Shown here: positions 1 to 64,000 of the stretch, in pieces | Position numbering within the stretch: the stretch's first letter is position 1 | Layout of the letters: each line of letters opens with the position of its first letter | Assembly: GCA_015345905.1 (NCBI GenBank) | Contig: JADDTR010000021.1 | Span: 186,001-250,000 of the forward strand | DNA: 64,000 nucleotides | Source of the DNA: Aotearoamyces nothofagi | Taxonomy: Eukaryota > Ascomycota > Leotiomycetes > Leotiales > Tympanidaceae | Direction: 5' to 3' | The notes under the pieces: model-generated | Told to the model about the DNA's origin: nothing | The model's database searches: none | The model's input: the letters and a program-made list of their open reading frames with translations, nothing else | Position numbers and translations under genes: made by a program

Positions 1-895
1 CTGACCGGGCGTCCGATGAACCCAAACCACGCAAAGAAGCTCAGTCCTCCCATCCCAGTCTGTTCGATCTTCTTCTTCAGCGCCTTCTGCTGCTCGCTAA
101 GGCCACTTTTACTCTTCTTCGCATCGCCATTCGATTCCTTCACCTGTGCCTGCTCTGCCTCCCAGGCCTGATATACCAGGTCCAGTAATCCGCCCGTAAG
201 GTCCTTTCCCTTCTTCCAGTTGATATTGACCGGCTCACTGACAAGTCCAGACCAGTCATCCTTAGATCTCCTGTACCAGAATTTCTTCTCCAGCACTTTG
301 TCCTCGAAGTATTCGTTCTCGGCGAATTCCCATCGGATGGCTACTGATCGCGGATGGCCGCTGCTGGACGGGGTGATTTCGAAATGCTCGACAGAGAGCG
401 AATTGAGTGATGATAGAAGCAATGCGCTGTCCGATGGTTGGATGTATTGATCAATGTCCGGTGGTGCTTGCTCGAGGACTAGAGGCCAGAAGTTCTCGAT
501 CTGCGAGATGATTTTGGCGCGTCGGGCGTACAGAGGCGCAGTGAGATTGACTTGTTGTCTGACTACAGCGCAGAAGTCAAGGGTTAGCAAACCCTTCCTA
601 TCCTTATCCTACACTGGCCTAATATATATCCAATTGGCCAAATGCCAGATGCGATTGCGCAGAGCGCATGATCAAAGCGGTGCCAAGTGCTGCAAAAATA
701 ACGAGCTCAAAAACAGCGTGACAGTAAAGATAAGGCAAACATACTGATTTCCGTATCCGCCTCATCAAAATCCTTCTCGATATCGGCGAGGTCCTCGTAA
801 GAGACTGGAGAGTCTTCAAGCGCTGCTGTCATGGCTACGGTGGTGAATGTGTATTTCTGGCCCATGTTCCACCAAGGGATTTCTTCGGCAGGCAA
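1..895 (-). CDS. NAP-family histone chaperone, Vps75/SET-like (3' end outside window)
   Basis: The gene runs leftward and leaves the window, so its last residues are missing. I place exon 1 at 745-895, an intron at 563-744 (GTATGT...CTGTAG) and exon 2 from 562 to base 1. Joining them gives an N-terminal helix (IEKDFDEADTEIIRQQV) followed by ISQIENFWPLVLEQAP and, further on, NEYFEDKVLEKKFWYR, then a lysine-rich linker and SLSFFAWFGF. This order matches fungal Vps75/SET proteins of the nucleosome assembly family, which bind H3-H4 and, in yeast, partner the Rtt109 acetyltransferase. The start could be the Met at 895 or the in-frame Met ten residues later. The family is clear; the exact orthologue is inferred. 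Confidence 0.8.
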
Positions 896-3047
896 AAGCT
901 TTATCTGATGTCCAGATAAGGATTATCTACGCCTAAGATATCATCACGTGCCTTATCATGTCTCCCAAACAACACGTCCCCCAGACCTCCACTTATAATC
1001 ATTATCCTAGTTCTAGATGCATAACAGAGATTTAGATCGCTTGAGCTGCTCCATATCTATTTCATGGCCAACTAAAGTTCAAACTCCCTAGTCCTAAAGT
1101 TTCCATCCAAATCCGGTAGAATATTCCTACACTGTGCCCACAGCGTCCTCTGATCCACCCTATGAACCATCCCGCTCAGCACCACTCTCGCAGTAGCTGG
1201 GATAGACCCATTCTCGTCCATCTCCGCTTCTTCAAGGCTCATTATCCTTACAACTACCTTTAGGTACCTTTAGGTACCTGCCTTGCCTTAAGATACCTAT
1301 TCTGGTAGCTTACTAGATTCCTATGTATTTGGATTGGAATGGAATGTTCCTTAGCTGCTCTATGGGCCACGATTTGGTGTGCTTGAATCCATGTAGGAGG
1401 ATACCATACCATGCCAGACAATGTCAAATCAGACAACGCATATCCGCAGTTCTTGATGTACCGCAGTACTTGTACACTGTATTGCGAGTCCGCAACGATC
1501 CACCCCCAGACAAGCTTTTACCTACCTTGGCTAGGATCACTAGAGGCAAAAATAACCGCTGCCCATGTTCTGTCCATCTACTCTATCTTCAGGACAAACC
1601 GCCAATCGACCGTGAGTGAGTCTTAGTCAGCGTGCTTAGCACTAACAGTACTGTAGAGCTTGGCGGTGCGCCCTCCAGGGTCATCAACGGCGTTGCTTAG
1701 TACTCCAGTCTCCAACAATAGGCAAGTTCACGAAATATCTACGATACCAAGTGATAGCCGTTGGCGACAACGGCCCTCGGTTGTAACAGCCGCCCCATAC
1801 CCGTTTCATACTTCGACCGCACGTACGTACTTCGTTCACATAGTTTAATTCACTCTTACTTTACCTCGCAGAGGCCGCTTCACCAAATCAAAAGTCCAAG
1901 GGCCTAGGCCCGCAGCACGGTATTAATGCCCGTCCTCGATGCTGCGGAGGATGTGAGCACTATATAGTGCTCGCTCGTCTGGACAGCACCCAGAAGCTGA
2001 TGTCGCGCGTCGCGCCCCGCGATTCGATTGGCGCGCAACACTGGGAATAGGGAATAGGGAATAAGAATAATAGCACAGGGAAATAACAGCAATCTCACGC
2101 AGAATGCAGAATGCAGGACGCAGAATGGCAGGCGACAGTGCGGTCTGGCGGCGCTGGGGCATACGTCAGCTGGTGATGCGGCCGCTGGGCAGCAGCGCCA
2201 GCTACGCCAGCTACAGCTACGCCGGCGACACCAGCGCCGGACGCAGTAAGGCGACACGCTTCTTCCTCCTGCCCACCGCCGCATTTCCTGGCTCGACGCG
2301 GTGCCCACGACAATTGGCACTTCTACAGTGTCCTGGCAGTCCTATGTACTGTACGTCCTGTAAACAGGACCGTAACGAGGGCTAAGGCTACTGAGCCGGA
2401 GATCTCAGCGCGAGAGCCCTTGCTTGTATGCTCGCACCCACACCCTGATACCCTGATTCCCTGATTCCCGGATACCCTGACACTCGGTGCTGGGCAGGGC
2501 GAGGTGGTGTTAGCAAATATCGTGTCGCCGCAGGTCCTCCTTGCCTCGCTCCGTGCGAGAGTGGCCGAGGACGACGTCCAGCATCTCATGTCCGCCTATG
2601 CCTATACTTACTCCGTGCACCCCCCGTCTGCCAATGCGCACGCCCTGCTGGCCGACCCGCTGGGCAGCGAGCCCTGCATTCAACCTCCAGCGGGGCCGCT
2701 GATTGGCCGGCACCCGTTGCGCCCCAGCCATGTCCTTATCCGTGCACGGGACATCAGAGGCTATGCAGCACTACCAGAGCACTACACAGCACTACAGAAC
2801 ACTACCGGTGTATTCGTATGAGAGCGTTGAGAACCTGGATCTGGAGTAAAATTGAGGCCAAGCTCCTAACTCCTTGCCAAGCTATGTTTTATTTTCTCAT
2901 TGCTTCCCTCCTGCGAACTCCCCTCTCCCTCTGACTGCTGCCTTTCCGACCCGACGACATCTCGACGACCCGGAGGAATGCTAACAATACCACGGATACT
3001 CTCGTGGCTATTGGTGATTTGATTACTGCTGAAGTTCATGGCGAGAG
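896..3047. other. intergenic region, no gene recognised
   Basis: About 2.1 kb lies between the chaperone gene and the first PPPY-motif gene. Open frames here are short and unlike any family I know. It holds a doubled TTTAGGTACC at about 1259-1280, a GGGAATA run at 2043-2062, and a short degenerate repeat of CCCTGATA/CCCTGATTC at about 2442-2482. Confidence 0.6.
2442..2482. repeat. short degenerate tandem repeat (CCCTGATWCC)
   Basis: Four or five imperfect copies of an 8-10 base unit of the form CCCTGATA/CCCTGATTC/CCCGGATA lie end to end. There is no link to a gene. Confidence 0.6.
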
Positions 3048-3551
3048 ATGGCCACTCAGGTATGCATCGATGCGTACGGCGAATCAACCCCGTCCATATC
3101 CCCCTTCAAAGGCAACAACCAACTAACATTCTATTCACAGAAACCAACTCCCGAAGCAATCCGTTCTTACGAACTCTCTGACGTAGAAGAAGGCCACCAG
3201 TCTCGCTCTGACGATCTACCGCCACCATACACACCTCATCCCACCGGGCCCCTCCCTCCTCGCCCTCCCAGAGTCTTTAGCCATTCTCAAGGACGAGAAC
3301 TCCCATACTTCAACGCACAGCCGGCGTTCGCCCACATCCCTTTGCGCGAGCCGTCTTTGCGCCAGCCTCTTCCACCGCGCACACCTCAGAAGCGTCGCAT
3401 CTGCCATCTTAGTCGGCGCACCATATTATTTCTTATCGCCTTCGGCATTATAGCTATAATTGTGACCGTAATCGCTGTTGAACGGACTAAGTCTTCTTCT
3501 TCTAAAGACGACAGTAGCACAGAAGGAGATCAGCAGCATATGTTGATCTAA
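3048..3551 (+). CDS. small single-pass membrane protein with PPPY motif
   Basis: The ATG at 3048 opens a frame running to 3551. I infer an intron at 3060-3140, because GTATGC follows the fourth codon and a CTAAC branch site precedes ATTCACAG. Its 81 bases keep the frame either way. The spliced protein has about 140 residues: a cytosol-like acidic and proline-rich N-terminus (RSYELSDVEEG, then PPPYTPH and PPRPP), one hydrophobic segment (TILFLIAFGIIAIIVTVIAV) and a short Ser/Asp tail. PPPY is the usual ligand of the WW domains of Rsp5/Nedd4 ubiquitin ligases, so ubiquitin-dependent sorting is a reasonable inference. It shares several motifs with the next gene and looks like a paralogue lacking the extracellular domain. 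No function is known to me. Confidence 0.65.
   Translation: MATQVCIDAYGESTPSISPFKGNNQLTFYSQKPTPEAIRSYELSDVEEGHQSRSDDLPPPYTPHPTGPLPPRPPRVFSHSQGRELPYFNAQPAFAHIPLREPSLRQPLPPRTPQKRRICHLSRRTILFLIAFGIIAIIVTVIAVERTKSSSSKDDSSTEGDQQHMLI
3060..3140 (+). other. inferred 81-base phase-0 intron
   Basis: GTATGC at the left edge, ACTAAC about 20 bases before the right edge and TTCACAG at the end fit the fungal intron consensus. Because its length is a multiple of three with no stop codon, retention would only insert 27 residues. Confidence 0.6.
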
Positions 3552-3729
3552 TAAATTTATGGGAATACCAGAAAAAACATTAGACGCGTCTACCGTGTAG
3601 CCTACTACGTATATACTATCTCCCATCATATGATCGGTTGGTCGTGGGAATCATTAGGCTATCATTGGACATCCTTGTGCGGCAGCCACCTGGCTCTGGA
3701 ACCAATCTGCAGAGGCTTCTCTTTAGAGA

Positions 3730-4581
3730 ATGACTCTCGCAGAGGATGAATCACCTTCTTACGAACTTCTCAGTATACAAGATGGTTTCAGAAGCCCTTC
3801 ACATACAACCCCTGTCTCACAAACTCCCCCAATATCACATATCGATGAACATTTGGAAGAGCAGCCGCCACCATACACGCCAAACGATGCACCGTCAACA
3901 CCCCAAAATGCCACAGCATTACCACAAGCATCAGCCGAAACCACACCTGCAGTTTTGCCAAATTATACCCAACCTGGTCAACCTGTGACCAACTCTGAAA
4001 ACGCCCCGGCCGATGTTCCCTCCGGCAAAAGGATATTCGGTATACCGCGAACAATATTCATTTCAATTGTTATAGCGTCCATTATAATCCTCGTGGTCAT
4101 AGGCGTTGTCGCTGGAGTCGTCGCTCGGGCACACGCACGCTCATCCGATGGAGATTCTCGTAGTTCTGAAACACCAGTACCCCCATCTGCATCGACTGTC
4201 ACTGTGACTGACAGCACCACCGCCACGCCAACCCCAACGGCTACACCGGCTAGTATAGCGAATGCGACTTATCTAGGATGTTATACGGATAAGTCAAATA
4301 ATCCAACGGAAAACCTCACATTGACTGGTGCTGTGTTCAACGGTGCTGGGAAGAATTCGATCAGCAATACGATATGCGCAACTGAATGTTCGGACTGGCA
4401 GTATTTCGGTACAGAATTCATAAATCTGTGCTACTGCGGCAATTCAATCGCGAATGGCGCGACACATGTTACTGAAGCCGGACACTGCAACGAGACGTGC
4501 GAGGCTGCGGCTGACGATATCTGCGGAGGCGAAAATTACATTACACTATATCAGAGGATGAACAGCACTACCCATTCTTAG
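3730..4581 (+). CDS. WSC-domain type II membrane protein with PPPY motif
   Basis: One uninterrupted frame of 283 residues. The N-terminal third is cytosol-like and proline-rich, with SPSYELLSIQDG near residue 10 and QPPPYTPNDAP near residue 45. A hydrophobic segment follows at about 108-130 (IFISIVIASIIILVVIGVV), then a Ser/Thr/Pro stalk and a C-terminal WSC domain at about 178-277. That domain starts YLGCYTD, contains eight cysteines and has the typical LCYCGNSI centre. WSC domains bind wall glycans and occur in yeast stress sensors, but those have the WSC at the N-terminus after a signal peptide. Here no signal peptide is seen and the WSC is C-terminal, so I infer a type II topology with the PY motif inside the cell. 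The upstream neighbour shares its N-terminal design. Confidence 0.85.
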   Translation: MTLAEDESPSYELLSIQDGFRSPSHTTPVSQTPPISHIDEHLEEQPPPYTPNDAPSTPQNATALPQASAETTPAVLPNYTQPGQPVTNSENAPADVPSGKRIFGIPRTIFISIVIASIIILVVIGVVAGVVARAHARSSDGDSRSSETPVPPSASTVTVTDSTTATPTPTATPASIANATYLGCYTDKSNNPTENLTLTGAVFNGAGKNSISNTICATECSDWQYFGTEFINLCYCGNSIANGATHVTEAGHCNETCEAAADDICGGENYITLYQRMNSTTHS

Positions 4582-5517
4582 AACTCAGCCTTAGAACTCA
4601 GCCTTCGAAGAACAGGATGGAAAGTCATTAATTGTGACAGAGGCTGGATTCGTCAGCTTGTATGATAACAGATATAATATTAATGCAATATACCCAGTTA
4701 TTCTCACCCTTTCTCCGCCCCGGGACCCAGACAGATATCTGATGCCTGCATTGCCGGGATATCCAAAGCTTGACGATCTGTCCGACGGTTGAGATTTTCC
4801 CACAACGGATCGGATCACACGATGGATATAAGGACAAGAGAAAAGGGAGGCACAGAAGCAGAAGGCGGAGATCTCTCACGGCGGCGCCGTGGGCCTTTAA
4901 GACGAGGGCGCAACGATGGCACCCGAGGGACTCGGGCGGCACCTGGCTGATAACGGGGGCGCGCGCGGAGGACAAGACGACATGACACGGCGAGCATGAG
5001 CATGAGCATCCGGGGGGGTGGAGGATCGGGTCACCGGCGGGGAAGACGCGAGGCGTCGGTCAGATCTACGGCGGCGGCCGGCGCCCGGAACACGCCTTTG
5101 TAGAGGCCGCGGTATATAGCATATATGTGTATGTGTGCTGCGTGGCAGCTGGACGGGAGGATGGGAGTCAAGACGGTTAGAAAGAAGAAAGAAAAAAAAA
5201 GAGTAAAAGCAGCTTCAGCACGTAATCGAAAAACAGGTATATATATATATATATATATCTCTCTCTCTCTCTCTCTACGCATGACTTGAAGCAAGCACGC
5301 CAAAATCCAGAAAAGTCTCGTCCCCGATTACCCCCTCCCCCTCCCCCGACTTCAGCCTCGATCTCCATCTCGTGAAACACGAAATCCGGACATGCCCAAC
5401 CACCTACTTCGGGCCTCGCCTTTCGGCATCCGCCTCGCAGCTTTGACCCAGGAACCACCAAAAAAAGAAAGAAAAAAAAACTCCGATGCGCGGCCCAGGC
5501 CCCCGGGCCCGCGGGCC
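4582..5517. other. intergenic region between convergent genes
   Basis: No gene seen. The stretch holds a compound TA/CT microsatellite at 5238-5276 and pyrimidine- and adenine-rich runs. Confidence 0.6.
5238..5276. repeat. compound microsatellite (TA)n(CT)n
   Basis: About ten TA units run directly into about nine CT units. Confidence 0.95.
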
Positions 5518-7476
5518 CTACTCCTTCTTCGCGGCCTCGATGTCGATGTCGCGACTGATCTGCTTCTCGGCCTCCTCGTGCTCGTCCAGGTGCGTGATGG
5601 TGTGGCCGACGGGGAGGTTGTTCAGGCGGTCCTCGTCGGCGTCCAGGTCGCGGAACTGGCAGTAGAAGGCGGAGCCGCCGATGGCGGCCAGGACGGCCAT
5701 GACGCCGTAGTTCCACGTCAGCAGGGGATCCGTGCTCAGCGGGTTCAGCGCCTCGCCGATCGCCGCGCTGATGGCGTTGGTGAACAGCGCCACGGCCTGC
5801 ACGAGCGACCGCATGTTGCGCGGCGCTTTGGAGAAGGCGTACTCCAGCGACGTGATCGAGGCGAAGATCTCCGACAGGGCGATGAGGACGTACGCGCCCG
5901 TCTGTGCCCAGACGTTGATGGGCACGACGGGGCAGTCGGAGTCCGCCGCGTGCGTTCCGCAGACCGAGTCCTTGTAGATGTAGGATTGGAGCACCGCTGC
6001 CCAGATCATGGCGGCGGCGCCGGTGAAGAATCCAGCGGTGATTTTCTTGATGGGGGAGAAATTGAGCTTGTACTTCCGCAGGGAGGGGTAGATAAAGAGA
6101 TCGCAGATTGGGATTAGAATGATGAGTGCAAAGGGGTCAAGATTGGACAGTACGTCGTTGGGGAGGCCGTGGAGCGTCATGACGGCTGCTTGAGATGTCA
6201 GGTTGTTGTTGAGCTGGTTATAGGTGATCCAGTAGAGAGGATACCAGGCGAAGACAGCGCAGGCAGCAAAACCTCTGCGGACTTCGTCGACCCACTGGTC
6301 GTCAAAGGTCATCCATTTTGGACGCAGGTTGGGCTCGATGTTGGAAGGCTTCACGCTCTCCCACATCGTGCCGTCATTCAGACGCTTTATCGTTGAATAA
6401 GGGTTGAACGACCACCGCCCTTTCTGTGCGAATACAAATATTTGCACTGCCTTGCCCAGTACTGAGCCCTGCGGTGGTGCCTGAACATAGCGACGACGAC
6501 CCCACCACATGATGGCTGGGCAGAAGAGGTAGACGATGGTGGGGAGGGTATAAGCGAGCCAGAAACCGACATACTTCTCGGAATATGTCATGCCGATTTG
6601 GCCTACCAGAGCACCGATGTTGACGAAGAGATAATAGTAATGATACACTCTGCTGGCGGTTACAGCAGGGTCGACAACAACGCGCTCACCCGTGTGCAGA
6701 GTTCGAACAACCATCTTGGTCAGAGGGAGCTGCTCGACGACCAAGGGTGAGACATTGGGCTTGAAGCCACCGGTTCCAATGCCGAGGATGATGACGCCTA
6801 TGATGAAGACTGCCAGAGCGGAGTGTGGGTGTACAATGACGGGTGGAATAGCAGATATGATAATGACGACGTGGGCAACCAGGACAATGGCGATTGCCAC
6901 ACAGATAGTCTTGTACCTCCCCCAGTGGGCATCTGCGACGTAGGCACCGAAGAGCGGAGTGGTGTAAATCCAGAACTGGTTGAAGGTTCCAATGCCAGTC
7001 GATGCCTGCTGGCCCATACCAAGGGCTCCAGAATGAGCTTCTGGGTCAGGCCCGCCAGCACCAGTGGTGGATCCGGCGGGGAGAGGCTGCTGAATGAAGT
7101 TGGTGACTGGGACATGTCAGCAGCTGCGCAGTAGACGGCGACGACAAGATGCACGGGACATACAAACGACTTGAGTGCCATAGTAAGCGAACCGTTCACA
7201 CAACTCGACAAATCCAATGGTAATGACAGACCATGGGATCCTGTCCGACACCCTCCTCAGGGTGTGGAACTCGTCGTCGGTAGGGAACTCCCCGTCCTCG
7301 TAGTCGTGGATGGCCGAGGTGTGAAAGCCGGTAGCGGTGCCAATGACCGGGACCAGCTTTGTTGCGTCGTCCTCGTGTATAGCGGGCGAGAGCTTGTGTT
7401 GCTCATCAGGTGGGAACGTCAGTGCAGGGTCCGTAGTACGCACACCGACCGTGGTGTCGATAATATCGCCGGGCAT
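5518..7476 (-). CDS. POT/PTR2-family proton-coupled peptide transporter
   Basis: Exon 1 is 7164-7476 and exon 2 is 5518-7106, with a 57-base intron (7107-7163) whose removal restores the family-typical VVFTNFIQQPLPAG. The product is about 633 residues from the first ATG; an in-frame non-ATG extension lies upstream. Diagnostic motifs are ELCERFAYYG (the ExxER proton-coupling motif of helix 1), VADAHWGRYKTI, GTGGFKPNVSP and YYYLFVNIGALVGQ, the PTR2 signatures. About twelve hydrophobic segments follow, with the usual large loop near the middle (RPKWMTFDDQWVDEVRRGF). It should import di- and tripeptides at the plasma membrane, driven by protons. The C-terminal tail is acidic. The family is certain; its substrate range is not. 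Confidence 0.95.
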
Positions 7477-7756
7477 CTTTGCGACCGTACGAGGATTCCT
7501 GTCGGGGGGTTGAGAGCTGGCGACTCGAGTCAATGCTGTGAGGAGCGACCAGGCCGGCGACGAGCGGAAAGAGAGACGGCTTTATACAAACGGGCTGGGA
7601 CAAGACCAAGCTGGTGGTGGTGGTGTTCTATCAGACTCTGCAGCCCCTGCCTGCCTCCCAGCAGTCGGCACCCCGCCACAGGCCGCCCCATCTCTCGAAC
7701 CCATGGAGGCAGCATGACAAGCCGGTATGCCACAGGCAGGATTGGCTGCTGTTCTT

Positions 7757-7776
7757 GGGGGGGGGGGGGGGGGGGG
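7757..7776. repeat. poly-G tract, 20 bases
   Basis: An uninterrupted run of 20 G. Such a run can form a G-quadruplex and is prone to length errors in assembly. Confidence 0.95.
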
Positions 7777-7865
7777 TTTAGGGAGGACATGCAATTCCAG
7801 GGAGCGAGCAGTCTGTCCCAGTCCCCACGGCTGTGACATGAGGTTCCTTCGAGCAGCGAGCAGCA

Positions 7866-7902
7866 CAGAGCCAGGAGCCAGGAGCCAGAAGCCAGAAGCC
7901 AG
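7866..7902. repeat. minisatellite, unit AGCCAGA/AGCCAGG
   Basis: Five tandem copies of a 7-base unit AGCCAGG or AGCCAGA. Confidence 0.85.
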
Positions 7903-8202
7903 AAAGAACATCCAGCGCCGGCCAGCAGCGATAGGGGGCGGGCCAATTGCAATGGCACGCCCCCGCCAGAGAGGGCATCTTGTCGGTGCTCCGTACAGGC
8001 ACGACGGTGGACGCTGAAGCCTCTGCGACGCCATGATTTGGCCCCCGTCGGCAGGCTGGGCAGGCTGGGCAGGCCGGGTCGGTGCCCTGGGGCAAGGACG
8101 GGGGCGCGGGCCAGGACGGGCTGCACGGCGTAGATACGGTGCTTGGCGGTGCTTGGCGGTGCTTGCCACCTTCCGAATTGAACAGCAGCCGGCGCTTGGC
8201 AC

Positions 8203-8245
8203 TCGTAGCACTTCTAGCACCTCTAGCACTTCTAGCACCTGGAGC
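8203..8245. repeat. minisatellite, unit TAGCACYTC
   Basis: Four to five copies of a 9-base unit. A GCTTGGCGGT repeat (three copies, about 8140-8163) lies just upstream. Confidence 0.8.
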
Positions 8246-8626
8246 ACTCCGCCGGGCTGCTATCAGGGCTGCTATCAGGGCTGCCACGGGGGCTGCTGCA
8301 CTGCTACCGGGGCTGCATCTGCCTGTCGGCGCAGTGCAGGGCGCAGAGGCAGCACCCGGCTGGCCTGGGCTGGGCTGGGCTGCACAGGGGCCGCACAGAA
8401 CCGCCCCGGGGTCCCTTATCTCCCACCTACCCGTCTTATCGCAAGCGATTAAGCAACGACAAGCACCAGCAAGCACCGACAAGCACCGACAAGCAATGCC
8501 ACCATGTCAAGCACGCACGCCAGCTGTCGCCCCTGCCCACAGACACAGTCCGCGGCCTAGCACGGAAGAGATGATAGACCCGTCACTGTATTCGAGGAAA
8601 GACAGCGCACACACAGAGAGGGAGAA

Positions 8627-8630
<4 letters not shown>

Positions 8631-8659
<29 letters not shown>

Positions 8660-8660
8660 A
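8631..8660. repeat. (AG)n microsatellite
   Basis: About 14 AG units next to CA-rich flanks. Confidence 0.95.
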
Positions 8661-10490
8661 ACAGACGCTGGTCTCCCAGGCCTTCTCCGGTAAGTCACCG
8701 AGCGACCTGAGCGGCATCACACAACCCCAGAGAGGAAGGCAGAACACTGACCAGAAATTACAGCGAGCGAGCGAGCGACAGAGATGAGATGGGATGAGAG
8801 CACACCACCCCGTCGGCCTCCGCTTCCCCCACGGCACAGAGTGGGTCGACGATATCACGCAAAAGGTGGCCGCATAGGCGCAACACACTCCTCCACCAGT
8901 CGGAACGCCGTCTAACGGGGCTACATGCTCCAGGAAGTGTCGCCGTCGTGCGATTAAGAATGAGGAGCAAGGGAGGCGACAGCCACTACGACAGGGCCGT
9001 GAGGGCATATCCTCTAGAAACACACTAGAAGGCGCAGAAACAGATCACCAGCAGGAGGTGTCAGCCAGTGAAGCGTCTTAGAAGCTCGGGGTTTCGACGA
9101 TTCAGGAAGGTAGGCACAGGAGCTGAAAACCATGCTATTGGAGATGTGCAGACACCAACTGGGCCGAGCTTCACCCCCAGCCAAGACATCTAACGAGGCA
9201 AGATGGACATGCAGCCCTCCTCTAACTCGTCTTCAAGAGTAGCCTCTCTGTGAGTAGCCTTTATGTCTACCACTGGGTTCGTACTGCGACAACAAGAAAT
9301 CGAATAATGAAAATAACAATAGAGACTCGACTGACAGCGAACAGTGAGCACAGTGGAGTATTTACTGGCACTTTTTTGTGAATAAGAAACGGTCAGTATT
9401 GAAAGGTACTTGAATGGCACTTGAAAGGCGCTTGAAAGGCACAGTGGACAGGAGCGTCTACACGCTGCGCCGCACCTACACCATGAATCCTGTTCTGTGT
9501 GGAGAAAAGTTGCGGCTGGGCCCTGGACCTCGCACGGCAGCGATCGCGACAAGGTCGATCGACGACGCTCCAGGTAGGAGGCCCGGCGTCGATGCTCCCT
9601 ACTGCTCCCTAGTGGACCGCCACTTCTAGATGCTTCGTGTAGAAGGAAAGAAAGCTACAGGATGAAGCTGGACCCTAGAAGCCCAGACCAATTCATCAGC
9701 AGAATTGATTGATCCGGCGACCAACTAAACCACCACAGGAATCTAGAAACTTTTCGGCAATGCCGAGTATTAGCTGTAGGTGAGAGTTTTCTGATCGAGT
9801 GCAGCCTCAGAATAGACCGGAGAAAGAATCTGCAAAACTGCAAAGCCCCGTGTCAGATATTGGTGGCGGACTCTATTCAAACCGACCAGTTGTCCTGCCA
9901 TTTATTGCCACTCCCTTTTGTACACCTACCTGCCAAGTTCGTGAGAGAGATGTATGTCTCTTAGAAGTCTGCCACATGTAGCCTACCGTAACGTGAGAAA
10001 GTTCAACATACCACTTGTTCCGATATCCAACACGAGACTTTTGAACTTCCTTTCCAAGCTTTGCGACAGTGCACGCACAGCACCCACAAGCACCGGCCCA
10101 TCAAGAACCTGCATCGCCAACTGACCGCCACACCAAGTGCCCACGCCCTGTGGCGCTCGGCGCTTAGCTTCCCCGAAGCACTCTCCCCAATAAATAACCC
10201 GATGCCTCTCTTTTCACAATGCCGGAATTCCCATACTTCATCGCAACCGCAGCATCCCAACACGACACCTCTTCATGTCTGTCTACCTTTGATGGCAGGA
10301 AGGTTTATACAGCGGTATAAGTAACCCCGAAAAGAAAGACGCGGCCGTCTGGAGAGATGCTTGCTCGCCTCGTCCGTGAGAAAGAAGGAGGGCATGTATG
10401 TATATGTATGTATATATATATGAAGGCCTCGGCCTTTTCGGATATGACGGAATAGGCCGGTCTTGTTACTGCTCTATCATAAATACGATG

Positions 10491-10551
10491 CAAATAAACA
10501 CGATGAAAAATAAACACGCTGAAAAATAAACACGCTGAAAAATAAGCTGAC
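10491..10551. repeat. 17-base tandem repeat, unit AAATAAACACGCTGAAA
   Basis: Three near-perfect copies and a fourth partial one. Confidence 0.85.
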
Positions 10552-11049
10552 GTCAGCCCCGGCCGCAGGCTCTTCGAGACCGTGTGCGCAGTCGGCTCGA
10601 TCACACGGGTGCGCTTGGGGCCCGGGCAGGAGATGTGATATCTGCCTGCTTCAGCGGCCTGCTGCCGGTAGGGGGAAAGAAAGATCTCGGATTCCTTGTA
10701 CATACTTACTTACTTACTTGTTCCTGCCGAGAGGGGGTCTGGCCGGTACGATAGGGCAGCCCGCCAGGGGGTCAATTCAGTTCACAAAAGCTGCTCTCCT
10801 AACCGTTCCTCTCTCTCTCTCCTTTTTTCTTTTCTTTTTCTTTTCTTTTTCTTTTCTTATCAACTGCGGCCGCCCCGGTCCCCTTCTATACTCGTCCCCA
10901 GACGTCTTTTCTTTCACAGTGCAGGAAGGAATGCTCAATGTTGTTTTTGTATTTTTTTTTTTATCGTTTCCTGGTCGTAGAGAGAGGTGCGTGAGGTGCG
11001 TGAGGTGGTTGTAAGATATATATATAATATATATATAATATATATATAT

Positions 11050-11750
11050 AAAAAAAATTAAACTGCTTGTTTGTTTAGTAGATAATATCCTCTCTCTTTG
11101 CAGCAGCAGCTATCAGCAGTGACGAGATTTTATATCTTGTATATAAAGTGTTTGTATATATAATATATCAATTTTTTTTTAAATTGGTTATTTGTTTAGT
11201 AAATATCGTCCTCTCTCTCTCTCTCTTTGTAGCTATTATTAGAAACGATGTCTTTGATTTATATCTTGTATATGAAGTGTTTATAATATAATATGTCATT
11301 TTTTTTAAATTGGTTACTTGTTGAGCAAAATAACATTCTCTCTCTCTCTCTTTATAGCAGCCATTATCAGGAACGACATCTTCGATTTATATCTTATATA
11401 TAAAGCATTTATAATATAATATATCATTTTTTTTAAATTGGTTACTGGTTGAGCAGATAATATCCTCTCTCTCTCTCTTTGCAGCTATCATCGATTTATG
11501 TCTCGTGTGTAAAGTGTTTATAATATAATATGTCATTTTTTTTAAATTGGTTACTGGTTGAGCAAAATAATATTCTCTCTCTCTCTTTGCAGCAGCCATC
11601 ATCAGGAACGACGTCTTCGATTTATATCTTGTATATAAAGCGTTTATAACATATCATTTTTTTTAAACTGGTTACTGGTTGAGCAAAATAACATTCTCTC
11701 TCTCTCTCTTTGCAGCAGCCATCATCAGGAACGACGTCTTCGATTTCATG
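11050..11750. repeat. six-copy tandem array, unit 109-128 bp
   Basis: Six units repeat the order: T/A tract, TTAAATTGGTTACTGGTTGAG, AAAATAATATT, (CT)n, TTTGCAGCAGCCAT, CATCAGGAACGACG, TCTTCGATTTATATCTTG, TATAAAGCGTTTATAATATA. The anchor TTAAAYTG occurs at 11058, 11179, 11305, 11433, 11542 and 11663, so spacing is 121, 126, 128, 109 and 121. The units differ by substitutions and CT-tract length, so they have diverged. The last unit runs into the sequence downstream of the zinc-cluster gene, and on the minus strand several units stay partly open (KRERE, YYFAQPVTNLKK). An AT-rich stretch at 11017-11050 flanks the left end. Confidence 0.9.
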
Positions 11751-12099
11751 TCTCGGGCAGCGCGGTTTGGGACGCCCCCGAGCTTCTAGGAGCGTGCCAG
11801 ACTTGGCCCGGAGTAGCTGACACTGCTGTCCTGTTGACATCGCAATCCTCTTCATCTGAACGTCGATCCACTTCGACAATGCAGCGCTTGCTTCATAAGT
11901 TGGCGCTTCTAGCGAACCCAAGATTCAGAAAAGAAGGGCGTCGCCGGCTTACTGAGCTACAGTTTCGTCGTCTGATGAATCTTCGGGAGATTGCAAAAAA
12001 AAAAAGATCATCGACCAGATCCCGATAGGAGAAACGTTTGCTCCGTCCCCCTGACGGTATAAGTATATCGAGATCTACCAACCGTCGGGGCCTAGGCGT

Positions 12100-13018
12100 T
12101 TATTGCGCCGTTGCTTGGTCGTTAGGCTGGCCCTCTCGATGACAGATCTTCTTTGCTCCTTTAACCGTGCCTGCGATGCGTACACAGATGGGGCACGGCG
12201 TGGCAACACTGCACTGTAGTGAACCGAATTAGCTAGGTATGGTATAATAAGAGGCCACCATGATATCCTATACGCACCGTCTTCTTTCGTAGCCTGCACT
12301 GGAGACAAGCACCAATACTCCGCACAGATCTCACGGCTCTCCTCTCTTCGATACTGAACGTCTTCCTTCTCCTCTTCTCCGACACCGAGGTCAGACTGGT
12401 ATCGAAGACCGCCATGGACGCTTGGAGGGGCCGAGGTGATGACGTCGGCCGAGCCATCCTTGCTACGTCAAGCTTGAAGATGGCGTTGTCGAGCAGACGA
12501 GGAGACCCAGGTGCGCTACGTGCCTCTTGCTTCCGCTTCCTGGACTTCGGATCCTCGCCTGGACCCAACCCTCCGGGAGCCGCCGCGGCAGAGATGCCTT
12601 CCCCGCGCGGAGGCTGACGGACCTCGACCGGAGATGCTGCTCTCGCCCCTCTCGAAGAGTCAGATGCGCTGCGCGATACTCGGCCCGCCCTGTGCGGACG
12701 GACTCGCTCTCCAAGCAGGCAGCTGTCTGCAACCCCAGACGGATGCTGGAAATATGGAGAGCAGCTCTCTTGGCTGAAGGATAGAGATCCGAAGCCTGCA
12801 AGTGCTGGCCGGCTGCCGCATCCCGTCAAGCTGGATTCGTCCGGCGGGAAAGGATATGCGCCGAAATGGCTCTGGCGCGATGGTAGATCGGCACCTCCGC
12901 TGGTCTGAAGTACTGTCGGGTCAGTGGCGGCGCTGCATTCATCGACATCTCCAGGTACCGGAGGAGGTGCAGAGTAGCCAAGCCCGTATGGACCGTCGTA
13001 AATATGACATTGCTCCAT
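12100..13018 (-). CDS. Zn2Cys6-type DNA-binding protein, atypical or incomplete
   Basis: Exon 1 is 12278-13018 from the first ATG and exon 2 is 12100-12213, with a 64-base intron (GTGCGT...ACTACAG). The roughly 284-residue product has a disordered Ser/Pro/Gly-rich N-terminus, then EKRRRKTFSIEERRAV and GACLQCRLRKKT joined to CSVATPCPICVR. This gives C-x2-C-x6-C-x5-C-x2-C, a fungal zinc cluster, with the sixth Cys 13 residues later (KKICHRE) instead of the usual 6-8. This longer spacing occurs in the fungal subfamily whose finger follows an Arg-rich FsxEER segment. The frame stops only 13 residues after that Cys, where the subfamily normally continues for hundreds of residues. Coding-like remnants lie further along (ISIYLYRQGDG, about 12035-12068; SALSKWIDVQMKRIA, about 11840-11890). 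Either an unrecognised intron or decay explains this. Confidence 0.6.
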
Positions 13019-15163
13019 GGGCCCGTGCAAGATGCTAGATATCAAGTTCGGACAGAGCCGATGTATATAAAGCCGTACAGTACAACAGGAAGACCGTTTC
13101 GCAACGCACAGAACCGTCGCACCTGCACGGAGTCTCCTAAAGTAGCAGCGCTCAGCCCGACTCCCTTACTGAAGAGCGATTATCGGGAAAAGGAGACGCA
13201 GGGGCTCTTGCGAGCTCTGATTGGCTGGTCAAACACGCTAGCTCGTGCTGATATAGGAGAGCACACTCTCTCGTATCCCAGCACAGGTCAGACTCTCAGG
13301 TGAGGCTGAAGATGAAGCAGCGATGCATTGGACGTCAAAGATCTGGCTAAGCACAGCTTGACTTGCGGTCCTGCCCTCCTATATCCCGGCTGCTCGGTCT
13401 GCCCCGCAGATTTTATCCATGGCAGAGAGAGAGAGATGGGGGCTGATCCCAGCCGTCTCTCCGGTAAGAGAAGCCACCCCTGGCCATACATAGTAGTCGC
13501 GTCCAGAAAAAACGAGATCAAGATGTTCCTTGCGCGGTGATGCTCGCGGTGATGCTCGCGGTGTTCAAAAATTTGCAGGAACTGAATTGTAACGCTATTC
13601 ATTTGCCGCGGCCTCTCCTGCCACAGCCAGCCCCTGTGGGCGTCGGGGAAAGCTGATGGAAGATGTTCTCCTGCCGCAGTCTCCCTCAGACGTGCTATGC
13701 TGGCTTCCGGCCGCGCATTGGTTAATCAAACACGGCTCCCTGCCGAGAGAGGAAACGAGACTGCGACTGCCAGCAGCGTACTGGAGGAGCAGTGGAGCCG
13801 GCTCAGGCCCATGTCGCTGTGGCATCGATGGCCGCGCTACCAACTTCCCCCCCTTCTCCTCGTTCAGAAAACCGAACATATCTAGACCCTGCGAAGATTC
13901 CACCGCCTAGCGACTCGATCGCGAATACCTAAAAAAAAAAAAGGACTCATGAATGGCAGTCGAGGGAGCCGTCGACGACGTCACGTAAGCACCGGCTCCC
14001 CTCGCCATCCCCATCCCTGCTTCCTCGACTCGGGCTGACGGGGGCTGCGACCACCGAGCTCGCCGCCCTGGAGCTCGGCGAACGCGAGATCCCTCAACTG
14101 CCTTTGCGAGAATTCGTTACCGTCCAGACCGTCGTGATCTCTTTTCGCACCTCGATCGCTCTCCACGTGGGTGTGCAGGCGGGTCGGGTCGTCCCAAGTC
14201 TGCCTTCTTCACCCCCCCCCCCCGGCTGTCCCAGATGGATGGATGGTATTCTGCAAAGGAGAAAGGCACCGGGACATGTACACCAATCCGGGTCCGGGGC
14301 TCGCGAGCAGCGGCGACAGCATGCCACGGCCGGCAAGCTCCAGCTCTGCGGATGGCGACTGCATCAGCTCCAGCTGCAGCTGCAGCGCCAGCCCGTAAGC
14401 ATGACGACGGTAAGCAATGCTGATCAGAGATCACATCCGCAAAAAAAGCCCCCCAAACAGCCGACCCAGCTCCGCCAGCCAGCCCGAGAGGCGTGAGGCC
14501 GTCCTGGAAGACCGCTCTCGAGTATCCGGGGAATCGGACGTCTTTTACCACAGCGGGCCGCAACACCCCCCTCCCCCGAAAACGGCACGGGGTTCGAGAG
14601 GACAGCTGGGGGGTGCCGGTAGGGCTGACGGCCAGGCGCAGGGACCCGGGAGCGAGCCCTGCAGGCGCGCATAGGGGCTGACACGTCACGGGGCGCCTGC
14701 ACTCGAGTGCCGACGCAAGCAGGTGAGCCGGGGTGGGAAGAAGGGGGGAAGGGGGGGGGAGAGAGCGAGGGCTGGTTATCAGCCTCGGGGCACATGCGAG
14801 GTCAGCTATTACGTCGATGGGCTCGTGGAGGGTGTTTTTTTATTTTATTTTGGGGGGTTCTAAGGCGAGGGAGAGTGGCGAGATGGGAGAGCTTGAGAGC
14901 TGTTGTTTTGAATGGGGTGGCTTTTGCTGTCTAGAATCTTGGCTGGATATCTATTACATTACTCTTCCCCCCCTTCCTCCCCCCCTCCCCCCCATAAAAA
15001 GGTACCCGTGATAATACGCATGGCAATGGGGCGGCGGCGACCAGAGCTGGGGGGGGCAGAGCTGCGGTGAGGGTCACAGCCAGGAGGATCTCATCCACCT
15101 AGAAGATCGCAAGCAGGCCCGGATCTCCCTCTGAAAACATACAGGTTTCTCGTCGCGACAGCC
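13019..15163. other. 2.1 kb intergenic region
   Basis: No gene recognised. It has GC-rich simple sequence, a GGTGATGCTCGC repeat at 13536-13562, a C-run at 14212-14223, and G- and C-rich tracts at 14740-15000. Confidence 0.55.
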
Positions 15164-16946
15164 CTACTCGATCTCCTCGACATGCAGGTGGGCCCCGGCC
15201 TCTCTCAGCAGACCGGCGTGCTCCTTGAACCCGACCTTCTCCGCCAGGAACAGCGCCGTGTTCCTCGCGTGGTTCCTGACGTGCACGCTCGCGCCCCTGC
15301 TCAGCAACTCCCTCACGATGCTCGCGTCGGGGCCTACGGCGGCAAGATGCAGCGCGCTGTTTCCGACATAGTCCTTCGCATCTAGCAGCCTGTACTGGTC
15401 TGCGTCTAGGATCCTCTGCACGGTAGCTAGATCGCCGCGGGATATTGCGTAGCCCAGCGCGGTGAAGGCAGTCTGTTCCGCGGGTATGACGGGCTCTTCG
15501 GTGGACGGGTGAGCGAACTGTGTCGTGAGCGGGAGGGAGGTCATTTCCCCGCGCAGCGAGAGGCTCATCTGCTCTACGATGTCGGTATACGTGAGCTCGG
15601 GGAGGGCGAGGAGGAAGAAGAGTTTCGTAAGGGCCGCTTCGGTGGTGAGGTCGTGGCCGAAGACGACGCCTGCGTTGCCGAGAATGGTAGCTGGCGCGTA
15701 GAGTGGCGACACGGTGCCCGAGTAGCATTGGCTGACGTTTACGATGACGACTCCACGGTCGACGGCAGCGCGTATCACGGCTATCAGGCTGCCGTCTTCT
15801 CCTGTGGGTGCATTCCCGGCGCCGAAGGTCTCCAGGATCAGACCTCGTAACCCGGGGACGCGGAGGACCGAGTCCAGCATCTCCGGTTTGATTCCGGGAA
15901 ATATACGGAGACAGGCTACATGCGAGGTGTCGAGGACGAGCTGGACGTCGAACTTCGCCAGAGTGCGTGGCCGACGGACTAGGTTCCAGTTGACGTCGAT
16001 ACCGATACTGGTTACTTTGGCTAGTGGCTCGCAGTTTGGGCTCGCAAAAGCATCGAAGGACGAGGCGGACATCTTGGTAGTCCGGTTGCCGCGGTAGAGG
16101 GAGTGATGGAAGAAGAGACAGACTTCGGGGATCATGAATGTCCCGGCAATGATGAGGCTGCCAAGGAGGTTGTCCACGGCATCGGATTGGAGGGCGAAAA
16201 TGGAGGCCTGAGAGCCGGTAAGGATGACTGGCTTCCCAAGATGAGAGATCATGAAAGAGAGGGCAGATGCGGTGTAGGCCAACGAATCGGTCCCGTGGAG
16301 AACAACGAAGCCATCGAAGAGCTCGTAGTTGTGGCGGACAGTATCAGCGATCTGGGTCCAGCCTGCGGAGGAGATGGACGACGAATCCAGGAGAGTGGGG
16401 AACTCGTAGAGCGTATACCGTATATGGCGAGAATACGAGCTAACTGGAGTCCGTAAACTCGGCAGGAGCTGCTTTGTGTTCTCATCCACCATCACCGGCA
16501 AGGTACCTGGTTCATGTAAGCCTACGTCTTACATTCGGTCTTCATACAGGCGAGGGGAAGGCTCGCAAGGTCGGAACCAGCAGCACGAGAATAGGCACAG
16601 TCCGAATGGGAGATCGAATACCGAAGCGCGACCGAGCACCATCTTCCACCCTCCGACATGGCCTATCAAGCCCCGACCAAGATTGACAAAAAAGACAACA
16701 CACAAAGTCGTGGGTCACGTGGGGCGCCCACCCCTATCAAATCCGCAGACACGGAGCCAGCGCGCACAAGCCAAGCCAAAAGAGAGGGCACATACCAGGT
16801 TCGCTGCCATCATTAAAGGACGGCCTCGGCTTCATGCCCTCCTCCAGGAACCCTCGCGCCGGCACCAGGCCCTCGGGCGACGAGCGCATGCAGATCGTCC
16901 CGCCCGTCATGATGAGCAGGACCCGAGATTCCGGATAGAACGTCAT
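15164..16946 (-). CDS. cytosolic type I L-asparaginase with C-terminal ankyrin repeats
   Basis: Exon 1 is 16796-16946, exon 2 is 15164-16506, separated by a 289-base intron (GTATGT...AACCAG), long for this window. The product is about 497 residues. The asparaginase domain begins MTFYPESRVLLIMTGGTI, with the first catalytic threonine in TGGTI, and carries the second motif VLHGTDSLAYTASAL. It continues with the Rossmann-like C-terminal half (GLRGLILETFGAGNAP, GVVIVNVSQCYSG). The last hundred residues form two to three ankyrin repeats (GNSALHLAA, IVRELLSRGASVHVRN). This fusion matches the family of the human 60-kDa lysophospholipase/asparaginase ASPG. It should hydrolyse asparagine to aspartate and ammonia in the cytosol. 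It has no signal peptide, unlike secreted fungal asparaginases. Confidence 0.93.
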
Positions 16947-18073
16947 CCTGGATCGTGGAAGGCCTGCGCGGCGGCGGAGAGCGCAAAGCAGCAGAGGAGA
17001 CGACGACGACGACCCGACGGCGACAGGAGGGGAGGTTAGGATAGGGGGGGAGGGGGCGGGGTTTTGACGATATCGAGAGATCACAGACAGAGAGACAAGA
17101 ACTGCTGGCGGGGAGGGGCGGGGGGGCACTGGACGCGCAGGATTTGGGGCGTGCGGGCGGGCGGGCGGCGGGCGGCGGCTTCTTTTTTTTTCCCGCCATC
17201 GCGCCCCGTCCCCCGTAGCTAGGCTAGCTATAGCTATGTAGGTTGCGCATCGCATCTACCGTCCGCTAGAGAAGGACATATATATCCTCATCCTCATCCT
17301 CATCCTCATCCTCATCCTCGACCACCGCACCCTCTTGACAAAATCCGGCTGCGCCACAACTGCTCTTGGAGAGCGTGAGATGGATTATAATAATAATAAT
17401 AATACAGAAAGACCCCCCCCCCCTTTCTTTTCTTTCCTTCCTTTCCTCTTTCCTCTCTCCAACACTAGCACCGTGAACCTCTCCCGTCTCCCCGCTCCAA
17501 ACCCCCCCGATCTCTACATATCAGAATATCAGAAAAGAAAGAAAAAAAGAAGCATATTTGGGGGACTTCGTCGGGTCCGTCGGTGCGATACCTCTGCCAG
17601 AGGCTCAAGAAATAAATATATATATAGCCCAGCCTCCATTCGTTCGTTCGCCTCAGTATAGGAAAAAAAGACGAAGCCGACGGATGGCCTGTTTCACAAA
17701 ACATCACAGCGAGTCGAGTCGCTTCAGTTCACATCATGGCATGGGCTGGCATGGCATGGGCATCTCGAGATGGTTGGTTAGGACAGAGAGAGAGAGAGAG
17801 AGAGAAATAACTGCTTTTTTTTCGACATCTATTAATTTTTCCCTGCCTGGTGATGCCGTCGTCGTCGTTATTATTAGAATATAATATAATATGATATGAT
17901 ATAAGTATATACGCCATCCGTCCGCGCTATGCATATGTTGTCCGACCGACCAAAAAAAAAAAAAAAAAAAGGATTGAGCCGCCGCCCCCAGCGGGCGGGC
18001 TCTACTTTCCCATCCCAGAAAAATAAAAATAAAAATCCCCAAAAGAGATCCCCCACGCTTAGCCTCCGATCGA
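16947..18073. other. 1.1 kb promoter/intergenic region with microsatellites
   Basis: This holds the upstream region of the asparaginase gene and the 3' flank of the NmrA gene. It contains a CCTCAT hexanucleotide array at 17284-17320, an ATA/TAA run at 17381-17403, an AG run at 17787-17806 and an A-tract at 17953-17970. Confidence 0.6.
17284..17320. repeat. hexanucleotide array (CCTCAT)n
   Basis: Six perfect tandem copies about 340 bases upstream of the asparaginase start codon. Confidence 0.95.
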
Positions 18074-19192
18074 TCAGGCGAGCCATTCCTCCTCTCTTCG
18101 CTTGCCCATCGTTAACATGTCGCTGCCGTCGTCGTCGGCATCCTCCTCGAACGAGTTGCCCGCGGCACTGAGACCAGCACTTTCTTCATTCATCCACGTA
18201 AGCCCGTTTGCTGCCTCTTCTAGTGGGAAGACTTCTCTCGCATACTCCTCAACGCCGCGGTGACCTTCCCAGAGACGCATTGCTTCTTCTGGGCAGCTGC
18301 CTTCCAGCTCTGCCAGACCAAAGTATGGAGGTTGCTTGCTTGGGTCTTCCCTGCCGAGCCCATATAGCGCCTCCAAGGCTGTGAGCTGCTCCCGGTAGCC
18401 ACGTGGTATGGATACGTTGATTTCGATTGGACCGTGGATGTACATCACTGGTCTACCGATGCCTCGAGAGAACGCTCGGCATACTTCTTTTGGTGTAAGC
18501 ATCTCGTAGGCGAGTGCAATTCTTCGTCCACCTTGCCATTTCCCAGGCCCGTCCTTTATTAATTGTAATACTGCTGGTCCAACGTCATGCTCCGCATCCA
18601 GCCAAGGGAGCTTGACGTCAGGATGGAATGGTGCCTGCCAGACGAAGCTCCCGTCTTCTTGTAGTTCCATGCAAAATAGCGGATACGGCAGTGAGGTGAA
18701 ATTATTGTTGTATATGCCAGTGTAGACGAATGTTGCTGGTAGATTTAACCTGCGGATGTAGTTCTCCACCTCTGTTTTCGCAGACCATAGCGGTATTGCC
18801 GGCCATTGTGGGTTCTGGGTGGAATGGTCTGGCATCGACGAGTATATGAAATGCTTGATATTTGCCCTCTTGGCTGCGTCTGCCAGAGCACACCCTATAG
18901 CTACCTCATCACCCCAGAATGTTGTGTTTATGAATGCAAGTTCGGCACCTAGGAACAGATCGTCTAACAAGGACTTGTTGATGCCGACTTTCCCATCGGG
19001 ACAAGACGACGAATTGCAGAGTTCGCCCACGAAAACGGTGACATTCGGGAGTGCTGCAACCTCGTTGGCGACTATACCTTCGAGGTTGCGGAGCTGTGCG
19101 CGCACATTGTAGCCAACGGCACTTGCGACACGGATGAAGGAGGCTGCTTGTCGACCAGAGGCATTGACGACAGCGACGGTTCTGGGTGTCAT
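18074..19192 (-). CDS. nmrA: NmrA-type nitrogen metabolite repression regulator
   Basis: A single exon of 372 residues from the ATG at 19190-19192. It begins MTPRTVAVVNASGRQAAS, a Rossmann dinucleotide-binding motif of the NmrA family. It then shows the hallmark stretches AFINTTFWGDE, IKHFIYSSMPDHST, ATFVYTGIYNNNFTSLPYP and LPWLDAEHDVGPA, and ends with EEYAREVFPLEEAANGLTWM, almost as in Aspergillus NmrA. NmrA is a non-catalytic SDR-like protein that binds NAD(P) and the GATA factor AreA, restraining it when nitrogen is ample. The C-terminus has an extra acidic tail. The frame stays open for about 250 codons upstream of this ATG, but that part resembles no NmrA and I exclude it. Confidence 0.95.
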   Translation of the reverse strand: MTPRTVAVVNASGRQAASFIRVASAVGYNVRAQLRNLEGIVANEVAALPNVTVFVGELCNSSSCPDGKVGINKSLLDDLFLGAELAFINTTFWGDEVAIGCALADAAKRANIKHFIYSSMPDHSTQNPQWPAIPLWSAKTEVENYIRRLNLPATFVYTGIYNNNFTSLPYPLFCMELQEDGSFVWQAPFHPDVKLPWLDAEHDVGPAVLQLIKDGPGKWQGGRRIALAYEMLTPKEVCRAFSRGIGRPVMYIHGPIEINVSIPRGYREQLTALEALYGLGREDPSKQPPYFGLAELEGSCPEEAMRLWEGHRGVEEYAREVFPLEEAANGLTWMNEESAGLSAAGNSFEEDADDDGSDMLTMGKRREEEWLA

Positions 19193-22100
19193 GTGTGGTT
19201 TTCGTGGTGGCTTGTAAGGCTGGTATGTTGGGTGTTGCACTGCGTGGCTCGCGGCCTTCAGGGTCGGACTGGTTCGAGGATTCGAGTGCTGATGGTCGGG
19301 GAGGGTGGAGTCTCTGGGTCGGATAACAAGACCCGCCCAGGGCGCTGCAGAGGGCATGAGGCTATTGAGGGATCCTAGAGCTGCCAATGTCGGCGATGCT
19401 GGCAATTGCGCGAAGTGGCGCAATGGACGAGTGAATGAGTGAGCGGATGGATATGGATGGATATGGATGGATGAGGAGGAGCGACGAGGAGCGACGAGGA
19501 GCGACGAGCGGCAGAGCACGTCGTCTGCAGCCAGATCAGCCTTGGATAAACTCCGCAGCCTTAGGGGAACTTTTTCTTTTGGCGGGGTCGCAGCGATCGG
19601 GTGACGAATTCGATTTGGATAGTAATAGCTCGGTGTGCAAATGCTGCAAATGCGCCCGTCGATTCCGTTCCCACAAGTTGTTTTCAGACCCGCGTTAGCC
19701 CCGCCAGGTCTGAAGCTGCGTAGCTCGCGGTCGAAAAGCGGCCGTGGGCCAGCCAGCCAATCAGCGCGTTGGGCGGTGAGCGAGAGGTGCGCGCGACGCG
19801 AAGGCGGTGAGAGCCGGCGGTGGGTAGCGCCGAACGGCCGCAAATTTCCAGTTGGCACCCGCGGTGGAATGAGGCAGAGAGAGCCCGATCCGAGATGGCG
19901 CCAAAAAGAATCTGATCTGTCCAGAAGTACAACCACGGGATGCGGCCTTTGCTCGCAGTACAGCGGTGCCTGACGGAACCTGTGCAGTTGTATTAATACG
20001 CTGCTGCTGCTGCTGCTGCTCTTGCTGCGCGCTGGACAAGGCTATTGGGTTCGGACTGGACATGTACCGGCACGGACGAGAGAGGGGTAGGTATGGTGGA
20101 GAGTGCGGTAGGCCTTTATAACAGAATATGTGATGCCATGTCGTGCCGCGAGTGTGTGCGATGATGCAAGACGTAAGGGATATTGCACTGCATTGCATTG
20201 ACCAGAGCCCGGAGGGGGTGGGCAGGGTAGCTCCAGCGAGGTCTGAAGACTAAGGCCAAGGCCAAGGCCCAGCGACGGCCTGCGAGGAACGATGCAGGCA
20301 CCAAGACAAGACGAGACTGCGCGAGCGCTGGTCGGCTCAGCTCAGCTCAGTCAGTCAGTCAGTCATCCTGTACATAGTATGGAGCAAGACCACGTGCACG
20401 CCCGAAGCGCCCAAGAGGCAGAGAGACCTCTCCGCGACACGCCTGCACTGCACGCAATTACGTATGGGCAGGTTGCGATGCCCATGTCGGCAGTGCTCGC
20501 CCTCCCCGACACGGCAATGTTGGATGCTGGCTCTGTGCCCAGAGAGAGTGTTGAGTCCCGCGAGGTGCGGTGCAGGGCAGACAAGCAGCTTCAGTTCAAG
20601 CGGGTGGAGTAAAGTAGCCTTCCGGGTGGCAGAGGTCTGTTGAAAAAGCTTGGCTAGTGCTACTGGCTACCGACCTCAGGTACTGTACCGTCTGTACATA
20701 GTGCGTGCAAACACATACGGGTACTGTACCGACTGTTGCTATAATACAGCTAATAGCTAGCATGTCAAGAAGGCGAAGCTCGTCCGCAAGGGCGGAGGGT
20801 GACTTGACGACGGACGCAGTGGCACCCTGACCGAGTAATGAGGCGGCTGCCTTTTTCCTTCTTGCTCTCAAGGTCGACAAGTAAAAGTATGGCAGTATTA
20901 TGAGGCAGTTAAAGGCAAGTATCCACTGCTGCTTTGCCCTTGGCAATATTAATTGCTCCAACGCATGGCACGCGTGCTTCATACCTGTAGCCTGTACGTA
21001 TGTGTCTTGTCTTGTAGCTACCTATGTCACTGTGTGCAGTATAATGTACTGTATGTAATGTAGCCCACAGCTCACCCACTCGCCGTCTGGTCCATGCGGT
21101 CCTGCGGTCCCAAACTGCTAGTCGTCGTGTGTTGGGCTGGGAAGCGGAACTCTACCGATTGATCCATGCGGCTGTATTGCCGGTTGACTGCTCAACTGGA
21201 CACGGCTCGCATCGCCCGGGCCAGCCCTTGCCATGCACCGAATGCTGGCTCTGTGATGGAGTAACGTGGCCATCTCTTGCTCTACGAATCGACGACTGAT
21301 GTAACATGCTTGCTAGGGTTATCAGTCATCAGTCAAGGCTGGAGGCAACGTGCTGTTGTGGCTGGCTGCTGGCTGGCTGGCTGGCTGGCGGTCTGAAGCA
21401 GCTCTAGTGACCCAGACTGCTCGAGTTGAGCTCCCCCACCACGGTCGTATGACCGAGAGGCACGGTAGACACGGAGGAATGAGCAATGGCAAAGCAGCAA
21501 GGAACAGCCTCGGAATGCTTGGGCGAGAGAGCCCTCTCGGACTGCGAAGGTGTTGTTTCTGCGATCGACTCAACGGGGGAGAGGGGAGGACGGGAATTGG
21601 GCCGTGCATCAACGACAAGAGCTGCGGGCGACCAGCGGCGAGGATGGAGAATTCCAAGCTTTCCATATGCCCTCCTTCCATGCCCTCCATGCTTTCCATA
21701 ATCCCATGTACATACCTACCTAACCGCCCTCCCGTCCGCCCTCCCTCCTTCCCGTGCGTCCTCGCTCGCGAAAGCCCACGCTCCGACTTCCGAAGCAGGA
21801 GCCCAAATTACGTAACCTGGCATGGCTGTTATTCATAGATTCCTCCTTGGACAGCCTATTCTATGGAGATGCGCCCTTTGGAGGGCCGTCTGGTGTGTCA
21901 ACGCACGGCCACGTTGCATTTCCCATTAATCATTGCATTGCCCAGTCAGAGGGATGACTTCTCGGCCTCTTTTGGGAGGCCGGACGTCTCCTTTCTCAAC
22001 TGGTTGATCGAGCGACGAGCGGATGGATGGATGGCTGGCTGGCTGGCTGGCTGGACGGAGACGACTTCACCCAACAGAATAAGAGAAGGGTATCTGGAAC

Positions 22101-22606
22101 CTGGCCTGGCTTCCTTGCCCGGCGTCCTTGCCTTATCATTGTGCATCCAGGGTCGTACAGGACAGCAGAGACATGCCAGCGCTGCATGTCCATACCCTGT
22201 TCCTGGGTGAGTCGAGGGTGGCGAGCCGTGCCGTCTCGTCACCGCCGTGCAAGTGCGGGGAAGACCCAGACAGGATCCTATGTACTGTACAGCCTCTGTA
22301 CAGCATTCGAGGACGGGAAGGGCCACTGGGACTGGGCTGGGCACGCCCGCCTGTCGCCATGCATTACTGTGGCAACTACGTGTGGCCTACTGATGACTGC
22401 TGTCGATGCACTGGATAGCACAGTATTTATTAGTGGCCGAATCAAGGAGCACATAGCGAATCACAGCAAACATGCGGGCAGGCACCGTGGGCAGAGAGCA
22501 CGGATACTCGAGAACGTGGCCGAGGGGGCATTTACCTGGGCACGGCATGGCATATGCGCAACGCACAGGAGGGAGCTGCTCCGTACAGCACTACGACGCG
22601 CCATCA

Positions 22607-22674
22607 GCACAGCAGCTCAGCTCAGCACAGCAGCACAGCAGCACAGCAGCACAGCAGCACAGCAGCACGCATGA
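22607..22674. repeat. CAGCACAG-type microsatellite
   Basis: About 68 bases built mainly of CAGCACAG units, with CAGCTCAG variants at the left end. Confidence 0.9.
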
Positions 22675-23440
22675 AGAGACGCGGCGCAGAGGCGAGAACA
22701 AGCATCCCCGACTCCTGGCACGGCCAAATCATGCCGCAAGGCAGATGCCGCAAGGCAAGGCACGCCGACGCAGATCTGCAAGCCGAGTGGTGGCCGGGCG
22801 GTGGCCGGGCGAGAAAATCTGGGGTAATGGAAATGCAAAGCGGCTATAACGTGCAGCAGTGTGGCGGCGCTTGTCGGAGGCTACTGGGCGCCGCAGCGTG
22901 CCACTGGAGCCGGCCATTACACATTACAGGAGGACGTCTGCAGCTGCTGTCGCCGCCAGTAGTCTGCAACTGCTACCGCAGCCAGTACAGCAGTCCGCAC
23001 AGCAGTCCGCATCTGCTGTCGTGGTCAGTAGTAGCCAGCAGCAGTAGCAGCAGCAGTAGCCAGTAGCAGCCGCCGTGCCTTGGGTGGTCAGTAACTCCAG
23101 TGGTAGGTAACCTGTGGGCTGGGCGGCTGGGCCGTTCAGTCAGTCACCTTTGCACCCTTGGCCCGCTGTCTTTTCATTGTCCGTCGGGCTGCCAAGCCTG
23201 CCGCTCCTGCCAGCGCGCGCTACCCAGGCCGACCGGTCCTGAAACCCACAGCAGCCAGAAGCCTGTCTTTGCCCGCGGAGATGCTGCGCCTATGGCGGGA
23301 TTCGCTCTTCTCTTGTGTAGCCTTCAATCAGCCGGCCGTCGCTTGCATCTCGCCTTGCCGGCTCCCATCCAGGGCGAGGAAGGAGGTGCTGCCGGACTCG
23401 GCGTCAGCAGCACCGTAGTGACTTACAACAGCGAGCCCAG

Positions 23441-23632
23441 AGCAGATGGCGTTATACGGCGCCGGCAAGGCGAAAGCTTCGGGATGGCAGCAGTCGAATC
23501 CTCCTGCCGCACTGCACTGCTCTGCACTGCACCGTGAGCAGATGGCGTTATATGACGCCGGCAAGGCGAAAGCGTAAGCGTTGCAATGGCAGCAATACAA
23601 TACAATCGCGTCCTCCTGCTGTACCGCAACAC
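23441..23632. repeat. two-copy tandem duplication, about 96 bp
   Basis: AGCAGATGGCGTTATA begins at 23441 and again at 23537. Both are followed by CGCCGGCAAGGCGAAAGC, then GGCAGCA and a TCCTCCTGC run. The copies have diverged by point changes and a short insertion. Confidence 0.85.
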
Positions 23633-23814
23633 TCTGGATACAATGAGTCAGGCCCTGACTGATCGGCCGATCGGACTGTACCTTGCTGGCCTTATCGTTA
23701 TTTGCAGGACACCACGTTGCCCGACGGGCGACACGGGCGCAGCTTGTCGCTGATGGCGTGGTCGGCGCTGCTAAGAGGGAGCCGCCTGAGGTAGCCAGCT
23801 GGCCAGCCACTGTA

Positions 23815-23868
23815 ACCTTGCGGCCTTGCGGCCTTGCGGCCTCGCTGCCTCGCTGCCTTGCTGCCACC
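23815..23868. repeat. minisatellite, unit CTTGCGGC/CTCGCTGC
   Basis: Six to seven degenerate 8-base copies. Confidence 0.85.
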
Positions 23869-25079
23869 TGATTATTGCACTGTGTCTCTGTCCGCAACTC
23901 CAAGGTGTCAGTCAGCCAGCCAGCCAGCCCTCCCTCATCTCCGAGCTCCAGCCAACTCACTGGCCGCTCTTTTCCTCCTGCACCGTCGCTACTTCTTCCT
24001 GTATAGCAGAATGCCGTGAGTACGTACTTGTACATACTGCTACCCACACCGGCCGGCCAACTTGGACTACCGTGGTCTGTGATCCCTACATTACTCCCCA
24101 GCATGCAGTACCGGAGTACGCACGTACTGCCTCCCCCCATCATCACCGCGTCCTCAACGATGCTCTTCCCTGCTCTTCTAGGAAGCTTCTATGCAAAGCT
24201 GCCGTGCCTGTAATTGCCTTCTTTAGCCTGTCTCGTCCGACTCTTACTATTCAAGGATGTGGGTTGTGTTAGAGCACGCAACTAGTTGTCCGCGTGCAGT
24301 GCATGCCCGTAGAGCGGCTTCTGTCATCTTGGCGATGAGATATGAGATACGTAATTAGATTCTGCTTCGACCCAGCGCATGCCCAGGGAACGGGCAATCA
24401 ATCACTCACTGCCTGGAATCAATGACCTTGGCGGGTCCTGGGGTTCTTCTAGATACCCCGGTGATGCTCGCACCCTACCGACCCTGTGACTGAGCGAATG
24501 TAGATAGACCTTCCTCATCCCCACAGTCTCGGACCTGTCTCCGGTACAAGCCCAGTGATGCGATGATTAACCAAGGCGGTCATGATGCTGTGTGCGAAGC
24601 GTTATACCGAGCACCAACTGTTCAGCGCGACCACGGGCAGGGCAGATGGGTTCTTTGGTCTCTCTGCTCCGCTGACCTGCTTTGGCACCTCTTCCGAATT
24701 CCTCTCCGAGACGAGATCTGGCGGCGAAGGGGGGTGGCTACCAGCTTGGCCGGGCTACACAAGCATCGATATAGCTTCATCCGGCTGGAGATCGGGCAGC
24801 GTAGACTTGGTAGAAGTCTGGCTGCGATGGATCGACGACACCGAAGTAGCTGACTATTCAGGGCTATACAGACACTCAGATCCATGCACGTACAGTATAC
24901 TCTTCTCGGCTTCTGCTCTTGCGTTTCGCGACTGTCCACGGGTTTGATCAGGCGTCTTCTGAATCCCCCCCAGAAGCAGTGAGAAGGCAGTGGCTTGCCG
25001 GTCTCATAAAAATGTTCGGATCATCTCCCTGCCTCACTTCCTCTGATTTCTCGTCCTCGCCTTCTTCTCGCTCTTGCAA

Positions 25080-25310
25080 TCATCCCTCCAAGATCTGCAG
25101 GACAGAATCATGTGCTTCCTCATAGAATAACCTACTACGATAATTTTGGTTCTGTAGACCTCCTCGCACTAGATACTGCTCTCTCGCAGCACGTAAGCGC
25201 CCGTCGTAGCAGCTTTGTTTGTCTAATAGGAGCTTCATATCAAGGGAGACCTTTCGGCCAAAGAAACGAGGAAATGATGGCAGATTTGCTGCTATATGTA
25301 ACTTGCAACG
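25080..25310 (-). CDS. candidate coding exon of an unrecognised gene
   Basis: A 76-residue open segment is preceded by a good 3' splice site (GTTGACC, a pyrimidine tract, TTTACAG at 25311-25317). It reads RCKLHIAANLPSFPRFFGRK, continues with SLDMKLLLDKQSCYDGRLRA and ends RSRLFYEEAHDSVLQILEG. The balanced, amphipathic composition is unlike the junk frames nearby. No known domain comes to mind. The exon to which it would be joined is not settled; see the segment at 25498-25662. Confidence 0.4.
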   Translation of the reverse strand, partial: RCKLHIAANLPSFPRFFGRKVSLDMKLLLDKQSCYDGRLRAAREQYLVRGGLQNQNYRSRLFYEEAHDSVLQILEG

Positions 25311-25497
25311 CTGTAAAGAGAAGGCGGTCAACAAGCTCTGTCTTGAGCTGTGTGTTGCACAAGGTAGCTTGTAATATAACATATAGATACTCCGTATGGA
25401 TAAACGAAGCTGTGCTTGCGACAAGGTACGAAATGAGGTAGATGCAAGTGGCAGTTACTTGGAGTATCACTTTTGCGTGCTGTTGCTCCGTACACAA

Positions 25498-25662
25498 CTA
25501 TAGACTTGTCTTAGCTTGCTTAGGCATCGATGGAGGGCCTATTGCAATTGCTCTGATGCCAAATAATTGTGCGACTTTAATGAATTCCTCAACGTTCCGA
25601 TATTCGAAGCCACGAGGATTTTTCCTTCTCCCTGCTGCCACGCCCCATATCAGTCGAGATAA
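25498..25662 (-). CDS. candidate coding segment upstream of the exon at 25080-25310
   Basis: This frame has an acceptor-like TTATCAG just before it. It reads LSRLIWGVAAGRRKNPRGFE, then YRNVEEFIKVAQLFGIRAIA and IGPPSMPKQAKTSL before a stop. The composition looks protein-like, but I know no matching family and no start codon is evident. It might belong to the same gene as the next segment or be a relic. Confidence 0.3.
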   Translation of the reverse strand, partial: LSRLIWGVAAGRRKNPRGFEYRNVEEFIKVAQLFGIRAIAIGPPSMPKQAKTSL

Positions 25663-25974
25663 CTGATAACTAAACAGTGAGGCGGCGACGTGCCTTGACC
25701 GGCCATATTGCAGTTACAACAATAGAGGAAATCTCTAGCTAAACTCTGCCAACTCAATACTTCACACACTTTCACTGAATTGGATCGGAAACTCGAACCT
25801 TCTTCGCTCATACGTACCTTATGTAACGAAGTTCTAGCACATATTCGGCTTAAGAACAAGCACCGGGGTAGTGTCCCCCGCAATATTCTGCCACGCCACT
25901 TACACTCTCACCGCCTACCCTTAAAAGACTCTGATCTCTGAAAATGTACAAACTTTCTTCAACATACATACAAG
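25663..25974. other. upstream region of the 2OG oxygenase gene
   Basis: A 312-base stretch that should hold the promoter of the following gene. No clear motif is recognised. Confidence 0.5.
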
Positions 25975-27547
25975 ATGGCGAAATCAAAGGCAGCAAAACG
26001 AAAGCGCAATGCTCAATCGGATGTCCCAAATAAGCTGTTAAAGGTCTCAAACCAAATCACCCCTCCTCCTGATACTACTGCCTCCACCGAACCAAAAAGC
26101 ACCCAAACTCTCGTATCCGACGACGAACTCGAAATAACAATCGATACTCTAAATGCCCTGTCCGAATATCCTAGCCTGATCAAATCGAAAGCATGCAAAG
26201 ACCTCAGGGTAGCTGTCTACGAATTTCGGAAAGCCTGTACAACTGGCGTCAATACGACGGCGGATTCCAACCTTACAGCACGTATTACAGCTGCACTTAC
26301 GGATGGAAAGTACACGGACGCACTCATACTTCTTGCAGAAATGCGCATACGAGAAGAGAAGCCCCTTCTTGGAAGTCTCTGTCGTTGGGTACGAGAGCTC
26401 GACGTCGTAAGCGGGCTGTCAATGCAGGTGGATGGAATCAGCCATACCACTGTTAAGCGCTCAGCCAGAGACAAGGAGCTACTTCGTGTCCTTGATGCAG
26501 TGCTACGTGTGACGGGTCCAACAGATATAGGTTCAGAGGGATCAACTCTTTCATCTGATCCTATCGCTCTACAAAATGTCTGGAATCTCAGGGAAGCTGT
26601 CACATCATCTCATGAGGTTTACCAGAGTGTTCTGGATAAGACCATCTTTGAGGAATGCCCCATTGATATCAAGGATCGATTCCGTATCATTGAGACAACC
26701 CCTGCTCTCCAGAGGAGACCTCCAAACCATCATCCCGCAGTTGTTTATACTTCCGAAGACGACGCAGTGACACTCTCCTCTTCGCGACCTGCCACTACTA
26801 AACATTCTCACCCGATCGTCCCAAACCTTGCGCTCATTAAGAATGTTCTTTCACCATCAGAGTGTAAACAAATCATTGCCGCTGGTGAAGCTATTGGGTT
26901 TATACCAGACTCAATAGTGCGTGATGATGGTTTAGAAGCAAGCATACTTGCACACAACTTTTACTGGGTCGTGGACCCCGCTTTTCATGAGAAGCTGTGG
27001 GACCGAGTCAAGGAACATCTGCCGTCAACGATTGGTGGCAGAAAGGCAAGAGGATTGAATAGGAGGTTCAGGGTCTATAGATACGTTCCTGGAGCCGAAT
27101 ACCGCTGTCATATCGGTATGTATTGGCTAATTTCACCTGTCATACCACGCCACTTGCTTGATTTACAACTTCCTGTTTCATGTATGTAACGGAATTCTAA
27201 CAGTGCTAGATGGTGCGTGGCCGCCGTCAGGCACCAACAACAAGGACGAGTACGTGTACGACGCATCACCGCCATCGGCACGCCAGTCATCCCTCTTCAC
27301 ACTCCTCGTATACCTGAACGACGAGTTCGAGGCCGGAGAGACCACCTTCCTCGTCCCCGGCCCAAGGGACGGCGTCATGAACGCCTATCCCGTAAGGCCA
27401 GTGATGGGAGGCGCGGCCCTCTTCCCGCACGGAGAGGCGGCGGGCGCCCTGCTCCACGAGGGAACCGGCGTCAGGAAGGGCGCAAAATACGTCATCCGTA
27501 CCGATGTCGAGTACGACGTCGTCGGCCCGCCTCTAGGCTCGGAATAG
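25975..27547 (+). CDS. 2OG-Fe(II) oxygenase, prolyl 4-hydroxylase-like
   Basis: Exon 1 is 25975-27115, exon 2 is 27210-27547, with a 94-base intron. The product has 492 residues. It begins MAKSKAAKRKRNAQ, a likely nuclear localisation signal, followed by a helical region and a C-terminal oxygenase domain at about 285-485. The metal ligands are His379 and Asp381 in YRCHIDGAWPPSG and His463 in LLHEGTGV; Lys473 in KGAKYVIR is the expected 2-oxoglutarate contact. SLFTLLVYLNDEFEAGETTF is typical of fungal P4Hc-like proteins. Asp381 is restored only when the later TAG (27207-27209) is used as acceptor; the earlier CAG gives V-L and loses it. It probably hydroxylates a protein side chain; the substrate is unknown. 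Confidence 0.88.
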
Positions 27548-28145
27548 ACCTCTCCAGGCCCCCCGAAAGCGCGATCACCTGCTTCCTATATCACCCGTGC
27601 CCACCCGCCGTGCTGATCTCTCCCGCGATCTCGAAGCATTCTGTTGCCAGATCCAACCCTGCACGCATCACCTCGACGAGCTCGTTCCCATCGCTCCAGA
27701 CCGGATGCTGAATCAACACACCGTATAATATCCAATACCTGCTCTTTTCCATTCGATCTTTACGACATGATGTAGCTATAGATCCTCGAACCGAGTAGTT
27801 AATCGTAACGACCATGCTATATATATATTTTTTTTTAAAAAAAAAAAAACTAAAGAGGCACCAAAAAGCTCGCCTAGCATTGCATGTTCTCGCCCAGAAC
27901 CGTGGAGGTTTGAAACAAAGGTTCAATTGTTTTTAACTTTTGCTCGGCTATCCCGAGCAATGCTCGTAGATTTCTATACTTATATAATCCGTGTTGGCCA
28001 ACCGCCTGGTTGAGCTCCCTTTGTTTCCTCCACTTCCAAAACGCCTCGCTCAAATCAGAACAGTCATCCACGCAAACTCCGAAGCCATAAACCATCTTCT
28101 CCAGGTCTCATATGTCTCAATTCTCAACCCAGGCGCTGTTCCTCC
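27548..28145. other. intergenic region between convergent genes
   Basis: About 600 bases of 3' flank shared by the oxygenase and TRA1 genes, with an abutting T-run and A-run at 27828-27849. No gene seen. Confidence 0.6.
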
Positions 28146-31100
28146 TTACAGGTACGGCATCCAGAGGGTATCGGCCTGTGACAGGTTTACAGGGTTAACA
28201 GCCTTAGCAACCAGATCAATGATGGTTTGGTTAGCTGGAAGCATGCCAACTGGCGCCTGTGCCAGGCTCAATGTCCTCTTCACAATAATCTCGCTGTTCG
28301 CCTGTACTGTCTCCCTGAGCTGTCCCTCAGCCATCTGACCAGTTCTGTGACTACTCGTGAACCAGAAAATCATCTCATCTCGCACGAACAAGCTCAACTG
28401 TTGCTCTAGCTCAAACTCTGGCTCCGTAAGACATCTTGCTATTGCCATGATGGCGCAAGTGTAGATACCCTCAGTAGCCATGGGGCCCATAAGCGTTTGC
28501 AAGTTGGGCGTCAAGCGGAATGGGACAGGCTCTGGATTGTGGAAGTATGCTTTTCCAGCAGCCATGGAGGCGAGAAGCTCTGAACCCCAAACATTTCCAG
28601 TGCCTCGTGCGATGGACAGCTTGTGCGGGTAGCGATTGTTCATGTGCAGTATATACGTCATGAATGTTAAGGCTGCAAACTGATAAGAGAATTGGCGGCG
28701 GAAGAGCCAGAACTCCGAGAAGGATGGGTAGGTGGCCTTGAAGTAATCAAGAGCAATCGTGTGTGGCACCCATTTCTCTTGAATTGCGGTGAAGATCTCC
28801 ATACGAGCAGCGAGAGAGTGGTCCATGACCTTCTGATATTGGATGTCAGCCTTATTCTGAATGGACGATTGTGGGGTTGATCTTACCGCTGTTTTTGTCT
28901 CAGCTAGAATCCTCATCTTTTCCATAGTAAATAGAACAGGGTCGTCCTTGGACATTCCATTTCTTCGGCAGTGATCCTCGAAGATACCTTGTAAGGATAT
29001 ATATGACGAGTCATCCTGCACCATTCGAATATGTGGTGCCAATGGGATCATCAATGGAAGATGAAAGTTGAGGTTTCGACGACGACTCTCCTTGCGCTTG
29101 CTTAAGGTGCCGTTGAAGTGTCTAAATAACTGCAAAATACGCTCTTCGCGCCTACAATGACGAGCAGCAGGATGCTGAATAGCAAACGGATGAACAGAAC
29201 CATCATGACCGCGAATTTTGAGTCGACGATGGCAGACACCAATGCCACGAACAAGGTCGACTTTAGGTAGGAAACGCTCAATTCGGATAAAGTCTTGGTT
29301 CTTATCCTTATGCTGCAAGTATTGGCCAGGGACTTCTACTTCATCGAACTTCTGGAATCGGAATTCGGTCAGGTGCGAGGTGTAGTTCTCGAGGTAGGTA
29401 CGGAGAGGTCGACGATCGAGTTTCTCCTCAAATTTGTCACGCCACTTACGTAGCTTCTGGATGTACTCGTGCATCGTCGGTTTCTTGTCGACAAAGTCTG
29501 CTTCGAAAGATTTCCGAATATGAGCAGGCAGAATAGTTTCAGCGAAGCGAGTGATATTCGTCTCAGTTGCGGATGGGAGTTTAACATCCTGGGCGTACGA
29601 CGTAGGCATACGGCTTACGTAGGAGAGACCGTCGTTGAGAAGAGCCACGATCAAGCGATATGCATCTTCGTCAGGAGGACACTTGAAGTGTTTCTGAATT
29701 TGGTCGACCATGGTCTCCATCGAAAGGGCTAAGAGTGGGAATGCTGTCTTAAGCACGGCCAAAATCTCCTCTGTGTGTTCCCACGGAGGCTTCTTTGTGA
29801 CTGCTTGCGGTGTAGGAACTGGCTCCTGTTGACCTTGAGCACCCGGAGTGCTTCCGCCATTTGTAGTAGCGTTTGGCTCAGATGATTCTGTCTTGACGTT
29901 ACTAGTTGCATCACCACTTGCGGTTCCCGGTCTCGATCCAGCTGCGCTTTCTGGTTTCGCTGCTGGGGTTTCAGAACGCTGCTGTACCGGCGATCCGTTG
30001 GGCTTAGCTGCAATCTGGGCTGCCTGTTTGGCTGCCTTTGCTCGCCTCTCTCTCTCCTCTTTGGCTTCCTGGCTCTTCTTAATGGCAAGCATATCCTCGC
30101 GGTTCGTTCTTAGCTGGAAATATAGCGCTTGCGGGTAAGATTTAGCAATCTTCGCAAGTATTTCGTGCGCTTTGGGGGCCTCCTTATGGCCAAGACCCGT
30201 CAAAAGCTGTGGAATGAAAGTTATCCAATACCAAACCGGTGTCTCGCCTTTATAAGCATCGAACATGGCTGCAAGGGACCCATTAGCATCGTCCAGACTC
30301 AGTAACCATAAGATACGAGTAAGAAGCTTTCGAGATTTCGCATTCTTGAAGAGACCAGCTGCTTCAAGATAGCAACTTAGAGCGTTCTTTGCGAACTCAT
30401 AGTTTGTGGGGTTATCCTTGAATTGACGGTCATTGTAGTAGCCCCATTCGGCCCAAGCCTTTGGCAACTTGATATCGAAGAACAACGCCATGCCATATGC
30501 ATCCTCAGCTTCAGCCTTCTGGTTCAGCTTGTCCAAGAACATCCCTTTGAGAGTGTAGAATTCCGCCTTCTGTTGAGCTCCAAAGTAGTTGAGATTCGTA
30601 TTATTGATAACGTCTAGTCCTTGATTTAGTTCGTCAGGGTTCTGGTAATGACATTTTGCCTGTTCTCTTAACTTCAAGAAAGCTTCCTGAATTTCAATAT
30701 TTGGCAGTGTGTAAATCCGGCTTAGCTGATTGATACATACGTCAGGTAGCTGATGTTTGCGTGCAACATGAGCAAAGCGATTAATGATCCATGCTGTTTC
30801 GTGGTATCCTCGGTATGCAAAGGAAGCACCATTGGTATTTTGTCCCTGTTGAGGTAGAAGATGGAGGTAAGTGGTATTTATTAAACCAAAGATATGTTGA
30901 CGCCAAGTCACTAAATCTTGCCATGCCGTGATATCATCCCAGACATTTGGTAGACGGTCACGCCAGGTGCCTAGCAGGAGTTTGAGCTCCCCCGACTTTA
31001 TGTCTAAATTTCCCGTAGTTGTCTGAGCAAGACTCTGGCATATGACGCTCGCATCGTGGAGTTCAACAAGTTGCTGAAAGTTCTGCAGCAATGGAATGTG

Positions 31101-34100
31101 AGCATTTGTGATCCGCTTTGGCAGTTGGTGCCATTTGCGAATCGATAACTGAATCGCTTCATCGCAAACCTTGCTGAATTCTTGCTGTGTCTCAGTCTTA
31201 TGGTGGAGCTTAAGCAATGACATGAAGGCTTGAAAGAAGGTGCGACGTGGTGTTGGTGCATCCATAACACCCTTGATAAGAGAATCTAACTGGTCGCGAG
31301 AGTCTTGGTTTTGCCACATCTCAGTATTCCTCCAGGCGCATTCGAGGAGAAGGTCTTGGAAGTTCTCGTGCTTCGCAAAATCCTGTAGGATATCCCATTG
31401 TTGCAGTTTCTGTGCACAGATAACCCAATGGTCTTCCCATAGCATGTACTCGCCTTGAGAAAATGGAATTGTACCCGTGCGGGCCTTGATCTGTGCTGCT
31501 TCGTACATCTTCTGCGCATTATCCCACATTCCATTTTGCTCATACGACAAGGCCGCATTGGTTTCCACAAACTGACAGCGACGACGCCATGTACCATAGA
31601 ATAGATCATCCTCCTGCAATGCAGCGTAAAGCTCAACCAAAGCGTCAAGATTACTCTCTTTCACGGCGGCACTTTCGATAGTCGGCTTCACAGCAGCATT
31701 CTCAAGTTGCACAAGTGCAGTATACCAAGCATCATAGGTTTTGGCTTCGAACTTCAGTACGTGTGGAGGTATCTTGAATTCGGGCCAGGCCCTCGCTGCG
31801 CCTTCAAGGAGAGATTGCACGACATTAGGCCGCTTGTCAATCTGTCGAGAGTGGTAGTCTCGAGTCAAGAGAGATACCATGCCACGTTCTAAGTCACCGC
31901 GATCCTCTCTGGCCATTGCGGACCAGTATATTGGGAAAAGCGCAACCCAAAGTTCATGTGCGGTGTTCGAATCTAGGTGTTGCAATTGTGTTAGTGGCTC
32001 AATGATATCTCGAACTTTGATATCACCCAGTTCCGAGACAAAACGTCTATGGCTGGCCATAAAATCTTCGTACTTGTCATCCTCTATCAGTGCTGGTGTG
32101 CGAGGATCCTTAACATAGTTTCCGAAGAGTAATGAGGCCGGGAGAGTCCGGAAATCTTCATGATGCAGCTGAATAGAATTATTCATCTCGATGGCACCAA
32201 CGAGTAATTGGGAGGCTTGGGCAAGCCAGTATGAGTCTGCTAGGGTATCCCAGTTTTGAGATGAAATGATATAGCTGAGTCTTACATTCGCAGTCTTTGA
32301 CTGACTTTTGTCGAAGATCGCCATGAAGCGGTTACGCATATCAACATCTTGAGCTCTAGTTCCAATGAGGAATGCGTGCTCCATCCGGACGGTCAACTCA
32401 GTCCGTGTGATTTTCGGGTCCTCGTAAATGCGTATGACAAGCTCTAGAAATTTGATAAGGAGTGTCTGGTCTGTTCGGTTCTCAAATGTAAGCATCTTAT
32501 GGAGGACCGCAGTCTTCTCCTTGAGCGTCGGCCAGGAGCCTTCCGACCTAAAGACCCAACCCTCCACCATATCGAGAATTTTCAGACACAGATCATTACT
32601 CTGCGACTTTTCAACGAGAGTTGCGAGGACACTCAGGAAAGGACGTCGATTATCTCCCAGTACTTCCATTCTCATCGACATGATATCGATCGCCTTAAGC
32701 ATGAGCCCGGTTTGGATCTTGAGATCATAATCGTGCATGACACCATTCGGGCCTATCTCACCAGGATGGTTGGGACCTGGCATGCCTGGTTGTGTTGCAA
32801 CTGCAGCCCAATGTGCAACATGTTCCTTCGCAAGCTTAGTCTGTAACGCGCGCATTATAGCGCCGATATGCTGGTCCATCTCTGATGGCTTCCTTTGTGC
32901 CAAAGTCCAAAGAATATTGATGCCCGAGATGTAGTTATTCGACGACAGATCTTCTGTCGCAGTAGTTGACAAGAATGTGATTATCTCTGAAGTTGAGGCT
33001 TCAGCTTCGGCCTCTCCATCAGCGTCCTCCATTTGAACATCGTCGGGAACGGCATCAAGAATGCGTTTCAGAAGGGGCTTTACATCACGCCCATGATCTA
33101 TATCCTTCCCTCCTGCATGAAGACAATCCTGCAATTCCGGGTTCTCTGATTTTATGGACTTTTCCAAGATGTGTTGCAAGGTGGCCATGTTCTTTTGGAT
33201 CCACTCATCAGACTTGACATTGACGATAATTCGAACAATCTGAAGTGTATTGACCATGTTTGTGATAAACTTCTCTTCAGACTTGTCTTTCTCGGACCTT
33301 TCACTAGCAAGAGCAGTGACAGTGCGGTCACTAGCGAGAACAACTTCTGTCACATTAGGGAACAGATCAACATGATCAAGATCACCCCAATATTGAGGTA
33401 ATAGGAGATTATGCAAAAGAGACATTGCCTTTGTAACCATCTCAGTTGAGGAAGATGCTGGGACAGGGATGTGAATGCCTGCAGGCTCCCTTTGCTTTGC
33501 TGATGGCAGTGGATATCTCTCTGGTAGGGCAGCGATAAATTCGACCAAATATTTGATCATCTTTAATCTGAGAAATGCTGGGATCTGATATTCGGCCCTT
33601 TCAGTGGCCAGCTTCGACGGCGACGGTGAAGATCCTTGGGCATCAGTGATCGTATCGAGCTTTCGTTTCTTTGCGTTCGGCGATTCGGATATAGCTCGAA
33701 CTGAAGCATTGTCTTTACCTTCGACTCTTCTGTGCTCCCACTCCCAAATCAGTTGCATGAGCTGCAAGACAAGTCTACGGCTTTCGTTGGACGCACTCGC
33801 CGGCAGGGCAAGTTTTCTGAATGACGAAATAATCGCGATCGCAAACTTGTCCCTAGATTCATAGAAGAGTTCAGCATGTTTCACTAAGAAGTGTAAAATG
33901 CTGGTCATTTGTTGTACGTTCTGACCCTCTTCCGCGAGTATTCTTCGGGCACCTGTAGCCCAAACAGGATTACGATCTCCAGGGGCAGAGTTGCAACGTT
34001 TTCGGAGAACAGGCGCCATCAACTCTAACGTTTGCGTGACCAAAGCGCGACCTTCATTTTGATTTGTCCGGAGCAGTGAGAGGTATACTTGAATTACAAT

Positions 34101-37100
34101 CTTTGCTGGGGTTTCGTAATGGGCAATGAAATAGCCAATCACAACGTAAGCTGCATGCTTATTTATGACATCCTCCAGCCTAATGTAGGTCCAACCAAAC
34201 TTGATGATATCTTTTCGCGCATCTTGCAGGATTGCGTGATAGTATTTCACAAGCATCGCTGAGAGTTGCAGGACTTCCATTCGAGTGTGATCAATGCCGG
34301 GTTGGATGAGATCATCACTGGGATCACCAAGGCTTGCTCTCCAGATCTTTGTGTGGATGGATTCGATGACAGACTTGTCTATCAGGCGCGGCCCTCTCAT
34401 TGGACCAACATGAGGCCATGTCCTCATAACATCCTTCGCAACAATAGGGTTGACAAAGTACCGCAGCAGGAAGGTCTTTGTCTTTTGTGAAGCAGTCTTA
34501 CCGGCATAAACCTCCAACGAGCGTAAGACTATTGTCTTCCAATAGTCAATCGAGTCATTACAGATAATGTTCTTATAGATGTACGTGAAGAAAGTCTGAC
34601 TTGGCTTGAAGTGTTCTGCAGTTATAGACTCCACCAGACTGAAGAGGGAGTCGAGATCTTTCGGGTGACATTCGAGGTATTTCGTGAGGATGACCATGAG
34701 CTGCTCGCCAGCCTGTTCAGCTGCAAGACGAAGATTTTGAGGGAGACTATGTGTCCGTAAATGCTGTTCGAGATTTTTCCCCACCAATTTAAACCAGGTC
34801 AAGTTCTCCTTCTTCTCCATCCATACCTCTGTCCCCGGATATTTCGCCACTGCATGCATGACATTAATAGCATTGATAACAGCGGCATATCTGGTTTCCC
34901 TGTTCTCTGCACCCATGTCGCCGCAGTGCTTGATCAATGACTCCACGCTACTTACGACGACAGCGCGAAGTGGACCACTGTCGGGATGCTCGAGGACTTG
35001 AGCAAGGAAACGCCCGTACTTTTGATCTTCAATTTTGCCAAGAAGAAGCATCCAAACTTCATTTGGATAGCGATTGAGATATTTGTACAAGGGTGCTCGG
35101 AATGGGCTATAGCGAGTCCGTCGCAATTTATCCTCAAGGTCTAATACATTTTCGATAAGTCGTTCCTTGAAGTGCTCAGCAGCTGGTGGAAGTAGATGGA
35201 AAATGTTGAATACGGCAGCGATGATCTTCATCGATTCGTTCTGTTCCACCAACGTGAAAGAAATTCGCTGCAGAATATTTGGCTCGGCAAGTACCTTGAT
35301 GTGATCCAATAATCTCGATCCAATTTCGACCTTGAAATACGTAGTTAGAAGTTGAAGTAGTCGAGCCAGCCCATCAAGACCATGTGTACTCAATCGCCTA
35401 GGATCTTGTAAATTCGCCAATACTGGTCTTAGTCCATTTTGCAAAAGATCTTTAGGTAGTTTGGTTGTTTGAGAAAGTACCACTTTTAGCGCATCATTAG
35501 CAGCTTCGATGGTTTGCTTGGATTCCGAATACAAGCATTTAAAGAACACCGAGACAATCTTTGTTCTCGTTGGGTTATTTGGTCCTTTCTGGAACTCCTC
35601 AAATCCCATGGCGGTTGTCAGCATCTTGATGCAAGAGACTCTTAAGCTGATAATAGACTCATGTGTACGCTGTTCGGCAGGTTTACCAGCCAACGACTCA
35701 TCAGCAGCATCAGCTAGTGCCAAAGACTCCATCAACAGACGGTTAAGGAGATCGTCAAATGCAACAAAGTCAGCCTTCAACCCCATACAATAAGTAACGG
35801 CATCGATGTATCCAATTTGAATTGCGAACGGGAGGGCTCTCAAAGGCTTGTTGTAGATTGGCAATAACAAGCGATCCTTAATTGGTTCAAGAAGCTCGTA
35901 TACCTCCGCATCCACTGCTTGAGCAATGATGCTCAAGCCTGTCTGTGCTGCGACTCGGACATGGCGGTTGAGGTGGGAAAGCTCCATGGCGAAGAAGTTG
36001 CAAAGATGTAATAAACGGGACCGTTGTATCAGCTGTCCTGGCTGCGCAGGAGGCGGGGGTTCTAGATCACTTTTGGTCGCATTCTTTGTAACTCTTCGGA
36101 GTAGAATCTCAAGTGTGACTTGTGCACCGATCCGGGTCTTCGCTGGTAAATCTTGGGGCATATCTTTGATGACGAACATCAAAGCCCGGACATATTCCAA
36201 TTGCTTTTCTAATACCCAAGGATCACCAAGGTCGATCTTCGTGAGCATAAGGTTGATCCCAAGGCTACCGCCAGCTTTGGTGAACCACTCTTCTTCATAG
36301 CAACTATGGCAAAAAACGCTACTGAGATGATTGAAGAATGACAGTCGTCCAACTTGGGAATCCGACCCAAATATTAGGACAGTTGAGTCATATACTTCCT
36401 GCAGTGCCTTTTCAGCAGTTTCTCGTACTACAGGCATATCTGATGATAATGACTCAACTATCGCATCTGCAAGTACCCGACTATCAATGCATAGAGGGCC
36501 TTCTCCAGCCTTGACGTTGAAAGGCTGCTTCCGATGTTTCATCTCCGCCAACGCTCGGCCCACTTCAATAACTGTAAGGTGCCTGCAAACGTTCATCAAC
36601 AGAGTAAGAGAGTCGTCCTGAAGGTCTGGCAGTGACACAGAGAATATGCACGCCTTGAGAAGTTTCTTGAGCATTTCTTCTTGCTCGTCTTTCTTCTGCA
36701 CAGATCTTTGCCTATCTGAAACTTCAAGGGCAGAAAAATCTGCTTCTGAATTTCTGGCCAGAAGGTCTTGCGCCTGAAGTCGAACGAGCCTAGCAAAGTC
36801 TTCCGGGAGATTGTCGTATCCAAGTCGAAGCTTTAATTGTGTCTTTATCATCTGAAAGGCTTGCTTCTTGTAGTAGCCATCCGATTTCTTCGCAGTTGCA
36901 CCTTTTGGGATCTCCATCAGTTTGCCAATAGCAAGATCGATGCCAATCTCAGCTGGGAATGCTCTGTCCTTTTTAGAGCCAATAAGTCTGATATCAAAAC
37001 TGATTCTATCATCTGAGAATTGCTGAAAGGTGAGAGAGGGAGCGCCGGTCATGAATTTCCGATTACGTCCGCCAAGTTTTCCGAGAATACGCATTGTGGT

Positions 37101-39896
37101 ATGGGCATGGAAGTGGCTGTATGGATTTGGTCGTAGGTGATCGAAAAGCGCTGTCATAAGCTCATCAATTACGGGGGCCATGATAGGGTCTAAATAGTCA
37201 GCAGTAAGATTGTCAACACAAAGCTCCAGTGTGCGTAGGCCTTGTCCAACAAGCTCCGAGCCAGCACGGAGAGCAACAACAAGCGGGCGCATCAAATAGC
37301 TCAGATGAGGCAAAAGGTTGCTCAACCGAGCAGGCACAGTGAGGCACAGCTCAACGTACAGGTCCCGGTCCGCAGGCTTACGGGCAGCCAGTAGCAGGTT
37401 GTTTAGGACCTCTAACAGCATCTCAAGAAGAGGCAAAATCTGCTTGTACAGATGCTCAAATTTCCCACCCCCGATGCTTCTGAACAGAGATCTTAGAAGT
37501 AAGAAGTAGTTCATGGGCTCTTCCGCAGTAGTTGAAAGTTCAATCGACTTAGTAACTATGTTGAGAACGTGTGGGAGCAAGACTTGCTCATTCTGATTAG
37601 AAAATAGAGTAACTGCCATGAAGGCTAGCTTGAAGAGCCGTAGCAAGATGGAAGATTTCTTCACATCAGCAGTGCCAACTTCATCGATACGATCCATCAG
37701 AAAGCGTAAGAGCATACCAGCAAAGCTAGGCGAGGTTGCTTCACTGGCAAGGAAGAATTGCGGGACGTGAAGCAGCGCTGTATGTTCAAAAATCATCTCG
37801 TAAAGGTTGGGAATCTCTTCATGGAAGACCTCATGGAAGGTTGCTGGATCGATACAATGGAAGACAGTGGCAAAAGTCTCAAGTAGATCTTTCTCTTCTT
37901 TGCTACTCGAAATCATGTAATGGTTGGCCATGAACTCGACAGGTGATGTGTATTGCGACTCCGTTGCCGGCTTTTCGATTTCGTAATATCTAAAAACGTA
38001 GGCGCCCTCACGAAACAGCTTGATTATGACCTGCACTTCTTCTGCTGTGAATCCGTAGGAGACCTCCTGCCAGTGTGGTGGAGCATTGGCCGGGTCGATT
38101 GGCGATCCAATATTACAAGCTTTAAGTTGGTAGAATGTATTTTTCAGGCCGTTCATGAGATTCTTGAACAGAAACTTATTGTCTGCCACTGGATCAGCTG
38201 CGCGGTCACGCGGATTGGACGTCTTAATCGGAACAGCTGTGAAGATGTCAATTTCATCCCATTCTGGGGGATTCTCTCTGTCAGCCAGGTAATTATCAGC
38301 CGCCGAGTCTTCTTTTTGCTGAGCGTAAAACTTAGACAGCTTCACTGCATTGGGATACTGGCGGTTCATCGCAGCAAACTTGTCGCCGATGGCATTCAGG
38401 ATCATGATCAGATAGTGACGAGCATCAGCCTTATTCTCCATCCTTGCAATGCACTCGGCCATGTTTAACAGAAGCTTTGCGCTCATTGTTTGGAAGCTTG
38501 TTCCAGGAAAGCTGTCCTGGAGATTCTTTGTGTACACCTCCACAGTTTTTCGGATCTGATGAGGTTCGAGCTGATCACGAACATGATGAATTAGATCTGC
38601 AAGCATGCTGTATGCTAGAGGCCGCATAGTCTCGTATACAGTAAGTCCGTCACCGATCAGTGTCTTCTCGTCCAGTAGTTCGTCGATTTTCTTCAAGAAG
38701 ATCTTCCTAAAGTTAAAGTTAATAATGTGACGAATAGCAACAAGAAGTTCTTTTCTAGCTCCTGATTTCTCTCGCGGGCAATCCTTCAGCAGCCGCACAA
38801 CGATATCAGGCAACGTTGGTAGAAATTCGGTAAGTTGTTGAGCATACACACGAAGGAGGTATGCCAAAAAGCTCATGGTCTTGACCTGTGCTGTTATGAA
38901 CTCCCCGAAGGCTGCTCTGTTCCGAATATTCGGACTGACACCAGTGAAAATGGTTCCTTTGGCGGCAGCCTCCTCGTGTGCTTGCTCCTGCGGCTTCGCC
39001 TGCAACAACAGAACAACTTTGATCAGAGGTACGAATTTCTTGACGTTAGCAGGCACGGTATTTCTATACACCTGGAAAATCGACACAACAATAATCGGAC
39101 ATTCTGCGAGGACCTTGAAAGACTGCATGCCCTTCAAAAGCGGTCGTGTCTGTTGTTGTGGATCAGCACCTAGGTCTGATACTGAAGCCACCGGGGATCC
39201 TGGCCGTGGAGACTGGAAGTTTTGAGTACTACCAGGCGTCGACGGGACGGCCGGCGCGGTCGAGCTCCCGGTTGTGGGATTGTCGAGCTGATCATGAACT
39301 ACAGCAGGCATGTCGTCGAACATCTCTTGGATGAGCGTGAGAAACTGTTGTACTTGCTCGTTGCCTGGAAGTTGCAGGACCTTTATTTGATGGCGCATAA
39401 TGTCCATGATCGTCTTAACACAGAGAATAGCATTTTCTTCATTCTCGACTCGGACCAAGCCCATAAGTGTATCAACTACTTGAACTGTATAAGGTTCGAA
39501 GGGTTCCGGGGGATTTGTAGGCAATCTGTGTAGGATTTCGAGAACACAATTGCGAAGTTTCTTAATGAAATGTCAGCGTATACGACAAATAACTACTTGG
39601 CCATATCATACCTGCTCAGCTGATGTGCTAATGAAGACGGGTTGTCCTTTCAAGAGGTTCAAAAAGATCGGTATGAGCTTCTTGAGGAAGGATGGGTAAA
39701 CTTGACCCGTGGTGTAGTGTTCGAGACTATCACGGAGCTGTGTCGCTGCTTCGACTCTCAGCTTTATATCTGCGGGAAACCATAGTTAGTACCACTCCAG
39801 AAGATACTCCAATTGAAGAGCAAATGCGGCGGGGTACACACCTGTGTCCGCAGAGCCCAGTCGCTGAGCGACAGTGTCGATATTGTTGGAAGACAT
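28146..39896 (-). CDS. TRA1: Tra1, PIKK-like pseudokinase subunit of SAGA and NuA4
   Basis: Three exons: 39842-39896 ([18 protein letters not shown]), 39612-39769 and 28146-39560, with introns of 72 and 51 bases. The last exon is an unbroken 11.4 kb frame. The protein has about 3875 residues (yeast Tra1 has 3744). Most of it is helical HEAT-type repeat. A FAT region lies around 2550-3150, an Ala/Lys/Glu-rich insert ([20 protein letters not shown]) near 3250, a PI3-kinase-like domain around 3460-3790 and a FATC tail ending LWMPYL. The kinase-like domain lacks the catalytic loop and DFG residues, having [20 protein letters not shown] instead, as in all Tra1/TRRAP proteins. Tra1 is the docking surface through which activators recruit the SAGA and NuA4 acetyltransferase complexes. 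Confidence 0.97.
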
Positions 39897-41532
39897 GGCT
39901 GCGGCATCCGCAATGACGCAACCTTTCAAGTGCCCGACTTCATGCGATGTGGTTGACAGTGTCCGATCGATCTGTCGTTGCGCTCAGGTAAGGTAGGTAG
40001 GTAGGCCGGCGCAAAAGAGAGTCGATCTATATCATTCACGGCGGCAAAAGAAGAGATAATCTGAAAAAGAAAAATGGCCCAGGGTGATCAGGCGCAGAAT
40101 GCTAAGAGCGCTCAGGTAATCTGTGACAGGATTGGAGTTCAGAGGCCAGATGTGGCACTGGAAATGGTAGTTGCCCTTGGAGCGATGCGAGGCTCTGAGT
40201 TCGCGAATATCTTTCAGAAACCGCGTTGAATTCACGAAGCGGGCGGCCCCTTCAGCGAATGCGCTGCACGTGACTATATCGGCTAGCCTGTTTGGTCGCT
40301 AGCGTACTATTCTGGCCAATGCCGGTCTTGCGCACACCGACTCTAAGGCCCTCACGCTCTGCCTTATTAGGTTAAAGTCCGCTGGCGACAATCCATTCAT
40401 GACGTTCTATATTCTGTCTTTCCTACTGAACTTCTCCGGTCATTTCAGTATTCCTTTGAAATTATCAGGATCTAGATTGCCTGTATCTCTATAGCATAAT
40501 GCACTGCTACAGTACCAATTATGAGACTTTCCGGCAACACAAAGACCAAGCTAAGTCTTCTTACCCTTACAGATATGTAGTATAGAAAGAAGAGGCTTAT
40601 CAGATAATAGCAAAGCCGTTAGGCCAGATTTTCTCGAGCAAGTTTAGTAGACAGGTAGCCCAAATAGCTTGCAGAGCCCCGGCTGCTACAGTACTAACTG
40701 CTGTATTTACATATTGTACAGAAATGACAGAAAAAGGTTATAGGACACTTCCATATCCCCCGAATCGTCTAAGTGTCGCGCGACTTCTGTCCATTCCCAC
40801 TCCCCCACCCCCACAACCCCCCTTCGATACTTAAGCGCTAAATCATCAATTCTACTTTTACATTATCATCTCAAGTACGCTTCATATTTTATTATAGTCA
40901 GTTCAACTCAGGCCATGGCAAGTCAAGGTTTCTGGTAATCCTATTTAATATCATGTGTAATCCCCTATGTAGAAGTCCGTAGCCTTGAGGATACATGTTT
41001 GGGTTATCTGGGGATTGAAAGGAAGAGGCATGTTGTATTTAAATAGCGTAATGGTTATAGAGTTCACGACGTCCCTTTGTGTTTGCCTGCATATTGCCAA
41101 ACAGATGGCATGGCATATTTAATGTGTGCACTTGTATATTTTGGTCTCAACTCTCAAGCATTATAATTTATATGTTTATTTAATGTCGAGCTCTGTAACA
41201 GCCATAAAAATGCCCCATCAGTCATGAAAATTTGCTCGACTGTATTCGCTAAAAGTCCTTAAGACTGACTTGGAAAGCCAGAGACTAGACGCTACTGCTA
41301 AGAGGAAACACTTCTTGGACCTAAGGTAGCCACATGTTGCCAGGCAATGATGCAAACAAACAAACAATATCAAAATCCTACAACACAAATACAAAACCAC
41401 CAAGCGAAGGTAATTTATCTCAAAGACCACATCCTCTCCTCACATATGACGCCCAACAATGGCACAATCTCCACAAGGAACCAGAGACCGCGTAGCTGAC
41501 TTGATGTTGGCCAACAATCCACCGCCAATAGC
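39897..41532. other. 1.6 kb intergenic region
   Basis: The first part should be the TRA1 promoter; AT-rich sequence follows. A tiny frame at 40915-40938 (MASQGFW) sits after a pyrimidine-rich leader but has no support as a gene. Confidence 0.5.
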
Positions 41533-43821
41533 CTAAGAGCTCGCCGAGCTATACACCCATCTGGCGGCGATTTCTCCCGGCGCCGGGTATTCTGGCTCAG
41601 GCTCGTATATCGAGAGATTCTCCTTGAGCTTCTGGAACGACTCGGAAAGCTTCTTCTTGAGAGTCTTCAACCTGGTCTCTTTCGGCTTCGGGCCGCGGTT
41701 CCTTCTCATCTCAACAGCTGGGCGAGAATAGACCGGCGAGCCACCATCGGGTTCTGGGATAAGGCCCGCGTATCTTGGCGGAGTTGAGGCTCCCGTGTTC
41801 TCCTGCGGAGCCGGACCAGGTACATTTGGTACGTGGTGGTTCAAGACTTCTCGCACCGGTACCTCATCTATAATCGCGTGCTCAGATGCAATTGATTCGG
41901 GATGCACAATTGTGAAGTCGTTATCTGTTCCAGCGCGCTGGCGTCTAGATCTCTGATTTCTAGCATCCTGATGCCTAGATCTCTGATTTCTAGCATCCTG
42001 ATGCCTATATTCCTGATCTCCAGCGCCCTGTTGTCCATTCAGCGCAATGGGTTCCCCAGCTGCAGATGCAGTTCCATTCTCATTGACACGCGTAGCGGAA
42101 AGAGTCTCTTGCACCTGGATGCCGTTGCTCGGGGGTAGTGTAGCTCCATGCTCGTTGACGTGCAAAGCCAACTGCGCCCCTTGAGCCAGAGCACTGTTGC
42201 CTTGGGGCATTATAGCCGAAATGTCATCTGTATTTGCATCTTCCGAATCATAGTCAGATTCTTCCTGCGGGGAAGACGCAGGAGACCCCCAATCCACCCG
42301 TCTGAACAGTCCCTTAGCTATGATTCTAAGTTTGAGCTCACGAAACCACCACTTCAGCTTATTCCCCTTGTCAAATCTTGGCTGGCCGTCCTCAGCATGA
42401 TTATGTCTAAATCCAACCGACTCCGCGGCCTGTGGCTTGTTACGGTCGCCCTCAGCTCCGGCTGTGGTTGTGGGGTCATCCTGTAGTTCTGGCTGGCCAG
42501 TTCTGATTGAAGCTTCTTGTCCGTCTTCTGCGACTGGTGGAGGTACTTGTACAAGCTCAGTGGGAACCTCGGAAGGCTGGTCGAATCGATTGATGCAACT
42601 TAGGCTGGATATGATTCTTCCCAACTTTCTTTTGAGTGATTTTATTGTACCAAGATCCTCCTCGACCACCTGTTCCACCTGTTCAGCTTCCTGGTGGTTG
42701 ACTTGCGGGACTTCTGAAGAAGTGATTGTGATTTCTGTAGCTTCTGGAATCTCGTCTGTAGGTCCGGTATGAGCTAAAGCAGAGTGTATGGAGATCATTG
42801 AAGCTTCGCCTTGTGCACTACCGCCTTGTGCACTACCGCCTTGTGAGCAACCGACTTCTGTTGTCAGTCCACTAACATCACCGATCGATGATTGCTGACC
42901 AACATGGGTTACACTGCCACCGGGGATTTGGAGTTGTGGTCTGGTGAATGGCATTGGAGTTGCCATACTCAATAACTGCGGTGAGGAATTTCCGGACTCA
43001 TCCTCATCAGTTTGAGACTCGGTGTCTGTATTGGTCGATCCTTGCTGGAGTTGATGAGACATAGCAAATGGAGCCAATAGCTGTGCTACATGGAGCTTAT
43101 ACTGTAAGGGTGGGTTGTCTGGTGGCTCATCGTCTTGTGATGAATGGTCTGGTGGTGCGTTGTCCGAACCATACTCAGAGGGTGACGAAGTCTCCCCGCT
43201 TCTAACTCGACGAAGTGAAAACGGTGGCAGATCTGGAGCAGATGCCGGTGCTGTGGCCGGAGCAGAGGGCAAGGGAAGAGAAACTTCACCTGACTTGGCT
43301 TTTCCCTTCCATGCCGAGGACTGGAGGTTGGGATCGGAATCACTTGATTGAGAACACCAGCTTGGACCCCGATGGGACTCTGCTTGCTCGGGTTCAAGAT
43401 TCTCTTCAATGGAATCAAGGCTCTCGACCCCTGGTCCTGGAGGCACGGAAATACCATCAGATGGCATCTCAATGGTGATGCTGCCTGAATTGCTACTAAG
43501 CTGAGGGCTAGGTAGCCGATAAAATTGAACTGAAGGGGAGAATGTTACGTTTCTCAATATCTCTAATTTGGGGCTGGACTCAGCACTGTGGATGGATGAA
43601 GTATCCGACTCTTGGTGGGGCTCTCCGCCCTCTAAGTTATCGATCTGACCGTTATTTGGAGTGCTACCAACATCTTGTCCTTCAATGACAATGAGCGTTG
43701 TTTCGTCCCTAGGACCGTCACCAACATCTTGACCTTCAATGGCAATGAGTGGTGATTCGTCTCTAGTACTGCCATGGTCAAGTCCCTGAGAGGCAGAAGC
43801 CTCTGGAACTTGGGTGGCCAT
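41533..43821 (-). CDS. large disordered protein of unknown function
   Basis: A single 762-residue frame from an ATG at 43819-43821. I recognise no domain. It is rich in Ser, Pro, Gln, Glu and Asp, with internal duplications: IAIEGQDVGDGPRDET and IVIEGQDVGS near the N-terminus, GGSAQGGSAQG in the middle and RHQDARNQRSRHQDARNQRS near residue 620. Two short basic helices stand out, SLKRKLGRIISSL at about 400 and TRLKTLKKKLSESFQKLKEN at about 725, just before the C-terminal EIAARWVYSS. The codon-level tandem repeats and long uninterrupted frame suggest a real but fast-evolving gene. Structural or scaffold roles are only guesses. Confidence 0.65.
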   Translation of the reverse strand: MATQVPEASASQGLDHGSTRDESPLIAIEGQDVGDGPRDETTLIVIEGQDVGSTPNNGQIDNLEGGEPHQESDTSSIHSAESSPKLEILRNVTFSPSVQFYRLPSPQLSSNSGSITIEMPSDGISVPPGPGVESLDSIEENLEPEQAESHRGPSWCSQSSDSDPNLQSSAWKGKAKSGEVSLPLPSAPATAPASAPDLPPFSLRRVRSGETSSPSEYGSDNAPPDHSSQDDEPPDNPPLQYKLHVAQLLAPFAMSHQLQQGSTNTDTESQTDEDESGNSSPQLLSMATPMPFTRPQLQIPGGSVTHVGQQSSIGDVSGLTTEVGCSQGGSAQGGSAQGEASMISIHSALAHTGPTDEIPEATEITITSSEVPQVNHQEAEQVEQVVEEDLGTIKSLKRKLGRIISSLSCINRFDQPSEVPTELVQVPPPVAEDGQEASIRTGQPELQDDPTTTAGAEGDRNKPQAAESVGFRHNHAEDGQPRFDKGNKLKWWFRELKLRIIAKGLFRRVDWGSPASSPQEESDYDSEDANTDDISAIMPQGNSALAQGAQLALHVNEHGATLPPSNGIQVQETLSATRVNENGTASAAGEPIALNGQQGAGDQEYRHQDARNQRSRHQDARNQRSRRQRAGTDNDFTIVHPESIASEHAIIDEVPVREVLNHHVPNVPGPAPQENTGASTPPRYAGLIPEPDGGSPVYSRPAVEMRRNRGPKPKETRLKTLKKKLSESFQKLKENLSIYEPEPEYPAPGEIAARWVYSSASS
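41943..42032. repeat. in-frame 30-bp tandem repeat inside the disordered-protein gene
   Basis: Three copies of a 30-base unit (CTAGATCTCTGATTTCTAGC then ATCCTGATGC), two of them almost identical, encode the ten-residue repeat RHQDARNQRS. Confidence 0.9.
42792..42845. repeat. in-frame 15-bp tandem repeat
   Basis: Three copies of CCTTGTGCACTACCG encode GGSAQ units in the same gene. Confidence 0.85.
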
Positions 43822-44873
43822 TCTGCGTAGATCTGAAAGGTGTCTTTCCTATAACGACTGTTATGAGTAATTTCGTTTTACGGAATAATCTCTAGAAAGC
43901 AAGGAAAACGATAGAATCTGAAGCGATAGTGATGCATTAGAGGATATGCTGTGAGTGTCTGTGTATTAATGGTGATGAGAAGAAGAGAGGAGACTAACCG
44001 TTGAGAAGATATACCAGGAAGGACTGGGGAGTTATGACGTGTAAGGAAGGAACGCTCTCAGTATTTAGACTTCTATCTGGAGTTGAAATGGAAGGACCAT
44101 AGAGGTTCCCATTCAGTGGTTTCTGTCAGGATGGGCAGGAGCGTGCGGAGATTTTTTTTCGACGTTGTTGTTTTGAAGAGGGAGGGAAGCTGGCGGAAGG
44201 CGTTATAGAACCTTCCGCCGCATGGTAGAGGCTCTCATGTACCGCACAACTCATGGGAATTGACATTGACGCTCTTTCTACGCCAACCTATCTATTTCAC
44301 TGTTATAGGACATGATGAGAATGCAAAACAAGGAAGGTCTGATAGAGTTCTAAGCATCGAGGGCTTCGGTATCTTATTAATTGCGTATTTTGATCATTCT
44401 CGATACTCCCAAAAGGATGAACTTATAGCACAACGCTGACTCTAAGTAGAAGGGCATAAATGATTTCACAGTACATACATACGCTGATCTGAATAGTCAC
44501 TATAGGTGTTACTTGATTCCTTACAGTTAGACATAGAATGGCGCATTCGCATCCATTCTCACCACTCTTGCAGGAGGCTATACCAAAATGTCTATTGTTT
44601 TAGTTAGTTCTTCAACAGCTATTTAGAAGTTAGTTGAGAACGAGAACAGACATCAATAACCTCCATTATTGCAGTAATATAACAGGCGATATACTGGTAT
44701 ACATATACTGGAAGCTGATTATGGCAGTCTCAGGACAATGGAGTGAGTAACGGATGAGCTTGCAATACTTATTATTACAAAGGCAAGAGTCGACATACAC
44801 CAAATACCCATCCAAAACACCATCAACCCCGTTCATACTCTCTACAAGCCTCCGCCTAAGCCCCTCAATCCTC
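43822..44873. other. 1.05 kb intergenic region
   Basis: Upstream region of the disordered-protein gene and 3' flank of the decarboxylase gene. No gene seen. Confidence 0.6.
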
Positions 44874-45584
44874 TTACATAGTAGGCGCGTCCGGATCAAT
44901 CGGTACCAAGTCCCCCTTCCCATGAAACGTCTCCAGAATATCCGCCTGCTCACTCAACATGAACCGATCCGCCTGGTTCCCCACATTCGCCAGCTCCCTC
45001 CAGCGCTTCAGGTCTTCCGGGTTGCGCTTGTCGCCGTGCGCCTTCTCGGGATAGGCCCAGTGCCCTCGCGAGAAGCCGAGCAGCGTCGAGATCTTCTTGT
45101 TGGGGATGTCATATACGAGAGAGCAGATGGTGCCGGTTTCTGCAGAGAATAAGCGTGCTGGCTTGGCACGTAGTTGGGAAATAGGGATACGCTAGGGGGG
45201 GCGGCTGCAGTGGGTGGGGAGGGGCGGGAGGAACGGTCTTGGACAAACCTTCAAGCCAGTTACATTGCCAGAGCTCGCCCGGCCGGATACACTGGTACGT
45301 CGCGGTCTGGTAATTGATTCTGCCAGCCATCGGGCCGCCGTGGATGGCATACACGATTCTCTTCTCCGAGAAGAACCACCTGGGACGCACCTTGTCAGTA
45401 TCTGGCTCCGTGGTGTTCTCCCTGTGAGGAACCGGGGGGGGGCACAGGGCGAGGATACGCACATCTCATAACGCCATTTCTCGGGGTTGCCTTGCGCGTC
45501 TGTGGCGTTGTAGTCGTACAAGAGGTGGAGATCTCTGATATCCTTATCAAACGTCCTCAGCGTCTCGGCGCTCATGGTATTCAT
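44874..45584 (-). CDS. phenolic acid decarboxylase
   Basis: Three exons: 45463-45584, 45249-45379 and 44874-45139, with introns of 83 and 109 bases. The spliced protein has 172 residues, normal for the family. It reads LLYDYNATDAQGNPEKWRYE, then GGPMAGRINYQTATY and CNWLEETGTICSLVYD, ending DLVPIDPDAPTM. By likeness to bacterial PadC, the active site would be Tyr23, Tyr25, Arg61 (MAGR) and Glu84 (WLEETGT); all are present. The enzyme removes the carboxyl group of p-coumaric and ferulic acids without a cofactor, giving vinylphenols, which fungi use to detoxify plant phenolics. It should be cytosolic. The first Met is at 45584, with another three codons on. Confidence 0.9.
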
Positions 45585-46167
45585 TTTTCTTCCTTTGCTT
45601 GGTTGACGCGAGGTCAATCGATAATGGTAATTGTTTAAATATAACTATAACTAGTCGATGACTTAATTATCAGATGAAACAAATAAGAAACGTTGATGAA
45701 AGTGTAATGTTTTCTCTTGTATCAATTTAATGGTAGGCAAGCGATTTTTTTTTTAAATATTGTTAATGAGAGGGAATTTACTTTATATACTCGATTCTTC
45801 GTAACGCGTTGCCTACTGATCCGTTCGATGCGGGCGTTGACATACGACACGATGCATTGACGCGGCCCCGTGCCATACCGGCTACCTCGTCATCCCACTG
45901 TAGAGCTTATCACTCGGCACCGCGTCTCGGGAGGTGGAAAGAAGTGGGCCCGGGGAATGGACGGTGTAGTAGACGCGCGATCTAGACGCTTGGCGGGTAG
46001 CAATGACGGCAGTGAGCGAGCTGCACAAGTTGGCAATGATTACAATGAAATCTCTATCGTAGACAACAAATATCGGCGGATAATTCATCAATTAGATGTA
46101 CGAGTGTTTTGAATGATCCAACCTCTAAAGCGACCGCTAACTAACAAGTCAAAAAATAACAAAGCGG
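45585..46167. other. intergenic region
   Basis: 583 bases, AT-rich near 45600-45800, without a gene. Confidence 0.6.
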
Positions 46168-48416
46168 TCAAATGTCAAGGTTCTTGTATTCCTTCCAGTA
46201 TAATCTCCCTACCTGACCCGTGAATTCCCAGCCTTCTTGCTTCAGAATCTCCATCACCCTTTCACACCAGTCAAGCTCGGTTAAACAGCCAGGCTGGTGA
46301 CGTCTGTAGATCTGCAGTGCGTTCCAGAGAGGCCAGACTGAGTGGTCCGGGCCGAAAGTGTCCAGTGTATTGCGCAGGGCGTAAGGAAGGGCTTGGCAGA
46401 TGCTGTTAGCAAGCGCTAAGATTGAAGAGTCGGAGAATTTAGGGTCGAGAGATGAAATGTTAGGAAGTGACTGAGTCGGAGGGATCGGTGAGGCGCTACG
46501 GGATGTAGAAGAGTTGATGCTGCCGTTTCCTGGTGGAGGTGTTGGTGGAAGGAGGAAAGAGTGGAAGCTAGAGTCTTGGTATGGTATCGGTGAAGGTTCG
46601 GGCTGTGGTAGAGGGACGGGCCGGAATAAGAAAGATCGATTAAAATCGTAGAAGGGTTCAGCCGTTGGTGGGAAGGTTTGTGAGCTCGGTGTTTGATTGT
46701 ATGAGTGGGTCAATCCAGGATCGAATAAAGACGGCGTTTGGGTGTATATTTGAGCTTGTGCTTGCGGAAAGAACTGGGATATTTCTGGACCAAATGGCTG
46801 AGACGTAGGTATGAATGGCTGAGAAGGCGCCGTAAAGACTTCAGGGGGTGCAGATGTGAAGGAATTATACTGCGCCGATCCAAACGCTTCAATTGCTGCG
46901 GTGTGGTGTTGCGATGATATCGGAGGTGGAGTAAACGAAATGGGATCTGTACAAATACGATGTATCTGTTGGACAGTTTGATAGAACATACAGAGAGCTG
47001 ACCAATAGTACATGTGTGAGAAGGCGGCTTGAATACCTTCGAATTCAAATCGGAGGTTGAACAAGATGTCGATCCTGGATCTTGGCTTCCGGTCTCCGCA
47101 ATCTGTGGATTCGGCGACGTTCATTGGGTCTTCATGCCAGAAGAGGGGAGTGTTTGACCGCGCATGAAGTTCACTGTACCAGTCATCAAACATTTTATCT
47201 ATTCGTTTGCAGTTGTTGAAGAGATCCCTCGCTTTAAGTCTACGACCAACAGACGGAGGAAATGATTCTAGACGCTCGGCCCGCTCAAAGATTCCAGGAA
47301 GAAGAACCTGGATATCCAAAAGACGATCCATATCGTTCTTTGGGATATCTTCCCAAGGTACGGTACACCAATCCGGATCAGCAAGAAACGTTGCCTTTCG
47401 TCGTGCCATAGCATCAAAGCACTACTAAATGTCAGTGCCAAACGTCTGAAATGGCGAGATATTCTTACAGCAGTATTCCGATAAACTCGAGTAAAGAAGT
47501 GATGGTCTGGGAAACTCTACATACAGAGGTCAATTTTTATCCTCGCTCTCTAAAGCATAGGTAATACCTTATATTTTGCAGCACCTTGTCGTTTCACTTG
47601 TAATGATGAACCTCCAAATAACCCTTTGAAAGCTGTAGATTTCTCAGCTGTAAATTCTGTCTGATGTTCCGGCACCTTGGAGACCGGCTTTGGTCCGCTA
47701 ACTTGGGGTCCCGGACAAACATCATATAGAAAAAGGAACATTGCAGGTTCTGCATTTCCTGATTTCAAATCTTCTGTGGTATCTAAGTTTGTAAATCGCA
47801 CCCTTTTAATTGTGTGATTGCTGGAGGTACCATTTTCCTTTTTGTGGTCCGGCTGATCAGATTCCTTGGCCGCGCCTGACTGCATGAGACATAATCCACT
47901 CAGCGAGAAGTCCAGAGTATGACTGGAACCTGTAAGATCCGGAAAGCAATACATCAATGACGGCAGAGTAAAAGATTCTCCAGCATATTCGAACAACGGT
48001 TCTAAACTCGGAAACTTAGTATGAACCACAATGAACTGAATATTGTTGGTTGGTGCATCAGTAACACTGGCAACAAAGTCCCCAAAGGGATGCTTGATCT
48101 GTACAAGAGAGGTAGTGCTGGCCTTGCGTGCATTCTTTGTTTCTGGTTTACTCTTTGGTTTTGGCGTCAAGAGCGACCGGTGTGGATGAGAACTGCAGCG
48201 TCCTCGATCCTTGGTCGTGCCGACAATAAATACACGTTTACGCTCATAGCCTTCACATTCCCGGCCTGTGTCGGTACATTTCTGGCAGCTTGGACGCTGG
48301 TTATCGCACTGATTATGCTGTTAGTATTGAGATATGCCGCGTGCAAAAACGCTTACCTTGACTCTCCGAGTTCGGCATGTATTGCAGCCTTTGAACTTGC
48401 CTGCAACCCCCACCAT
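46168..48416 (-). CDS. Zn2Cys6 fungal transcription factor
   Basis: Four exons: 48357-48416, 47568-48308, 47469-47516 and 46168-47421, with introns of 48, 51 and 47 bases. All three are phase 0. The protein is 700 residues. It starts MVGVAGKFKGCNTCRTRRVK, and the next exon gives CDNQRPSCQKCTDTGREC, a perfect C-x2-C-x6-C-x6-C-x2-C-x6-C zinc cluster at residues 11-38. A basic linker (LLTPKPKSKPETKNARK) follows. The C-terminal half carries a helical regulatory region (SFPDHHFFTRVYRNTACFDA, then ARRKATFLADPDWCTVPWED), with a long Pro/Ser/Gln stretch and a terminal helix. These factors bind CGG-type sites as nuclear regulators. Its targets are unknown; the neighbouring decarboxylase is one possibility. 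Confidence 0.88.
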
Positions 48417-49807
48417 GGCTACATACTCGTACGACTACGAGACGCGGATCACATCCCCCAAAATCTATATTCCTAGCCCAAAACCCAGACGTGTATTTGC
48501 GTTGAGTGGCAGGTATCTCAAAAAGCTAGAAAGTTCAAGAGCAGAACGATGGGGGCCTTCAGGATGTTGCAACGGTGGTTTGTACGAGGCTTGGATGGAG
48601 GAGCAGCCTATGTATTCCATTCCACATGGTCGATTCTAATGGACCGCCTTGTCGCTACCCCTGGGTCCCAGTGGGGACCGCTCTTGTAGGGCTGACCAAT
48701 TAGTGGCAGGCTTGCTGGCTCGCTGTAACGGAACGCTGACAGCAGATGCAAGAAGTGCGAAGAAGATGGGAAGCTAAAAGGATGAGCAAGGGCTGCTCAT
48801 GTGGCATAATGGATGTTATTGGGGCCTTCCACCGTCGGCCGCCTTGATATCGGCATGGTCGCTGGAGGAGGAGGGAGTCGACGGGGAGTCGACGTGCTTT
48901 GCGTCATCAAGCGTTGCGCGGAGAGATGATGCAGAGAAAGCAAGCGTCGGAGATGCCGCTTGGCGGCCCGTCTGTCGAGCAATTGATTGCGTCGCTAGAG
49001 GGAGCCGTGGGAGCTAGCCATACACTGCCATGCACTGCCGTACTGTAGGAGCTCTAAAGTGCTACCTGGAAGTAACGAGGAGGGCATCTTACATATCATT
49101 CAGCCTTCACAGAGGAAGTACAGCGTGCACGCCAGCACATGCTACAGAGCGAGTGAAGCTTGATTGCCATCGGGTATGAATGTCTGCAGGTATAATCACA
49201 GACAACCCCATCTTCGCCTCCTTGCAGCCGAGTCGAGCTGAATAGCTGCGTTGAGACTGCGACAGGTGGGAGGTCGAGATTGCGAGAGCGCAGCAGGGTT
49301 ACAGTACGGTATGCTGCCACGCACTTGGCTACAGGCCAAGACAGATGCCCATTCCCAAGTCCCAATTCCCAATTCCCATCGTTTGTTTGTTTGTCTTCTT
49401 CTTCACCGAGAGGTCGCTTGGCTTGATTGCGGAGACCCGGGGCTCCATTCCGTCGCATCTAGTCGCATTTTGTCGCGCTATATTCGGCGTCGCCGACATT
49501 ACTGAAAGGAAGTGCCGTGTACATACATTTCGAGTACACCGACAGCGTCGTACTAACGTTTCATATACTGTATGTACTTAATCTTGTGATATGTGATATT
49601 GCCTGCCAAACGCCTCGGCTTGTATTTAACTTCTTGATCGTATTGTATGTACGCGGACATCGACGTAATTGATGTCGGCTTGCTTGCTATTTACCTCCCA
49701 GAACACCCGTGGCCTTCAATGCCAATGCAATAACCCAAAGATTCATGAAAACGGATGCACAGTACGAGTAATGCGATATCAAATCTCAGAACTCTAATGC
49801 CAGTACT
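48417..49807. other. 1.4 kb intergenic region
   Basis: Upstream region of the zinc-cluster gene and 3' flank of the PQ-loop gene. A plus-strand frame starts in the same CCATGG as the zinc-cluster start codon but looks like a shadow. No gene supported. Confidence 0.55.
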
Positions 49808-51016
49808 CTACTGATAGGTCTCCGAGTCCCCACGAGAGAGAAGTGGGCGGTCATCACTGCGTCGCCCACTGGCGGGCCTCTCGTCTCCTACCTCCTCATC
49901 CAATACCACGTCGTCCTTTGGCTGATATAAGAAGAATTGAACAAAGATGGCAAAGTCTAAGAAGAGCGTCCCCAAGCTTCCAACTAGCCAAGATGCGTTA
50001 ACCAGTATATACCGCCCGTAAAGTTTTGCAATCTCCCCATCCGCACACTTTCCATGACGACCATGACACTTGCCTTCAAATGCGAAAATAGACATCACAT
50101 ATGTCAGATTGCCGATGCAGGCAAATAAGAAGAATAACATACTTACGCCCTCTGTGGATTTTCGTCGATAATTGAGAAGTATCTGAGGTATGCGCGAGCC
50201 TAAATAGAGGACGGCACAAAAGTAGCCAAATATTTGACCCCATAAGCTGAACTCTAGCACATCGTCCCCAGCTCGGTGGGATCCCTTGCGGTGACGAGTA
50301 GCTTGAGAGTGATTGCTTAGCCACCAACCGAAGACGCCCGCAGCACAAACCATGACAACAGCAATTAGATTGAACAGTGTTGTCTGAAGACTGGTGGCCG
50401 GTTTCTGATTGGTAATTTCAGGAAGCTCAGATGCCTTGGATGTATCAAGCAGAGGGGTTACCGGTGAAAGGTGGGTAGCATCGACATGTGGCCAGTTACT
50501 TGGGCGATGCTCACTGCTTGGGTTGACATCATTACCGTTAGGGTGAAGTAAGCTGTCGCGCTCTGACGGCTGAGCCACTGCAGGCTTCCTGGTGGGTGGA
50601 ATAACCTCGTCTTTCCACGTAAAGCCTCTATAATAGAAGCATTGTCCAAGGAGAACAATATCTGCCATAGTGTAGTAGACAGCAAGAATGATCTACAAAA
50701 GTATGAGTAGGTGACTCATTCATGGGCGAAGGAGAATTTACCATTGTTGGTAGGACTCCTTGGAGGACAGCACCCAAAATATTGAAGACATCCCCAGCAA
50801 GCCAGACAATAATGAACTGCAGAGACAAGCCATCGGCACTGCCACGTCGGAAGTTCTCGATGATTTGTGGAGAGAAGACAACGACCCAGCAAGCTATACT
50901 TATGGAGCTGCAAGAGAACTGTCAGTAAACGACATTGAGTCACAGGCTAGTACACACCCGCAGATGCCACTGATAGCTTCGATGTCCAGAGCCAGACCCT
51001 GGGATGGAGGAAACAT
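49808..51016 (-). CDS. PQ-loop vacuolar basic amino acid transporter (Ypq/PQLC2-like)
   Basis: Three exons: 50958-51016, 50742-50907 and 49808-50692, with 50- and 49-base introns. The protein is 369 residues. It starts MFPPSQGLALDIEAISGICG and has seven predicted membrane spans in two blocks. Each block holds a PQ-loop: SPQIIENFRRGSADGLSLQF in the first and RIPQILLNYRRKSTEGVSML in the second. Between them is a hydrophilic loop (about residues 95-190), and the C-terminal tail is acidic and polar. The family (yeast Ypq1-3, S. pombe Stm1, human PQLC2) exports lysine, arginine or histidine from vacuoles or lysosomes. It faces the NADH pyrophosphatase gene across a 740-base divergent promoter. Confidence 0.92.
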
Positions 51017-51756
51017 TGCCTCGTTAGTTGGGACGTCACGTGAAGTTTGTCGTACCGCTCAGCGGAGAAATTTGAAGGTACCGGTGATCGATTGTATGCT
51101 GTGTGGGACGTTGGCATCCGAAGTGTAGGGCTTGCAATCTCGTACAGCTTAAATCGACTGTGCCAGGGATCGTCTGAGAGTCGGCTTCCTTCTCTAAAGA
51201 GAAAACAATGTGGTTGAAGGAAATTTGCTGAGCATTGGGACATATCGAAATGAACGCCCCTCGCCCGCTACTAGCCGCGGGTGCCCGTGCTGGTGCGGTT
51301 CTTGGCCGAAAACCATCACGTGCTTTCACTTATCTTATCTATGCGCAGGGACATACTACTGTGTATGACTTCAAGACTGATTCGATTTATCGGAATGGTT
51401 GAGGGACCTACACAGTTTCTTTTTACCACGTACGTCTGCTTTATGGATAATGCCCATGGATCTTATCGCATTCTAATCTCGTCCCCCGTCCCCCGCATTA
51501 GAGGGCCCATGTTCCTCCCAGGGCGCTCCTGATTACCTAATTACTAATCGCTGAGGCCGGTATTGCTTAGTCTACATATTGGTGTACCGACTACTTTCTG
51601 GTATCAGCCTGAATTCTGTGCTCCATTTTGCAATCCACGAAAATAGTTCTCCGCGTCCACCCATTGCCCAAACCTTCAAACGCCCTTGGAGTATCTTTGA
51701 AGTACTCGAAATAGATTCGCGATCCCTGCGCTAATAGCTATCGCTCAATCGCCGTA
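51017..51756. promoter_or_regulatory. divergent promoter region, PQ-loop / NADH pyrophosphatase
   Basis: 740 bases between the two outward-facing start codons. No specific binding site is recognised. Confidence 0.5.
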
Positions 51757-53071
51757 ATGCCGCAGCATCCCGAGCTTCCAGACCCCGCGCACCACGACGT
51801 TGACAGCATGCTCTCCCGCAAGTTCGGAAAGGAAGTCGCAAACTATTTCTCGGGATCCCCATTGAACCGCGTTTCGTTTCTACGTAGCGACCATTCCTTC
51901 ATCTCGAAAGCTCTTACCCATCCGTCAGCCTCATTCATCCTCTTCAACGACCTCTCCCCGCTAGCCCGAAACCCAAGCCAGCTCGCATATGTCTCCCACA
52001 GCGATGTCAGGCCGCTGATCGGGGAAAATCCCTTTGAGAAGGAGGAAGCGGAATTAATCAAGGAGTTTAGGTCAGACGTTACGATACCGCTGGTTCTTTT
52101 CCTGGGTTTGGACGAAACGAAAGGGGATGGGTTTGAGCATGGAACATACAGGGGATCACCGTGCTTTGCTGTAGATATTACACCCAAAGGGACAATTGTG
52201 AAAGAAGCGGAAGGTGTTATTGAAGCTATGAAGGCAAAGGGATTGGTGTTTTTAGAAGGGCGAGCAGCGATGGCTCTAAATGCTCCCGAAGGTATGCTCA
52301 AACATTCTTTCCAATTAGTAGCATCCTTAATACTAATTGGCTAAATCAGCTGCGATTTATGCCCAAGGCCGTGCCTTGCTCGATTGGAATGCACGCAACC
52401 CCTTCTGTGGTAGCTGCGGTCAACCTACTCTGTCTATTAACGCTGGGACGAAGCGCGTGTGCCCACCAACAGATTTATCTGCCCTCTTAGTTACTCGGGG
52501 CAGCGATGTACCCACAAAGCCCTTTGTGCGTGCCAATTGTATTACACGGAAAGGAGTTTCTAACCTATCATTCCCACGAACCGATCCGACCGTTATCATG
52601 GCTGTAGTAAGCCACGACTGCAAAAGAATCCTCTTGGGCCGGCAGAAAAGATGGCCTGCGTACTGGCACTCTGCTCTAGCAGGTTTCGTCGAACCCGCTG
52701 AGAGCGTAGAAGAGGCTGTCAGGAGAGAGGTTTGGGAGGAAGCAGGCGTGTCGTTGGGACGGGTAGTTATTCATTCAACACAGCCGTGGCCATACCCTGC
52801 GAATTTGATGATTGGCGCGATTGCACAGGCTTTGCCAGATGGAGAAAAGATTCATTTGGAACATGATCCGGAGCTAGAAGCTGCGACGTGGTTTGAATTT
52901 GATGAGGTTAGGGAGGCATTGAGGGTTGGAACTAGTGGGCTGGGAGATGGAGACGTACCCGGAGCAGGGTATAAAGAAGGAGGATTAAGATTACCGGCAA
53001 GAACTACTATTGCCAACCAATTGATACAGGCCGTTGTCGGTGGTTTCCTCGGGGCCGATCCAAAGATCTAA
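51757..53071 (+). CDS. NADH pyrophosphatase (Nudix, NUDT12/Npy1/NudC type)
   Basis: Exon 1 is 51757-52291, exon 2 is 52350-53071, with a 58-base intron. The product has 418 residues. After an N-terminal domain (about 1-185), a zinc-ribbon-like piece begins NPFCGSCGQPTLSINAGTKR, then VCPPTD. The Nudix fold follows with LLGRQKRWPAYWHSALAGFV and the box GFVEPAESVEEAVRREVWEE, which fits G-x5-E-x7-REUxEExGU. TQPWPYPANLMIGA corresponds to the SQPWPFP motif that marks NADH/NAD-cap hydrolases. It cleaves NADH to NMNH and AMP and may remove NAD caps from RNA. The fourth zinc ligand is not where it sits in NudC; the Cys in RANCITRKG may replace it. No C-terminal peroxisome signal is seen (it ends ADPKI). 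Confidence 0.93.
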
Positions 53072-53185
53072 ATATGACGTAGAATATAGAATATATGGCT
53101 TCTGAATAGGAAAAGAGAGACATACGTTTAAACATACAATAAGAATATATTATATGATGACATGCGTATGAACATGTATTGATAT

Positions 53186-54899
53186 CTATATATACTTGTA
53201 CGGATTCATGATGCCGTTCTGTTTGCTATGTTAGCTCATGGAGAAAAGAAAACGGGTAGCGAGTGCTTACAGGATCATATAGTTGCTTGATCTGTTTCAT
53301 CAGCTTGATCATGGTATCACTCCGGCTGTATCCAATATATTTCTTCTTTTGAAGACCTAATCCGTGTTCTGCGCTGATACTTCCACTTCTGTCCTGAATC
53401 CACTGGTATACCCACGGTTCAAGTAAAGCTTCAACCCTTTTATCATATCTTCGTACGCATACGTTGAGATGTAAATTGCTGTCTCCCATATGCCCATATC
53501 CAATAACACTACTGACGGGATGCTGGTCGTCGTCCCCAAGCAAGCCAGCTTTCTCCATTTTCTCTCGGCATTCTTCAACAAGACTATACATTTCTTGAAG
53601 AGGAATTGAAACATCATATTTGTACACACCACCGCGGTGGGCGGATGCCTCGGCAATGCCTTCTCGCCAGCCCCATAGGGCCTTGATTTGAGTTTCATCC
53701 TGTGCAACAACACCGTCTAGCACGATCTCTTTCTCCATTACGTGCTCTAAAAATTTCTCCAGCTTCTCATTGTCGTGCTCACTGTTTGAGCCACTAGTCT
53801 CAACCAGACAATAGAAAGGATATTCACCCTCCAGTGGTCGCTTGTGCTTGGTCATGTCGTAGACTACATCTTGACTCTGGCCATCCATGAGCTCAAAAGC
53901 TGATAGGATCTCGGAAAGTTGACCTTTGGCTTCACAGAAAGCAGCTTGGACCTTTTCGAAGCTTTCAACGCCAAAGAATGCGACGTTGACGGCTTTTGAT
54001 CGCTGGGGGCATAGAATAGAAACACCGGTAATGATACCAATGGTTCCTTCTCCTCCAATGAAAAGCTGTTTGAGGTCATACCCCGTATTATTTTTGCGTA
54101 ATTTTGAAAGGTCATCTATAATCGTTCCATCAGGAAGAACGGCCTCTAATCCAAGGACACTACCGTGCAAGCTCCCATATCGCAGTAATCGTAGGCCGCC
54201 AGCATTAGTCGCAACATTGCCTCCAATATGGCAGGATCCTTTGGCGCCCAGATCTAATGGGAAGATATGACCTCTTTCAGCGAGGTAATTGTCTGCCACC
54301 TCCAAGACGACTCCTGCATCCGCCACGAACGCCCCCGAGACTTCATCAAAATATCTGACTTTATTCATACGCCCCATTTGAATCACTATTTCATCAAATA
54401 CGGGAACAGATCCCCCAACCAAACCGGAATTGCCTCCTTGTGGAACAACTGCTAGAAAATTATCGTTGCAGTATTTCAAGATCTTGCTGACTTCCTCCGT
54501 TGATCCTGGCTTCAGCACGAGTTTTGAATGTCCGCGGTACTTTCGCATCCAGTCTCCATTAAACGGTTCGATATCATCTGTTGCATCTTTAGTGACACCG
54601 TCAATGATCGCTGATTCTGTGCCGAGTAGGTCTTTAAAGTATTTTACGTGCTCTTCTGTGATCCGAGAAAATCTCGAATCTCGTTTCATCTCAGGGTATG
54701 TTTCCGAGGTAAATTTGATCGTCTTCGTTGTGCCTGTCGACCTCTTAGTCGTTTCGTTATGGTCTTCTGGACTAGCAGTGCTTCCATTGCTTTGCCAGCG
54801 AGCGTGCAGCGCAGGCATTGTTATGGCTCGCGCCCATCGTGTTGGCCACATGCGCCTAGAGACGGGCAATGCAGACGTTAAACGTGAAGCACAAGCCAT
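53186..54899 (-). CDS. mitochondrial FAD-linked D-lactate / D-2-hydroxyglutarate dehydrogenase (Dld2-like)
   Basis: Exon 1 is 53271-54899 and the last exon is 53186-53218, encoding only NGIMNPYKYI after a 52-base intron. The protein has 553 residues. The N-terminus MACASRLTSALPVSRRMWPT is basic and hydrophobic, a mitochondrial targeting sequence. The FAD-binding domain holds FLAVVPQGGNSGLVGGSVPV and DLGAKGSCHIGGNVATNAGG. The C-terminal cap has SSVIGYGHMGDSNLHLNV, with metal-binding histidines, and SISAEHGLGLQKKKYIGYSR. This pattern fits yeast Dld2/Dld3 and human D2HGDH, which oxidise D-2-hydroxyglutarate (Dld2 coupling this to pyruvate reduction). D-lactate as main substrate is possible. It shares a 321-base divergent promoter with the proteasome gene. 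Confidence 0.93.
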
Positions 54900-55220
54900 C
54901 TTGAAAAATCCAGAGCGAATAAGCAAAGCTAGCTTGCGCAATTGGATATTATATTCAAAAGTTGGAGAGTCGGGGAGCTTGCGCGAGGCCGAAGTCCGTC
55001 GACCAAGATTCAAATGGTCAGCCTTGTGTCATGCCATATATACCAGGCACAAAACGTTAGAGCTTCCCGTGGATCGCGTAGCTTCGTATGCATGTGTAGC
55101 CTACGAGATTCAAAGTTCACAAAACACTCCCAACAAAGCTATAGGAACACTTGAAGAACCCTGCAAAGCTACGATCATCTAGAAATATACTCAGCTCAAT
55201 AGATAAAGCAAGTCCTCAGC
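54900..55220. promoter_or_regulatory. divergent promoter region, dehydrogenase / proteasome alpha4
   Basis: 321 bases between the start codons of two essential-type mitochondrial and proteasome genes. No motif is identified. Confidence 0.5.
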
Positions 55221-56229
55221 ATGGCGTCAGGATATGATAGAGCTCTTTCTGGTAAGCTGTACTCAAATATCAGCCCTTGACATGGACTTGCTAACAGTGT
55301 CACAGTCTTCAGGTGAGCACAGCAAGACAGCACAACAGATAACCCACTGACACATTTAGTCCCGATGGACATGTTTTCCAAGTTGAATATGCTCTCGAAG
55401 CTGTAAAACGAGGTTCGTTAGCTATGAATAGGCTATCAGTCTCCCGTGCTAACATGTTGATGCATAGGAACATGCGCTGTTGGTGTTAAGGGTAAGGATG
55501 TTGTAGTTCTTGGCTGTGAGAAGCGGTCGGCTATGAAGCTCCAAGATACGCGTATTACGCCTTCAAAAATCGGCCTTGTCGATACACACGTCTGCCTTGC
55601 CTTCGCTGGTCTCAATGCCGATGCTCGAATTCTGGTCGACAAAGCCAGATTAGAAGCACAGTCGCATCGTTTGACTGTTGAGGATCCGGTTTCGATCGAG
55701 TACATCACAAAATATGTTGCCGGTGTTCAGCAGAGATACACACAGAGTGGTGGTGTTCGACCTTTCGGTATCAGCACGCTGATCATCGGCTTCGACCCTC
55801 TGGATAAGACCCCGAGATTATATCAGACAGAGCCTTCAGGCATCTACTCAGCATGGTAATCTATTTCATCAGGCATGCCATATGTCTAGGATACACTGAC
55901 ACCTATCTAGGAAAGCGAACGCTATAGGCAGATCAAGCAAGACAGTCCGAGAGTTTCTCGAGCGAAACCACAAGGATGATCTGGATCGGGAAGAGACCAT
56001 CAAACTAACTGTCAAGTCACTGCTAGAAGTTGTCCAGACAGGAGCCAAGAACATCGAGATTGCAATCATGGCACCTGGCAAGCTCCTTGAGATGCTGCCA
56101 GTAGAGGATATCGAGAATTACGTCAAGAACATTGAGGCGGAGAAGCAAGAGGAGGCAGCAAAGAAGAAGACCGGGCGGACACCAGGTACAGGGAACGCAG
56201 CTATCTTGACCAGAGGGCCTGATGAATAG
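55221..56229 (+). CDS. PRE6: 20S proteasome subunit alpha4 (Pre6/PSMA7-like)
   Basis: Five exons: 55221-55251, 55306-55312, 55360-55412, 55468-55855 and 55911-56229, giving 265 residues. The protein starts [20 protein letters not shown] and [20 protein letters not shown], the alpha-subunit signature. It continues with [20 protein letters not shown] and [18 protein letters not shown], and has the Lys/Glu-rich C-terminal tail of the alpha4 type. Alpha subunits form the outer gate ring and are not catalytic. Exon 2 is only seven bases (TCTTCAG), supplying part of V-F-S; without it the conserved motif is lost. All four introns are 47-55 bases with good ends (GTAAGC, GTGAGC, GTTCGT, GTAATC). Confidence 0.95.
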
Positions 56230-56421
56230 TTCTTTCACAATCTTCTGCTGCATAAAAATACTCGATAGACACATGTAATATATCAATGAGCGATGATCCT
56301 TCTGATGGTGGTCTTTTGGATTATTGTACGCCTGTGAATATGACAAATCCAGAATGCCCCTCCCAACCCCATGCCGCTAAATCAGACTCCCATCATCTCC
56401 TCATTTCTTGGCCATCCAAAT
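56230..56421. other. short gap between convergent genes
   Basis: 192 bases shared as 3' flank by the proteasome and CHY genes. No feature seen. Confidence 0.6.
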
Positions 56422-56960
56422 TTACCCCAGCTTATTTGGTGCCTCCTTAACATCAAATATCGTGCGTTGTTCCTCTCCCCGAGTACGGTCATCCTTTAAC
56501 ATTCTATTGTCAACGCGCACATCCTCTCCCTCGAATTTTAATATCGGCTTAGGAGTCTTCGCTTCGAGAACGAAATGGTTATCACAATGAGGGCAGTATT
56601 CATCACTCTCTTCGAACTCTTGAGCATCTTTTCGAAAACATTTCTTGCATTTCTTGCAAGCGAATGTCTGGGAGGCAGTATTAGAAGATATTCACTATGG
56701 GAGGAGGAGAAATGAGGGGTAAGCTTGCCATGTCGAGTTTTTGTAGAAGTTCATGGTCTTCTGATTCATAATGGCATTCTGCACAGTCAAACCACTTCCG
56801 ACCTAATAAGTTGTTAGATCTAGTGAATTTAAACAGCAAAACACATCGGTATCACGTACAGCACGGGGCCCGGATGGAAACCTGTGCATTGAGAATATGT
56901 TTGCTGGTAGAGCATTAGCCTTCTACACTTGAACATTGTTAGCTGGGTGACTTACCACAT
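56422..56960 (-). CDS. CHY-type zinc finger protein
   Basis: Four exons: 56956-56960, 56860-56903, 56729-56802 and 56422-56667. The 122-residue product is MCKHILNAQVSIRAPCCRKW, then FDCAECHYESEDHELLQK, TFACKKCKKCFRKDAQEF, ESDEYCPHCDNHFVL and a polar tail. The many CxxC and CxH pairs, starting with CKH and CxxCH, match the CHY zinc finger found in fungal small proteins related to Hot13 and RING ligases such as PIRH2. The role is unknown to me. The first exon holds only ATGTG before GTAAGT; an upstream in-frame stop (12 bases before the ATG) rules out an earlier start. The third intron starts GCAAGC after Met43, so it is a GC-AG intron. It is divergent to the XPB gene. Confidence 0.87.
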
Positions 56961-57208
56961 TTTGATTGCTCATGAGTGACTGGTCGTCTAGATATCTTCT
57001 TGATTGTCGCAGGCGCTTAATCCTCAGCGTTTGTAGCAGAGGTTCAGCGAACGCGGACGCGATTCCGCTAGTAAGGCTAAAACCTTAAATGAGCCAAATG
57101 ATTAGCTCAGCCTTGCGAACTGTGGTATGCTCTATTAGGCGGCACCAGTCACTTCGGAACATTCCCTTCTTTTCACCATCAACCTTGGTCGCATCTTAAC
57201 CCGTGAAG
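56961..57208. promoter_or_regulatory. divergent promoter region, CHY zinc finger / XPB
   Basis: 248 bases between the two start codons, one of the tightest divergent spacers in the window. No binding site is assigned. Confidence 0.55.
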
Positions 57209-59754
57209 ATGCCTCCGAAGAGAAAGGCTCCATCAAGTATGAGCTATTATACTGTACTTGTCACTTATCGCTCACTAAACTAACATACATAGGTGCTCAT
57301 GGGGCGACAAAAGCTGGAAGGAGTTCTAATGCGTCTACGCCAGGTCCCGCCACGCCACGCAGCTTTGGCAGCAGCGATGAGTTTTCCGGAGAGGAGGCCA
57401 GTGAGACAGAGGCGGAGAATATAGACAATGCTGTGGACAAGTTCACGATAAAGACGTCAAAGAAGCAGTCAAATACCACAGATTCCGCGACCCATTTCTT
57501 TGGGACCAGTGACTTCTCCTGGATGTCTCTCAAGCCTGACCATAATAACCGCCCAATATGGATTGATCCTCAGAAAGGACGTATAATCCTGGAGAGTTTC
57601 TCGCCATTAGCGACGAAAGCTCAGGACTTCCTAACTACCATTGCCGAACCAGTTTCGCGCCCCGAGTTCCTCCACGAATATGTACTCACTCCTCATAGCC
57701 TGTACGCGGCGGTTTCTGTTGGACTTCAGCCCGAAGAAATCCTTGCAACCCTTGATGCCTTTTCAAAGGCCCCGGTACCGGACGCCATCCGAAGCTTCAT
57801 CAGGACCTGCACAATGAGTTACGGCAAAGTGAAGCTAGTGTTGAAGAACACTAAGCACTTTGTAGAGAGCTCTGATCCTGAGATGTTACAGAAACTGTTG
57901 AAGGATGAGGTCATAGGACCTTTGCGAATACAAGGTTCAGATGAGATAACAAAGACAACCGCCCCTACCATGAATGGCCTAGTCATCCCAGGAACAAAAA
58001 ACGCGGCTGGCGTGATGCAGGCTACGGACCAGAGGGTGACAGAAAGGACAGAGGACAATACAAATGTGACCCAGGAAGACATATATGTGACCCTCAATGA
58101 GGATGATGACGATGACGATGAGGCAGATGCAGTACACGCATTCGAAATTCCCGACACTGCTGTCGAAACTGTACAGAAGCGCTGTCTCGAAATGGGATTG
58201 CCTGTTCTTGAGGAATATGACTTCAGAAATGACGATGCTAATGCTAACCTCGAGATAGACCTGAAGCCGAGTGCACAGATTCGAAGTTATCAGGAGAAGA
58301 GCTTGAGTAAAATGTTTGGTAACGGTAGAGCCAAAAGTGGAATAATTGTTCTACCGTGTGGAGCTGGGAAAACTCTCGTCGGCATCACAGCTGCATGCAC
58401 TATCAAGAAAGGCGTCATCGTCCTCTGCACCTCTTCGATGTCCGTTGTACAGTGGCGACAGGAGTTCCTCAAGTGGTCCAACATCAACCCGGCAGACATC
58501 GCAATTTTCACCTCAGATCACAAGGAAAAGTTCACACGAAATACCGGGATAATAGTCTCGACATATTCTATGGTTACTCAAACAAGACAACGGTCATATG
58601 ACGCGGGGAAGATGATGGAGTTTTTGCAAAACAGGGAGTGGGGCCTTATGATCCTCGACGAGGTTCATGTCGTGCCAGCAGCAATATTCAGAAAGGTCAC
58701 GTCTTCGATCAAGACGCACTCGAAGCTTGGTTTAACAGCCACCCTCCTTCGAGAGGATGATAAGATTCGGGATCTGAACTTTCTCATCGGACCGAAGTTG
58801 TATGAAGCAAACTGGATGGAGCTGGCTGAGCAAGGCCATATAGCAAGAGTTCAATGTGCTGAAGTCTGGTGTCCCATGACTACAGAGTTCTACTCAGAAT
58901 ATCTACGAGAAAAAAGTCGGAAGCGCGGTCTCCTTTACATTATGAATCCTAGAAAGTTTCAGGCCTGCCAATTTCTCATAGATTACCACGAGAAGCGCGG
59001 CGACAAGATCATCGTTTTCTCTGATAACGTCTATGCTCTTCAGGCGTATGCCACGAAACTGAACAAAGCCTTCATCTACGGCGAAACGCCCCAGCAGGAA
59101 CGGCTGCGTATTCTTGAAAACTTCCAACACAACGAAAATATCAACACTCTATTCCTTTCCAAGATTGGTGATACTTCACTTGATCTACCCGAAGCAACCT
59201 GCCTTATTCAAATTTCTTCACATTACGGTTCACGGCGTCAAGAAGCACAGCGCCTTGGTCGTATCCTCCGAGCAAAGCGTCGAAACGATGAGGGCTTCAA
59301 TGCGTTTTTCTATTCTTTAGTATCTAAAGATACACAAGAGATGTATTACTCCTCAAAGCGCCAAGCATTCCTTGTTGACCAAGGCTACGCCTTCAAAGTC
59401 ATCACTCACCTCCAGGGAATCGAAAAACTTCCTGGGCTCGCCTTCTCTACTCCCGCAGAACGCCGGGAATTATTACAGAACGTAATGATCCAGAATGAAG
59501 GTGCATTTGACACAGAAAAGATAAACGATGATCTATTTAGCGTCAGCGGTGCTGGACGCAGCGCGTCATACAAGAAGAAGGCCGCAGCCAGACGGACAGC
59601 TGGAACGCTGAGTGAGCTAAGTGGTGGGCAAGATATGGCTTATGTAGAGCAGAATCGGAGTAAGAACAAGGAATTGAAGAAGGACAAGAAACCCAGTAAT
59701 CCTTTCTTCAAGAAATTGCAAAGAGATGCACAGAAGAAGCGACTGGGTCTATGA
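57209..59754 (+). CDS. SSL2: TFIIH DNA helicase XPB (Ssl2/Rad25)
   Basis: Exon 1 is 57209-57236 (MPPKRKAPS), exon 2 is 57293-59754, with a 56-base intron ending ACATAG. The protein has 829 residues. A disordered acidic N-terminus ([15 protein letters not shown]) precedes the damage-recognition region, with an acidic run ([20 protein letters not shown]) near residue 275. Helicase motifs follow: [12 protein letters not shown] (Walker A, about 362), [10 protein letters not shown] (DEVH, about 464), [11 protein letters not shown] and, in the second lobe, [17 protein letters not shown] near 662. The tail is Lys-rich ([14 protein letters not shown]). XPB is the translocase of TFIIH that opens promoters and melts DNA in nucleotide excision repair. 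Its length agrees with yeast Ssl2 (843). Confidence 0.97.
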
Positions 59755-60768
59755 CCCTGCTCGACAGCTGTAGGGCTCCAAGAACGACATGGGGCGTTTA
59801 TCGCGAAGGATTTCTGCATGAGACGGGCGTCGGGCGATAACGGGGGTATTCTAAAATCAACGATGAGGCATTATTTGCCAGCTACCCTTATCTACTGCAT
59901 GTTGTGCAACTTGTGCTTGACTAAATGCCCTGTTTTCCCCGATTTATGTTTCTGTCAGGTATTTATCAGCGTCCCATGGCTCCCATCGGTTATAGTCACA
60001 TGTAAATTGACCGGCTAAAGGCATTAATTATGTCGTCTTCGTTATTCATGATACTTACTATCCCTTTGGGTAATTGTACTTTTGGGGTAGTAATAACACA
60101 CTGGCACCTTCGGCAGTTCAGCAGATCTGCCACGAGGTCGGTGATATAGGATGGCACAAATGTTAGTGGAGCAACACGGAGAACCACTTGCAGGGTTCGG
60201 TCGGGCGGTAAGATCTTGCCGCCGGCAATGTTTCCATTTTTGTGATGGCGACTAACCTAGTTGACATGACATGTCTTGGCGAAATCGTAATTCAAATCTA
60301 ACCGCGCTCCGTGTGTTATCAGTAGTATAATTTCTTCAACGTCCCTTTCACAGAATTATAAAGGCAATTCAAGAAATACGATTGCCAACTGTGCACCACT
60401 AGTTGGACGTTTCCAAAGAAGATGTACCCCACTCATCGAAACTGAAGTAGCTCTGCACTTTCAAGTCGCGCCTTCTTGCCAGCACTTCTAAGCCTCCGAA
60501 TCAAAGTTCGTTCAACTATATCGCCATTGATCCCTTCAACTCCTTCTAGATTCACATCGAGACCTCCGAGCATCGAGCAAACCATTAGTCAAGCTCTATA
60601 ACGACAATGCGGCTCTACTTCGATACCCACGCCACCGCAGTTAGTGTTCAATAATAGCAGCATAGCTCTGCTAGCCATCTCCTATACAGCTTGACGCAGA
60701 GCACCCAGTGCCCCGTTGGCAATAAGACGCTCTACCCTTGACAATCGTACCCAAGAACTGTCGTCATC
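59755..60768. other. 1.0 kb intergenic region
   Basis: It holds the 3' flank of XPB and the promoter of the potassium transporter. A minus-strand frame at about 60040-60250 (ILPPDRTLQVVLRVAPLTFV) looks protein-like but is short and unsupported. Confidence 0.5.
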
Positions 60769-63623
60769 ATGGTGTTTCAACCGTTCATCGACGTGTGGAA
60801 CCATATTCTCTCACTGAAGCCATCCTTCATATCAAAGAAGCCGCATTTCAACTTCATCACTGTACATTGTAAGCCACCAGGAGATTCTAGGCATCTCGAC
60901 TCGCTAACCGTTCATCAGATTTCTGGATTATGGGCTTGACGATTATTGGTTCTATTTTGTTATACCCAGCAGGTCATTTAGCCTACATCGATGCACTCTT
61001 TTTTGCTAGCGGTTCATGCACCCAGAGCGGTCTTAACACGGTAGATGTTAACCTTCTCAACACATATCAGCAAATGGTGCTCTTTTTCCTTCCAATGTTG
61101 GCGAATCCAATCACAATCAACACATTTGTCGTCTTTCTCCGCCTATACTGGTTTGAGAAACGATTTCAAAATATTGCTAAGGAAGCGAAGCGGACTCGAC
61201 GGACTATATCGAAGAGCAGATCTCAGGCGAGGGCTGAAGACAGGCCCGGTGATAGTAATCACGAGGAGCAAGGTGTTCGTGGAAGGACCATCACAGTCAT
61301 GCATGAAACGACGCAGGGACATGTTATGACAAACGGAGCCGCTGTGCAGCAACCGAACAGATCTACACCGAATTCGGACATAGATACGCAAGAGGACCAA
61401 GCTACTTCATCCAGCGAATCTAATGGGAGCGGGAAAATGGGCAGCAACACAGTCCAGGACGACGATTCTGAGAGACCAGAGCTCACTTCACATCAAACAC
61501 AGATCAAATTTGCTGATCAAGTTAAACGAAGTGATGGAATGGACGATGAACTTTTACGAATGCCTATGAGAAGGAGCGAGCAGGAACATATTGAGTTTTT
61601 GGAACGTCAACGCAACCCGGACACGAGTGTTCTTCGCATACCTGGACCTAGAGACGCGGATAGAGGAATAGCCCCAGAAACAATGGATCAACAGGAGGCA
61701 TTTAGGCAAAGCCTCCTTCGGCGAGAATCAATAATGGAGGGCACGGTGGATAGACGGTCTGAAGAAGTAAATACAGGGGAAGGAATCTTAATAGACAGTG
61801 AGAATGGCAGCAGTTCAAACCAGGGTGGTCGGTCTCGGGGCCGCAATATCACAATCGAGGAACCACAGCGAGTTCCAGAACATATAATCGATGAAACTCA
61901 GGCTGTGCTGAATACTCTAGGAGCCATAAGGTTTCGAAAGCCAAGACTACTGCGTGGAGACAAACTGCATGAGAACCACTCAAGACCCCATGAAAGAGGA
62001 AGAACCTTTTCAATGATGACAGCGTTCAGCCGAGCAAGAGAAGATAACGCAGTTACACCATATTTGAGCTGGGAGCCAACCGTGGGTCGAAACTCTGCCT
62101 TTGTAGATCTCTCGGAAGCTCAAAGAGAAGAGCTCGGAGGAATCGAGTACCGATCCTTGAAGTCGCTTGCGTTGATCCTGGTCCTTTACTTCTGGGGATT
62201 CATGATTTTTGGTTTTGTTTGCCTGATCCCGTGGATCAAGAGCACTGATTTTTTTGGGTCGATTGTAGAGAAGGATGGCGTGGGTAGGGTCTGGTGGGGG
62301 TTTTTTACGACAACATCTGCGTTCAATGATGTTGGCTTCACTCTCACGCCTGATAGTATGATCTCCTTCCAATCTGCCATCTGGCCATTACTTCTGCTGT
62401 CATTCCTGATCATAATCGGTAACACTGGGTAAGTAAAAGTTCATTCAATCTCACACCACCTTACAAGCTCTTTCAATCTCAAGAATCTCGTAATGGCTAA
62501 CACATGTAATAGGTTCCCGGTAATGCTAAGATGGATCATATGGGTGACAGCACAATACGTTCCACAAGGTAGTGCCATTTGGGAAGAACTCAGATTTCTC
62601 CTAGATCACCCTCGACGGTGCTTCACGCTACTTTTCCCGGCTCAGGCAACTTGGTGGTTATTCTGGATTCTAGTCATTCTCAACGGTGTGGATCTTATCT
62701 TTTTTATCATTCTCGATCTTGGTAATACTATCGTGACGCAGTTGCCCGTCAACATCCGTGTACTTGATGGTTGGTTCCAGGCGGTTTCTACCCGTACAGC
62801 TGGCTTTGCCGCTGTCAATCTTGCCGAGTTGCATCCCGCTATTCAAGTTTCTTACTTGGTTATGATGTATATTTCGGTTCTCCCCATTGCTATCTCTGTT
62901 CGTCGAACGAACGTCTACGAGGAGAAGTCGTTGGGTATTTGGGCTTCCTCTAGCGAAGAAAACGAAGATGAAGGCGAACCGTCATACATTGGTGCTCACG
63001 TCCGACGTCAACTTTCTTTTGATTTATGGTACATATTTCTAGGATTTTTCATCATCACGATCTCAGAGGGCAGCCGACTCCAAAGTGATGACCCAGACTT
63101 TACTATGTTCAGTGTACTCTTCGAGATAGTTTCGGCATATGGTACTGTTGGACTCAGTCTTGGCTATTCAAACATCAACGCATCGTTCTCAACTGAGTTC
63201 GGTGTCATTGGTAAACTGGTCATTATCGCCATGCAGATCCGTGGCCGTCATCGTGGTCTACCTTACGAGCTAGATCGTGCTATTCTTCTTCCTAGCGAGT
63301 CTCTTCAGGAGAAGGAAAAGAGAGATGATCTTGCCCATCGCAGACGTGCATCTATTGCCACCACTGCTCCAGATTCATTAAGTTCTGGTGGTACCGATAC
63401 TGTTGATGGTAGGAGGAGGACCAGTAAAAGTCGTGATAGAGGTGCCCAGAACTTTCTCAGCAGCCTTTTACATCCTGGACCGACCATCCCTAACGACCAT
63501 CGATATCTCCGTAAGACGTACACTACGGGAAATCTTGCGCCAAATGAGAAAGAAACGGAAGAGGGTGAAGGAGAGGGTAGTGGTTTGAAACCGGCTCACC
63601 TAAGGAAGAGGATGTCTCTTTAA
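60769..63623 (+). CDS. TRK-family high-affinity potassium transporter
   Basis: Three exons: 60769-60868, 60919-62428 and 62513-63623, with introns of 50 and 84 bases. The protein has 906 residues. Four short pore-loop motifs of the Trk/Ktr/HKT fold are seen: ASGSCTQSGLNTVDVN near 70, TTSAFNDVGFTLTP near 480, AVSTRTAGFAAVNL near 630 and VSAYGTVGLSLGYS near 745; each supplies the selectivity-filter glycine. A long hydrophilic loop of roughly 285 residues (about 120-405) separates the first and second membrane blocks, as in fungal Trk1. The C-terminal tail is polar and basic. The transporter takes up K+ at the plasma membrane. Exon 2 ends IGNTG, and the join restores IGNTGFPVMLRWIIW. Confidence 0.95.
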
Positions 63624-64000
63624 AGGAGTACAACTGGGCGTATAAAAAGAAGCACTGTCTGCATGACTTTGGTCATGATGTATATATCTAAAAGACAGAC
63701 GGCTTACTTTGAAGCCAATACAGGAGTATATATGTGGACTCTGAAGTTTATTAGAATTTGTTGAGCGTGGAGTATGGACCCATGGTTAGAATAGAAATAC
63801 ATAGCATTAATTGGTGTTAGATTAGTTATGTTGAACTCATGTCAGCATGCTTTTATATATTGCATTAGAGGCACTCATAATTACAAATAATTTCCGGATG
63901 CTTTGGAAGATGAGTACTTGGCATGGGAGACAAGTAACGATCAACGATTCAGCATGATTACGTGGATACGCTGTCAATTATCGGCAAGAGCTTTTTGGAG
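63624..64000. other. 3' flank of the TRK gene
   Basis: 377 bases of AT-rich sequence to the window end. No gene seen. Confidence 0.6.

Follow-up and report, generated by a model that had tools for sequence, protein, structure and literature searches.

A predicted microexon of 7 nt in a fungal proteasome alpha4 gene

The alpha4 gene and its surroundings

The window, meaning the whole 64,000-nt stretch of DNA analysed here, belongs to a genome of 25.5 Mb in 55 contigs. The alpha4 protein, the small size of the introns and their CTRAY branch sites suggest a filamentous-type ascomycete. The gene at positions 55221-56229 on the plus strand is, judged by its predicted product, a proteasome alpha4 gene of the PRE6/PSMA7 type. 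Its features are as follows.

55221..55251, plus strand: exon 1 (coding part), with the ATG at 55221; it ends GCTCTTTCTG, supplies the first base of V11 and aligns to yeast PRE6 SGYDRALS
55252..55305, plus strand: intron 1, 54 nt, phase 1, GTAAGC...GTCACAG; donor CTG/GTAAGC, acceptor CACAG, and a CTAAC branch site whose A is followed by 11 nt
55259..55260, plus strand: weak rival donor GCT/GTACTC, which together with acceptor 55359 gives an in-frame ALSGKLPDG and no microexon
55306..55312, plus strand: microexon TCTTCAG, 7 nt, completing V11 and adding F12 and the first two bases of S13
55311..55312, plus strand: tandem acceptor TCTTCAG/G, 7 nt past the acceptor in use; splicing to it gives a zero-length exon and a frameshift
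55313..55359, plus strand: intron 2, 47 nt, phase 2, GTGAGC...CATTTAG; donor CAG/GTGAGC, acceptor TTTAG, and a CTGAC branch site whose A is followed by 9 nt
55360..55412, plus strand: exon 3, 53 nt, opening with TCCCGATGGACATG / TCCCGATGG; its first base is the last of S13
55413..55467, plus strand: intron 3, 55 nt, GTTCGT...CTAAC...GCATAG
55468..55855, plus strand: exon 4, 388 nt, the alpha-subunit body, from the spliced alignment
55856..55910, plus strand: intron 4, 55 nt, GTAATC...CTGAC...ATCTAG
55911..56229, plus strand: exon 5, the C-terminal part and stop, from sequence reading and a check of the spliced coding sequence

With the microexon included, the spliced coding sequence is 798 nt long, remains open throughout and encodes 265 amino acids followed by a stop. 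The best match of this protein among solved structures is yeast PRE6 (390 bits), and the alignment is free of gaps over the N-terminus, including the microexon joint. PRE6 ranks first among the 60 chains listed out of 247 matched, and the first 29 of these carry the names alpha type-4, PRE6, alpha4 chain, alpha type-7, alpha-type 8 or an unnumbered alpha type, which places the protein with alpha4 over the other alpha types. It also belongs to the proteasome family and carries the alpha N-terminal signature, as both PF00227 (178 bits) and PF10584 (48.6 bits, covering positions 1-23 of 23) lie above their cut-offs. The initial annotation had named the gene as proteasome alpha4, and these matches bear it out; its sequence and coordinates for TCTTCAG and for the flanking introns of 54 and 47 nt are exact, base for base.

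A divergent gene on the minus strand (53226-54890) lies about 0.3 kb away from the alpha4 start and codes for an FAD-linked oxidase (PF02913, PF01565), which we take to be D-lactate dehydrogenase-like. A PACE-type element, GGTGGCAAA, is absent from both strands of 54889-55220. On the other side, a cysteine-rich ORF (CKKC...CPHCDNHF; 56422-56691, minus strand) lies tail-to-tail with alpha4 and has no Pfam match at E 0.001.

Splice signals and the need for a microexon

Splice sites were scored with a weight matrix trained on the 33 introns of our models for 13 further proteasome genes, and comparison scores were obtained by leave-one-out. The models behind this matrix were not curated, and the training set still includes introns that look spurious (a GC-AG intron of alpha2 at 1233-1325 of locus L017 and an alpha7 intron at 1339-1419 of locus L020) or possibly spurious (the final alpha5 intron and the initial alpha1 intron). 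On this scale, donor 55252 scores 8.56 and donor 55313 scores 5.24, with 27/33 and 13/33 modelled donors, respectively, scoring no higher. These two rank first and second among the 21 GT/GC candidates in 55221-55412, and the next candidate reaches 2.86. The acceptor of intron 1 at 55305 scores 6.02 (23/33 no higher), and the tandem acceptor at 55312 is slightly stronger at 6.56 (26/33 no higher). The acceptor of intron 2 at 55359 is weak, with a score of 1.50 (5/33 no higher). A CTRAY branch site is present in both introns, 11 nt from the 3' end of intron 1 and 9 nt from that of intron 2; such a site is found at 6-35 nt in 31 of the 33 training introns vs 9% of random stretches. As a predicted internal coding exon, TCTTCAG lies well within the limit of about 30 nt for microexons, and it is flanked by removable GT-AG introns with branch sites and the two best donors of the region.

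Within 55221-55412 we enumerated the combinations of one or two GT/GC-AG introns, each at least 30 nt long, that keep the reading frame open, and obtained 17 solutions with a single intron and 301 with two. Only one of these 318 solutions encodes ALSVFSPDG, and it is the 7-nt exon model. The shorter FSPDG is recovered from 0/17 single-intron and 5/301 double-intron solutions. All five use the intron 55313-55359 preceded by an exon of 7 or 15 nt, and the other four lose or add residues ahead of FSPDG. The earlier proposal that inclusion of the microexon yields the conserved alpha-subunit N-terminus is therefore sustained by the gap-free match to PRE6 and by the uniqueness of this solution: no other choice of canonical splice sites encodes the segment.

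The string that a 7-nt exon with the missing residues requires between AG and GT, AGTNTTYAGGT, has a single occurrence in the window when both strands are counted, and this is at the microexon. Shuffled windows contain it 0.24 times on average, and 20/100 of them hold it at least once. By simple arithmetic from these figures, the chance of finding it on one strand of a 108-nt stretch is about 2e-4.

When the yeast PRE6 protein is aligned to the DNA by spliced alignment under a flat intron cost, the 7-nt exon model is again chosen, with a score of 861. When the 108 nt between exons 1 and 3 (55252-55359) were dinucleotide-shuffled 1000 times with their ends kept, other models reached the real alignment score in 113 shuffles. 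The alignment score alone is thus not decisive, and we relied instead on exact recovery of [VI]FSPDG, which was seen in 0/1000 shuffles. The genome holds no spliced retro-copy of alpha4 with up to 3 mismatches.

With the microexon joint disallowed, the top-scoring canonical model (851) has a single 101-nt intron from donor 55259 to acceptor 55359. This structure stays in frame, remains open over the whole coding sequence (265 amino acids) and changes three residues (ALSGKLPDGHVF, ALSGKLPDG), and it is probably the one that gene-finding software with a lower limit on exon size would pick. The initial annotation, in stating that skipping the microexon breaks the frame, overlooked this combination; the statement holds for donor 55252 with the same outer sites. 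However, donor 55259 scores only -0.13 (2/33 modelled donors score no higher) and sits 7 nt past a strong donor, which splicing at this site would have to bypass. The resulting protein reaches 25.0 bits against PF10584, below the cut-off of 27.7, vs 48.6 bits with the microexon. Moreover, GKL is absent from yeast PRE6, from human PSMA7 and from the best 80 of 114 homologues described below, all 80 being archaeal by title. We consider this structure highly unlikely.

If non-canonical ends are allowed at a cost of 25, again with the joint forbidden, the alignment finds a single intron at 55251-55351 with ends GG...AC. This model encodes ALSTFSPDG and scores 856, only 5 points below the microexon model; the stretch ahead of the acceptor, ACATTTAG, reads T-F-S in frame. 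We know of no class of splice ends to which GG...AC belongs, and the alternative is a pair of canonical introns that each have a branch site. Its threonine is shared by just one of the best 80 archaeal homologues, whereas V or I precedes FSPDG in 73 of them, and we regard this model as having next to no chance of being correct.

The residue counts used in these comparisons come from a homologue scan of genome contigs, which yielded 114 relatives in 235 matching stretches. All of the best 80 of 114, which were used, are archaeal by title, and a single reading frame was taken across the motif. At the place of V-F-S they carry VFS (43), IFS (30), MFS (6), TFS (1) or GKL (0), although the counts are biased because the scan seeds, FSPDGH[VIL]F and QVEYA[LQ]EA, partly favour the residues being counted. 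Since these relatives are archaeal, their value is for conservation of the protein, and they say nothing about where introns lie. Fungal alpha4 orthologues were found neither in viral contigs, scanned twice, nor in a first scan of genome contigs, and the second scan of genome contigs gave, among the best 80 of 114, archaeal sequences throughout.

Proposed splicing route and other tiny exons in the genome

The alpha4 gene of this filamentous-type fungus very probably contains a constitutive 7-nt microexon whose two short canonical flanking introns are removed by intron definition. Supporting this conclusion are the anatomy of the sequence, the uniqueness of the model among canonical solutions, the splice-signal scores, the conservation of the protein and similar tiny exons modelled in sister genes. 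From these observations we infer that the microexon is included in the mRNA, that the introns are taken out in turn and that use of the exon is constitutive.

The introns of 54 and 47 nt each appear to be a complete unit that carries a donor, a branch site and an acceptor, so each should be recognisable on its own. The two would then be recognised separately and removed one after the other, and a step of exon definition across 7 nt would be unnecessary. Splice sites are reported to pair across short introns in filamentous ascomycetes of the Pezizomycotina (PMC6616335), and intron definition has likewise been proposed for exons too short for bridging in animals (PMC8378409) and in plants (PMC4674806).

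The microexon would contribute residues V-F-S directly ahead of the conserved gate-turn proline of alpha subunits. The archaeal alpha subunit is reported to have an 'IT switch' (I12, T13) and, in a reverse turn, a Pro17 that shifts upon gate opening (PMC10349882). By our own reading of the YDR...FSP motif, V11-F12-S13 of alpha4 may correspond to archaeal residues 14-16, between the IT switch and Pro17.

Removal of 55252-55359 as a whole, which skips the microexon with the same outer sites, causes a frameshift and a stop after 25 codons, and the zero-length exon formed via acceptor 55312 likewise ends in a stop after 25 codons. Because 7 is not a multiple of three and such skipping truncates the protein, regulated skipping to produce a second isoform is unlikely. 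Switch-like or cassette microexons usually, but not strictly, have lengths divisible by three (the 20-nt Xlr2 microexon departs from this), and the alpha4 microexon does not.

These results also bear on the idea that the 108 nt form one complex unit, either a stwintron or a recursive zero-length exon, that is wholly removed in two steps. TCTTCAG/GTGAGC does resemble a recursive splice point, in that a good acceptor directly abuts a good donor, and stwintrons are established in Pezizomycotina (PMC6616335). However, joint removal of the nested introns of a stwintron keeps the frame open, and that of 55252-55359 does not. Removal as a complex unit could occur only as a minor, non-productive by-product, and we judge it exceedingly unlikely to be what the sequence represents. 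The constitutive microexon between two separately removed introns remains our preferred reading.

The initial annotation described exons this small as rare, which holds only in a relative sense. We modelled 19 conserved genes by spliced alignment (7 alpha, 7 beta and 5 others), and 4/37 internal exons, in 4/19 genes, measure 20 nt or less; these models were not curated, spurious-looking introns were kept in the count of 37, and the 5 other genes were picked as well known and not at random. Besides the 7-nt alpha4 exon, they are as follows.

Locus L009, 871-883 of the reversed locus, reverse strand: second exon of alpha5, 13 nt, ATCGGGGTATCAA, encoding the DRGIN stretch ahead of TFSPEG
Locus L108, 982-997 of the reversed locus, reverse strand: internal exon of calmodulin, 16 nt, in the first EF-hand, from the spliced alignment
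Locus L017, 728-747: second exon of alpha2, 20 nt, TGGAAAGCTTGTTCAAATAG, encoding SGKLVQI

The introns of the alpha genes crowd toward the 5' end, and the tiny exons sit between them. By our reading of the models, the two intron positions of alpha4 are not common to the other six alpha genes. Across the N-terminal regions of all seven alpha genes, the only shared position that we noticed is that of alpha1 (L019) and alpha2 (L017), which lies in phase 1 in the E of QVEYA/QIEYA and might be an old position or a parallel gain. In alpha7, the alignment program did not call an intron that is seen in the start codon. The calmodulin intron that follows the 16-nt exon has no CTRAY site at 6-35 nt.

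The tandem or weak splice sites of the 7-, 13- and 20-nt exons in the gate-turn segment of alpha4, alpha5 and alpha2, none of which has a length that is a multiple of three, might together form a shared, splicing-sensitive brake. We consider this very unlikely. If it were true, a faltering spliceosome would cause several alpha subunits to fail together, and the output of proteasomes would drop.

Significance and comparison with known microexons

The importance of the alpha4 microexon lies mainly in annotation, as automatic annotation is likely to be wrong at a 7-nt exon. The in-frame alternative ALSGKLPDG would pass frame checks and thereby place three wrong residues in a core protein. Given the tiny exons also present in alpha2, alpha5 and calmodulin, gene-finding programs that impose a lower limit on exon size would err in several core genes. 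In addition, a natural 7-nt exon flanked on either side by an intron of about 50 nt could serve as a simple reporter of how intron definition handles an exon whose two splice sites lie too close together to be occupied simultaneously. In literature searches that covered few subscription papers, and only in some cases this combination, no paper on microexons in fungal proteasome genes was among those listed.

The reticulon-like gene rtnA of Aspergillus niger has a 15-nt exon II that can be retained or skipped (PMC6616335). Like the alpha4 microexon, it is a very small internal exon beside short introns in a filamentous ascomycete, and intron definition has been invoked for it. However, its length is a multiple of three and it can be skipped through a stwintron, whereas the 7-nt alpha4 exon is not divisible by three and needs no stwintron.

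The Xlr2 gene of Trichoderma virens carries a 20-nt microexon (PMC11121469), which is again from a filamentous fungus, has a length not divisible by three and was missed by gene prediction. Xlr2 is a transcription factor with a glucose-dependent switch and RNA evidence, whereas alpha4 is a housekeeping gene with no sign of regulation, and its microexon is predicted from the sequence.

Microexons also occur in the P450 genes of Phanerochaete chrysosporium, where the shortest exon is 6 bp and introns are frequently 45-55 bp (PMC1184071). These genes provide a precedent for fungal exons of such size in small-intron genes, but they form a large and diverse family in a basidiomycete, unlike the case of alpha4.

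In plants, microexons can be as small as 1 nt, for example in APC11 (PMC4674806, PMC8831610). As appears to be the case for alpha4, they are tiny, constitutive and frame-critical exons in conserved genes; they have been missing from annotation, and the successive removal of two introns has been proposed for them. The plant examples have been verified in RNA and are conserved between species, whereas the alpha4 microexon is predicted from genomic DNA. With tiny fungal and plant exons already known, the alpha4 microexon is very probably a real but ordinary oddity of gene structure.
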